From: Beverwykella pulmonaria | Lineage: Eukaryota; Ascomycota; Dothideomycetes; Pleosporales; Melanommataceae | NCBI GenBank assembly: GCA_001599595.1 | Contig: BCHH01000004.1 | Location: forward strand, 2,243,762 to 2,307,761 | Direction: 5' to 3' | DNA: 64,000 nucleotides | Shown here: positions 1-64,000 of the stretch, piece by piece | How the letters are laid out: every line of letters starts with the position of its first letter | How positions within the stretch are numbered: position 1 is the first letter of the stretch | Notes under the pieces: model-generated | Database searches by the model: none | Told to the model about the DNA's origin: nothing | What the model saw: only the letters and a program-made list of their open reading frames with translations | Made by a program: the position numbers and the translations under genes

Positions 1-2890
1 TCATGGCCTCCTGATGAAGCCGCCTGGAGTGCGTTGCCGTAGAATCCACCCTGCGCGTTGACGTCGGCGCCCTTGTCAAGCAGCAGCCGCACAATTTCTA
101 AGTGAAATTCTGAAGACGCATAGTATATTGGGGTAGCACGTCTTCCATCTTTCTCGTTAAGGTTGTACCCTGCATCCAGAAGTCGAATAACAGCACTGAC
201 TAATCCTGCAGAGCATGCAAGATGCAATGCATACTTCGGTGGTGTATGACCTTCCCATTGTTGTCTTAGAATAGGGATATCATAAAGACGAGTGCCGTAA
301 ACAATTGTGCTTGCAGATACTGGGAACAACATAGGATCGAATTGTTCCTTTACGCTTTGCCAATCCAGTTCGTCTCGCAAAGCGTTGATCTGCAGCATGG
401 CGGCGAGGTATTGGCCATCTTGCTGGAAAAGTTCTTCCAATTGTTGCATTACATCGTGGGAAATCTTATCGCATTTTGAAATGTGATAATCAAAGTTCGC
501 ATTTGCATATCCCACAAATGGATATTTGTTCAAGCGAACGGAGAGGTCGAAGTCATCGTGAACTGGACGTTGGAAGTTGGCAAGACGGATGTACCTGAGA
601 CATGCCAGGCTTAACCGTGTATGCATGGAACTCAAGTCTAGAAGCTTTTTTCGTATGGAACCTTGTGATAACCCCTCGGCAGGTGTAGTAAAGAACTCCT
701 GGACTGTGTAGTGGATCGGCCGGATCGCGCCATTCGCTTCCTCCAGCAGATTGTTACAGGCTTCTAGTATCACCTTCGGGTCGTCAGGTTGTAAATCCCT
801 TTGGTTTTTGCAATGAGAGCTTGTTGCAAGTGTATCTTGTAATTCTCTAGTATTTAGAGGCCTTCGTGCGTAAATCATCCACGCAAGACAATTCAGCGCT
901 AGTTCTCTCATGTACGGCGGCTGACCTTCGATCCGCTCCAGTATTCGAACGTAGGTATCTTCCAAGCCCTCCGGTAGTGCTCCCAGCGCTTCTTCAACCA
1001 ATTGATCTCTATGAGCCTTGCTAATCTGACAAAGATTATCTAGTTGAAGATTGACCCAAAGAAACCTGCCACCTAATAAGCCTGCAAGTCCCGTTTGGTC
1101 AACAGAAGGCGGATACCCACATTCCGTCGGCTTTCTTGGCAAGTGTTTGAACGATTCTCTCCTCGAGCTCGTCGCTAGTGAGGTAGAGTGTTTTCCCGTA
1201 CTCTCCATTGCGGAGTTTGATGACTTGGTGGCGCGCAAATATATCTATATCAGCTGCGACGTTCTCCGCTCGAACTGGGACTGTAGGTACGCGCTTGTCT
1301 TCAAAAGCCTTGGCAATATCCATCTCCCTCCGACTAGTGACAAATACTTTGACGCAGCATGGAATTTTCGCTGTAACTATTACGGTGATGAAGCCAATGA
1401 TGTCCTTTCTCTCCCGCTCCGGGCACTCGTCTAAAGCGTCAAACACAACAAATACCTGAGATAGATCTTCAATGAGCGAAACAAATCTTTCTGGTGTGCC
1501 GACTGAAGATGGGTGAAGAGCATCATGCTTTAGTCTCAGCAGGTGAGGGGGTATACTATTCTTCTTCCGACATAGCTGCTTGATGAGAGCAGCTATGATC
1601 TGGGAGACATCTCCCAACAGCGGGTTCCGATAGTTGTAGTAGGCGAAGCAGACCGCCGTGTCCTCTTGTAGACCGCATTCAGCGGTGATGTATTCTAGGA
1701 CGTTTGACCTAGTCTATAGATGAGGATGATGAGTAAGGCTAGCTTAGACACGAAAACGCTTACGCAAGTACTGACTTGCCGATCCCAGCTACAGGTGGTT
1801 AGCAGGATCTAGCATGCAAGGGATACAACGCTGCTTACGTTTTCCATAACACCATAGAAGGGATGAGACTGGGCTACTAAACCATTGTTGATACTTCAAC
1901 TCGGAGATCAACCAATCGCACGTCTGTTCGTTCTTCTTTGCATATATGTCATCATGCACTTTCTCAAAGTCAATATTCGAAACCCATGCGAGAAATGCCG
2001 ACTTCTCTTGCCCTAAAATAATGTCAACGAGATACCAGTCGGTGATGCATGGGATGAAAGCACCTACGTTCCTCAGACTCCCTGAAAGCATTGAAATGTA
2101 ATGCTTGGACTGAATGCAAGAGCACGTCGAGATGGCGTTGCATATCCGCTTTGATAGATACAAACTCATCCTCAAAAGTCTCCCACTGCTGGCGCATGAA
2201 AGCTCTTAAAGATGACCACTTCCGTAGTTCTCCGTTTGGGTGAACAAAGACACGACGTACTTTCCAGCCAAAATCAAGCACATTTCCATAGGCCTTGACA
2301 ACCATATCCTCCACAGAATTTATGTCCGCGGCTAGCGCGTACTCCATCAATGGTCCTAGGTAATTTTCGAATGTGCAGATCATATCTGTCAATCTGCTGA
2401 AAAAAGTCGTGAACTGCAAAGCTAGGTCGATGACAATTCGGACTGCACCAACTACCAGAGATGATATTTCAGGGCTCGCCTGAATACCAATTGCGACACC
2501 TCCCATAAATCTATTGAGCAGGCCCAGAAACTTTGAAAGACGCTCAGCATGAGGTCTAAAGGAAGAGTTGCTTTTATGTGTTGCATCGTAAGCCCTAGCA
2601 TTTGATATGAGAGTCCTCTCGTCGATGGTCTTTGCGGCTTGCAGGAACGTTGCCTTTTCAGGTTCTGGGATTTTTTGCAGGTGTATCGCTAGTGCTCTTT
2701 CTAGGGCGTGGTTTCGTGATGTTGCTGAGGTCGACGCGTCCTTAGTCGGTATAGTCGTGGAAGGCGAAGAGGTTGAGGGAGGGGATGATGTTGTCTGCAC
2801 AGGCGATTGTACGGATGAAGCTGGACCGGAAGCATCTGACGCGAAGAACTTATGCACATAATTTCGCACGCGGTCTCGCTTCCCCATCAC
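1..2890 (-). CDS. NACHT-ankyrin NLR-like protein, 3' end outside window
   Basis: STAND (NLR-like) signalling ATPase of the kind linked to fungal non-self recognition. Exons read as 2068-2890, 1839-2012, 1764-1788, 1121-1708 and 1-1065, all phases agreeing. The N-terminal ~270 residues are helical and resemble the domain preceding NACHT in fungal STAND proteins (DUF7708-like). The Walker A reads GKPGIGKSVLA and is assembled across splice junctions; a 25-nt exon (1764-1788) supplies its core. Walker B is VVFDALDE, followed by the sensor VFVTSRRE and the ADGMFLWVNLQL segment typical of fungal NACHT proteins. The last visible residues (LLDKGADVNAQGGFYGNALQ) are ankyrin repeats running off the left edge. 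The next gene is a broken HET-domain gene on the same strand. What it recognises cannot be told. Confidence 0.88.
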
Positions 2891-3189
2891 AGATCGGAAT
2901 TATAGATTCAAAAGAGGCCTTAAATTTGCGCATACGGTATACAAACAGTTGGGTAGCTCATAGAGGAGAGAGATTGCGGGGCAGTTCTAGGAACCCTCCT
3001 GCCCCAGCCTACTCCCTCTTCGGGTTTAGTGTAGTCCCTAAGCTTAATCACGTCGTTCATTGCCCCCATTAAACCGCCGCTTTTAGAGGGCTGAGCTTAG
3101 TATAAAGTCAATCATGCCGCACTAACCGAGTTTGTTCCTCAGATTTGATGCACGCCAGACACATTTGTCGGACTGTATTCCGATCCGGG

Positions 3190-4760
3190 CTAGACAATAG
3201 CGAACTGTAGTGTTGCAGTTTCAATGACATGCCGGTCCACTGAGGCAAGCAGCTCACCATCCATACCCCGTAGATATGCTTCACCGACGAGACTAAATTG
3301 CTCATCCGAGAGGCTGATGTCCCCCTTTCCGTTTTTCCTGCGCAGAACCACAGGTACAGAGCACCCAAAAAGAATGCACACCAGGTCATCGTTGTTCACA
3401 TCTTGCAAACTCCACACGACGAAGAACTTCAGGTTCCACACTACCGACTGGACGCGTTTTAAAAAGTCAACAGCAAACTTCGGCACGGACACGTTTTCGA
3501 GGAGTTTCGACGTATTCAGATCGCCATTGGTGCTCAGCCTTGTCAGGCAATGCATACATGCTCGTCGCCACCATTGGATTCGTCAGGCGTATTGTTGTTT
3601 TCAAGAAGAGTTCCCGCGTTAGGCAATGAACCTTCTGGCGGTTGCTAATGGTGAAAGAACAAATGCGGAGAGCGTGGAGAGCACAAACCATCTGGTGTAC
3701 TGAATCGTGTGTCCGCCGTTTTGCTGAGAGACGCATTATATATGCGACGGCCCGGAGCACCAACGAGGCTATCACCGTTCATACGACGAGTGAAATGAGA
3801 TGGTGGACCGAAGGAAGACTCTGTTACGAGCTCAATCCGACTTGGGATATGCGACCTGGGTGGCGGGGTGAAGGCACACGGGACTGGTAACGATGCAATG
3901 TTGTTCATCTATCTCAAAGGTAGAGCCCAATGTTTGCAGATGATTTCCAGGGAGCGGCCTGATTCGACGCAATATCGCACAAACTCTGCGTAGACCTCAA
4001 GAGGTGCCATGGTGTAGTCGAGGACTAGACCACGAACGCTGCTCTCTGTTGACATGTGTCCATCGCTGGCCAGTGATAACAATGCATAGATAGTGTCCGG
4101 TGAGTCGGACGCTTCGAAGTGATGGAACATAGTCACAAGCTTCTCAATGCCCCAAAGTCTTGTGACGACTTGCCCATTCTCCATCTTTTGGAACACGTTG
4201 TTGGAAGCTCGTACAATTGCGGTAGCCCCAGCAGATTCCAGATGGCTCAGAGCATCAGGATCACGTTTGAAAAATTTCGAGCTGTTGTAAATCGCTCGGA
4301 TGCGATCCAAATTTGCTTGAAATAGTTGTACGGCATCGGCAAAGTCGATCCAATTTATCTTTTTACTACCATAGTGGACTGATGCAGCACAGGAAGCCGA
4401 CACTTCTTGGATTACCCACCGACGTCGGAACCACGGCTTCGTGAGCAAATTGGTGAACGAAACAATAGATTTCAGAGAATATATTGATATACCCACGCTC
4501 AAGATGCGGTCGAAAGATCTCAGATTGACGATCTGGGGAATAAAATCAATAGGATTCGCTGCAGTTGAGGTGCCGAGTTCCTCTACATTTTCATCGTCTC
4601 CAAGCCAAATGCACACACTCTCGGCATTTGAGTAGATATCGGGCATCTTAGGCAGCTGATGGCTCTTTTCTACATCATCAGTTTGGTTGATGCAGATTGC
4701 GTCGACCCAGAAGTATATGTCTTCTTCCGACGGGACCCTCAATCGTGAATCTATCCGCAT
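3190..4760 (-). pseudogene. Broken heterokaryon-incompatibility (HET) domain gene
   Basis: HET domains act in allorecognition and cell death. The frame from 4760 downward carries the HET core: WVDAICINQ, a SVCIWLGDD-like block, KPWFRRRWVIQEV and DTIYALLSLASD. It stops at an in-frame TAG (3909-3911). The same frame reopens directly as the usual downstream part (FGPPSHFTRRMNGDSLVG). After about 3645 homology moves to another frame, and the family C-terminus (DLVCILFGCSVPVVLRRKNG, then LVGEAYLRGMDGE) is in the frame of 3190-3555. The N-terminal portion before WVDAICINQ is short, and an in-frame TGA lies at 4806-4808. No splice pair removes the TAG, so I read this as a decayed gene. A short truncated HET protein could still be made. 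Confidence 0.75.
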
Positions 4761-4853
4761 ACGAATCAACTGGAGCGAAGCTGTATAGAGAAGGCATGGT
4801 CGTGCTCAGCGATTGCAGATTCGATATCCGTGCTGACCAGGATCATGCCTGGG

Positions 4854-4985
4854 TCTCTTCTCGAGGTGATTCTGATAGTGTAATCGACAGCTGATAGCAC
4901 TTCGTCCGGGCAATTTCTTGGAAATATCGACCCATTTCATTCTCGATTGTCGCAGCTTCATTATCAAAGCATCTTCTTCAGGTGC
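4854..4985 (-). pseudogene. Myb/SANT-like domain fragment
   Basis: This 44-codon stretch reads as one Myb-like DNA-binding repeat, with the blocks PEEDALI, MKWVDISKKLPGRSAI and SCRLHYQNHLEKR, which match a common fungal Myb-like domain. It starts straight after a TGA (4986-4988), homology ends at LEKR, and the frame closes at a TGA (4806-4808). No full gene surrounds it. It lies in the same frame as the HET relic, separated from it by that TGA, so the two fragments may have been joined by a rearrangement. Recognition rests on my memory of the family. Confidence 0.6.
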
Positions 4986-5263
4986 TCACTTTGACAGCTT
5001 CTTAGCCAGAATTGACGATGTTACTGCGGAGAGTGGGACCTCTGCAGCCCTTTTCCCCTGAACATAGGCTTTTGGACTTTATGAGGGGATTGTCACGACG
5101 AGGAGGCATTCAAGTTAAAACGCTAGATAACGAGTATCAAATTTAGAGACTGATTGCTTCGTGCTACTGTCGGGATGGTTCAAGACGTCAAGATGAAGAG
5201 GAAGAGAAGGTTCCTCTGTCGGCTAAATACAATTACAACCAGGTGTTCGGGAACCATAATGGT

Positions 5264-5343
5264 TACTGTGACAGTACCAGTCGGGCTCGTCGTTCGGAGG
5301 GTACTGTATTCTACAGTACCCTTGACAGTGTCACTTCGTGACA
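5264..5343. repeat. Cluster of perfect inverted repeats
   Basis: Four perfect short hairpins lie within 80 bases: TACTGT-G-ACAGTA (5264-5276), a 10-bp stem GGGTACTGTA/TACAGTACCC with a 3-base loop (5299-5321), TGACA-G-TGTCA (5323-5333), and TGTCAC-TTC-GTGACA (5329-5343), which overlaps the previous one. The core ACTGT/ACAGT recurs. Candidates are a miniature transposon remnant or a palindromic protein-binding site cluster in the upstream region of the gene at 5674. Confidence 0.7.
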
Positions 5344-5569
5344 GGGACATATCAACTAATCTAGATTAGCACCTGAAGTTCCTCTTAGAAGTACTTTACC
5401 GCGCATCACATATGGTTGAAATGTCACCGCACTAGTTAGCTCCTGTCATGAGTTGCAACTCCGTTTGCTCCTTCAAAGTCTCTCTTCTCCGCACCACCAC
5501 TGCCTTCATTTCTTAACAATAGAGATCGCACATGCAAATTCAGCCCGACTTTCAATTATTATTCCCCTC

Positions 5570-5575
5570 TATAAA
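5570..5575 (+). promoter_or_regulatory. TATA-like box (TATAAA)
   Basis: TATAAA about 100 bases upstream of the ATG at 5674, within a CT-rich leader typical of fungal promoters. It supports transcription towards the small gene at 5674. Position only; no start-site evidence. Confidence 0.4.
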
Positions 5576-5673
5576 CAATCTCTTGACATCTTTTCTCTTC
5601 TTTTTACTCTCTACTCATATTTATTCACCAGGAATATACCTTCATTTATCAGAAATTCGTACACATTAAATCA

Positions 5674-6005
5674 ATGCCATCCTCGCCGTCGCCCAATCTC
5701 GATCGTTCTTCGTCTCATGTTCGCTCATTTGAGCCTATACGTTTAAATTCACTTCTCATCAATCCATCCGCTCGTGCCTATCTCCTTCGGAATGCCGGCC
5801 AAGATATTCTCGTGACGCTGGAAGAGGCTCGTCAATGGTTTCAACAGGGGTTTACCATTCATGATCCAGTTTCAAGAGGAGTTGTGAATATTATGGCATT
5901 CCAGTTCTCAGCTATGCTAAAAGTGAAGGTGCATTTGTGAGAGAGGAAATTGAAGAGAATGCGGCCAGACAGGCTCTGAACAAGGGTACCTGTCTTGGAA
6001 CCTGA
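5674..6005 (+). CDS. Small unrecognised protein with apparent frameshifts
   Basis: The ATG follows a TATA-like box and a pyrimidine-rich leader. The first frame gives 88 residues ending at 5940, with a protein-like stretch (LINPSARAYLLRNAGQDILV, then LEEARQWFQQGFTIHDP). At an AAAA run (5919-5922) the coding character moves to another frame (EGAFVREEIEENAARQALNK), open to 6005. From about 5986 the original frame again looks coding up to a splice-donor-like GGTAAGC near 6094. This suggests compensating one-base indels or a wrong base call rather than a clean intron. I do not recognise the family. The neighbour downstream is convergent. Confidence 0.4.
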
Positions 6006-6406
6006 TGTTTTGGGCGAGTGCTTACACACCAGAGAGAACTTAGGGATTAGAGACACTGCAAATGGCAATGGATGCCTGAATGGCTCTAAGGATGGTAAGC
6101 TATCCCACCTGTTTAGTGTATTGAGCTGAGATGCTTCAGACAGACAGCAGAATGATGGATCTGGAGGTGCTGGTGGTGTCGTTGGCTAAATGACTTCGAA
6201 CATGATTTCTAGCTCTATTATATCTGGTTGACTGCGATGAAGCACTGCAGGTAGTTCCCAGTACCGTGACGAGCCTACAGGTCCGGTATAAATGGCTGGT
6301 TGGATTCAGAACACGATATACCTCATGATGGCTTAGGCAAAGAATTCTGAAGGTATACGGGGAGATTAATAGGTGTCTAGTTCTGAAGTTGAATATGGAA
6401 GTGTTC

Positions 6407-7479
6407 TTAGAATGCATCAATGTCCTCTTCCTGCCACCATAACCGCCATTGTGCCGCCGACCCTGAGTTCACGAGCTTGTTCGGGCAAATCAGCTCCACC
6501 TCCACGTCATCATCAGTCCATCCCGCTCTCAAGGTCAGATTATCTTTTGGATCTTTGCCTCTTCGGGTGACACGGACAATGCGTTGATGCTCTTTGATGG
6601 CAGACGGGTTCCTCTTCGAAGCGCGTCGTGAGTTGATCCAGAACATTGTTTCGGTGACAACGGTGACAGTAGGTTTCAAAAGCCCCAGTGCAGTGACAGA
6701 ATGCCATTCGCGCCATGTAGCTTTGAAATCGACCATGGGCTCGTTGAAATAGTGTAAATGACGCCAGCGTGGCTCCTTACACTGAAATGCGACTGCTTCA
6801 AGATGTGGAACGTACTGGTTAAGCTCCCCGACTATATGGGTATTTAACGACCGCTCTTGGTTATCGCCAGCTAATGTGATACGACGCAGGTTTTTAAGCT
6901 GGTTGGGTGCGTTTACTTCGAGATGACGTAGCCAGCGCGGGAGACTGTCCGGTTCGATCGAGAGGACCGTGTTTCTCACGAAGAATTCTCGCATTTCGTT
7001 CCGAATAGATTTACAAGTTGCTGCTAGAGCCCAGAAACCAAGGGGCTCAGACGGTTCGAATCTCTTGTGGGTGCAGCGCTCGGCTTCTTTGCACATACCA
7101 GACCATTTGGGATTCGCGCAGAGGAGCGAACAGTGTGGGTTCGGTCCTTTACAGGGCGTCCAAGTAAATCGACCGAAAGAGAATTTCTCGTGGAGATGCA
7201 TGATGGCCGCTTCGTTTGCGAAGCTGTAGATTTGGAGGCGCAGCTACAATGTCCCATTGGGTTAGCGAGACTGGGCCGATTAGGGTTGGACTATGACTGT
7301 ACCTCTGCCGGCAGTCCCTGTAGAGTCAACTGCGGATTCGTGGGCGAGATCCATTCTGGCAGTGAAATTCTTTTGCCGTGCTTAGACGACCCGGATTTGG
7401 TTTTGGTAACCTTGGTGATTCCTCGTTTCTTTACTTTATTCTCCTTCCCCTGTGATGGCGCCAATTTCTCTCTCGCCAT
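6407..7479 (-). CDS. F-box-like/2EXR-type hypothetical protein
   Basis: Two exons, 7303-7479 and 6407-7243, joined in phase 0 by a 59-nt intron (7244-7302). Removing it restores the motif LPAELRLQIYSFA, the start of F-box-like domains in many fungal proteins. A basic lysine-rich N-terminus (about 45 residues) precedes it. The rest (leucine- and tryptophan-rich, about 270 residues) resembles the orphan C-termini of this class, with no catalytic motif. Length 337 aa. Such proteins may be SCF ubiquitin-ligase adaptors, but nothing identifies a substrate. The splice junction inside the motif is good support for the model. Confidence 0.75.
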
Positions 7480-8260
7480 CTTGAAAGATTGGACTATATG
7501 TCAAGTCCGGGTGCTGTGGGAGTATTTAAGCTCGGCGAAAAGACGCCCCAACGGGAAGGATTCATGAAGCTGCTAAAACGCGTCAGGCACCAATGTGCTG
7601 CCTAGCCTAGCCGAAACGCGCTTTCGTGGTGGCACGTGAGCGCGTGCCTAGAAATGTATTGGGAACTCCAGATTCCATTTCTTAGCTAGTCGGTCTTCTT
7701 GTAGCGCTAATTAATTGCAGTGTAAGGAGTCACATCTGAAGAAGAGCAAAATAATAGGTTTATGCGGACCTGTTCCCTTGCGTAGGAAAAGCCTTGTTTC
7801 TGCCCCACAGGCGGCCGGCATACCGTGTTCGGAGCGCCTGCGAACCGCCGTACATCTGCTGGTATCTGGGTTACCTTTGAACCGTTGGTTCCTCTATCAG
7901 CAACCATCTCTCTCTCTCATTCTCTCGTCCTGCCTTCTTCCTTCTTCCTTCTTTAGCTTATATCCAGTCCTGAAGTCTGGGGGGAGGGGCCTGGTTCCTG
8001 GTGTCCTCGTCCGCAATACCTAGATTTATAAAACTACTTTAGGATGTGCGTCTGTTTATTATATATCACATTCAGGCAATACAGAATAGCCCTCTTCAAG
8101 TGTATGTATCTGCACTTATATTTAGTCCAGAGCACAGCCTTATAAGGAGTTATTTTAAGGAAGAAGAACCAAAGCGGATCTCAATAAAGCTAGCTATAGG
8201 GGATTAATAGAGTGCCTACCTGCAGACGATCAAGAACCATAGAGAGCGTTAGGAAGTCAC
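7480..8260. other. Intergenic, no gene seen
   Basis: No coding pattern with splice logic. A CT-rich tract (CTTCTTCC-type repeats, about 7907-7955) is the only visible structure. The first part is the promoter side of the F-box-like gene. Confidence 0.5.
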
Positions 8261-8715
8261 TCACATCCCATGTCCGCCCCGCCGCCTATTCTCAGCAACC
8301 GCATTACAACGATGCAATGGCACCGTTGGAGCTCGACGCTTAATTTCTACGTACCCCGTGTTCCTAGACCCATGGTAAACGACTCCAGGAGACTTAACGA
8401 CGGTTGACACCTCCTCAACAACCGTCTTCAGCGGTTTATCTAGCCTAATAACTCCCTCAACACGCGGACGCTCAAACTCTAACAGAGTCTTGAACGTGCC
8501 GTTCTCAGGGTATAGCTTGCGACTGTTCTTAAGGTATGCCTTGCGGAATGCTTTCTCGTGCTTGTGCTCCTAATGGCGCGAGATATAGAATTTGTCTTGC
8601 TAGAGGAGGAAGAGTTATAAGGTATGTTGTTTGTTTTGTTACTCACGTGAGAATGATAGGACATTAACCTAGCAAGAATGTTGAACTGAGCGGCACACTG
8701 CCATTTTATATGCAT
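8261..8715 (-). CDS. Small two-exon hypothetical protein
   Basis: Exon 1 is 8647-8715 (ATG, 23 codons) and exon 2 is 8261-8569 (102 codons plus stop), joined in phase 0 over a 77-nt intron with GTGAGT donor and CATTAG acceptor. The product is 125 aa and basic. It includes HEKAFRKAYLKNSRKLYPEN, then FERPRVEGVIRLDKPLKTVV. The 102-codon open exon and good splice sites argue for a real or recently real gene, but it is easily missed because neither exon is long. I do not recognise a family, and it could be the remnant of a longer gene. Confidence 0.45.
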
Positions 8716-9215
8716 GTAGAGGAGCGTCTTTTGTACGCATGTAATCAGGAGTTTCTAGAGACACCCACGTAGGGATAGTGTAATGTCTCAAACATTGCAC
8801 TGTTAGTGTACATGTCAGCTGGGTATGTAGGAGGCATGCAAGTGGTTACACGAAGACATAGCAGACATATGCACGATGTTTTCCTCCGGCTGCGCTTACT
8901 TTTAGTTTGTTTTAGAGGATTGCTACCGACTTGAGACATATGTTCAGATCATAATCAGAGGATGAAGGGTGATGTGTGCCAAATCGAACTTGCTCGATTG
9001 CAACCAAGTAAATTTCACTAATCTTGCCATGGTCTTGCGCGTAAACTCACACGTCGCGAGCACCTCTATGTGCTGCGCGGTGTTCCTGTGTCGTTCTGTT
9101 GGCATCAAATGCAAGGGGTAGGCAATATCAGATACGTACGCAGGTTGTAGCCCAGTCGACATCTTCAAGCGTCTTCACCTCAGATTATTGAAGTATCCTG
9201 AGTTGCGCGGGGTAT
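8716..9215. other. Intergenic, no gene seen
   Basis: No supported gene. It lies upstream of the small gene at 8261-8715 and downstream of the RRM gene. Confidence 0.5.
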
Positions 9216-9882
9216 CTAGTCATCGTCATCCGAGACCTCCATAGCCGAATCATCATCATCGCCCTCGCTCTCTTCCTCTCTTCCTCTCTTCACGCCTTTC
9301 GCCGTATCTTCTTGTGCTTGCTCATGCGCTTGTGCCTGTACCGGTTTCGCCTTGGTAGGCGCAGGTGCGCTTCCAAAGACCGCCACTTGTGCGCTCGTCG
9401 GTTCTGCTTCTGGTGCCGTAGGCTTCTCTACCTCGGGGAGCTTGAAGGTCCCATCGAGTTTCGCTATCGTGTGGGATTTGCCCTTTGCGTACTGGATGTT
9501 CTGCCTCGCTATTAATATGACCAATCTTGATAGAGGTGAGTTTGAGATAGCTCACCATCTCCTTTCCAAAGAAACTGAAACCCTGAAGAGCCCGCATGGC
9601 TTGGGTGCTGGAATCAACATCTCGAAAGACGACGTGAGCCTGACCGCGCATCTTAGCCGTCTTGAGGGCAACGATGTCGAGAACAACGCCGTATGTCGCA
9701 AAGAGCATGTAGAGGTTGCGTTTGAGGTCTTCTTTTTGGAGTTGGTCGGGGAGGTTTCTGCAGTAGAGACTGTGACTTGTCAGTAAGAGTGTTGAATGGT
9801 AGGAAAAGACGACTGACGTTCGATTAGGAGCGTTCCCCTTGGCCACAGCGATGCCAGGCGGTCCCCGGTTGATAGAAGCCAT
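9216..9882 (-). CDS. U1A/U2B''-type snRNP RRM protein
   Basis: Spliceosomal snRNP protein binding U2 (or U1) snRNA. Exons 9818-9882, 9556-9769 and 9216-9500, introns of 48 and 55 nt, product 187 aa. Spliced, the RRM reads TLYCRNLPDQLQKEDLKRNL, then LYMLFATYGVVLDIVALKT and RGQAHVVFRD (RNP1), then ALQGFSFFGKEMNIQYAKGK at the second junction. That is the N-terminal RRM of the U1A/U2B''/Msl1 family. The C-terminus is acidic (EGDDDDSAMEVSDDDD) with an Ala/Pro-rich linker, and there is no second full RRM as in longer animal U1A. It is transcribed divergently from ARPC1 across about 220 bases. Confidence 0.88.
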
Positions 9883-10100
9883 GTTCAGGTTGGTGGGTGC
9901 GGGACCGTCATAGGCGTGCGGTGGTTGAAGTGTGGAGTTGGGACAAGAAGTCGAAGCTGTGGAAAATGGATGCCAAGAGTTCGCGCTTAGCGTTCACACT
10001 ACCCCTCCACCTCCAATCTCACCCCTCAACACCACCCTGTGAGCCCAGAATTGCAATAGTAGAGAGCTCCTCCTATTGCACAGGATATATTTCTATTGCC

Positions 10101-11245
10101 ATGGCTCCTCCAGAAGTTCACCACCTCTTCCACCACCCCATCGCGGACCACTCCTTCTCCGCCAACCGCCAGACGCTCGCCGTAGCCCGTGACAACAACA
10201 TCGAGCTGTACCAGCGCAGCGGCGGAAAGTTCGAATTGAAAGATGAATTGACCGGACATGACAAGACTGTCACGGGCGTCGACATCGCGCCCAACAGCGG
10301 CAAGATCGTGACTTGCTCGCAAGGTCTGTCCCCGATCTGCATAAACCCACCATGCCAGGCAGCTAACATATTCAAGATCGCAATGCCTACGTCTGGGAGC
10401 CCTCCCCTCAAGGCTGGAAACCGACCCTCGTCCTCCTACGCATCAACCGCGCGGCCACATGCGTGCGCTGGGCGCCCTCAGAGACTAAATTCGCCGTTGG
10501 CTCCGGGGCCCGCCTCATCCCCGTCTGCTACTTCGAGGAAGAAGACAACTGGTGGGTGTCCAAGCACCTAAAAAAGCCAATCCGCAGCACTATCACGACG
10601 GTGGCGTGGCACCCGAACTCTGTGCTACTGGCCGCGGGTTCCACCGACGGACACGCGCGCGTCTTCTCGTCGTTCATAAAGGGCGTGGATGCGCGACCGG
10701 AGCCTTCGCCCTGGGGAGAGAGACTCCCGTTCAACACCGTGTGTGGAGAGTTCATGAATAACACCGCGGGCTGGGTTCATAGCGTGGCGTTTTCGCCCTC
10801 TGGGAACGCGCTCGCGTTCGCCGCCCATGATAGTAGCATCACTGTTGTGTACCCCGCTGGAGCCGACCAGCCCCCGAGCGCCGTCATTAGCCTTAGCACC
10901 CAGCTCCTCCCGTTCATGGACCTTGTGTGGAGCTCTGAGTCTGAGATCATTGCCGCGGGCTACAACTGTGAGGCATATCGCTTCCAGGGCTCGGAGCGGG
11001 GATGGCAAATTGCGGGATCGTTAGAGACAAAGGGCCGCCCTGGTCTTCAGGACCAGCGTGAGGAATCGGCGTTCAACATGTTCAAGCAGATGGACTTAAA
11101 GGGCAAGACGACAGATGATACGAAGCTGAAGACAGTGCATCAGAATACGATTAGCACTATCCGGAGCTTCGAGGAGAGTGGCGGACAGGTGACCAAGATC
11201 AGCTCTACTGGCGTTGACGGCCGCGTTGTCATCTGGACTCTGTAG
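10101..11245 (+). CDS. ARC40: Arp2/3 complex subunit 1 (ARPC1/Arc40)
   Basis: WD40 subunit of the Arp2/3 complex, which nucleates branched actin for endocytic patches. Exons 10101-10323 and 10377-11245, with a 53-nt intron restoring QDRNAYVWEP. Length 363 aa, normal for the family. Visible repeats include GHDKTVTGVDIAPNSGKIVT, ITTVAWHPNSVLLAAGSTDG, WVHSVAFSPSGNALAFAAHD and the final STGVDGRVVIW. The segment after VNQ-like linker, ESAFNMFKQMDLKGK, is the ARPC1-specific insertion that contacts nucleation-promoting factors. The start is the first ATG, just before the conserved PEVHHLFHHPIADHSF. Confidence 0.95.
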
Positions 11246-11636
11246 ATGGGACCATGGACACGGAAACCCACGAGTTTCTGAATGAGACGAGACTCGTCCT
11301 GGGAGAGCGTGAATTGGGATCCAGAATGGTCCATACTATATAGGACCACATAGACCTTATTCATGATTTATTATAAATCCAAACCCTCTCAGAAGCATGA
11401 GCTCACGAACATGGTAGTTGATCTTCGCATTTCCTCGTGAAAATCTACACAAATGCAAAACCATGTACACTAATTCATTCCTCCCAAATAGTGATCCCAC
11501 TACACAAAGAAGAGAGTGGATCCAAAAAACATAACCCCGGATATCAAGAATCTTCCCATATGTACGGCACCAAACCCAAATCCTTCTTCATCACTCATCC
11601 TTCTAGATGCTACGACCGCATCGAAATCCCATCATC

Positions 11637-14477
11637 CTACCCAAACCCCACAAACCCCTGCTGCGTAAACTGATCCCCAGCTGTCTGCACCGGCGTCTGA
11701 CCCGCGGCCTGATTATCATTGAGAAACCAACTCCAATCCTGATCGATATCCATCGGCATATTCTGCCAGCTGAAATTATTCGTCGGCAGCGGGAAATTAT
11801 TCATAGAATCATCATTCACTATTCCGCCTCCCCCAACGCCACCACCACCACCTGTATTTGAGTTGTCGGGGGTGATATTTCCCCAGTTGTAGAACCCGTC
11901 GTAGGACACAAAGGGGTCGTTATTAAAGTTGAAGGTCGAGGACGTGTCGGTCGTGGCTGAGGCGGGGATGTTGCGGCTAAAGAGGTCGGAGACAGAGGAT
12001 GGGTTTTCGGATGAGGGGGTGAATTGTGAGGGGGAGGAGAGGGAAGGCGAGGGGTTGGTGGGGAGGTTGGTAGGTTGGGATGGAGGGATGGAGACAGGGT
12101 TGGGCATTTCAGGGCGGCCACCGCGGCGGATGGATATCGTGCCTGTTCGTTATTAGATATGCCAAGAAGGAAGGGGAGCTGGAAGGGATTGACGTACCAA
12201 AGTAAGGTATCACAAATTCAGTCATGTCGCCGCAATTCGGAACATTCGAAGTTGGTTTGCCCCCTTGACCAAAGTCTATCTTGAATCTATTCAGCATTTT
12301 TTCGAGGACTTCCGCACTCTGCAACGCAACTTTCCCTCCTTTTTCCGAGGATGCGCGGCGGAAGATGTCGATGCTGATTTCGATCAAGCGAATGTCGTCC
12401 TCTTTTTCTTTCGCTGAAATGGCGCTTTTCGTGGCGCCATAGTTGAAGAGGCCTAGCTGGATCAGCACCGCGGCCGTGAACCCGATGAAGTCGACGGCTT
12501 TGCATTCGTAGAGGGGCTGCACTTCGCCGGTGCGGAGGGCCTGATAGAGGCGCAACACTTCGCGGGAACCGGTCAAACAGGCGGTGCGACTGTACGTGAA
12601 GCGAGAATTCGATTGCGACTTGAGCATGAACGGAAGATGAAGGTACACCCTGATTTGGTGGTAGATCATCTGTGCCATGAGGCGTTCGCGGAGCTCAGCA
12701 GCATTCTTATCTATATCAGCCAGCAGCTCTGAGAATTCGAGCCAGCTGGGATCTAGCTTCTTCCAAAGATCTTCGAGTTCTTGGTCGAGCTGGAGGGCCC
12801 AGGCGAAACTTTGCTCGGCGATGCCTTGATTGCGGTCGATGACTTTGCCCGCGAGGATGGAGACTTTGTTCATGAAATTTAGTGGTGCCATGTATGGGCC
12901 GCTGCCCATGTCGGGCAAACTGAGGTCGCAGTGGATGTCGCTAACGCCGTATGGGAGGCCGAGCAGTAGCGAGAGGAACCGGTCCCCGTGATACAGTGAC
13001 CACCATATACTCTCGTGTGCTACTGATGTTGTCCGTTTTCGATGAAGGCCCTGTAGCGGTTAGCAAATGATACTACTAGGTGGAGGTAAGTATATACCAT
13101 AAGCTGGGTGTACATCAACCCCTTGCGATAGGCGATCCACGCGCGTCGCGGTTGACCGACGTCGGCATACCATTTTGCCTTCAGGATCAGGCATTCCATG
13201 CCTTCCAAGGTGGCAGAGTATTCATCGTCACTCAACACCCACCTATCAACAGCTTCGATATACCGATCGACGTCGCCTTCGTCCGAGCAAATACCAACAG
13301 AGAGCACAACTGTTCCGAGAGCACCAATGTTACCATCAGCTAAGGCTTTCGATGCGAACTGAGCAAGAGATTGTTCGCCGCCCGATGTTCCACTGCACTT
13401 CCGCCTCCATGTCTGCCACCACTCACTGTTGCTGTTGAGGATTTTGTTGAGCTGATCATAGGGCGGAAGGATTGCTATAAGGGCTTGCTTCGCTCGTTCT
13501 CTTTTGGCTTGGAATACTAATGAGTTCTCGTCCATGATGTCGTCAGGATGCTTGCAGGTGACAGTAAAGCGTTCCGGGGCTTGTTGGCCGGGTACTGGAA
13601 GGGACTCCCGGCGTGATGGCTCCATGCGTGCTTTGATTCGCACTTCAGCATCGTTGAGCTAGGCTAATTAGTATAAGAGTCTAACGCGAGAAGAGGGTCA
13701 CATACAGCATCTTCGAACACAGAGAGAATGGGAATGTGATGTCCCCGATCAGAGGGTGCACGCTGAGCATTCTGGAGGATAGCCGAAGAAGCATCCGACG
13801 ATAGAGGTGTGGGAGGGAATGTGTCTCGATGGACGATATTTGGTGTTTTGGATGAGCTCGTGTCCGTCACACTTCTCTCCGTCTTGTCCTCGAGGAGAGA
13901 GTCGACGAGGGCCTCCAGACGGGACACTCGTTCCCTGAGGTTCTTTCTATGGTCGACGATAACATCCGGGCTGGCATGCTCTTGGTCAACACATCGTGAC
14001 CCACGGGCGAAGCACTCTGAGCAGACCTCAGAGTTGTCAGGTGGGAATATGCATCTGATTTTCCGACGGCGACCTGAGGCTCATCAGAAGACATTCGAGA
14101 TAACCGATTGAATTTCGGGGCGATGAGAGGGAGGATGAGAGGTGAAGCAATGAGGGTGCATAGATGGAAGTGATTCAATCCTCCAAGCTGCCATCTCCAA
14201 GCAAAAGTCTTAGACGGCCAAGTGGGTGCAGCCAGATGGCAAAAGGGCCAACCTAGCGCTACGAAGTACCATCGTACGCGCTGGGAAGACTCTTACACCA
14301 AGCACTTGTAGTGTTGCTCAGAAGTAACGTTACAGAGTGAATAGTGCAAGAAGGGAAAGAGCGAGATGAACGGGCATTCACAAGATGTGGATGGAGATCA
14401 AGCTCACATTCAAAGCAACTATGCGTCCCCTTCCGCATCTTCTTCCTCACGGCCAAATCTGTCGCTTCCTTGGGCAT
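11637..14477 (-). CDS. Zn(II)2Cys6 transcription factor
   Basis: Fungal-specific nuclear transcription factor of 785 aa. Exons 14408-14477, 13706-14073, 13098-13658, 12198-13050 and 11637-12142. Splicing of an unusually long 334-nt first intron joins HSCFE to CRRRKIRC, making the cluster C-x2-C-x6-C-x9-C-x2-C-x6-C. A short coiled coil follows (LRERVSRLEALVDSLLE). The middle region around WWSLYHGDRFLSLLLGLPYG is the fungal_trans core. The C-terminus is a Gly/Asn/Ser-rich presumed activation domain. Many close homologues share the KGTHSCFECRRRKIRCIFPP start, but I cannot name the regulon. A 900-base gap separates it from the divergent gene at 15380. Confidence 0.9.
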
Positions 14478-15379
14478 CCCTTTTCCCTCGCTCTTACTCT
14501 CTTTTAAAAATTCGTCCGGAAGGGTGGAGTAGCTAACCGGCAAGCCCCGGATTCTCCTCAGTGATCAAATGTTCAAATGCAACGCGATCCCCCCCTGGGT
14601 ACACGATTCGTACGACTGGAACAGACGGCGAAAACTTCAAATCAAAAAGATGATGGAGAGAATTGATGACACTTCTCCTTGCTCTGGCAGAGGATGAGAG
14701 AAAGTCGAGCGTTTCGTCCGGTCCTTGTCCGTGCTGATGTAATGCGCTATCGGGCTGTGCAGCGCTGAGTAACAAAGGAATGCCGGAGCCGACTTAAGCA
14801 CCGAGAGTGAGTCTGGTTGCAAAGAGGCCGTCAGGCCACATGCTGCTCGCAAGGGTTATATTCTGCGGCGAATATCGCAGGCAACACTGGATGCGCGTGT
14901 AGTTGCTGCAGGACGAACTGCTTTCGGTACCTGATGCGAGATGCGAGTTCGGCGCCATCCAATAAGAAGGAGTGCTAAATGGATCGCCTTTGCGGGCGTA
15001 TCAGATCTTCTGGGGGGTTGTTAACCACCGTCAAGCTGTGAATGAACATAACACCACCACGCGCTCTGGACAGTTGTCCGTTGCTGCTGCGCGGTGACGA
15101 GCTCAGAGGCTCTGGAAACCAATGACGTGTATACTGCGAGTTCGGGCTTTGAGTACGCGGCCGCGCGCTGGCAAACACTCTCAGCTCGACCTTATCGATT
15201 GGCATCGACGAGCGCATCCGTGGATTCCGCCGCACGACGGTCCATACCCGTAACCACTTAATCACAATTTCCACCCCACAAACCTCGCGTTCCTCTCCTC
15301 ACATCTACGCGAGCATATGCACGGCTTCCAATTTAGCTCAAACACCCCGGGTTTCCGCTGAACTTTAACATATCGAAAT
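14478..15379. other. Divergent intergenic region
   Basis: About 900 bases between the Zn2Cys6 gene (leftward) and the membrane-protein gene (rightward). No supported coding sequence; short open frames lack splice logic. Confidence 0.5.
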
Positions 15380-16099
15380 ATGGCAGCCCCAGACTTCCAA
15401 CAGCGCCTCCCGCCCAGTCCCCCGCCCTCCCCACCACGACAACGGCACCGACACCACAAGAAGAAGCACTCCGACCCCTTCTTCGACTTCGACCTCTCCA
15501 ACACATCATCACTGCCTGCACCATCGCCTCCCTCATCCCCGCAGAACGGATGGCAAGAGCCGCAGGAACCATTGGTTACACGAGTAAGTACCACTACCGC
15601 GCTACCGGTGCGGTTAACTTTCCTGCCTGCTTTTCTACCTATCTACCTACCTCATAGCTCTCCCATACTGACGGAGATTTAGATCCTCCTAACGCCCATT
15701 CTATTCACGTCCTTCCTAATCTCCCTCTTCCTCATAAACAGGTCCGACCGGCAGCACCGCACCGCCTCTCACTCCTCAACGCCTTCCCTCTCTTATTTCT
15801 CCCCCGGCTCCTGGTTTAACCCCGAGCCTTACCAAGACCCCAACGAATGCACATGGTCGACCTCCAACCCCAACTCCTCCAACCCCCACAAATCACTTAA
15901 TCCAAACAGAAAACATGAGAAGAAAAACTCCTGGCATCTCAACAAGAAGATTAGCAAGATAGCGAGATTAGAAATCAGCGATGCACTGGAGTTGCGGCGG
16001 CGTGTGGCGGTGCTGCTCGTCGCTGCGATAGTAGTTATTACTGCAGGCGTGTTTCTGGCCTGTAGGTGGGTGGTGGGGAGGTTGTGGTGGGGGAGGTAA
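15380..16099 (+). CDS. Small two-TM membrane protein
   Basis: Exons 15380-15583 and 15683-16099, joined in phase 0 by a 99-nt intron (GTAAGT ... TTTAG); 206 aa. The N-terminus is proline- and histidine-rich (PPSPPPSPPRQRHRHHKKKH) and looks cytosolic and disordered. Two hydrophobic segments are visible, ILLTPILFTSFLISLFLI just after the junction and VAVLLVAAIVVITAGVFLA near the C-terminus. The hydrophilic loop between them contains WF, W and Lys-rich stretches. I do not recognise a family. Continuity of the frame across the intron and the hydrophobic profile support a real gene. Confidence 0.65.
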
Positions 16100-16931
16100 G
16101 AAGGTGCAGGGTTCGGAGGAAGAAGGTGTGGTACAACCTGCAGGGTAATCTACTTGGTGGTAGATTTTTGGACTGGGATCTTTTGGAATGGTCACACACA
16201 CGCACCCACGCACACACACTACATGGACTGAATTGGGTAACGACGTCATGAGTCACGAGATCTCCTTCGGGGAGTAGTTGGATATGGAGAATGACCAGAT
16301 AAGGGAAACAAAAAACGGGATAGAATGGATGGGAATGGCCTTGGGAACTGGATCGGATGATGGGCACCATGACCTATCTAGAATACTAACATTCGATCTG
16401 CGTTCAATAACAGTTAACCACATTATCAAACTGCGAAAACAGTATGTATACTAGCCCAGAAGAAAGGAAAAAATGAAATTCATGTTGATATCTACATCGA
16501 AATGCAAAAAGCGCGACAAGGAAATGGGTCGAAGGCCGGCGCGGGTCCAGCCCAGGAACATTAGGGTAGTCTTGCAAAATGTCAAATCTCAGGAGAACAC
16601 AGCGCCGAAATGCAAAGAAATGCAATCCCCAGTCTCTTCTCCAAACAGAAAATCGACAAAAGAAACCCCCGCGGGTAGACGGCCGTGGTAAGGATACCAG
16701 ACATAATGATGCAACACGCTTCTAGGAAATGGGAAATCCGCACAACACCAATCCACCCGAAGGAAATTGACCTGATAGTCGGGTATCAATCAAGAACTAA
16801 CCACCAGCCAGCTGCACCAAATGCTCCGTCAAGGCTCCGTCGCCTATCGCTTGCTCCACATCATTCGTGTTCATAGGAGAGTCACATCTCCAGCCCCTCA
16901 ACCTCATCATAATATCGAGATCCAGATCTAG
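16100..16931. other. Convergent 3' intergenic region with short CA repeat
   Basis: Lies between the 3' ends of the membrane-protein and LYAR genes. Contains a short imperfect CA/GCAC repeat (about 16194-16220). Nothing else supported. Confidence 0.5.
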
Positions 16932-18844
16932 TCATGCTGCATCCGGTTGTGCAAAGAAGACTACGACCTCCCCACGGTCGTTCCTTTTCAGTCGGAGGCT
17001 CTTCCAAAGTTCCTTCTCTTCCTCGGCCTTGCCCATCTCGCGGTCCCATCGATCGAAGCGCTCGCGGTGGTAGCGTTTGAGGGCTTTGTTGACGCTCATG
17101 CCCCGTTCCGACTCGGGGCCCTTGTTGATGAAGGACATGAAGAGTTCCGCACGCGCTTCGATGCCGGTCTGCACGGGCGCAACATCTCCATTAGGGCGCA
17201 CAATCATTGCATTGTTTGCGTTCCTCTCCGGCGAATGCGACTCGGAACGGTGATACTCGATGGCCTTGAGGGTTTTCCGTTCCGGCGATGGGGAGGAGGA
17301 ATATTGCCGACGGCGGCGACGTTCACCCTCGCGGTGCCTGCGGCTTGCAAGAGCCGAGTCATCCCGTCTCTTGACCTTGGGCCTGATCTTGACCAACGCC
17401 GTGCTAGCCTTGCGCTCTTTCCGTTCACGGTCACGACCTCGCTCTCGCTCCTTCTTCTCCTCTTTCTCACGTGTTAGTTGCGCCTTGATCTCAGCTTTGC
17501 GTTCCTTCTCTTTCTGCGTCTCAAACTCTTTTTGCGCGCGGGCAAAGGCCTTCGAGGCCCCTTGCTTGGCTCGCTTCATGGGGCTCAGCGGCGAGTTCTC
17601 GACATAGTCTCCAGAGTAGTCAGGGGACGGAGGAAACTCGGGACGTGTGAGAAGTCGGTTCAGTCCACCAGTCAGGCCAGAGTGGAGCGACGGCGGGTCC
17701 TCTGCCATGATGATATCCCTCTGAAGCTGAGCACGGGCTTCGGTAAGATCGAGCTCCGCGGGGGAATTGCGCTTCCGCTTCCGGTCCGCTTTCTGGGTCG
17801 TAGTCTCATAGTCCTTATCGCGAGACTTGGTCCGCGAGTGCTTGGGCTTGGGCGCTGGTGTCGTGAAATTATAATCGGCTTCCTGTGGGCGTAGGTTGTA
17901 GGCGGAGTCGTAGCGTTCACTGGTAGGCCGGATGGGTTCGGTGCCATATGCAAAGCCATTCTCGGCGTAGTGATGCTCGTCATCTGCAGGTATTTGAAAC
18001 TTCAGCACATCGGTAGCGGTGACCTGCGGCTGCGTGGGCGCCGCCTCCTCATACGCAGGGGGGAGACTGTCTTCGATCATGTGCGACTCGGGAAGCTGCA
18101 CCCTGGGTGCATTCGGGGTCTCCGAGGCGTCTAGGAAGTCGAACACGTTCACGTCCTCGATGGCAGCAGGCTCACTATAGCCTAGGGAGTAGGCTGCGGG
18201 AGGTGGGCTCGGTGCGCGTGGCGGGGCATCGACGATGGCGACGGCGCCCGTGTCTGCGTCGGTCGCGTCCTCGACGTAGGCATTGCGGGGAACGAGTGCT
18301 TGCGATGTGTAGTCTTGCTGGGCGCTGTCTTTCTTCTGGTGTTGGGGCTTGGGTTTCTTCTCTTTGTAGAGCTTGCCTTGATACTTTTGGGCTTCGGAAA
18401 TGCAGCTCTGTGGGCCACTGATTAGCCGCGATGCCAACGCACGAATCGAAGAATTTCCCGCAAGCCAGCACAATAGTGGACAGACAACGGATCGTGAGAG
18501 CAAGTCTCGTGTTGAGCGCAAAAAGACGGTCGTACAACACAGAATACATGAGAAATGGGATGGTGGTCGGACGTACCGTATGTGACTTGTAGGCATTGCC
18601 GTCGAAGTGCTGCATACAATCTAGACAGGTAAAAGAGGCGCCATAGCAACTCCTGCTGTGCGCATCCAGCTTCTTCTTCGCGTATATCTCGCCACAGGCC
18701 TACAAACAATTCACAGTAAGCCGCTGCTGTAGCCGTATATCGGCGGGTCCAGGGGCAGAGGAGCCCAAATGGGGCAGACAGCTGAGTCCCGGGGGGTGAA
18801 AGAGGGATGTAAACAGTACTCACTTCACAGCTAAAACTGACCAT
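16932..18844 (-). CDS. LYAR-type C2HC zinc-finger nucleolar protein
   Basis: Homologue of LYAR, a nucleolar protein linked to pre-rRNA processing. Exons 18824-18844 (7 codons), 18577-18699 and 16932-18407; introns of 124 and 169 nt, 539 aa. Spliced, the N-terminus reads MVSFSCEACGEIYAKKKLDA, then FTCLDCMQHFDGNAYKSHTS with CISEAQKYQGKLYKEKK, giving the paired LYAR C2HC fingers. The remainder is long, charged and disordered. It has a Lys/Arg/Glu-rich stretch (KERERGRDRERKERK) and a conserved C-terminal block ending in a KALKRYHRERFDRWD-like helix. An intronless reading of the 5' end destroys the zinc fingers, so the three-exon model is preferred. The C-terminus is far longer than in animal LYAR, as in other ascomycetes. 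Confidence 0.85.
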
Positions 18845-19972
18845 CTTTTGCAGAGTAGCGGTGTAACGCTGGCAGGACGTGAATGGTAGATGAGAGATAG
18901 TCGGTGAGGGTCAGAGGCAGGAGGAGTGCATTGCTATCGATTGCGGCGGGGGGGGGAGTGGTGAGTTTCATCTTGTGTGTTGGAAGATCAAACCTTGACG
19001 GCCATGCTGGCGAGGGCGCGCGCTAGCCCTAGCGCCGTAGGAAAATGACGAGCTGCACCCCTGGCACAAGCAAGTACCCTTGCCTGACACTGCCGCTGCG
19101 CGTCCTGCACGAGAGATGCGTCCAAATATAGTCACGCGACGGGCCTCTGGGACAGCGTGGTTCGCGCTCGACGAAGCCACCCGGACGGGGAAGGGGCGCA
19201 CCACCATGGCGAGTTGGTGGAGTGGAGGGCGGAGGGCCGAAAGCTTCGCACGTCTACGCGCACGTCGCCAGCGCGCGGTGGTGGTGCTTGAACACACTAA
19301 CGCGCTCATTTCGGATGGTTGCGCGGCGTCGCAGGTATACAATCGCATATTCCTAACCTGTCCTGCTATTGACAGAGTATCCCGCCATTCTCAGCGCTCA
19401 CCCAAATCTCCCCATCGTCTCCCCATAGTCCCGAATAAGCTCCTTGGCGGGCTGAGCACATGCGCCCCCATTTGCTATCGCAGGTCCGGCACTTGTCACT
19501 GAACTGCCCACCCGTTCGAGTTCATCCAAGACACACTATGCTGAAACGCCTTCACGCCTGACCTATCGAGAGACCGGAAGTCATCGGGACAAGGCAGATC
19601 TCCCACTACCTACTCCCACTGTCCCGGGTCATCCTCCTCACGGAGCCAACTCATCCTACGTCAGCGGGACTAACCTAAGCTCGAGGGCAGTACTTTGTAC
19701 AATCCCGTGCGCGCTGTTTGTCTCTCTACGCTGTGCAAGCGGGCGGTCAAGAGGTTTGATTTGGTTCCACTCCACCCCGTCCTATGCGCCCGAATGATCC
19801 ATTTCCAGGTGAGAAGTGACCCAGTAATCGTGATAAGGTGCGGCCTTCTGCATGCCGCCCTCGCCCGCCAGGGGGGGCATTTCTCCAAATGGAAACGGCA
19901 CCAGCGCCTCTTTCTTCTACAAACATGTCTGGCCTCTTCTATTTTCTTCCCAATAGCGCCCCCGTCCGGGGT
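18845..19972. other. Intergenic, no gene seen
   Basis: About 1.1 kb, GC-rich, upstream of the LYAR gene and downstream of the sulfhydryl oxidase gene. Open frames on both strands have no recognisable domains or splice structure. Confidence 0.5.
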
Positions 19973-20680
19973 TCATGCCGGCGTGGGCTGCGCCTTACCC
20001 TGGTCTTTCGGGTTTTCGTCTCCGCATCCGCAGTCGTACGCATCCCCGATGTTCTCGCAGTTGAATTCCGGCTTGTGCAGTCGTTTGTTGACGATGTTGT
20101 GGACAAAGCAGCCCCACATAGCGGCCGCCGAGCGCGACGAGACCTGGGGAGGATATTTGGCTAGTACCTTTCCGAAGTGTTCGGCGCACTCTCCGCTGCA
20201 AACACAGTTAGCCCATGCATGACTTCGCAGCATGGCGCGTGGCGGCGTACCAAGGGTATAATCGCTGGAACAGGTGCACATATGACCGGAGGGCTTCCTT
20301 CTCGTCGTCCGTAGGCTTCTCGGGGAAGCGACCAAAGGTCGTGTGTAGCACTTTCCACGCGGCGCGACCGAGTTCAGCCCTACCAGGGGGGAGACTAGTT
20401 AGCCAAACGTGTTCTATTGCCTGTTGCAATCACGCGAACGTGGAGGGCCGTGTTTGCTCTGCTGGAGGACCTACTTGGCTGTTGCGTTCCCCAGCTTGGG
20501 CGCAATGGCATGTCCTGTCAGCGAAGCGCCACTGAATTTATCCTGGGCTTGTTTTCCAGCGGCAAGGGGTGTGGGCTGGTCTGGTGGCTGTCGAGATGCG
20601 CTCATGAAAAGGACGGATACGAAGGCGAAGGCGAGGAGGAAAAGGATGAGGAAACGGCGGCTCGCGCCCATAGATACCAT
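19973..20680 (-). CDS. ERV2: FAD-linked sulfhydryl oxidase, Erv2-type
   Basis: Oxidises thiols to disulfides in the ER using FAD and oxygen. Exons 20475-20680, 20251-20379 and 19973-20195; introns of 95 and 55 nt; 185 aa. The N-terminus MVSMGASRRFLILFLLAFAF is a signal anchor. The Erv/ALR helical core begins GRAAWKVLHTTFGRFPEKPT. The catalytic CGEC (about residue 112) is created across the last splice junction, after LFQRLYP. Then come AMWGCFVHNIVNKRLHKPEF and a C-terminal DCGCGD. The CGC shuttle motif plus the signal anchor fits Erv2 rather than mitochondrial Erv1. The ATG chosen is the first in frame; the 438-base spacer to the aminotransferase is divergent. Confidence 0.9.
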
Positions 20681-21118
20681 GGCTGAATATGTCCAAAGAA
20701 GTGGAGCCAAAAGGGTAGGAGCAAGGCAAGAGGAAAAGGGTGTTGGAAGGTTGATGGATGGAGTTTCGCGAACTTGAAGCCTCGGATCATTCTCAGGTTA
20801 TTCAAAACCACGCCAAGGCTACCCTTTATCTTACGACCCGCTTAAAACTGCCGGTCCGAAGCATCTCAATAAGCAGGGCTTACAGGGTCCAGAAACTGGG
20901 TACACCCCGACATTCTCAAAATCAGTTCGTAGTAGGAAAGTTGGCTGGCGACAGCAGCGAGAGCAAAGTGATATAGTCTGGCGGCTGGTCACGGATACTG
21001 ACGGAGCTTTCTCCGATATCGCAGCAGCTTATACACAATCCATCAGCTCTAAATTTTCTACTCACGACACGAAACTGCAGAGTAAAGCATCGAGAGTTTC
21101 AGAACAACAATACAAGTC
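20681..21118. other. Divergent promoter region
   Basis: 438 bases between the start codons of the Erv2-type gene (leftward) and the aminotransferase gene (rightward). No coding sequence seen. Confidence 0.5.
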
Positions 21119-22567
21119 ATGGCTGCCTATCCCCCTCCGCCCGTTAATACCATCGGTATGTCAATTGCAATTGCGCCCGAACCAGCGTCGCGCGATGCTA
21201 TGGGCGCGAATTGCTTGTGCTGACAGTTCGGCCAGACTGGAGCAATGTTGGCTTCAAGATCAGAGAAGGTTAGGCTTAATTTCTTATATTTCAGTACTTT
21301 CAGTATTCCGCGTTTTCCCAAGAGATTTGGGAAAAGGAAACCACCCCAAGTCCCGCAACTGCGCCCTGGCTTCAAGCCAGCGGCGTTCAGGAACTTCGAA
21401 AGCATACATCGTGCATTGCCTTCTACTTTCGGGCAGGTATAGTTCTCACCAGTTCACAGTCGCTGGTCATGTCGAATCTCACTACTCGGTCAAAGATGGA
21501 AAATGGACTGCCCCGTCCTTCGTCGAAGACCCCTACCTGCGAATCCACGGAATGGCCCCAGGGCTGAACTACGGCCAACAATGCTACGAGGGCATGAAGG
21601 CGTTCCGGGCCCCGAATAACACGATCAACATTTTTAGGCCAGACAAGAACGCTCAGCGAATGCAGCACTCCGCTTCCTACATCTCGATTCCCGAAGTCCC
21701 GACCGAACACTTTCTCGCCTGTGTGAAACTAGCAGTGGGGATGAATGCCGCATATGTCCCGCCGCACGAGACGGGCGCAGCAATGTACATTAGACCATTG
21801 CTTTTTGGAAGCTCGGCACAGTTGGGGCTGAATCCGCCTGAGGAGTACACCTTTGTCGTTTATGTGGTGCCAACCGGTGTGTATCACGGGACCAATCCTG
21901 TCGATGCGCTGATTCTGGAGGCATTCGATAGAGCGGCACCCGAGGGGACTGGTTCAGCGAAAGTGGGAGGCAACTATGCACCGGTGCTAAAGTGGAGCGA
22001 GAAGGCACACCATGATGGATATGGCATCACTCTGCATCTTGACAGCAAGACCAGGACCGTGGTTGACGAGTTCTCTACGTCGGCATTTATTGGAGTGAAG
22101 AAAGATGGAGACAACATCAAGCTTGTAGCGTCTAACAGCAGGACTGCGATCAAGAGTGTGACGGGAGATAGCGTCCTCAAGATCGCGGAGTCGTTTGGAT
22201 GGGAAACCGAAGCTCGTGAGGTGCGTTCTCACCTTCTGGGTTGTTTGATAATTCGCAATTGACACGCTTGCAGATCCCCTACGAAGAACTCTCGACTTTC
22301 GACGAGGTCCTTGCCGCCGGAACTGCTGCCGCCCTCGTCCCGATCAAGTCCATTACACTTTCCTCCAAGGGTGATAAATTCACATACCGGGATGGTTCAA
22401 ACGAGCCGGGACCATGCTGTGTCAAGCTTCTGGCAACATTGAAGGGTATACAACAGGGCAAAATCGAAGACAAGCAGGGATGGCTGTTCAATGTGGACAA
22501 GCCAGCGCAGTGGGGGAAGGATCAGACGAATGGTGCGGGCAAAGAGACGGTCGACCAACTGCCATAA
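21119..22567 (+). CDS. Branched-chain amino acid aminotransferase-like protein
   Basis: PLP-dependent fold-type IV aminotransferase, presumably acting on Leu/Ile/Val or a related 2-oxo acid. Exons 21119-21155, 21236-21268, 21460-22220 and 22274-22567; 374 aa. The first two exons are short and give MAAYPPPPVNTI then DWSNVGFKIRE. Conserved blocks: HGMAPGLNYGQQCYEGMKAF, FRPDKNAQRM, MYIRPLLFGSSAQLGLNPPE, the PLP-lysine region GSAKVGGNYAPVLKW, DEFSTSAFIGVKK, and AAGTAAALVPIKSI. This clade includes the TOXF-like enzymes of toxin clusters, but no NRPS or PKS gene is nearby, so a housekeeping or general role is more likely. No mitochondrial presequence is evident. Confidence 0.9.
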
Positions 22568-23024
22568 ATTACAGGCTTGGAAGCATCTAGGCGTTTTGGG
22601 CAAAAGTTCACCTCTTTGACGGCGTTTGATCATGTAAACTCAAATGAAGACCATCTACACATATTTATCTTGATGCCACATTCCCCTGAAAATCACCTCA
22701 GATCCCCTTTTTTTTTTCAAGCAATTCGTCCCGGCATGATAAAGTTCAGATATGCATGCTATTCATCTCGTTATTCGCATCGTTTTGCCATTGACCAATC
22801 ATAACGTTACATTGCAGCCGGCAAATGCTCGGCAATCGGGGCCATGACGCAGGGCGGGACCCCGCGGACTTCGAGAGTCCGTCGTCTGTTCCAGCCTCGA
22901 GCAGGCATCACTCCACAAATTTCTCCTTGCAACAACCAAACCCGCGCCTCAAATCTGTTGCTCTCCGTTGCCCTCCTTCTCCTCTTCAGTAAACCTCACG
23001 GGAAAAAAACTTGGGCATTAAAAA
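22568..23024. other. Intergenic, same-strand spacer
   Basis: 3' region of the aminotransferase gene and promoter of the protease gene. Contains a T9 run near 22710; no gene seen. Confidence 0.5.
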
Positions 23025-24056
23025 ATGCCGTCTTCGTTATCCAGCATCGGGGGCAGGGTGCGCCAGCGCTTCAGCAACAGCCTGAGCCCGGACGATGCAT
23101 ACCTCTCCTGCAAGTATCTGCGGTTACAAGGACTCGAGTATGGCTAATACGAGGTAGATCACGATGTGCGGTGTGAGTATGCAGGACCTGTTCTTCCACC
23201 TGCGCGAGCCCGCGAGAGGAGAGCTGGTTACTGATGCGGCGCAGTGACAAAGCTCGATGTGGATAGCATCAAGCATGACTGGCTCACGGACAATGTACAA
23301 TTCCCCTCGCCCACCATACGTAGCTATGTACTGACTCTACGCAGGCAATCGCATTCTGGGAAGAGTATGCCTGATTCGCATCGCCTTACCTCGCCTCACC
23401 CATATACTAACTTCTGCAGATACCTCGAGCGCGAAGAACTGAACCAATTCCCCGATGCGCAAATCGTCCTGCTCCGCCCCTCCATGTCCTTTATGCTAAT
23501 GAACACGCCAAACCCGCTCACGCTCAAGGAGGTGCTCCCCGACTTCTCCAAAACCACCCACATATTCCTGCCCGTAAATGACAACCGAGATGTCGAAGCT
23601 GCAGAAGGCGGGTCACACTGGAGCCTCCTCCTCGTCAGCGTCATCGACGGCGTCGCCTTCCACTACGACTCTCTCCAACCGTCCAACAACATGGAAGCCC
23701 AAGAAACAGCCAAGAAGTTGGAAGTCCTACTAGGCAAGAAGCTGCGGTTCATACACATGAACGACGCGCCGCAGCAGGAGAACGGGAGTGATTGCGGCGT
23801 GTTTGTGTGTCTGTTGACGAAGCATTTGCTGCTCAGGCGGCTGTTAAAGGCGGATGCGAATAGGAAGATCAGCATGTCGATGAAGGAGCAGCATGTGAAT
23901 GCGCAGGATGGCCGGAAGACGATGCTGCATCTTATTGAGTCGAAGAGGAAGGAGGGCGAGCGGAGACGGAGCAGGAGTGCATCTCCGTTCCGGAATTCCA
24001 AGTCCAAAACGCCACCGCGTATAGGCGAGGAAAACGAGGGCTTGAAGTCCCACTGA
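23025..24056 (+). CDS. Den1/SENP8-type Ulp1 cysteine protease
   Basis: C48 protease of the NEDP1/SENP8/Den1 group, which removes Nedd8 from cullins and other proteins. Exons 23025-23109, 23158-23172 (15 nt), 23245-23294, 23345-23364 (20 nt) and 23420-24056; 268 aa. Intron 1 uses a GC donor (T|GCAAGT). Spliced, the N-terminus reads LSPDDAYLSYHDVRLTKLDV, then DSIKHDWLTDNAIAFWEEYL and EREELN. Catalytic residues are visible: His in GSHWSLLL, Asp in FHYDSL, and Gln/Cys in QQENGSDCGVFVC. The C-terminal tail is Arg/Ser/Lys-rich. All phases and the total length agree, which supports the two micro-exons. Confidence 0.9.
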
Positions 24057-24726
24057 GCCCTGTCCGAGGAAGGCTCCGATATACATTTCCACCAAGAGGA
24101 GGGGATTGATACCTACACTTGGCAGCCTAGTCAACACGGTTTGCCACACCGAGCCCGCAGCACTCCATCGCGATTGCCTGTTCACATTATACATCCAGAC
24201 AAGGCAATTATCAGGCCTGGGTTCAACTTCATTTCTCAATTGCCTTAGGGCTTAGAAGGAGTGGAGCGATCTCTTCTGATAAATTTGTGTTATTAGCGGC
24301 ATGACTTAGGTATTGGAGTTGGTATGTGGTTATAGTATAATGTGATATGAGGGAGACTTTGCAGGTTGGGGGAGGGATGATGTTACTTTTCACGAGTTAT
24401 TATTTAGCTGATTATATTTCCCGGTAGCATGCAGAGCGCGCATCAGCATCGAAATTACATTTCATTCCATCATCTCAGAGCAACGTGTCAGGGCATCACA
24501 TTGTTAGGTCGAGCGAGGAGGTTGGGGTTCCAATCAAGAACATTGACAAGTAAATATGCGTGCATTTCGACGGAGATAGGTCTCGCCAATCTAATGTGAA
24601 TTTCGTCTGACCTATTCTCCTCCAGCTGGCTAATCTGAAAAGATCCGTCCCTGGGAACTTTCACCCAAAACAAAGCACCCACCCGCCCTCAACCCACCTA
24701 TCTAACGCACATCAACCACTCACCCC
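24057..24726. other. Convergent 3' intergenic region
   Basis: Lies between the 3' ends of the protease gene and the first transporter gene. No gene seen. Confidence 0.5.
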
Positions 24727-26457
24727 TCACAGGGTGTAAATAAAATCCGGTCTCTTATCCCCAAGCATCTCCACCTCTTTCTCGCTCTTGCCCTCTGCCC
24801 AATGATCCCTCTCCCCGTTCATCCTCTTCTTATTCTCCCACGCCAGCATAGCCCTCGTGACCAAACTACCTCCCAGCAAAAAACATATCATATACGCCAG
24901 CACGACAGCATGTCCAGGCTTATACCGCGGTTTATCCCGTCCGCGGTAAATATTGCTACTCACTACCCCATTAAGGTTGCCCCAGCCTATCACAAAGCCG
25001 ATTGTCACCCCACGTTTATAGACTCCTTCTACATTGTTGGATGCCCAGGATATCGTGTTTGCCACGCAAGGGTAGATTCCTAAAGCCCCGAGGAAGGTAC
25101 CTGCGTATTGTACGCCGGGTTTGGAGCTACCGAGAAGCATGGAGAAGCCAGTGATGCCGAGAAAGGAGACGCAGATATTGCATAAACCTCTCTGGCGCGT
25201 GCGATCGGCGAGCCAGCCGATGAAGATCGTCAAGATAGCCGCTGCTGCATAGGGAGGAACAGAGAGCAGATTCGCGGTTGTGGATTTGTACCCCATTTGT
25301 GCGATGATGGAGGGGAGGAAGAGGGAGAATGCGTAGAGGGCTCCGTCACACCCCATGTAGATGACGGCAAAACACCATGTCTTCCAGTCGCCAACGGAGG
25401 CCCAGAAATAACTCATCTTGAACTCTTCGTGCTCAGCCGAGGACTGCTTGTCGGCTTTCAGACGGCGGATTACACGGGCACGGTCGTCTGGGGTGAGAAA
25501 GGTGGCCGAGTCCGGGAAATCGTGGACCATCCAGTAGGATATGATACCTACGACAATCGTGATGAGGCCTTCGAGAATCTATGGTGCTTGTTAGAGCATT
25601 GAGGGGAGGGGTGCGGGTGAGAGGGACGTACGAAGATCCACGCCCAGCCTCGCTTTCCGCCTATGCCGTCCATGCGTGCGATGGCGGCGGCGAGGAGTCC
25701 ACCAAAGGAACCTGCCAATGCCGCGGCGGAGAAGAAGATGGCGGCTCGTATGCCGAACTCAGATCTCTTGTACCAACATGAAAGGTAATAGTTCACTCCC
25801 GGGAAAAGTCCAGCCTCGGCCACTCCGAGCCACCAGCGCTGTGGAAGTGTTAGTTCTGGGTGAGGATTCAGGAATGCGAGGGCACATACAGCGGCCATCA
25901 TTCCCGAGAAGTTGTGCACCAAGCCCATGGTGGTCATTGTGATGCCCCCTAAACGTTGGTCAGTCACTGCTCTCGACACACATTACTCGGCTGGGGGCTT
26001 ACACAAGACCATAATGGCTGGAATGAACACGCTCGGTTTCAGCCTTTTGAGCAGAATATTGGTAAGTGGCTCAAACAGGGCATACGAAACGAAGAAGATG
26101 GAAAGCGTAGCATTATATTGCCCGTTCGTCATCTTCAAGTCCTCTTGCAGGCCGTCGATTTTCGCATTTCCGATGTTGGTGCGATCGAGAAAGGAAATGA
26201 GATAGAGGAAGGAGAGCCATGGGATGAGTTTGAGGTCGAGTTTCCAGAGGAGCGCGCGGTCCTGGCATCGCAGTTAGAGATGAGTGATCTCGCGTTTGGG
26301 GTAAAGGTGGATGTACATGAGCAGCGCGCTCCTCCTCACTCAATCCCGCATCCGGGTCGGGGATGTCGACTACGGTGGGGTATTCGCGCCCCTCGGCGGT
26401 GCTCTTCTCGTCCGAGAGACGCTCGAGGCTGATCTCGCCTTTCTCGAGCATAGACAT
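24727..26457 (-). CDS. MFS transporter, allantoate/Dal5-like family
   Basis: Twelve-TM anion:cation symporter-type permease of the plasma membrane for small organic anions (allantoate, vitamins and similar); the substrate is not decidable. Exons 26317-26457, 26003-26261, 25890-25948, 25632-25838 and 24727-25578; four introns of 51-55 nt, the first with a CTAAC branch site; 505 aa. Conserved text: LLWKLDLKLIPWLSFLYLIS, FLDRTNIGNAKIDGL, RWWLGVAEAGLFPGVNYYLS, CWYKRSEFGIRAAIFFSAAA and IGWLADRTRQRG. The N-terminal 45 residues are hydrophilic. The start is the first ATG in frame. A second, unrelated MFS gene lies directly upstream on the same strand. Confidence 0.92.
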
Positions 26458-27243
26458 GATGGAATTGCTCGTCAAACTCCAGAATACCTTGTGTCACCGC
26501 TGTGGGTTGTTGTGCTTCCGCAATGAAGGAGTCGGTGCAAACGTCAGGTTAATTAAGCACGTGGGAACGGTCCACACTGCCCTACAAATAGTGCCCCAGT
26601 TTTACCTGGAACATCTCAACCCGAGGCACATCAACCTGCCTATCACGACTCCATCCGCCCGTCGAGTTGCCGCTCGCTAACCTTACTGATTACAGATCTT
26701 CGCCACTTATCATGATCTCGCACCAGCGCACCACTGGATGTCTGTCCCTCTTTGTCGCCTCGGCAGCCATCTCCGTCATCCCTCATCCGCCGTTGTGGCC
26801 TCACGATCGGACGTCATGCCTAGCGAAAAGAAGCGTTGAGGCGTCTGCTTGTGCGGGGAGGACGTTGTGCTGACGAATTGAAATGCGGGGTCCCCGCGCT
26901 AAGCTTTCGGCAAATGCTGCGGGAGGTTTTGGCATTTTGTGATGGGAACCATGCGGAAGCTTAGCTCCGTGCATGGGCTCTATTGTGCAGGGTACGTTGG
27001 CGGTGCTCGACATCTGAGGTTGAGTTTGGCTCAATAGTGATAAGACACTCATCTTCCATATGCAATAGAGACAGCATCTAGCGAGGGTCATCTTGATCGG
27101 CAAAATAAGGACACAAGCGTATTTTGTAGTATTACATTGATCCTTTTAGGTCGTCACTAAAGTTTAGTACGTGACTATTCCGTTCCATCGTATTTCGGGT
27201 TGCAGCCCCCTCAACCTTTTGGCTGCCTTGCTTCAATGCCATC
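26458..27243. other. Intergenic spacer between two MFS genes
   Basis: Promoter of the Dal5-like gene and terminator side of the DHA2 gene. No supported coding sequence. Confidence 0.5.
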
Positions 27244-29211
27244 CTAGTCACCCTTCCCGCTGCTTGGAGTCGCTGCTATCACATCGTCCGTTTCTCTTTC
27301 TTGTACATTTTCTGATGAGTCGACCGCAGGCACAGCTTCTGCTTGCGCGTCGTCTTTCCCTTCCACGGTCACTTCTTCGTCACCCGTCTCAGCCTTCTTC
27401 ATGAACTCATTCTCAATCGTCCTTACAGGCATCTGTCCAAATATGCCCTGCCTCTTCCTTACCAGTGCCAACACAATCGCAACGAGAAGGTTCAAACAAG
27501 CGAATCCTAGTATGACCTGGAATTGCTTGTTGTAGCTCCTCCCAAACACCTCTCCTAGGTCTTTCTTAACCTCAGCTGGCATTTTGGCGAAGAACGCGCT
27601 ACTTTCTTCAACGGCGGATATCTGCTCGGGCGTCAGGAAGGCGGGGAGTTTGGACCGCAAGACGGAATGGTGGAGCGCTGAGCATATTGCAATAGCGATG
27701 CAACCACCCAACGTTCGCACCATGTTGAGTGCGCCGGTTCCGACTGAGACATCCTTCTCTTCAATGGATGTGTATAGCAGCATGAAATAAGGAGTGCTGG
27801 TGAGCCCTAAGCCGACACCAGTGAGGATCTCGTAGCCGTACGTTGCGATGGAGAAATGTGCGTCAATGGGCAAGCTGCTAAGGAGACCGATGCCAACGCA
27901 GATGATTGCCGTCCCAAATATGAGTATAAACTCAGCTGCAACCTTCTTCCCTATTACCATTCCGGAGAACATGGCACCAACGGGCGTAAGAAGCGTGACG
28001 GGAAGGAGCAAGATACCCGCTCGCTCAGCGCTTGTGAAGTTCACGGACTGAAAGCGCTGGGGTAGCTGGATTATGGCAACGTAGAAGGGCATGCCTAGCA
28101 ATAGCATGCTTAGCAGAAGCAATAACATGGCCGGGTTGGTGACGAATTTGATGGGGAAAATGGCTTCTCTCGTCGTCCTGAACGAAATCCAGGTTTCATA
28201 AAATCCGAAGAGGAAAAACCCAACGACTCCTGCGACTAAGGTGCCGATTATGACACTGCTTGACCACTCGTAGACGGCTCCGCCTTCCTGGAGCGCGAAG
28301 AGCAGGGGGATTGGCCAGCACACGGAGAGGATACCCCCTACGATGTCGAAACCGCGGATACGATCTCGATTAGATTTCCCGTCCGCTAGACCAGGCATGG
28401 AGAAGAAGATTAACGCTGAAGACGTGGCGACGATCGGCCCACTGGGGAATTTCAGTACGTAAAGCCTAGCGTCAGGTTGGCATATACTGACTTGATCCAG
28501 AATATCCATCTCCAACTAGTCCGGTCCGTAATGACTCCCCCGAGGATCGGACCAAGCAGATTGGCGATGGCAAACACGGAGCTGATGATGCCAGAGTAGA
28601 AGGCCATCTGCTCCGGACTGATGAGCTTCATGATGGAAACGAAAACAAGCGAGTACATTCCCGATCCCCCGATGCCTTGGAAAGCTCGAAATACGATTCT
28701 ACGACGATGAGCGAGGATATTAGCGTCTCGCCAAGATGTTCTTACAGTTGTATCATGCTTTTGGATCCTGCGCAAGCCATGGAGAATATAAAGAAAAATG
28801 CGTTGCAGCCAAGCAGGACGGTCTTGACGCCCCAGATATCACTTAATTTTGCCGTAATCATGAGAAAAGCTACATGGTCGTCAGCCTCTCATGGGGGGTC
28901 ATGCCATAAGAAAGATTACAGTTATATGTCAAAAGATAGGTAGTGACGAGCCACGCGGCTTCCCCTAAGGCATTGAAGCCGCTCGAGATCTTAATCAAGC
29001 CTGTGGTGATGATGGTGGTGTCCATAGCGGACATAAACAACGAAAGCCATAACCTAGTAAGGTCAATATATAATGTTCGGTAGCGGAAGAACCACTCATC
29101 TCACCCAGCTATGATGAAATGCAGTCTCAGGGGACTGATATTCGGAATGAGAGATGGCGCTGCTGTTGTTGCATCGCTCACGTGAACAGGGTTGTTCCGA
29201 GCCTTTGCCAT
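27244..29211 (-). CDS. MFS drug:H+ antiporter, DHA2 (14-TM) family
   Basis: Efflux transporter of the 14-helix DHA2 family, proton-coupled, plasma membrane. Exons 29105-29211, 28920-29053, 28746-28869, 28492-28698 and 27244-28441; introns of 47-51 nt; 589 aa. Motifs: LSLFMSAMDTTIITTGLIKI in helix 1, LSDIWGVK (motif A variant), VFRAFQGIGGSGMYSL, and the antiporter motif C SVFAIANLLGPILGGVI, then WRWIFWINGPIV across the last junction. The C-terminus is acidic and hydrophilic. The substrate is unknown; homologues export mycotoxins or fungicides. No biosynthetic cluster is adjacent. Confidence 0.92.
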
Positions 29212-30224
29212 GGGTTGTCTGGGGATGTTACTGTAGACGTCTTTCTACCTTCTCTTCTGCAGCTGCTGAAGACTATAGTATACAACGCAAACAGGGAAGG
29301 CGAAAGGCGCGAGGATGCGTGCTGGAAACATGACAGGTTGTGCTTCTGATCCTCTGCACGAGAAATAGCCGGCAATTTGTTGGTGCTTAAACGAAGGATT
29401 CTCGCCTCGCTGATTGCGTCCCGGATGACATTCCCAAAGAGTGTCTAGCTCATGTGTCCTATACGAGTGGAGGCCAGGCCGTTCTCGTCGAAAAACTACA
29501 AGCGCACAGAAGTTGGTTTCAGTCGTCTAAAATTACCTCGGAACAACGGCTGACCAAATCGGGAATGGTACCATGTGACGACGCGTTTTCTTCATCGACC
29601 ACCTCTGATGAGGCACCACGGGCATTCCATCTCCATCTCCATCTCCATCCGTGTCATCATCGCAAACCTGGGAAGGGACACCGTTCTCTCCGAAATGGCA
29701 GTCGTTTCGCTAGAGAAGAGGGCCTTGACGCAAAGAAATGTGAGGCTGGAAGCAGAAATACCGAGTAGTGAGCGTCCCACACCAGATAAAGGCGCACACA
29801 GGAAGAGGCGACGGCGACGCATGTAGTGGACGGACTTGAAAGTCAAAGAGAAGCATGAGCATAAGTAGCACCCTCCTTTCGTGATGATACTCTGAAATTC
29901 GCTTGTTCTGGGGGTATTTCCAGACGCGCGCGCTTCCACGCGCCTTACTCGCGCCTGCCATTACCACCACCACCGCGATCGCCATCAAACTGCCAAATTT
30001 CCTTTCTACTACCTTTTATTCTCAACTCCTATTTTCCGCTGTCGCTCTCAGACCTCATCCCACTCACTCCCGCATGCTCTCACTTCAATTCGCTGCACCA
30101 TCATTTCAATCGCTGCATTCTCGCCTGTCGCGTGCACCCCTGTCTTCTGTCTCACGTCGCGGTTTGTCGCGTCTTCCATCTCCGATGACCGCTTTTTTCT
30201 CTTTTACTACATCTTCGCGTCGAC
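29212..30224. other. Divergent intergenic region with short CCATCT repeat
   Basis: About 1 kb between the DHA2 gene and the large coiled-coil gene. Contains four tandem CCATCT units at about 29627-29650 and a CT-rich leader before 30225. No gene seen. Confidence 0.5.
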
Positions 30225-33200
30225 ATGTCTGCCCACGACTTCGATGCAGCTCTCGCTCTGCACGACAGTGACGCGTTAATTCAAGCTATCCACGACCTCG
30301 CTACCCAGGATGAGCAATTGAACGACCCTTCCCTTCCCGCGACGGCGGAGAAGTATTTGAGCGCATTTTGCGATGACCATTATTCAGCTACAAGGCGGCG
30401 ATGGATCGGGGTTGCACTCGGAAGAATGGTGCGCATGTCCACGGCCGTGGTCAAGCATCTCACAACCCTCCCACACCACCTTCCACAGCTTGGAAAGGTC
30501 ATCCTCGGAAGTTCAGAGTTAGAGGAGACACGCATCTTGGCCGGTGCCGTCATTCAAGAAGCAATCGAACAAGGACTGAAGTTTCCTAGCTTCTGGTCGT
30601 CGGACAAAGTCCCTAACAACGCACCAAACTTCCCTCGAGAGTTCGGACCTCGTTGGATGTACGATTTCCAGACCTTTCTCGATACCCTAGGCGATTTGGT
30701 TATCACGCAACAAGCTACCGACCCCACCGTCCTATACCCAATTTCGCTTGTGGCTTCCGATAGTTTTAAATGGCGGGACTCACACGGCTCCGTGAGCACC
30801 GCCCTCATACAGAATGGGCTTCTCACCATCATATACCCGGAACTTTCGACGCACACATTCAGTTTTGTAGACATACCACTCCGACATATCCAACGACTGG
30901 AAAGGCGCAAGTCAATCCTCGATGACTCACAAGCCCAAGGCACGGAACACGAACCCTGGGACCTGATCATATCTCTCAACCCTGGGTTATGGACGTATCG
31001 CGTTGATACAACGGAACACACTGGCAACGAATTCACTATAATGTTCGCCACAATCGACGATGCCGATGAGTGCCGAAACTGCATCGAGGAATTTCTGAAG
31101 CCTGGATCATCGATTCCTAGGACGCACAGTAGTCAAGAGTTCCTTAATGTCAGCCGTCCAAAACTCGGCACTATTCAGCCCCCCGAGAAAGGCAGAAGCA
31201 GTGTAGACAGCGAGAGTCGGGTCTCAAACACTACCTTGATGAAGCCGAAGCTCAGACAGCAGGTAAATGACACGGAAGATGAAGACGATCCAATTAGTTC
31301 ACAGGTCGTTCAGCTCCTAGCGCCTCGAGCCCGATCAGCTGCCGACGATGTTGTCCAACCCACACAATCTCCAACAGAAGATTCCGATCCTTCCCTTGGA
31401 AAGCAGCCCAAGAAGTCGAAGGATGGGAGATCATGGGGACTACCAAAGATCTCAAAACCGGTGGATAAGAAGACTTCAAGGACGCAGATACGCTTCGGGT
31501 CAGACGTTTTCGCTATCCCTCAAGATGATGAAGCGAACGGACGGCCTAAAGAGGACAACAAGTCGAAGGGGAAGTCTTCACTGGATAATGAGGGGAAGGG
31601 AAAGCCACGCGCAAGGAGGAGTGTCGTCAAGCAGGTGAATTACGAAGACGCAGAAAGCTCGGCCTCCGAAAACTCCGAATCAGACTATGTTGCGGCTGAG
31701 CCGAAGAAAGCACGGTCTAACGCCAAAGCTCCCACACAATCAAAGGGGGGCGTTTCGAAGAAGCCTGCCAAATCCTCAGGCATGAAAACTAAAAAGGGGA
31801 GCAAAAAAGCGACAAGCTCGAAGACAATCGAGCAACCGATCTTGCCTGAGAAGCATTCTTTGTTAGCCAAGATGCTTGCCAAATCCCAAATGGCGTCAAT
31901 AGTTGACTCGGAGGGTAAAACAGCACCCAGCAAGGCACCCCCCACGAAGAAGATACGTAAGCAGAACGCCGTAGAAGACAAATCGGAGGAAGATCAACCA
32001 GCGGGTGTTCTTCCAATCCCTGCTCCTAGACCAATAGCCCAGGTTGTAGTCCTACCAAACCCGAACACTTCTAATTCAGAATCAGCCCAGCTGTCAGACG
32101 AAGCATTCCAGTTTGGTCAATCGATTCAGGATGTTTTGCAGCCAGCCCAGAAGGAAGACAGTACAAAGTCTGCTGCAGTTGCTCAGGCAAGCGTCAAGCC
32201 AGCCGGTGTAGCAACTTCCAAACGGAAGCGAAGCGTGGAGAAATCGCTTCCTTCCACACCGCAGAAAAAGCGGACAAAGAAAGACTTACCAGCGGGTTTA
32301 GGCAAGACGACCCAAGAAGAGAGTGTATGTTGTAGAGCACCAACAACTATTGCTCCTCCTAGAATTCTCAGCGATCCTACTAGTCCTCTTGGCCACCAGA
32401 GACAATTCTCCACCCGCCTTCCAATGGGGAGAGAAGTCTTCCAAACATCGCAGGATAATCATGGAGCTGCAATAGCCGATCTTACTGTTCCTCGGCGTCA
32501 AGAGAGTCACATTCTTGGTTCCATAAAACGGGTTGAAAGGCGGCATACCCCTTCGCATCAACAAGCTTACCGCACCTACTCTGGTGGTTCTGCAAATACG
32601 GAGATTCTTTCTAGCAATAGCAAGCCAATTCCAGCTTCGCCAAGTGCGGAATCGACCGCCATCTCTGGCCATGCGGATAAGAATCATGTGAACATGGAAA
32701 AAGAGATAGGGGATTTTGAGACTGCCAAGAGCGATCCCTTCACGCGACGCGCTAAGGTTCCGAGACTAACATCATTTACTCGACGGCTAACGGAGCAATC
32801 TACGGGTCTTGAAGAACTCAAGGCACTGAAGCCCGAAGTTGCGTCCTATCATTCGCCCGAACAACCCACCCGTGCACATGTCTTGGAGAGTCCTTTGAAT
32901 ATCTTCCGCGTCGATGGGCGTGCTCATAAGGCTCAGAGAGCTTCGTCTAATCCAGTTCGAGTAAGAGCCCCGAGCTTTGATAGAACAGACAAGACACCTG
33001 TTCAAATATTCAAAGCATCAACGCAAGCATTCGAGCCCATCCTCCCACAGAAGCGTGGTGTTGAGTTGGACGATTCGGTTCTCAGCACCCCACAACAAAT
33101 TGTCGAAGATACGCAGTCTCCACAAGTCTACAATCCCGATGGTGATGTAGACATGGAGGGCGATGAGACGCTTGCTGCACTAGAAGACAGTCCGACTTCA

Positions 33201-33644
33201 ATGAAGGCTTTGCCCGTTCACTTCCGTTCCTCTCCGCCGGGCAAATATTCACCCAGCAACCACAGCTCTACATCTGCAGAGCCCGAACCCGAACTGGAAC
33301 GCTCTGTGGTCATATCTGAGGCCGAAGTGATGGAGTGGGAAGCCAGTCTACAACCACATCAGCGCAGTATTCACGACCAGCTTATAAGCGTCTCGAAGCA
33401 ACTTGTGCGTCGCATTGTTGATAAGGAAACAGCTGTTGACGATATTGCTGAGGTATACGCCAAGGATGGAGAGAATCTATTGGATTCACTCGTTGAGCGG
33501 CACAGTGGTGCGTTCAAGTCTGTGCTAGCTGAGGCAGAGCAAAGAAAGGAAACCATGCGAGACGAATATGCTCAACTGGCGGAGAGGATGGCTAAGGAAA
33601 GAGCAAAATACGATCCTAAGGGGAACCCCTCTTCCAAGAGTTGA
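30225..33644 (+). CDS. Large protein with helical + beta N-terminus and C-terminal coiled coil; possible Red1/SYCP2-like
   Basis: Single exon, 1139 aa. Residues 1-130 are helical and Leu-rich, like a small armadillo-type domain. About 165-300 look like a beta-rich PH-type fold (ALIQNGLLTIIYPELSTHTF, SFVDIPLRHIQRLERR, DLIISLNPGLWTYRVD). A long Lys/Ser/Pro-rich disordered middle (300-1000) follows. The last ~110 residues form a coiled coil starting EVMEWEASLQPHQRSIHDQL. This order (ARM-like, PH-like, disorder, C-terminal coiled coil) is that of meiotic chromosome-axis proteins SYCP2/Red1. I infer that from layout, not from sequence identity; it may be another nuclear scaffold. Acidic patches and SP/TP sites suggest phosphorylation. 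Confidence 0.6.
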   Translation: MSAHDFDAALALHDSDALIQAIHDLATQDEQLNDPSLPATAEKYLSAFCDDHYSATRRRWIGVALGRMVRMSTAVVKHLTTLPHHLPQLGKVILGSSELEETRILAGAVIQEAIEQGLKFPSFWSSDKVPNNAPNFPREFGPRWMYDFQTFLDTLGDLVITQQATDPTVLYPISLVASDSFKWRDSHGSVSTALIQNGLLTIIYPELSTHTFSFVDIPLRHIQRLERRKSILDDSQAQGTEHEPWDLIISLNPGLWTYRVDTTEHTGNEFTIMFATIDDADECRNCIEEFLKPGSSIPRTHSSQEFLNVSRPKLGTIQPPEKGRSSVDSESRVSNTTLMKPKLRQQVNDTEDEDDPISSQVVQLLAPRARSAADDVVQPTQSPTEDSDPSLGKQPKKSKDGRSWGLPKISKPVDKKTSRTQIRFGSDVFAIPQDDEANGRPKEDNKSKGKSSLDNEGKGKPRARRSVVKQVNYEDAESSASENSESDYVAAEPKKARSNAKAPTQSKGGVSKKPAKSSGMKTKKGSKKATSSKTIEQPILPEKHSLLAKMLAKSQMASIVDSEGKTAPSKAPPTKKIRKQNAVEDKSEEDQPAGVLPIPAPRPIAQVVVLPNPNTSNSESAQLSDEAFQFGQSIQDVLQPAQKEDSTKSAAVAQASVKPAGVATSKRKRSVEKSLPSTPQKKRTKKDLPAGLGKTTQEESVCCRAPTTIAPPRILSDPTSPLGHQRQFSTRLPMGREVFQTSQDNHGAAIADLTVPRRQESHILGSIKRVERRHTPSHQQAYRTYSGGSANTEILSSNSKPIPASPSAESTAISGHADKNHVNMEKEIGDFETAKSDPFTRRAKVPRLTSFTRRLTEQSTGLEELKALKPEVASYHSPEQPTRAHVLESPLNIFRVDGRAHKAQRASSNPVRVRAPSFDRTDKTPVQIFKASTQAFEPILPQKRGVELDDSVLSTPQQIVEDTQSPQVYNPDGDVDMEGDETLAALEDSPTSMKALPVHFRSSPPGKYSPSNHSSTSAEPEPELERSVVISEAEVMEWEASLQPHQRSIHDQLISVSKQLVRRIVDKETAVDDIAEVYAKDGENLLDSLVERHSGAFKSVLAEAEQRKETMRDEYAQLAERMAKERAKYDPKGNPSSKS

Positions 33645-34744
33645 ACAACGACAAGGCGCTATGCAAACAACCATTCTATGACCATGGTGGAAAGCAATAA
33701 CTGCTGCAGCTACGACCGCCCTGCGAACTGTCCGAGTCGGTTTTTGGGGTGACTGTTTTACTCTCCAATGGCCTTTTCCTTTGGATTTTCCATGGCCTCC
33801 CACATATACAGAAACATATGTTGACCAGAAAAGTTTTCTGATCGCCATGTCTCACGAGATTCGAATCTTTCGATCATCACCGTTCGATTTCATTTTTCTT
33901 TCAGTATATTGCATAATAGCATGGTGAGGACTGTTTAAGGTAGGAGCATATGGGCATCGATTCAAGCATGACAAAGGAGTATTTTGGTTGTATTATATGC
34001 ATAAGCGGGGGAGGTAGGGTTCATCATACGATAAGCATTAGCATGGGAGTCATGGAGTTATATAGCACGCATATGCATCAGCGTTGGAGTAGTAGGGTAT
34101 AGAACTGCAATTTGTAGTGTCAATGAAAAAGCTACATCATGGTAATGAAAATAGAATTCAAAATGTTCACGTCATTCATGTCCATGCGCCCAAGCTGTCA
34201 CCACCACGTACTTACTCCAACGACGTTGCGTTAAAGCAGAGGGACAAGAGCAGAGAGTACAGCATATTCTCGTCCAAGGTGGTACATAAAGACCTCTCTA
34301 ATCACGTTTTGGCCTGATTACCTACCTCTGCGCAGTGCTTAGAACCAGGTCAAAGACTAAGTAATAAAAGCCCCAGCAGGGTTGGACTTCGTCTTAATAG
34401 GCGAAATAGGGGCCTGCATCACAGAAAGAAGACCACAAGCTGTTCTTGGAGTGTCTCGTGAGAGCTGGAATGGCTAAGCACGATCGATTCGTTCAGACTA
34501 GAACTACTGAACTATTTTTGTAATGTAGATGACTCCATAATGGACCGGACAGACAAGATAGATACACAATTCATGCAGGAAACTGGAGATTTGGACTTCT
34601 TAATGCATTCATTACTACGTTTTCAGTATTAAAGAGGTATCATACTATAACAGTACAAAGTCTACGGCGTCTGACGGCTACGTCTTCAGACACTGCCAGA
34701 CAACCCGGAATCGAAGTCAAGCAATATACACCGCACTCAACGCT
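33645..34744. other. Convergent 3' intergenic region
   Basis: About 1.1 kb between the large coiled-coil gene and CYP51. AT-rich toward the CYP51 end. No gene seen. Confidence 0.5.
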
Positions 34745-36422
<1,678 letters not shown>

Positions 36423-36956
36423 AGTGCGCAATTGTGGAGAGCAAAAAGGACGAGACGAGGAGAAAGACGGTGTGATGGTTGTGGTTGGGAAAACGCGGTG
36501 TTGATAATAAATTCTGGGAAGCCGCCCGGACCCTCTCGTGCTGTTCCTGAACGGGTTTGGCGCCCCCCATTACATGATGCTTGGCAGTCTTCACGGGGGG
36601 TCGGTCGGAGCATCCGTGGCGCAACAATCGCCCCATCAACAGACGACGCAATCCCACTGGCTCCGCCACGACATGGCCATCGTACACTGCGTCCTGTCAT
36701 TGGCCGGCAAGAGTAGCGGTATAGGGATGGCAAGGCTCGAACAAAAACTCATGAAGATCAATGGGGATATTTGCAAGCTGCCTTGATTTGACTAACGCGC
36801 ACGCTGTAGCGCCATGGCCATGAAAATACCCCTTTGCCCAGTACGGAATACCATTGTTTCGCGCTGGGTCTCTTGAAGTACCAACCAACCAGAAGATCCT
36901 ATGTACGCCATTCCATGATCAAATGCTAACATTAACACTGCTAATAGCAACTTTCG
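36423..36956. other. CYP51 promoter side
   Basis: 534 bases between the CYP51 start and the Chk2-type gene's 3' end. No coding sequence; expected to hold the CYP51 promoter. Confidence 0.45.
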
Positions 36957-39191
<2,235 letters not shown>

Positions 39192-40159
39192 CTGGGCTGC
39201 GTGGTGCGACAGGGGCGGAGGAGGATCAATGCTGCTGCTTCTTCAAAGGCGTGTTTCGTTCGTCACATTCAAAAGCATTGTGCTGCGTAGAAATAGGGCT
39301 TGTAAAGTTGCTGGGTAAGGTGAGAGACAGGTCCAGGCAGACGTTACACTGGAGTTTGAGGGACTTGAACGCGCTCAGGCCAAGCCGCTATCCCTGCAAA
39401 GACCATGTCTCCAGCGCGCTTCCCCAAGCCCTCCAGCACACACTTCACAAGATGTCATAAAACTCTCAGAACTTTTCAAACAAAGGGCGAAAGGATTAGG
39501 GTTGGTCTGCCAAGTCCTACCGTATGTGTCAGGAACGCTTTTCACATGTCATGCCAGCTCTACCAAGTCCCCTTGTATCTACCGAATGCGCCTTCACAAA
39601 AGTCACGTTATCCTTTTGCCCTGCTACTCAAATCACTTCCCCTGTTTTTATTCTGTGTATAGATATACTATGGAGCCATTTATGTTTTTATTGTGATGAG
39701 CGGCACAGTCGGCTGTAGCCGGAGGCCAAGAGGATTAGTCGAGCTCTATGCGACCCCATCGTATCTGTTCGAAGGTATTGTGCGATAAGGGATGCATGTT
39801 CTCGCAGAAGTATCAGATTATAATGGGCAGGAAAGGAGAAAGTAGGATCCAATTGGGTTGGCACTGATTGTCATTCAGCTAATTATTTTCCATTGGCGTG
39901 GGAATATCGCTCTAGACCTATCCTTTTCAACCCAATCTTGCATCAGACTGTTATGCAACGGATGATCCTGGTTTTGCTTCTAACTCTGAATACCAGCTTG
40001 GAAAGCGACATTCCTTTGCTCAAATTGCTCCTACAGACAAAGGTATCTCTGAAACCCAAAACTCAAACTCGAATGGAAATTAGTAGATATAGTCTTCAGG
40101 TTCGGAAAGAATCTATCCAAAGAGCCAATAATATCTAAGAGATTTTGGCCGAGTGACGG
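39192..40159. other. Intergenic, start of AT-rich island
   Basis: Promoter of the kinase gene, then increasingly AT-rich sequence. No intact gene. Sequence from about 39890 may be the 3' part of the transposon relic. Confidence 0.4.
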
Positions 40160-40657
40160 CATAGGGTAGCTTTTGGTCTCGAATGATAATTGATTACCTG
40201 TTGGTATTTCGTGTAATATTTTCATAACAATCATCTTCGGTAGTCTAGGCTTCCGCGTCGGCATTGTCTTGTTGAAGCCAAGAGCTCTTAAACAACGCTA
40301 TACTGTCATAGCAGAGACAGTAACATCTTGTTGGCTAAGCTCACTAGCAAGACTAGCACGCAACTTCTCTCGTCCGTATTAATCACGGCGAACTTTTGTA
40401 ACAATTGCTTGCTTAACGTCTCTAGATTACTTTGTTGGACGTCCAGAACGAGGAGCATCTTGAAGGTACTCGTCTCTAATACCAAGTGGGATGCGGTTAG
40501 GGTCGAAATCATGCTGGATTGCTCAGGCTTAGATATTATTAATCGTCCGCCTTGAGAGGCCGGTTTTTTCAACAATTCCAGCAGTTGGTTTGACCCAAAA
40601 AGGTGACCTCAGAGTGACTACCAACGCGCATGTTGCAACATCAGTAATTGGAGACAT
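40160..40657 (-). pseudogene. Tc1/mariner-type transposase relic with RIP-like stops
   Basis: From an ATG at 40657 one frame gives the helix-turn-helix part of a Tc1/mariner transposase: AGIVEKTGLSRRTINNI, then IPLGIRDEYLQDAPRSGRPT and AIVTKVRRD, then CLRALGFNKT. Five in-frame stops interrupt it: 40529-40531, 40523-40525, 40427-40429, 40379-40381 and 40298-40300. In context each stop replaces Gln, Arg or Trp (CAA to TAA, CGA to TGA, TGG to TAG), i.e. C-to-T or G-to-A, as repeat-induced point mutation makes. The DDE half is not recognisable and terminal repeats were not found. The element is dead. Confidence 0.72.
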
Positions 40658-40919
40658 AATGAGATGAGAGGCAGGAAAATTTGGAGGTGAGATGTCTGTG
40701 ACTCTGTGTGTTTGCGTTTCGCACGGACGTGCCGCCGAAACACGTGCGCCAAGCCACTGCCCAGGTTTCCCAGGCCAACTCCAAAGTTTACAACACACCT
40801 ACCCGAATCTGGTAGGAAGCTAAAAAGATTGAGTGAGCCATACGCGCTCCTACTGTATCTTCCAAGGTGAAAGGAAAAGGCAAACAAGGCCACCATTGTA
40901 CGCAGCACAATGAGTTAAA

Positions 40920-41644
40920 ATGGGAAAGGTGTCTTCAGCCCCGTTGATATCGAAATTCGAGTTCAAAGAAGCTTGCAGCGATCTTTCCATAGCATTCAAA
41001 CAACATGCCCATCTCCAAGACGACTGGCTCTCCGTGGATTTCATTGAGCAGAACGACTCAGAGTACCTAAAGATTGTGAAACCTCTCTCAATACCAGAAC
41101 CCAGCCGCGCTAATAAACAGGAGGAGCTGGAAGAGAATGAAGTGGAAGAACATGATGAAGTATGAAAGGAAGACTTGTATTAGACATGGTGGGCTGACTT
41201 TCAGATAGGAAGTACTTGCGAAACCTTTCACACATCAAGTTACAGTGGAATACGACATCGTGCTATCTCCAAGCTACCAAGTTCCTGTTCTCTACTTCAA
41301 CATCAAGGATCCTAGCTACCGGTATCCGCCAACAATGGAACACTTGTACCGACATCTCATTCCTGCTCAATTCAAACCACAAGTCGAGAGTGTAGGTATC
41401 ATAGGAGGAATCACGGTAATTGTACGGCTCACTTTACAGACTCTACTTTTGCCAGAGCTGATCTACTTAGGATCATCCTATTACGAACACCCCAGTCTTC
41501 TTCATTCATCCATGTCAGACAGCTGCGGTTCTTCAGGTCAGTATAGCGACTGAGTACATTACTCCTATCGATTACCTCACGATCTGGATAGGTGCAATGG
41601 GTCAGTGTGTTGGGTTGAATATTCCAGTAGCGCTTGCACAATAG
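40920..41644 (+). CDS. ATG10: Autophagy E2-like enzyme Atg10
   Basis: E2-like enzyme transferring Atg12 to Atg5 in autophagosome formation. Exons 40920-41159, 41209-41415 and 41471-41644, introns of 49 and 55 nt in phase 0; 206 aa. The N-terminus ISKFEFKEACSDLSIAF and the EYLKIVKP strand match the family. Then come VEYDIVLSPSYQVPVLYFNI, VGIIGGITVTDHP and the catalytic cysteine segment VFFIHPCQTAAVL. It ends in YLTIWIGAMGQCVGLNIPVA. The acceptor of intron 1 is ATAG|GAA rather than the first CAG, since only that keeps the frame. The gene sits alone between transposon debris and the accessory pair, apparently intact. Confidence 0.9.
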
Positions 41645-42198
41645 AAATGCTAGATCGAGCGAACCACGACATAAATTTCCAACTCCTCTAGGTACCAAGA
41701 GCGAGTTTAACCCCACTGTAATTTTTATCAAGGATAAACATCAGTAAATGGATTCCATAATATCCTAAACACGAGCTCCTAATTTCCATGTCCTCTAAAT
41801 CCTTCCTAGCCGTTACACACCCAAACCACATGTTCCAAGTTCTCACTCCTTCCACTCCTCTTGCTCTTTTTAATCGATCCTCAGCGCACCTCACTTCAAT
41901 TCTCCGGTTAACACGCCATCCTTGAATATCATCTCTCACACATTGCTCTCCAACTCCTACTTTTCTTTCTCAACATCGACAACAACGAATACAAGATTGT
42001 TCCCGAGAACATCCGAAACCTCCCCAAGCATTCTCCCGAGAGCTTTGGCTTAAATAGCATTACAGGGCAAAATGCGGCAGAAATTTGGCTAGGCGAGCAA
42101 AGGCGGTAGGAGTGGGAAGGTTAGCCAAAGGGGTTAAAGACTCCCGTGACTCCATTTTCTAAGTTGATACCATTTAATCATATATCTTAGCGTAGTAT
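41645..42198. other. Intergenic, AT-rich
   Basis: Convergent gap between ATG10 and the minus-strand accessory gene. No gene seen. Confidence 0.45.
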
Positions 42199-43928
42199 TT
42201 ATTCAACTTTACTAGTAACCTTCCTTGATGTGCCTATTACTGTTTCTAGAAGAATTTTTCTACCCCGGCGCTGAGCCCTACCCACGGGCAGACGAACAGC
42301 GGATCTACGCGATTGATCCGAATTGCCTGTTAGGATTGTATGACCACGATCAGGCGATCTAGCCAGCCGTCTTCTAGGCCAAATATTTATCATCTCATCC
42401 CAATCCGCGAGGAGTGAATCGATGAGATCGTCCTCTTCCTGGTGGGGCCCATCAGCATCTCCGGCCCGGCCTTTGCTTCTACGACGATTGCGGTGGATGC
42501 TAACCGACTGTAATACGCCTTCGGGCCGCGAGTCAGATGCGAGAATCGTATATGGATATGTGTGTCTAAGTGGCCGATGATGGGGCTGGTGAGGGAGAGG
42601 ACCCACTTGAGGATCTGATTGTCTCTGAATTCGAATGCCAGTATTGCTTTGGGGACGTTGTTTGGGGTTCTTCCCGGAGCTACTAGACGCAGAGACTAGA
42701 GGAGGTGGGCTATGAGGTTGCGGCCCCTCATTGTCGACTTGTAGCTTTAATTCTGTTTTCAAGATGACCAATATCGAGGTTGTTTTCTTAACGTATCGGC
42801 TAAGACGACGCATTCGCGGCCGAAGGCCTGCTAACTTCCATTCCATCACAGGTTCATGCCGTTGTAGTAGTTGATTTTGTCTGTTTACCAGCCAATCAAT
42901 GGCGTTACATTGATTCTGTGATCCTAAACCATCGTATACATCTTGAAGAGTTATGCCTTTCTTACCATTTTCTGCTAGCTGGCTTGCGACTTGCAAGAAA
43001 AGCTCTTCGCTAGAGAATGCCAAAGAAGCTATTGCCGGGGTTCTCCAAGATGGAATCTGGCCAGGTTCATAACCATTGGTGATTCCCTTTCTAACCTTCC
43101 ATCCCGCGTAACGAGGATGATGGAAAACGGTTGCTACTACTGATGATTCTGGCTGGGAAATGTATAAACTTCTAAAGAGCGAATCGCCTGAGGTTGGTAG
43201 GACTTGGCCATTGCGAACCATTTCAAGCTTTGACTTAGTTTCCTTGAGTTCCTCTATAAGATCGGCAACTGTATTTCTCTTTTCGACATTTGACCTGGAC
43301 TACGATCAGCCAATCTTCTTTGGATGAACGAACTTTGGATGCGCCGCTTACTTTTGCTCCCGCATACTCATTGAAAATATCCAGAGCCGTATTTGCAAAT
43401 TCAACTTGTGGTCATGTATCTCGAGCTCAACTACAGAAATCCTGCTCTCTAGCAAAGCAATCATCTCTTTCTCCAATTCAACTTTCTCGCGTTTTTGCAC
43501 AGCCTCCCTCGAGGGCTGGGGAACTTGGTTCATAACTTCATAGATTCGCTCTTGGATGTTGTGAAACGTCGCTTTACAACTCTCTATTTCATCGAAAAGT
43601 TGCTTCGCCGCTCTAGGAATCTTAGAAGGCATCTCCATCTCATTTCCTGTGAGCTCCACAAACAACTCTTTTATTTCACTCAGAATGGATGACGTGGAGC
43701 GGATGCGATCGCCTACGCTCTTCATTCGTACGTCAGCTCCTTTAATTCTTGCAGCATAGCTGAACATATGATCAGCAAGCGATGTAGCGATATGAATTGT
43801 TTGGTTTATTTGTCGTTCTAAACATGCCTCAGTGTATAGCAAAGGTGGAAATGCGTTGGAGACGTACCGATATTTATATTTCCCCCAGCTAGGTTAGTGA
43901 CGGGAGCGTGATTATCAATACGCGCCAT
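42199..43928 (-). CDS. Helical/coiled-coil accessory protein with N-terminal amyloid-like motif
   Basis: Exons 43868-43928, 43352-43817 and 42199-43294; introns of 50 and 57 nt; 540 aa. Residues 1-27 read MARIDNHAPVTNLAGGNINI then ERQINQT. Residues V10-N25 match the C-terminus of the divergent hydrolase gene at 11 of 16 positions. A helical region follows (IATSLADHMFSYAARIKGAD, IRSTSSILSEIKELFVELTG), resembling N-terminal helical domains of fungal STAND-type proteins. A coiled coil comes next (about 130-200), then a region with WKVRKGITNGYEPG and MEWKLAGLRP, and a basic Arg/Pro-rich C-terminus. No P-loop or NACHT is seen. I infer a receptor or adaptor for the hydrolase; function otherwise unknown. 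Confidence 0.75.
43804..43901 (-). other. Shared motif, N-terminal copy (VTNLAGGNINIERQIN)
   Basis: Sixteen residues (V10-N25) aligned without gaps to VVNLAQRDINIESQIN at the end of the neighbouring hydrolase. The motif spans the first intron (43818-43867); the acceptor TTTAG|AACGAC is the only one keeping the frame. Short hydrophobic/Asn-Gln alternation fits a beta-arch amyloid motif. Confidence 0.75.
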
Positions 43929-44429
43929 TGTGAACTGCTTCCTTCATGGAGATGGTTATGCGAGTATAGCAGTACTCTCTTTTTCCACCGTTGTAGTAAA
44001 AGGATATGGAAGTGTTTGGGAGCGGGGCCGAACTGCCCCCACTAAGGCTCTAATATACCCCACCCAGTTGCAGATGTGGGAATGGTAGGAGGCGCCGGAT
44101 TTGGTTATCATTTAGACTTTTTATAAAGAAGGCTAAACCAAAAGCAGGCAGCATTGCAGAGATATAACTTAGCCCCTATATTTGTGTTCCAATGCGTCCG
44201 CTGAGGCATGTAAGCCACAAATTCCTGATTGATCGGTTAAAGAGTGACCAGCGCCAAGATGGTTCATTGATAACGGATTTATAATAGGTTTACTCACAAT
44301 TGGGGCGGGGTCCACATCGGTGCCTACAGAGTAGAGGTATATAGTTATAGCCATCATGCTGACAGAGGCCTTGTGTATCAACTTTTGCTGCACAAGCCTA
44401 ACCATCCTAATAACCAAAAACAGTTAGCT
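43929..44429. promoter_or_regulatory. Shared divergent promoter region
   Basis: 501 bases between the start codons of the motif-sharing pair, with no coding sequence of its own. Head-to-head arrangement would allow co-expression. No specific binding site is claimed. Confidence 0.45.
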
Positions 44430-45570
44430 ATGGCAGAATATGGGTTTGTTAAATGGCACGATGGAGAAAATGCAGAAGTAGAGTAAGCGTTATGAAAGCA
44501 AGCAGCTACTATGGTTTTAAGCTAACTCTAACAGCATCATCTTCGTCCACGGCCTTCGAGGAGGGAGAGAGTCTACTTGGACAAAAGATGAGGTAGTTTG
44601 GCCAAAAGAATTGCTGTCAGAAGACATCCCGAAGAGTCGCATACTGAGCTTTGGTTATGACTCTGGAGTTGTACATACTGATACCGCAGATGTTACTGAA
44701 GGTAGCCTTGCGGACGATGCACGAAGGCTCTGCAGTCTCCTTGACGATGAGCGCAAGCAGACAAAGACTGTAAACTATCCGTATAGGCCCGAAATTTCAT
44801 TGAAAGCTAACTCTTTTCTGGCAGACTGATCGGCCGATCATTGTGATAGGCCATAGCCTGGGCGGTCTAGTCCTCGCTCAAGTTGTCTATAGCGGGAATG
44901 CGGCCGCGGAAGGAGACAGCATCAATTCGATCGCGCAAAAGATCCAGGGTATGATATTCCTTGGTACACCATTCCACGGCTCCAAAATTGCTGGGTGGGC
45001 GGACGTTGTTAGACGAGTCTACAGTCTTATTCAAAAGACTGACCCAAACACCTTGAAAAATCTCAAACTAGACTCGATGGAGCTTAAAGATCTTCGCGAC
45101 GGTTTCCCAGAAGTCATTCGTAAGCGAAATCAGACTTCATCTAAAATTGCAGTCGTTTTCTTCTTTGAGAAGAAAATGACATACAAAGTAGTATGCATAG
45201 AATTGTAGGCTCTAAATAATCTTGGATACTAACAGAGATGGGTAGTGGGTAGTTAAAGAGGATGATGCATGCTACCGTGGAGTTGGAGAAGTATTGCCCA
45301 TACAAGCGAATCATCTCGACATTTGTAAGTTCGATGACCGTGAAGATGATGGATATAAGCAAGTGAGAGCGAAGATTATACAAACTATGCAAGCGACAGG
45401 CATCACTGATGCAAGAGAGGTAAGCAATCTTCCCGTAAGACTCTTCCAAGAGATTCGAGCAAGTAACAAAGAAATAGGGAGGCAACGTTTATACTGTCAA
45501 TGTTTACGGCAAGGTTGTGAATCTTGCTCAGCGTGACATCAATATCGAGTCACAAATAAACTATCTCTGA
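44430..45570 (+). CDS. SesB-like alpha/beta-hydrolase with C-terminal amyloid-like motif
   Basis: Serine esterase/lipase-type hydrolase of the DUF676/SesB kind. Exons 44430-44482, 44535-44769, 44825-45187, 45246-45419 and 45478-45570; introns of 52-58 nt; 305 aa. Motifs: IIFVHGLRGGRESTWTKDEV, SILSFGYDSG-like strand, nucleophile elbow GHSLGGLVLAQ, and MIFLGTPFHGSKIAGWADVV. The probable catalytic His is in IQANHLDICKF. In other fungi this domain often precedes NACHT; here the protein ends after it with NVYTVNVYGKVVNLAQRD and INIESQINYL. The end motif copies the N-terminus of the divergent neighbour. I infer a cell-death-type effector triggered by motif templating. The last exon was chosen because donor and acceptor keep phase 0. 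Confidence 0.82.
45514..45561 (+). other. Shared motif, C-terminal copy (VVNLAQRDINIESQIN)
   Basis: Residues 288-303 of the hydrolase, two residues before the stop. Identical to the neighbour's N-terminal copy at V, N, L, A, I, N, I, E, Q, I and N. It lies on its own last exon. Confidence 0.78.
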
Positions 45571-46758
45571 AAATCAACTCACAGACAAACCATTTTGGTT
45601 GAAGAAGCGAAGCTCTGGTGGTATAATGGATTGGTGGACGAAAATTAGCTACTCAGTAATTTCAAGTTGATACAAGCATTTAAAATCTTGAAATGCGCGC
45701 AATCTTTGTGTAATCGCAATAATCGTGGCCTTGATATCTCGATATCAGTTCCCAAATGAGCGAGAAAAGCTTTTCGATCAAGGTACGTCTAGTACTCACA
45801 GTTCACTATTAGCCAAATCCTACTCCTCCATAGAGTTTTGCTCAATTGTGAGAGTCTTAAGAGCCTCTCTTAGAGATGGCGTAGGCTGTAGATCATTATC
45901 CTCCTCGGGAACAGCTTCAAGGCCTATTTTGCCTCTATGAAAGTCTCTTATAGATCAACCTGCTCATTAGACTCATCGTTCCCACTGTCTAGATAAAAGA
46001 AGGTCTTAGGTTTTCAGGCGTTATCACCGAGCGAAGCAGTAGTCTAGTATTCTTGGGTAGTTCTAAGAGACGAGATATTAGGTACTAGAGACGGCTCCCC
46101 TTCACCTTCTCCAAGATTCTCGATTCGGTCCAGCAATTGCGAATTGTGGCCTTAGTAACGTCCCCCCTTTGGGCCTTTGCTGTCCAGCTAAGCGTACTGT
46201 AGAGGGTTGTTTTCTTGATAGGGTCCTCTCAATTGGTGTAGCAATCGGTTGAAAGGTGTTAGGGTTAATATTCTTCTGTTTTAACTACGACTTCTAGCAG
46301 AAGTAATAAGCGCGTAAGGTCCGCCTTTCTATGTTGGATATGGCTTTTGGCGACATAGTGTTGACTCGATTGTGCGATAATTGAGGTAAGGCAGCCGATC
46401 TATCGTTAATCGGCGTAAGTGATAATTTTACAGGTGTGACAATTCTGCCAAGGTCATAGAATCGAAAATACCGCCTAAAAGAGTATCGCGCAAAGGCATT
46501 TCTATTGTTCATCTCACTTGGACAAGGGGTCACTTCGGCATGGGTGCGTCTGGGTTTTTTTGGCACGCTGAACACGCTCTACTCATTATATTAATATTGG
46601 GTCCGCCGCATGCACACTACTCGAGCATTAGTGAGGCTATTAACAAAGCTTGCCGTCCTTCAACGTGTAACAATCGCCCATTGTGCTAGACCTACGCTTA
46701 GCATCGGAACGCTAGAAATTGGTTCACGCTGGGAATTTGGTTGAAAATGAGGGCTTAC
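45571..46758. other. Degenerate AT-rich region, transposon debris
   Basis: Many stops in all frames. Contains the pogo-like fragment at 46112-46162 and a further minus-strand stretch (46294-46575) that looks like decayed coding sequence of no certain identity. No intact gene. Confidence 0.5.
46112..46162 (-). mobile_element. Possible pogo/Tigger-type transposase C-terminal fragment
   Basis: Seventeen codons read DVTKATIRNCWTESRIL, close to the block in pogo/Tigger DDE transposases where ATIRNCW is followed by a KAGIL-like end. Downstream codons contain several stops. Too short to be sure. Confidence 0.35.
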
Positions 46759-47323
46759 AACTTTGATATGGCCAAGCATATCGTTGAATTTGGAACAGAG
46801 TATACTTTCAAATACCTGGTCATGTTAATAACTCAACTACTATATCATGACCTGAAAAGGAAACAAACCTCCCAAGAATCAACGAGCTCTAAAGGGATTG
46901 GCATGACCCTGCTCAAGGCGTCGTCAAAAGCCACAGGTGCTTGTGTCCATAGACTTCATTGGCGTTTTAGTTGGGATTGGATTGAAGTAACAGCCTTCAA
47001 AGTGTTGAAACTAATGCACCTATGGTTTTCGAGTGTTAGCATCACGAACTGCTCGCTCGTCATGCATTTTTAAGTTTTAATGGCACTTGAGAAATATCCA
47101 CACACCAAATTATTGCATGCGCTTGGCTGAATCAAATCTTAGGTGGAGAATACGATACCTAAGCTCGGGTTTCGCCCACTTAGGATGGTCCTACTCACAG
47201 CCCTAGCGTTCCGATCAATGCGCTCTGTGATTTAATGAGCTCATTGTTTTCTTTGATTTCATCTTTGACTTCTCTTAGAGTGTTTCCTTGTTCGGACAGC
47301 GCGGCGCGATTTTGGTTTTCCAT
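46759..47323 (-). pseudogene. Broken fungal ubiquitin-like-domain protein gene
   Basis: Pieces in order: ATG at 47323 with 42 codons (NRAALSEQGNTLREVKDEIK, then ENNELIKSQSALIGTLGL) to a GTGAGT donor at 47198; an exon ending at 46869 (APVAFDDALSRVMPIPLELV, DSWE); a normal 53-nt intron (46816-46868); and an exon 46759-46815 (VFESILCSKFNDMLGHIKV) with a GTAAGC donor. The middle blocks match a common fungal ubiquitin-like domain that follows a helical N-terminus. An in-frame TGA (46956-46958) interrupts the exon before SLWTQAP, and nothing recognisable follows the last donor. It could be a gene cut by transposon insertion and RIP. Confidence 0.6.
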
Positions 47324-47875
47324 TTTTTAGCTTAACTCTATCCGTCCTCCCTTGTATCTCCGTCCAAAAAGATGCTAAGCAGTCGTTATGCGTCATATGC
47401 AGAAATTATGAAACGAGACAGCATGGGGCGGTGTGGGAGCTAGACTAATAAAAGTTGACGGGGTTGCGGGGGTTAGACTGGCATTTTAGGTGCAAGTGAC
47501 TCCAAAAGCGGCGACAGAAAACCTCCAAAAAAGGAGTCAAAAGAACCTTAGGGTGGGTGGGGGCTTACAAAAGGAGAGGTGTTTGCTAGGAGAGATTCAC
47601 ATGAACATCAGGTCTTGTTGTGCTGAGTTCGCTGATACTTTATGGACGAGAAGCATGATTGACGGGGAGATGTTGCCACGGAAAACTCAATCACTGAACC
47701 AGAAGCGCTCCAAGGCATTGATAACAAACGATACTATCCGAAACTCACAATTTCACTGCCGAGACAACCTCGACGAACTCAATCTGGTAGTTCGAGTGAT
47801 CTGATGCTAGCCATACATCTCAACTCATACCTTACTCTAGCGCCACTCGGGTTCTTTTCAACCTCTTGTTTAAGG
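47324..47875. other. Intergenic, no gene seen
   Basis: No supported gene. A 104-codon plus-strand open frame (47490-47804) has no recognisable domain. Confidence 0.4.
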
Positions 47876-48057
47876 CTACTCCCTCCGCTCCCTCCACTCA
47901 TTCGCATTCATATTCAACACCTCTCTCTTGAATTCCGTCAATACAATAGTATATAGTAAAAGATCGTCCACAGCCTTGCTCATACTGCGCATCTTCTCAT
48001 CAATATTGTCAAAGCTAGTTCGACATGCCTGGCAGTAGCAGGGTCTACCTAAATAGG
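47876..48057 (-). pseudogene. Last-exon fragment of an unidentified gene
   Basis: One open frame of about 60 codons ends at TAG (47876-47878). It has coding-like composition (SFDNIDEKMRSMSKAVDDLL, LYTIVLTEFKREVLNMNANE, WRERRE). Upstream minus-strand sequence (about 48060-48160) also looks partly coding (DRQIKWPKVLEKHPLSRQT), but no full gene can be built. The family was not recognised. Confidence 0.35.
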
Positions 48058-49729
48058 TTTTTTTACTTTGTTGAGAACGGTTTGTCTGGATAGAGGGTGT
48101 TTCTCAAGGACTTTCGGCCACTTAATCTGTCTGTCGTGCTTAGGATCGTGATCGAGTCAGGTAGCGTTTGGCTTGTAGGAGGGTCTATGCAGTTATTTGG
48201 ATATGAGGTAAACATAATAAAGACTATCTGAACAGCCAGTTGGGGAGCATGAAGTTAATACAGCAGTCTTTATGGATCAACTACTGTTTTCTGGGGGCTG
48301 TTCACATGTGTGCTTCGTTCCTATCTCCCATTTGACTTGTCCAATGACCAGCCATAGGACTCAATGTTCTCCATCACTGATACTGAGATCAGCGCCCTCG
48401 TGGCCATCAATGACACAGGATCTATGATGAAGAGGGAGGTGGAATGCACGGTAAGCTTCACAGTCAAGTGTTTTGAGAACAGCAAAAGGTCACTCATCTG
48501 GAGAATGTAGCTGGCTTTATTGTTTTAGTGAGAGTGTAAAAAGATTATATAAACTGATCGCTAGTCTTTGTAATGGTGGATTCAAACAAAGCTAACATGG
48601 TTCATCTGGCTTGTGTTGCTGATACAGTGATTTGTTCTACGGTGCCAGGCTAAATCCGTAGAAATTTTTTTTTCAGAAAGCAGGAAAAAATATCATAACC
48701 ACATTCTGTGTGTTCCTTCACACACTTCAAGATCTCTGAAATATGTATGGAGCAAGGAATAAGCTCAATGAAGGGCGTTTGTATAGTTACTATTAATAGT
48801 AGCACCCGAGCATCCGAGTTTGCCATATGTGGTCTTCACGTGTATTTGAAGTCACTTTGTAGTAATGAAATACTCAAACGAGCAACTTCCAAATATACGG
48901 GCAGGTGCATCTCATCTCTATCTTCCTTCTCTGAAATCCAGCAGATCTCTTGTAGACTTGTTTCATTTTAACTCTCGAGAATGTGAATGCATATTGACGT
49001 GACTTTGGATGTCCTCTGGGCATATGAAGTCTGCATCGGCGTTTTAGGGAACAGGAAAGTGTCACATGGAACTTCTATTCCTAAATTTTTTAGTGACTAA
49101 GGAGGTGTCGACTTTGAATATGCAGAGTAGAAGTCAAGGGCGTGAGAATTTGTTTATATATGTGCAGAAACAGCACCTAGAAGATACTCAATGTACTTTT
49201 GGTGGTACATTACCCTTTCCTCGAGCTTCGCCGTGGTGAGGCTGAACAACGAACACGTCTACATCAGCAACTCCTTCCTCATTGGGCAGTTCTAACCTGA
49301 GGACTTTCTACATCACGCAGACAATGAGAAAAGATATCATGCGCTTTAGCCTACAGCCCCAACTCTGCTCGACCATGAGGTCATTACAAGACTGTTTGTT
49401 TTCCCAGGCGATGACCTCATTTACATTCTGTTTTAGAGCGTTGCAAGACTTCCACGTATCGAAAAATTCGACACTTTTAGTGGTGTTGGACATACTTCTG
49501 TGAGGTTGTGGAGGAAGAAAGAAAGGAGCTGACAGGAAGGGGGTTATATAGACGGAAAGAAACTGATGGCTAAGGGGACGAGTAAAGGAGTCATGAAAAA
49601 ATAATACAGCACCAATAGCAAGCGATATTGAGGGCTCGCAAGAGGCTTCAATGGAAACAAATGTAGTGTTTGTACAAAGTCTACATACCGACCGGTTCCA
49701 CATCGTATCATACATTTATGTATTGATTC
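48058..49729. other. AT-rich gene-poor region
   Basis: No intact gene recognised. A 48-codon plus-strand frame (48364-48510, starting MFSITDTEISALVAINDTGS) has coding-like composition and an internal GTAAGC donor, so it may be a first-exon remnant. Confidence 0.4.
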
Positions 49730-51260
49730 TTATATCCTCAGCCTCACAGTCGCCCTCTCCAACTCCCCAACATTCCCCATCCCTGCAAGACTCCACTTCT
49801 CTGTCACGAACGGCTCGTCGACCTTCGCCCTGAGCATTCCACTTGCGGCATAATACTCGATCAGCGCTCTCGCCTCTTCTTTACTCAGTCCTCCAACTTT
49901 CATTACATCCACATCCCTCAAGACGTCCATTACTCTCTCATCTACCTTTTTATATGGATTCCATGTGGGCACATTTTCGTTGCGTTGGCGGGCCTCGGCA
50001 ACGTCTATGGAGAAGTCGAGGGCAGGAGAAGTTGGCGAGTTAGACTTCGATGTCGCGGCGAGAACCATGCCGCCGTTCGGGAGAGTCGCTTTGCCGGAGA
50101 GGTGGTCGACAAAGTGTCGGATGAGGGTAAGGTCGTGTGCGTGGATGTGCTTTACATCTGCAGAGAGGTATTCTGAGTTTCGCATGACATGAGATAGACC
50201 GTCAATGGCGAGCATGATCGGAGGCCGGCCGGGTAACGTGAGCTCAGTCCAGAGAGCAACGAAGACTGGCCAGGAGGCATCAGAATTGACGATTCCTAGT
50301 TCGACGAGCTGTTTTAGGGTGGCGTTGGCGGGCAAAGGTAGAGGTAGAGCGGGGTTTGTTGTGATAGGAGTAGCGTTCTCAAAAAAGCTTTTGTTAGCTT
50401 TGAGTATTTGGGAGAGGAGGTTCGCGGTATAGACGTCTTGCGTGTACTGGGTAGGTTGAGACCCCGGGAGTGGGGCATATTCTGTGTGCGCATTTACGAT
50501 ATCCTGGGCTTGGGCGGTATCAGCAATCGAGTACTCTCGTTAAGAATGTACGAGACAACACACCATCTGGAAGGTTCACCACCACCCAATCTCTTACAAA
50601 GGCCATTGCTAGCCCTTGGAGCAACAGCGAACTCTTCCCGCTCATTTTCTCACCCACTATAAGTCTCCGTATGGTCTTTTTTGTTCCCACTTCTGGCCTT
50701 TCTTCAGCCTCTACTCTGCCTTCTGATTTCTCAGCGCCTCCTTCAGCTTCCTTGAGTAGCGCAGCTAATTGTATCGTCTCCTTCCTAATCAGCGTGGCCG
50801 GTCTCCGAAACAAACTCCATCCCTGTGTTGGTTTGAAGGCATCCACAGCTCTTAGCGCATCTACCACCTCTTCAGGCAAGCCCTTGACCTTCCCCTCATT
50901 TTTCTTGCTCAGCACACTCGGCCTCTCCAAGTCAGTCAAATAAGAGACCTCCAACGCGTTGTTGTTGCTAAGAACGATGCGCTTCCGGAGTGCCTTGCGC
51001 TCTCCAGGTGCCGGTCGCTTGGCCGTGTCTGGCTGGACTCCCTTTCGCCCTTTCTTAACATTCAAGCTCTTTACTCCTCTCTTCGGAGCAGCAACCATGC
51101 TGTTGCCCTTCTTCTTGTTTGGATTCGCGTAACGTGCGGCCGAGGTGGAGAAGCATGATGAGTGGGGGACGACGAGGAGACATCGAGATGCAATTGAGGG
51201 GTGGGCGGTGCGGTCGAGGGCGAGCTGAGAGAAGCTGCGGAGACAGACTGGGGAGGGCAT
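49730..51260 (-). CDS. Mitochondrial small-subunit ribosomal protein mS29 (DAP3)
   Basis: GTP-binding protein of the mitoribosome small subunit (yeast Rsm23, animal DAP3). Exons 50564-51260 and 49730-50508; a 55-nt intron restores VVVNLPDAQDIVNAHTEYAP; 491 aa. Starts at the ATG giving MPSPVCLRSFSQLALDRTAH, then a mitochondrial presequence ending near CFSTSAARYAN. Conserved: P-loop LIVGEKMSGKSSLLLQGLAM, MLAIDGLSHVM (Walker B region), LTLIRHFVDHLSGKATLPNG and the Leu-rich KVGGLSKEEARALIEYYAAS near the end. It is transcribed divergently from RRS1 across 234 bases. Confidence 0.9.
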
Positions 51261-51494
51261 ACTGAGGAAGGGGTACAAGCCCGAGGCTCCCGTGCTGTCG
51301 AATGGACTCAATGATGGCTTGATGAAGTTTGCACTGCGGTCTCCAAAGTTCGGAAATCCGCCGCCAACGCTACGCCAGAACAGGCCTTAGCGCACTTTGG
51401 TTCGAGACTGACCATAATTTTTATTCCATGAAAGTTTCCTGCCCGCTTCAACTTCATAACCTTCCGCCTCTGTACATTTCTACTTTTGAACACA
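51261..51494. promoter_or_regulatory. Bidirectional promoter mS29 / RRS1
   Basis: 234 bases between two start codons of genes for mitochondrial and cytosolic ribosome production. It includes a T-rich stretch near 51415. No specific site is claimed. Confidence 0.45.
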
Positions 51495-52244
51495 ATGACT
51501 GACGTTGAGATGAATGGAGGCGTTGCACTAGAGGCAGGGCATCTTGCAGAGCAAATAAAAGCAGGTGCACTCGATATTAAATCGCCGCACGCAACAGTCT
51601 CCGTTACAGAATCGACTGCTACTGGCCGTCTGTATGTCTCCGTGCCAGATTTTCACCTTGACTACCCAACAATCGCTAATCATTCTTTCAGTCCTGTGAC
51701 CGTGCAAAGAGATACACCTTACACCTTCGACCTTGGAAATCTCCTCGCCAACGACCCCAACCCACTGTCCCGCGGTGCAGACTCCGACCTTGAACAACGC
51801 CTAGCAGCCAACGCGCGCGATGCCGCACAAGCTCTCATAAACCAACTGCTCAACACATGCGAAGTAAAGTCTACAACCGATGGCATCCACCTCGTTCTCC
51901 CAGCGCCAACCACCCCGCTTCCCCGCGAGAAGCCCATCCCCGCAGAGAAGGCGCCTACCAAGTGGGAAACTTTCGCTAAGAAGAAGGGCATCAAGGACAA
52001 ATCACGAGACGGCAAGATGGTCTACAATGAGGAGAGCGGGGAGTGGGTTCCGAAGTGGGGCTACAAGGGCAAGAATAAGGACGGCGACAGCGAGTGGTTG
52101 GTCGAGGTTGACAAAAAGAAGGAGGACGCGACCGGCGAGATTGAGAATAAAAGGGCAGACAACCGGAGGGAGCGGAAGGAGAGAGTCCGAAGGAACGAGA
52201 GGAAACAACGGTCAAACGAGCGCAGTGCTCGCAAGACTGGCTGA
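51495..52244 (+). CDS. RRS1: Ribosome biogenesis protein Rrs1
   Basis: Nucleolar factor that brings the 5S RNP (with Rpf2, uL18, uL5) to pre-60S particles. Exons 51495-51631 and 51692-52244; a 60-nt intron joins TATGRL to PVTVQRDTPYTFDL; 229 aa. The family hallmark TPYTFDLGNLLANDPNPL is followed by AQALINQLL, LPREKPIPAEKAPTKWETFA, KKKGIKDKSRDGKMVYNEES and GEWVPKWGYK. The C-terminus is strongly basic (RRERKERVRRNERKQRSNER), fitting nucleolar targeting and rRNA contact. The first in-frame ATG (TDVEMNGG) is used. Confidence 0.95.
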   Translation: MTDVEMNGGVALEAGHLAEQIKAGALDIKSPHATVSVTESTATGRLYVSVPDFHLDYPTIANHSFSPVTVQRDTPYTFDLGNLLANDPNPLSRGADSDLEQRLAANARDAAQALINQLLNTCEVKSTTDGIHLVLPAPTTPLPREKPIPAEKAPTKWETFAKKKGIKDKSRDGKMVYNEESGEWVPKWGYKGKNKDGDSEWLVEVDKKKEDATGEIENKRADNRRERKERVRRNERKQRSNERSARKTG

Positions 52245-52546
52245 GGATCTGGAATGAGGAAGGCTTCTTGACGATTTTTTCGGGCAGTGTAAATGACTGC
52301 TGTTCGACCTCAGACTACGTCGACATTGTACGATTACTGCATGGAATTCTACGACGTTGGCGCTTGACGTCTGAGGACATACCCGTGTTATGGAATACCA
52401 GGCGTTTGGGAGTCTAATCGTGGTATGCTCAAGGCATACCAACAGAGGTGGACATATGGTTGACGAGCATTACAGCGTTCATACGGCAGCTCAAAATGGA
52501 AAAAGCATCTTTATTTCATCATATCATAAAGCCACACGTGTTCTAC
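52245..52546. other. Convergent 3' spacer
   Basis: 302 bases between RRS1 and the nitronate monooxygenase gene; nothing seen. Confidence 0.5.
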
Positions 52547-53817
52547 TTACAGTTTCTCGGCGACCAACCCACCACCCAGCCTCTTCAGTACGTCTCTTGT
52601 ACCCTCTCTAACCTCCCTCACGATCTCTTCCGCGCTCATAACATCCTTCACCAACCCGATTCCAGTTCCTGCATAGGTTGTCAACCGGCCTTCAACTCCC
52701 CAACCCTTGTTACCTTTCTTCATCTCTTCGTTGTAGAGCTTCTTGTTCTCATCCTCGCTCAAGCCCGCTACGGCATCAGTGTAGCTCTTGTTGATAATGC
52801 CTCTGCCATTGTACGCTTCTGCCCATCCATTCGTGCCCCTCAATTCATCATACACCTTCGTCCTAACCGTTGTTTGGCCTCCGTCTTTCGCCCTGATAAC
52901 CTCATCTTGATACCCCTTCGCGATCGTCGCTTCTTTGGCTGCAAGAAAACGAGTGCCCATTACAACACCCGATGCCCCGAGAGCTAAAGCAGCAGCCGCC
53001 CCTCTAGCCTCGACAATCCCACCAGCAGCGATAATAATGGGGGCATTTCCACCTTCCTTTGCGACAAGAGCATTGACAGCATCCGAGATCTCCGGAACCA
53101 GCGAAATCACACTAGCTCCTTGAGCGAGCCCATGACCTCCTGCATCCAGTCCTTGGACGACTAAGACATCAGGCTGTACGCCACTAACAACAGAAAGCGC
53201 CTGGGAGACGCTGCCGACCTGTACCCATATCTGAGTTTCTGGGCTTGCTGTGCGGGTCTCCGTAGTCCACTCCAGGAGTGAGGCAATAGATCTGGGCGCG
53301 AAAAACCATGCTGCTGCTGGTTTGTACTTTCCAATGACGGGAATGGATAAGGATAGGTTGGACCCCCAGTTGATGAAACCTACGCCAACGGGGAGAGTGT
53401 TTGATCGGGTTGGAAGAGGAGATTCGGCAAGGAGAGATTTAGCGCGGATGAGGTGCGTTTCGAGGCCTGGTTCTGTGCCGCCGCCGATGAAGCCGATGCC
53501 TCCTATGTTTTGTTAGACATGCAGGAAAGGGGAGTCCATGAGGGGCTTCAAAGTTTTGTTCCTTTTATAAAGCAAAGGCAAAGAGCCTGAATGGAGCCAA
53601 AGGAAGAAAAGAGGATATGCAGATATTGATATTGTAGAGTTGTGGTGTTTGAATGTTGTATAGTTCAATTGAGGGGAAAAGAAAGTGCTTTCTCCATACC
53701 AGCTCTAGAGATTTGCACAGCCAAATCCGCGAGCGAGATCAGCCTCATTGGTGCCCCGACTATTACGGGTGTTTGAATCCATGGATATGCCTTCTTGAGC
53801 TTCTGCATTCCGTTCAT
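52547..53817 (-). CDS. Nitronate monooxygenase (2-nitropropane dioxygenase family)
   Basis: FMN enzyme oxidising alkyl nitronates such as propionate-3-nitronate, probably a detoxifier. Exons 53700-53817 and 52547-53502; the 197-nt intron is long for this genome but joins VQISRAG to GIGFIGGGTE correctly; 357 aa. TIM-barrel motifs: PVIVGAPMRLISLADLAVQI, VLVVQGLDAGGHGLAQGASV (with the catalytic-His segment), APIIIAAGGIVEARGAAAAL and GASGVVMGTRFLAAKEA for FMN phosphate. The start MNGMQKLKKAYPWIQTP is the first ATG. It is transcribed divergently from the PPWD1-type gene across 337 bases. Confidence 0.9.
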
Positions 53818-54154
53818 GGTGTCGAAAGAATAGTTGTCTAATCTAGGGTGGTCTCGACATCAGTATATATTGGTAGAATGGTCAGTAATCAAGATCCATC
53901 ACGGATATGCATTAGTGATTGCAATCCGTCTATCCGTCTATCCGTTGAGAATTGTGTTTCTCCTCGGCCCAGTGTTCGGCGTCCCGAGATCGGGATTATT
54001 AAGAAGGGCCGACGGGTGAGAGAAAGTGTCTTTGCACGTGATCGCGCGTCAGCCACGCCGGCTGTCCCCAGCCACTTTTGCGAACATCATCTCTTTGCGC
54101 TGCCAGCCAACAACACTGTGAAGCTTTTCGAAGCTTGCCACACACTCCAAAACC
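53818..54154. promoter_or_regulatory. Divergent promoter, nitronate monooxygenase / PPWD1
   Basis: 337 bases between start codons, no coding sequence. Contains tandem TCCG/TATC units (CGTCTATCCGTCTATCCG, about 53927-53944). Confidence 0.4.
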
Positions 54155-56217
54155 ATGGACACCGACAGGATGAAATCGCCTACACCGGCGAAACGAACTC
54201 GCTCAGAAATGGAAGAAGATGACGAGCGTAAACCTGCAAATCCTGCAGCCAACGACGGTGACGGTAAGTACAACATACCATACTGCGCAACGCATCCTAA
54301 AACTGAGGCAGATGACAGCTCGTCCGACGATGACTTTGGCCCAGCCCTCCCCTCCTCTGCACCCAAGAAGAAAAAGAGGAAGCTCCCGTACGAAAAACTC
54401 TACATCGCAGCTTTGCCGACCGCGAGCCGCTACTTTAAGTCCCTGATGCACCGCGATCAGCTCTGCTTCTCTACCTTTACCCCGTTCACCGATTTCCTGA
54501 TAACGAGCTCGAGCGATGGGGTGGTCAAGTTCTGGAAGAAGGATTTTGGAGGAATAGAATTTGTCAAGGAGTTCAAGGCGCACGACGGAGAGATTCGATC
54601 CGTGAGCGTCAGCGCGGATGGCAGGAGCTATGCGACAACGGGGGCGGATAATACAGTCAAGATCTTCGATGTGGTTACGTTTGATCTTCTGGCTGTGCTA
54701 ACAGTAGATTATGCGCCGAAGGCAGTGTGCTGGGTACACGGTCGTGGGGCTTCGTTCCCGCTGCTTGCAGTATCGTCGGAGGACAACTCTTGGATACGGG
54801 TATACGATGGACGAGGCGAGAATCAAGAGCCGCTGCACACACTAAAGAGCATACATAGGGCGCCGGTGTCCCTGATGGCTTACAACAATGCGTATGACTG
54901 TGTTGTCTCGGTAGATCAGGGTGGCATGGTTGAATACTGGCGACCAAGCGAAAATTTCGAGAAACCGGACAATGTGTTTGTGATGAAGAGCTCGACAAAT
55001 CTATTCGAGTTTAAAAAGTCCAAATGCGTACCTACAACCCTCACCATTTCTCCGACAGGCACACAGTTCGCTACGTTCTCATTCCCAGATCGTAAGGTCA
55101 GGGTCTTCGATTTTGCCTCTGGAAAGCTACACCGGACCTATGATGAGTCGATCGAGACTATCACGGAGATGCAGCAAGCTGGTACTGCCCTCCAACAGCT
55201 CGAGGATATTGAATTCGGTCGAAGGATAGGCATAGAGCGAGAGCTCGATAACCCGTCTATACGCGTCCGAATGAACGTCATCTTCGACGAAACGGGTAAT
55301 TTCATCCTCTACGGCTCAATGTACGGCGTCAAAGTTATTAACACGCTCACCAACCGCGTTGTCAAGGTGTACGGTCAAGAGGAGACGTTCCGGCCTCTGT
55401 ATCTCACTTTGTACCAAGGTCAACCCGAGAAAAAGGGCGTTGTTACGGTCGAAATGGCTGCTAGTGAAAATCCACTACTTCAAGAAGCAGAGGCTCGTGA
55501 TGCTATGCTTACCACCACCGGGTCTGGTAAGGTCCGTTTCTACATGTTTACCAACGACAACACGTAAGTCCTCCAGCCTCCACAATTAGATTACTTGTGT
55601 GTTAACATTTTCAGCGTAACCAAATCCGAGCGTGATATCCAAAACGAGAAGCCGCGGAACATCAGCACGAAAGCTAAGGAAGAAAGCAAAGTTGCTGCCT
55701 CGGGTACATCCGCGACCATCCATACCACGTATGGCGATATCATGATCCGCCTTTTCCCTGAAGCCGCGCCCAAAGCAGTAGAAAACTTCGTCACGCACTC
55801 CATGAACGGCTACTACAACAACATCATCTTCCACCGTATAATCCGTAAATTCATGATCCAGACGGGCGACCCCATGGGCGATGGGACAGGTGGGGAAAGT
55901 ATCTGGGGAAAGGAATTCGAAGACGAGTTTAGTACTTTGAAGCACGATAAGCCGTTTACGGTGTCCATGGCGAATGCAGGGCCCAACACAAATGGGAGTC
56001 AGTTCTTTATTACGACAGAGAAGACGGTACGTTGTCCTTGATGGTTACGTGTGAGTGTAGCTTTCTAACAACTATGTAGCCGTGGCTGGATAATAAACAT
56101 ACGATTTTTGGACGCGCGATTCAGGGGCTGGATGTGGTGCATAGGATTGAGAATGCGAAGGTTTATAAAGAGAAGCCTGAGGAGGATATCAAGATTATTA
56201 ACATTTCAATTCTGTAG
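54155..56217 (+). CDS. WD40-cyclophilin peptidyl-prolyl isomerase (PPWD1/Cyp15-type)
   Basis: Nuclear spliceosome-associated prolyl isomerase. Exons 54155-54263, 54312-55563, 55615-56026 and 56080-56217; 636 aa, near the usual length. The N-terminus is acidic and Lys-rich. WD40 repeats: [79 protein letters not shown]. The C-terminal cyclophilin has [37 protein letters not shown] (catalytic Arg), [18 protein letters not shown] and [13 protein letters not shown]. The first intron is 48 nt, a multiple of three with no stop, so its retention would insert 16 residues. Confidence 0.95.
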
Positions 56218-56870
56218 ATGGCACGAAATTGGTCTGGGTAATATTACCAGATTCCTCTTGCATATGATTTAAAAGTAATTTGCAATTGTAGAAGTGAGGT
56301 GCATGTAGCTTAATGATACATGGAAACCCATGAACATAGGAGGTGCAACAATCTCTTCTTCATTTCATTCATAGGATTTCCCTAATCTTAGTCTTTTCTT
56401 GTGAAGTCTGAATCGGATGATGTGGGCTCATTGAGGCGACAGCGTTGGTTGGTGCTTGCAATATTTCGCCGCAGGACGACAGGGGACTATCATCGACAGC
56501 ACAGACATCTTGCTGGATCAGCTCGAGCGGCTCATGGTGGCGGAGTATTTTTGCGTGTCGAGATCGGAGTATATTTCGTACGAAGAGGGGGTTTCGTAGG
56601 TCTAGGCCTTCCGGGAATTAGAAAGGGTGACTCTGTTCTCGACCATGCAATGTCAAGAGTCAAGTGCAAGTAGCACAAATAGCAAGCATGAATGCAGAAA
56701 TGGTCAAGTACTTACAATATAACATGTAGCATGTCTAAATGTAGGTGAGAAATGACTACACTAACTCTACACCCGCTCCAAATAATTGTTCACTGACAAA
56801 ATCCCAACAAGTCCAGCATCCGTTCACTAATAACCTTATTCTTAATGCATTCCAGGAAGCTCGGAGAGCC
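56218..56870. other. Convergent 3' intergenic region
   Basis: 653 bases between the PPWD1-type and DUF1996 genes; no gene seen. Confidence 0.5.
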
Positions 56871-58263
56871 CTACAACGAACCGGTCAGCTTGAAATTCAC
56901 CATGGATACACACGACGACTTACATCCTTCCGTATCCTCATTGACCGTATTCTTGACAGCACACTTATTCTGCTGCGCCACACTCTGCGTCTTCAGAACC
57001 CCCTTTGCGCCCCCACAAGCCTGGAACATGCAGGAAGAATCCATGGCCTTTTGGAGCGAGTCGCCCTTCCAACCGAAGACATAATCGCCGTGAGTGCCGT
57101 AACTATCACAACATCAGCGTGAAAGGAAAGCTGTCAGGGATAAAGTGGATGTACCCTTTGCTATCACCATAGCTCCACACAAACGGCTGCGAGCCGTCTT
57201 TAGGCCACATGTTGGCAAACTGAGTCGTGTTCCACATGGTCTCGTACGCGAGCTGTGGCATGCGAACGGGATGTGATGACGGGCATGGACCGGCGGGCTG
57301 GAAAGTTCCAGCTTTCCATGTGAGGTACATGTGCGATTGATGATCTGCATACCATTAGCAAATCAAGAATCTGTAACACTAACTCAACACGAGTGCAGTC
57401 GTGTGTGGGCAAACTCTTCATACCAGGGCTATCGAGGTTCTTTCCGTCCCAGCATCTAGAAGCTGTCAGCGAATGTCTATTCTACCGCGAGGACAAAGAG
57501 GAGCGCCTACGCCGGGAAGTGATGAATAGCCATGATACCGCCTTTGCATGGCGCTGTAGGGAAATCAGGGATCTCGGGGCTTCGCGTGTTGACGTCCTTG
57601 AGGCAGACGTAGCGAAGGCCTACGTTCTTCTTTGCTTCGTCTAACGAGTTGGTTTTCACGTTTCCGACTGTCATGCGGAAGCCCTGAAGTTTGTTAGTTT
57701 TTCCATTGTTATGACTGGAATCAAACGTACCGGCTTAAAAGCAGTGATTTTATCTTTGCCATTAGAGTTGAAGTCTAACTGTGTGTAATAGATGGTCATG
57801 CCGCCCGACACGCCATCGCCGATTTGTGCATTCGGATACAGGGGCACGCGTTTGTAAGACCCGTTTTGGTGCTTGAAGTACATGACCGCGGTCCAGTAGT
57901 TGGAAAAGTCTGTTAACTTCTCAGCCTTTAAAGATCTGAGAGAAGGCTGTTCTGGGTATACCTTCTGAGAAACTGCACGTTGTGCAACTTGCCTGTTCTC
58001 CAATATCGCCCGTCATGGTTGCATTGAAAGCATTTCCACCAACGATTTGGTCTTGACATGAGGGTTCAACGTCAGTGAAGCTCTGAGAAGTGGCGGGAGG
58101 TGCTTTGAGTGAGTCACGCACGAACATGAGCGCTAGGTACGTTGCCGGGTTCGACGAGCGGATCGAGGCGCTGGATGCTCAGGGTCGAGCAGCCAAATCG
58201 AAGACCAGCTAGTGAGGGCGTGGCGAGGGTGACGAGCGCGAGCGCAAGAGAGAGGCTCTTCAT
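56871..58263 (-). CDS. Secreted DUF1996 protein
   Basis: Extracellular fungal DUF1996 family protein of unknown function. Seven exons: 58122-58263, 57962-58051, 57731-57909, 57511-57683, 57424-57455 (32 nt), 57155-57344 and 56871-57102; 345 aa. Signal peptide MKSLSLALALVTLATPSLAG, then FGCSTLSIQRLDPLVEPGNV and HQIVGGNAFNATM, DFSNYWTAVMYFKHQNGSYK, GGMTIYYTQ, CWDGKNLDSPDHQSHMYLTW, CPSSHPVRMPQLAYETMWNT, KDGSQPFVWSYGDSKGYGTH and GDYVFGWKGDSLQKAMDSSC. The conserved motifs fall in order across all six introns. The Cys-rich C-terminus extends beyond the domain. Confidence 0.9.
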
Positions 58264-58337
58264 CTTTGCGGGAGGGAATTCAGTAACCTGATCTGGCGAA
58301 TAATGGAGTAGCTCGAGTGAGAGATGTCACATACACT

Positions 58338-58347
58338 CCATATATAG
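58338..58347 (-). promoter_or_regulatory. TATA box of the DUF1996 gene
   Basis: On the minus strand a CTATATATGG-type sequence lies about 80 bases upstream of the start codon at 58263, a typical spacing for a strong TATA promoter. Confidence 0.45.
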
Positions 58348-59166
58348 GAGAGCTTGAGCACGATCGTGCTGTAGCTATCTGCCGACACTCGTCGGTCTGG
58401 CATACTCGCTGCTAATATCCGTATCCGTCCAATCTAGGGAGGTACCCCAACTACCCCAAATGTTCGTGTGGTAGTTCATATGCGATAGAAAGAGTATTCC
58501 CTAATTCTATCACACTGGCGCATTGTAAATTGGTAGACTATCCATCGACCTATCCCAGTCCAGGCACTTTGAGGCGCACATAGCCAACTGACTTTGATTG
58601 GAGGTGAAGATATATGCATGCTAATACCGAACAAGCATTTCGATTGCCGAATTGCGTCCGTGCCATGTCGCCTAAGAAGGTTGGAGATTGATGCAGTTTA
58701 TCCAATGACGCAACTGCCGACTTAGCACGTGATTAGCAACCACCTACTCGATTCGGTGAGTGGATCGTATATATGGTCTGTAATTATTTGGTTGGGGAAT
58801 TCAAAAGCGGTCGCGCTGAAGAAAAAGGATTGCGTCCTTGCTGGAAAATATTGTTCGTGTGTTGCCGTGCATATCATCGTTCAAAGTCGGTTATGCACTG
58901 AATTTCAACATAAGCGGATAGGGAAGAGCACTTAGAGCTATATCCTAAAGGAACCATGGCTACAGTTATCGTCCATACGTTGGTGGTTGTGGGTAGACGG
59001 TTTAAGTACTGGCGCAAGCGACGACCAAAACTTCAAATAGCCCATGCCTGGTGACCGTGTTGCCAGTCACAACATCCAACCGCATCAGGAGGCGTAATGA
59101 ATCACTAAGTCTAGCCATTCTAACCACTGTCTATGTAGCCCTCCGTCTTCCCTCCAAGACCCTCGG
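58348..59166. other. Intergenic, no gene seen
   Basis: Upstream region of the DUF1996 gene and 3' region of ECM29. No supported gene. Confidence 0.5.
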
Positions 59167-62100
59167 CTAATCTACCTTCCCAACCTTGCCCAACACCCCC
59201 CTCACAAACGCACTCCTCTCCGCCCCATCGAGCTCAGGCTTCACTTTCTCCACTACCCACCCGCAATCTGCCACCTTCCCCACCGCAATTAGTGCCTCTG
59301 CCCTTTTCATTCGCATCGCCTCGGGCAACCCCTCAAAACTAGTATCAAACAACAACTTCTCCAACGTACTCCTAACCTTCTCATCCTTTAGCGGGTGATC
59401 CGCAGGGAGACGCTCAAATAGGTCTTTAAGAGAGTTGAAGGTCTGTAGGTGCACGTTCTTGTCGTGGGTAGAGTTCGCTTTAACGACGAGGGGGAGGCTG
59501 GTGGATAGGCGTTTAGAAAGGTCGGGAGCATTGAGCTTGGAAGGATTGGGGGCGGCGAGGAGGGCGGATACGCATGCTGAGAGGGTTTTCTCTTTCCTGG
59601 GTGTGCGTTAGCCTGGGTTGAGGAAGGTTAAGGAGACAAAAACTTACAAAACTACGTCTTTCATCACATCCCCGCCATCGACGTCCATCTTCTCACCATC
59701 GTCCTCTGCTACAATGACTTCGTCAAGCACCCCCTCAATGATCTCCTCCACCGTGCCTGAGATCTCCAGATCAGTTCTCGCATTCGCAATCTTTCCCAGG
59801 GCTTCGATTCCATGCGGTCGGTACAGCTTGTTCGTCCTTTTAGCCTCCCTAATTGCAACCTTCTCGATCTGTTTCGCGACCTTGGTATCCCCAGCCCAAA
59901 GACTACTACCTCGCTCAACAAACTTAACGAAAGCCTCTAGTACGATTTCTTTGCCTTCCCATGTCTTGCCACCCATAGCTTTGTCAAGGGTAGGCCAGAT
60001 GATGGTAGCATTAGCTTTATCGATCTTCTCTGCCCCAGTAGTGATGGATATAACGCAGTCCGCAATGGACTTTGCGGCTGAGTGTTTGAGGACCCACTTT
60101 TGACTGTCGAGATGCTGATCTGCTAGAGCGACGATCTCCTTGAGATAGAGAAGCACGGCTCTACTTCCAGCGACGTTGTCCGACCATGTGTCTTCGAAGA
60201 GCTTCTTCACTATTTCGTGGTTGTCATGTTTGGCGAGGAAGATGAACGGCAGTAGGTCTGATGATAGAGATGTGAATCGATCTGCAGCGTTCTTCGAGAT
60301 GGAAAGGGCAATGTCGCCAGCCGCGAGCCTGCTCTTGTCCTCTTCAGAGCCAAAGTATAGCTTCTGACAGAAGGCAATGGTAGAAAGAAGTTGTTTGTCC
60401 GATGCTACGCGGGCGATGTAGCCTGCTGATGCAGCGTACGAGGATGAGACCGTGTCATTCCGATCATGTACATGTTTCTGAATGAGTTTCAAGAATCCAT
60501 CTGCATATGGCTTGAACAGGAAATTGTGACGTGTGCTGAGTGTGACAAGTACCCTTGAGCAGCCGACCTTAGATGGAAGACCAACAGCATTCTTCATTGC
60601 AGCTTCTATGTGTGGAATGAGAGCTTTCATCGTGTCAGCATCTGCGAGGTCGAGACAGCGGTCGATGGACTCAGTCAGTGGAGATGATCGCACGTTTTGG
60701 AGACGCATGTCATCGATCTTCTGCTCTGTGAGGTTGTACTTGGAAGCATTCAGATGGATGTAATTGACAGCCTCGGGCTCGAGAGAGCTCAGCAGTCCAA
60801 GCAAGCGTTCAACAAGTTCCGGGGAATGTGGATTAAGCGTCTTCGCGTTGCTCTTCTTCACAATCTGGAGGAGGGTTTGCACGGCGAAGATTCGTACTTC
60901 TTCGGCGCTTGACTCGAGGCCAGAGCTGGAAAGAAGGAAGGGAAGTACTCGCGAGAGCATGGCACCAGCATTTTTGAGGGCAGAATCTCCAGCTTCGAGG
61001 GACCGGGTGAGAATACCAGTCAACACACGAGCAAGCGAGGCTGCAGCGACTCGAACACTCTCTTTGATGTCATCAAGAACCTTGAAGCATTTGTCCCATA
61101 TTTGGCTGAGATATTTTTCGTACTACAAGCGTCAGCTACAACTCGTTCTGTTGGCTTCAGGTTTGGACTTACCTTCTCCATGGTTCGTCCCTGAACTAAA
61201 TCCGCGATAGCTGCACATGAAGCTTGACGAACTCGCCATTCTTTTGTAAGGATGCTAGTCAGAAGATCGTCCATGATCGCGTCGAAGTTTTTGTCAATGG
61301 TAGCGGAGGAGTCCTTGACCAGGGCATTCCAAATGTCGGTCATCGAGCGCTGCACATTTGGATTCGGATCAAATCTATTTAAAGGTCAGTATCATGCATA
61401 TATTTGTACACACCCGAATGTGACATACCGGTATCGATATAGCTTGGGATACAGCTTGGGGTTCTCCGCAAGGTAGCCATCAACGCTAGAGTCAGAGAAG
61501 ATGTTGCTGAGACCAAAACGCCCAAACGCTGCACGACTTGACCAGATCGAATTGTTAGAAGCGAGCGACATAAAGCGGTATACCAAACTCGAGTCACCGA
61601 CCTCCGATGCTAGATTGAGGATGTCCTTGTATGTCGTAATAGAACCGTCTCCAGTCGGCAAAGCGCCAGGTTCAAACAGTTGTGTGTCCTCTGAGACAGT
61701 TCCGGACATCTTCGGTTTGTCGGAAGAGAATGAGCCAACAAGATCCCGAACAAGATCGTCTTTGAGCTGACGGTCTCCTTTCTCGTAGACGATTCCGAGT
61801 CCTCTGGAAGCGGCTTCCTGTACTACTTCGTCTCGATCGGACAGACAGATCTTGAAGGCTGTCTGGCATTGAGGTAAATAGCTTTGCATCTCGGGTTTGT
61901 GCCCGCAATACTGAAGTAGACAAAGCAGCCAGATCACCGACGCTTTTTTCAAGGAGGGTTTGGTCTGGCGGCAACCCTTAAGTGTCTTCTCTACGACTGT
62001 AGCCAGAGTATTCTCGCGTTTTGGGCCTGTTGGAGTCCGCAGTGGGCTGTCCCATGGATCGTGCTGCTGATCTGGATGTTCGATATCGAGCTCCGCGGTT

Positions 62101-64000
62101 AGGGCCTTGGAGTCCCATCCTGAAGCGAAGCAGCTCAAGGCTTCACCCACTGAAAATTGGACTTCCGGTTGCCGCACCTCATGCAGCTCGTAAAGTTTTT
62201 CATCAACAAAGCTGTAGTCGGTCTTTTGCTCTGCGTCAGCGTCTTCAGTTTCTTCGGTTATCATCGACAAGTGTCCAAGCGCAAGGATCGCACTGGTGAT
62301 ACCTGTCTTCGCAGCATCGAATATTTGCTGAGCAACGTCCTGGAACTTCGAATAGCGAGCAATATTTGAGGGATTGATGACGTAGAAGAGACTCAACTGG
62401 TCGATGCACACAAAGATCGAGCCTTTGAGAGTTGCGTCCCTTGAGCTCTTGAGGATACTGACAAGTGTCTCGAGCAGCTGATTTACTGGATGATCGTCCG
62501 TGAGCGTTGTGGCGTTTCTCCAATGTAGCCGGCTATAGTAATAGCCTAGTGCAACTATAACGCCGCTGATCTGATTCAGTTCTCCACCAACGGCTGTGTT
62601 CCAAGATTTGGTTTTGTCGAAGAACAATGCTAGAGATTTCTTGATAGAGTCTTCGTGGCATGCTGGATGTGTGGCAAGTAGCCCATAAGCATGAGCTGCC
62701 GCGGTGCGTCGATCGAGATTGTTGGAGAGTATTGAGGGTTCTAACAACCGGAAATCTTCTAGCAAGTTCGCTTTCAACCAAACTTTCTCTGGGCATAAGG
62801 AGAGTAGGCGAACAAACGCACTCCCAATCTCGCCAATGTCGCTCAGTTCGTCATGGGTGAGTCTATCAAAGCTGGCTCTCAGAAGAATAGCCAGTGTGTG
62901 GGAGTGGCTATCGTCTGCTGCATACGCACGAAATGCTTGGCGGGCGCGTAGGTCGGTCGACATTAATGTCTCCAGTTTCCGTCCCCAGTCTTCAGTCACA
63001 TCATTATGGATGTTTTTCTCGGACAATGCTGCATGAATAGCAACCTGGGAGCAAAAGGCGATGACGGTAGGCAGGGTTCCTGCATAGCGTTGGTAGAAAC
63101 CCTGAACCTCTTGAACCACATCATCCTGGCTGTCTATGTCCATGTCATCCTCGTCTCCGTCTTGCTGCAGAAAGATAAATTTGACAAGCTTGTCAAAATC
63201 TGGAAAGGTCATTTGGTACTGCTCTGATTCTGAACCGAGAACTGAATTCTGCATGCTGAACCAGTATGGATCTAGGCCTTTCTTGCCCTCCTCAATGACT
63301 TCGTGCCTCTCGTTGCTCCCCCCACTTACTGCAAGGATATCTATCCATCTGGCTAGAACGTCGTCAAAAGGTAGACATCGATTGGCAAACCTAGTCGCAA
63401 CATAACGAGTGCTTCTCGAAAACTTGCTGGTACTGTCGGGCTGGCTTGGAAGGCTGGACCTAGAGTACTTAAGAAGAACTTGTCTGAACTTATCAAGAAT
63501 AGAAGCGTCGAAAGGCTTCGTAAAAGCTCCTAATACTGAAGACAACGCTTCTTCAATGCTGACAGCCACGTCTTTGCCTGACGCGTCGTCTTGCAAGGAT
63601 CGAAACAACCACTCTAGGAGGGATAAAGTTGGCTCTAGGAGAATCTTTTTTGGGGCAGCTTTTGCTAGAAGTCCGATAGTCTCATATCCATAGCCGCGGA
63701 GCTCCATGTCTTGATCACTGTCCGGGGTTGGCCAGCCTTGGTCTTGTATGAAGCCTCTCAGATTTCCTACAAGACCTTCAGCAACCGGAGAGAGACTATT
63801 GGCCGAGCCGCGTCGAGCCACGAAGTTTACAAGAGTGAAAATTGCCGACCGAAATTTTGAAGCCTCTCTGCCAGCTGTAGTCCGGCTTGTCACGTTTAGC
63901 TCTGGGGACAACAATCCCTCCTCGACCATCCTGGCAATCTCTTTTGGGTAGGCTGTGCATGCAACGGATTTCGTTAGTATGCCCATGATTTTGATCCGAA
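59167..64000 (-). CDS. ECM29: Proteasome-associated HEAT-repeat protein Ecm29, N-terminus outside window
   Basis: Adaptor linking the 26S proteasome core and regulatory particle and monitoring assembly. Visible exons: 61429-64000 (continuing past the right edge), 61173-61374, 59648-61122 and 59167-59596; introns of 54, 50 and 51 nt restore YRYRFDPNPNVQRSMTDIWN, TMEKYEKYLSQIWDKCFKVL and the KEKTLSACV block near the end. About 1,550 residues of HEAT repeats are visible. Family blocks include RDEVVQEAASRGLGIVYEKG, FGLSNIF and AVNYIHLNASKYNLTEQKID. The full protein is usually about 1,850 residues, so the missing part is the N-terminal ~300. Confidence 0.92.

Follow-up and report, generated by a model that had tools for sequence, protein, structure and literature searches.

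A SesB-like hydrolase and a probable HeLo-like partner encoded by adjacent, divergent genes of Beverwykella pulmonaria share a 16-residue terminal motif

In the known fungal amyloid-signalling systems, as far as the accessible parts of the published accounts show, the shared motif is C-terminal in the HeLo-like protein, whereas an NLR bears it at the N-terminus. The same accounts describe amyloid templating for the PP system of Chaetomium globosum, three members for the PP and sigma loci, with sesA or sesB missing in some loci, and suspected pairs encoded by non-adjacent genes (PMC9815663). The motif families in these accounts include PP, with the core NxGxQxGxN and the longer form FxGx(x)NxGLQLxGxNxGxL (PMC3321046, PMC9815663); sigma, of about 40 amino acids, with the units GxGxQFNxx and GGTQNINT; the HET-s related motifs (HRAM), with N at positions 1 and 18, G at 10 and 17, and hydrophobic residues at 3, 6, 14 and 16 (PMC3321046); and PUASM, FxGxGxQxxGxGxF, with a PNP_UDP effector (PMC9815663).

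The whole stretch of DNA analysed here (the window, 64,000 nucleotides) contains a SesB-like hydrolase gene and, divergent from it, a partner gene (Table 1). A sequence-only reading of this stretch had proposed that the two proteins share a 16-residue motif. The result showed that VVNLAQRDINIESQIN ends the 305-aa hydrolase and that VTNLAGGNINIERQIN forms residues 10-25 of the partner; the two are identical at 11 of 16 positions without gaps, at the residues proposed and with coordinates right to the base, and both copies lie outside two unlike domains. The gene layout is, by analogy, that of fungal amyloid-signalling pairs: the motif occurs at the C-terminus of a putative effector and the N-terminus of a neighbour, and the genes are adjacent and divergent. 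In such pairs the N-terminal copy lies in an NLR, whereas domain searches of this partner reported neither NACHT nor NB-ARC nor repeats.

Table 1. Features of the hydrolase-partner locus (positions are those of the window)
Feature	Position	Strand	Remark
Partner gene, 540 aa, 3 exons	43928-43868, 43817-43352, 43294-42199	-	
Motif, partner side, part 1: residue 10 to first base of codon 21	43868..43901	-	
50-nt intron inside partner motif, GTACGT...TTTAG	43818..43867	-	
Motif, partner side, part 2, to residue 25	43804..43817	-	
Probable HeLo-like helical domain, about residues 27-147	43438..43800	-	own-genome profile
C-terminal region of partner (residues 281-372), similar to a segment of a long low-complexity protein encoded at G000:C1:4073511-4073780	42706..42981	-	E 0.004, 27% identity
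Intergenic region, 501 bp between start codons of the divergent genes	43929..44429		
SesB-like alpha/beta hydrolase gene, 305 aa, 5 exons	44430-44482, 44535-44769, 44825-45187, 45246-45419, 45478-45570	+	rebuilt splice model
Last hydrolase intron, GTAAGC...AAATAG, separating hydrolase domain from motif tail	45420..45477	+	
Tail exon, residues 276-305, GGNVYTVNVYGKVVNLAQRDINIESQINYL + stop	45478..45570	+	
Motif, hydrolase side, residues 288-303	45514..45561	+	

Both splice models were rebuilt from sequence alone. Without splicing, the reading frame of the minus gene would end after 36 aa, and the product of the plus gene would lack the motif; both motif-side introns begin with GT and end with AG, and long open frames result once they are removed. 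The third hydrolase intron offers two in-frame splice options, yielding 305 or 306 aa. The HeLo-like match of the partner begins at residue 27, upstream of M38, the earliest Met in exon 2, and this points to exon 1 being in use. The intron between hydrolase domain and tail is present also in two stand-alone hydrolase paralogues, with a weak donor in the C2 model.

The motif pair was the best 16-mer match between the hydrolase and the partner, and 2,000 shuffles of both proteins (the partner represented by its first 373 aa only) gave at most 9 of 16 identities. The BLOSUM62 score of the motif, comparing the 30-aa hydrolase tail with the 50-aa partner N-terminus, was 50, a value reached by none of 5,000 shuffles (best scores 41 ungapped and 45 gapped). 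It was likewise reached by none of 29,756 pairs of real C-terminal 30-residue and N-terminal 50-residue segments, taken from the window and loci L030-L045, which supplied 173 ATG-to-stop ORFs, some of them not genes; the sole control pair scoring 45 was a genuine ankyrin homology. At the DNA level the motif copies are identical at 32 of 48 nt, and codons differ synonymously at 5 of the 11 identical residues, so that the similarity looks held by protein-level constraint. Recent copying of motif DNA from one gene to the other was rejected on these figures, together with the finding that blastn between the two genes gave no match longer than 16 nt.

The hydrolase carries GHSLG at residues 105-109, with Ser107 as the nucleophile. 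DUF676 (32.2 bits, cut-off 20.3), PGAP1 (30.0 bits, cut-off 24.3) and Abhydrolase_6 all scored over their Pfam cut-offs; the first two models we take to be SesB-linked. A PDB sequence search with the hydrolase gave one match, at E 0.82. These domain matches, together with relatives that serve as N-terminal domains of NLRs, place the hydrolase among the SesB-like enzymes, as had been suggested.

That the partner is a receptor of the known type, as the analogy drawn in the sequence-only reading would imply, was not supported: Pfam search at E up to 10 reported no NACHT, NB-ARC or repeat domain in its 540 aa, and its interpretation as an NLR or NLR remnant was rejected on that result. The order in the partner is motif, then probable HeLo-like domain and coiled coil. 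An own-genome HeLo-like profile gave 19.3 bits (hmmsearch, E 3.9e-5) over residues 27-147, the best of 1,000 shuffles reaching 7.2 bits. Its 12 members (8 above and 4 below cut-off) were recruited with PF17111 and not with the partner as query; an earlier profile gave 30.4 bits, a figure biased by three sequences that the partner query had recruited, and the second profile, made without them, was relied on. PF17111 itself (PigL_N, HeLo-like) has 33 exon-level matches in the genome, 21 marked over cut-off; searches of the partner at E up to 1 or 10 did not report it. Alignment of the second own-genome profile with the partner by hhalign gave a probability of only 5.2 (E 0.0075). Single-sequence AlphaFold2 predicted four helices for residues 22-175 (mean pLDDT 60.7) and gave a pLDDT of 39.7 for residues about 177-374. 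Foldseek and VIA-align with the helical domain returned generic helical bundles, with no HeLo or MLKL among the 50 matches listed by each, and a PDB sequence search with the first 200 residues gave no match. A HeLo-like domain is the best, and a probable, assignment for the region after the motif.

A degenerate DNA pattern for the nine-residue core NLAxx[ND]INI had two perfect matches in the 45.6-Mb genome, both belonging to this pair; the pattern recovers these two by construction, and its informative result is that no third perfect match was found. The single one-mismatch match contains a stop, and two-mismatch matches numbered 44, compared with 33 for the same pattern reversed as a control, which leaves room for a few weak true copies. 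The DNA pattern NIxxQIN matched nine times in the genome; one match was the hydrolase itself, four belonged to one repeat family, and none of the others fell where a gene could plausibly end. NLAQRDI is also encoded by a repeated element at another place in the genome. A six-frame scan of the window locus does not recover the motif pair, because the intron splits the partner motif.

Fourteen SesB-like loci of the genome were examined, a weak 41-residue hydrolase match at C2:4951376 being excluded. Eleven continue into NLR parts on the same strand, in a single open frame at C3:1384755 (L034) and by inference as one gene at the other 10. The remaining three, including the present hydrolase, are stand-alone, and the C-terminal tail of each matches the N-terminus of a neighbouring gene, weakly in the other two. 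These lie at C2:907500-917000 and C7:474501-483500, each with an intron before the tail and a neighbour with a similar N-terminal stretch; the partners there are NLR-like (TPR at C2; NB-ARC and TPR at C7). Their tail-neighbour matches (8 of 12 positions at C2) were equalled by 19 and 7 of 5,000 shuffles, figures that ignore how the pairs were chosen: the C7 pair was second in the scan list, behind an implausible match, and the C2 pair, under the scan threshold, was picked by eye. The C2 and C7 tails are alike, 8 of 5,000 shuffles reaching their score. A likeness of all three tails was rejected, the score of the present tail against the other two being reached by 1,272 and 2,223 of 5,000 shuffles (ungapped).

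One rival explanation is an ordinary NLR signalosome in which lipase, HeLo-like protein and NLR once had a common motif, the NLR having since disappeared or now being encoded elsewhere with a motif too diverged to find. The three members of PP and sigma loci, some of them without sesA or sesB, and the suspected non-adjacent pairs (PMC9815663) are in keeping with this, and the C2 neighbour match of only 8 of 12 implies that a diverged NLR copy could escape the core pattern. However, the core search found no other perfect copy, a one-mismatch match holding a stop and two-mismatch counts of 44 vs 33; the N-terminal copy is on the partner itself, not on an NLR; and the NLR-like gene identified in the window (1-2899) is about 39 kb away, its N-terminal ORF lacking the motif by eye. 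We regard this explanation as unlikely.

The motif is G/N/Q-rich (30-33%), and its composition and terminal position are those of fungal amyloid motifs. Published consensuses were compared with seven sequences in 63 sequence-consensus comparisons of 1,000 shuffles each. In two of the 63, one of them for this hydrolase tail, no more than 100 of 1,000 shuffles were as good, and neither was convincing. PP membership was rejected, more than 100 of 1,000 shuffles being as good on both sides, as was sigma membership, for which the best fit, 6 of 13 positions, was that of the hydrolase tail and was equalled by 56 of 1,000 shuffles, the partner doing no better than 100 of 1,000. HRAM membership was rejected too, the fit being no better than chance, and PUASM was rejected because its consensus was unmatched and the effector here is an alpha/beta hydrolase. 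A new or divergent motif family, and a prion-like unit controlling the hydrolase, as the sequence-only reading suggested, are possible; the motif matched none of these published consensuses better than chance, and the search of this genome found no further copy.

The lack of a consensus match would also suit non-amyloid homotypic docking, in which the termini bind by beta addition or as a short helix and form a stable lipase-partner complex. Short docking tags are common, and helix 1 of the HeLo-like domain lies next to the second half of the motif, so that part of the motif could be helical. The near-identical sides, on the other hand, would fit self-type stacking better than a two-sided lock and key, and the composition and position of the motif point the same way; we consider docking improbable. 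Chance or artefact, meaning a coincidental match or a wrongly spliced motif exon, is very improbable: the models come from sequence, the intron-split copy escapes the unspliced scan and NLAQRDI recurs in a repeat, but no shuffle among 5,000 and no control pair among 29,756 matched the score, both introns are GT-AG and open long frames, and the HeLo-like match begins before the first Met of exon 2.

We favour, with moderate confidence, the reading that effector and partner are coupled through a homotypic motif of amyloid type, as a divergent pair in which a SesB-like lipase is linked directly to a HeLo-like protein at a locus where no NLR was seen. Prompted by a cue, the HeLo-like partner would oligomerise by way of its helical and coiled-coil regions, and its clustered N-terminal motifs would fold as a cross-beta seed. 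This seed would template the C-terminal motif of the lipase, which would be gathered, probably at a membrane reached by the HeLo-like domain, where local lipid hydrolysis may drive fungal cell death or defence. The putative templating partner is, by its domain content, not an NLR, unlike in described systems. Against this explanation stand a motif without published-consensus match, third copy or tail likeness to the two paralogues, the possible helicity of part of the motif, its place at the N-terminus of a probable HeLo-like protein where the known systems have an NLR, and a HeLo-like call resting on our own profile. A bolder form, which we hold as possible but doubtful, is that the motif is a new family serving an NLR-free amyloid signalosome, in which a HeLo-like coiled-coil scaffold would itself serve as sensor and as seed, recruiting a lipase through N- to C-terminal templating. 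Surveys centred on NLRs, to judge from the accessible parts of their descriptions, would miss such pairs, which could thus be common. If the explanation is true, fungal amyloid signalling is not bound to NLRs, and HeLo-like proteins could include sensors besides executioners. The locus is a ready test system of two genes and two motifs, and it suggests a rule for searches, namely to look for adjacent genes with matching termini, for which no NLR is needed as starting point.

Compared with known systems, on the accessible parts of their descriptions, the PP signalosome of C. globosum (HELLP/SBP/PNT1) likewise joins SBP, a putative lipase, to a HeLo-like protein through one motif encoded in one gene cluster; there, however, an NLR regulates both effectors, and the present motif is without the NxGxQxGxN core. 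The het-S/nwd2 pair of Podospora anserina likewise consists of adjacent, divergent genes with C-terminal effector and N-terminal partner copies, but its effector is a HeLo protein and not a lipase, its partner is an NLR, and the HET-s consensus is unmatched here. The C2 and C7 loci of the same genome also have a stand-alone SesB-like gene, a pre-tail intron and a neighbour with an N-terminal match, but differ in their NLR-like partners, different motifs and weaker matches. The sigma (ses) locus of Nectria haematococca (SESA/SESB/HET-eN) likewise joins a SesB hydrolase to SESA, remotely HeLo-like-related, through one motif, whereas the motif here lacks the sigma units and no NLR was seen at this locus. 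The sigma copy of HET-eN was first missed because a 5' intron went unnoticed (PMC3321046), which parallels the 5' intron splitting the partner motif here.

The hydrolase and its divergent neighbour had been read, from the sequence alone, as sharing a terminal motif, and this match was borne out: hydrolase residues 288-303 (VVNLAQRDINIESQIN) agree with residues 10-25 of the partner (VTNLAGGNINIERQIN) at 11 of 16 positions. This is the top 16-mer match between the two proteins, and 2,000 shuffles reached at most nine identities. Its BLOSUM62 score of 50 was reached by none of 5,000 shuffles, gapped or ungapped, and by none of the 29,756 control pairs of a C-terminal with an N-terminal stretch, taken from 173 ORFs. 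When the genome (45.6 Mb, 31 contigs) was scanned with a degenerate DNA pattern encoding the motif's core, NLAxx[ND]INI, perfect matches came up twice, both at this locus; one mismatch added a single match with a stop inside, and two mismatches gave 44 matches, compared with 33 for the reversed control pattern. A diverged copy of the motif borne by an NLR may lie elsewhere in the genome; the 30-residue hydrolase tail, used as a query against the genome, matched only itself. Among the 11 codons for identical motif residues, five differ synonymously, and DNA comparison of the two genes revealed no match longer than 16 nt, which argues against fresh DNA copying of the motif between them and is the pattern expected from protein-level selection. 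A repeated DNA element present at eight places in the genome (e.g. C2:1765136-1765163 and C10:14749-14776) reads NLAQRDIHK in one frame; it has NLAQRDI in common with the hydrolase tail, with mostly different codons.

The pair lies in an AT-rich stretch at 40-50 kb of the window (on contig C4), with 43-46% GC vs 46-58% in the remaining 2-kb steps. Genes with introns, together with NLR, HET and HeLo-like families of fungal type, point to a filamentous fungus. A Pfam scan of the hydrolase showed DUF676 (32.2 bits) and PGAP1 (30.0 bits), each exceeding the Pfam cut-off, and its GHSLG begins at residue 105. The hydrolase motif lies in a separate predicted last exon, and sequence reading places an intron between domain and tail in the stand-alone paralogues on contigs C7 and C2 as well (the C2 model has a weak donor). 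In the partner, a predicted 50-nt intron interrupts the motif; without splicing, the frame ends after 36 residues. The partner's match to a HeLo-like profile starts at residue 27, ahead of M38, the first Met of exon 2, suggesting that exon 1 is in use. The sigma motif of HET-eN offers a parallel, having at first been overlooked because a 5' intron went unnoticed, according to the consulted portion of the 2012 paper (PMC3321046).

Features at the window pair and at the two other loci with a stand-alone SesB-like gene, and NLR-like and HET genes elsewhere in the window
Locus	Feature	Position	Strand	Remarks
Window	Hydrolase gene	44430-45570	+	5 exons, 305-aa alpha/beta hydrolase
Window	Partner gene	43928-42199	-	3 exons, 540 aa
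Window	NLR-like gene	1-2899	-	Goodbye-like N-terminus (below cut-off), NPHP3_N, ankyrin
Window	HET-domain gene	3912-4805	-	
L031 (G000:C2:907500-917000)	HET gene	414-1440	-	
L031	SesB-like gene	about 3781-4836	+	
L031	NLR-like gene	from 5378	+	TPR-bearing
L031	Copied stretch	283-626 (-) and 4611-4962 (+)		
L033 (G000:C7:474501-483500)	SesB-like gene	about 3197-4440	+	Stand-alone
L033	NB-ARC/TPR NLR	3-2486	-	Divergent

No domain of the partner exceeded the Pfam cut-off, and Pfam reported no NACHT, NB-ARC, WD, ankyrin or TPR in it. Its best distant match in the genome (E 0.04, 22% identity) is a locus with a ubiquitin-like and a HeLo-like domain, the latter as PigL_N at 27.6 bits vs a cut-off of 27.2. 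A HeLo-like profile was built from 12 proteins of this genome recruited via PF17111 and not via the partner (eight over the cut-off, four below). In hmmsearch this profile gave the partner 19.3 bits (E 3.9e-5), compared with 7.2 bits for the top of 1,000 shuffles; hhalign with the same profile was weak (probability 5.2, E 0.0075), and an earlier profile including three partner-derived members gave 30.4 bits. Single-sequence AlphaFold2 prediction of residues 22-175, which exclude the motif, showed four helices with modest confidence, and structure matches to this predicted domain were generic bundles. The partner is assigned as probably HeLo-like. Judged by eye, the 12 relatives begin with a Met that is at the domain start or no more than a few residues from it. 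The partner differs in that its motif's second half occupies the positions of the relatives' first residues, with 16 additional residues upstream. Past a coiled coil, also judged by eye, residues 281-372 show similarity to part of a long protein of low complexity (E 0.004, 27% identity). This protein (L069, G000:C1:4072011-4075280) has about 90 residues in common with the partner's C-terminal half, and no Pfam family exceeded the cut-off in it.

Within this genome, the hydrolase matched 15 loci, and the window and 13 others (9-10 kb each; one weak 41-residue match was excluded) were compared. NLR parts continue on the same strand at 11 of these 14, with NPHP3_N/NACHT or NB-ARC in nine and, at the cut-off used, TPR alone in two (L038 and L042). 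At L034, hydrolase and NPHP3_N lie within one open frame, and at the rest of the 11 loci hydrolase and NLR parts probably form one gene. The three stand-alone genes are those of the window, C2 and C7. On C2, the C-terminal tails of the HET-domain and SesB-like genes are near copies (354 nt, 87% identity, intron and 3' flank included), which suggests a segmental copy through which a HET effector acquired its signalling tail; HET/STAND pairs were not found by the criteria of the 2012 survey, in its consulted portion (PMC3321046). The neighbouring NLR-like protein starts with a related stretch (IENNQGVVMGHA vs ISNNYGVVVGDA; 19 of 5,000 shuffles equal). The C7 hydrolase tail weakly matches a stretch of the NLR (NNLNIGGFIAGVVLG vs NTSNVGGAVSGITQAS; 7 of 5,000 shuffles equal). 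Since the C2 match was chosen by eye and that of C7 was second in its scan list, both lend weak support. Of the three pairs, that of the window has the strongest match, and it is the sole one with a non-NLR-like partner. The NLR-like and HET-domain genes of the window are about 37-39 kb away from this pair.

The motif pair fits none of the PP, sigma, HET-s and PUASM consensuses in the source portions consulted, a comparison covering motifs whose consensus is given in text. In the portions consulted, a 2025 paper puts the number of fungal motif families at four or more, with five in its test set (PMC12261475), and a large survey starts from NLR N-termini or known effectors near NLRs, its second stage using whole-genome co-occurrence of NLR ends and effector ends (PMC9815663). 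Some published searches, as far as these portions go, are independent of NLRs: the 2012 paper includes one sigma-tailed protein without an adjacent STAND gene (PMC3321046), and the 2025 deep-learning scan, trained on bacterial motifs, covered a whole proteome (PMC12261475). In literature searches over open-licence papers, the listed titles and abstract openings named no amyloid pair without an NLR.

The motif and where it sits are observations, and the domain types are assignments. We infer the other elements of the following scheme, the most likely mode of action, namely oligomerisation, amyloid formation, templating, the site at a membrane, and the outcome. The HeLo-like partner would oligomerise and its N-terminal motifs would fold into a seed, onto which the C-terminal motif of the lipase would be templated, gathering the lipase at a membrane. 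One common motif is likewise carried at the PP locus by SBP (a SesB-type lipase), HELLP (HeLo-like, reportedly defined in a 2016 paper) and PNT1 (an NLR), and at the sigma locus by SESB (a SesB-type lipase), SESA and HET-eN (an NLR); the window pair would retain the physics of these loci with fewer parts.
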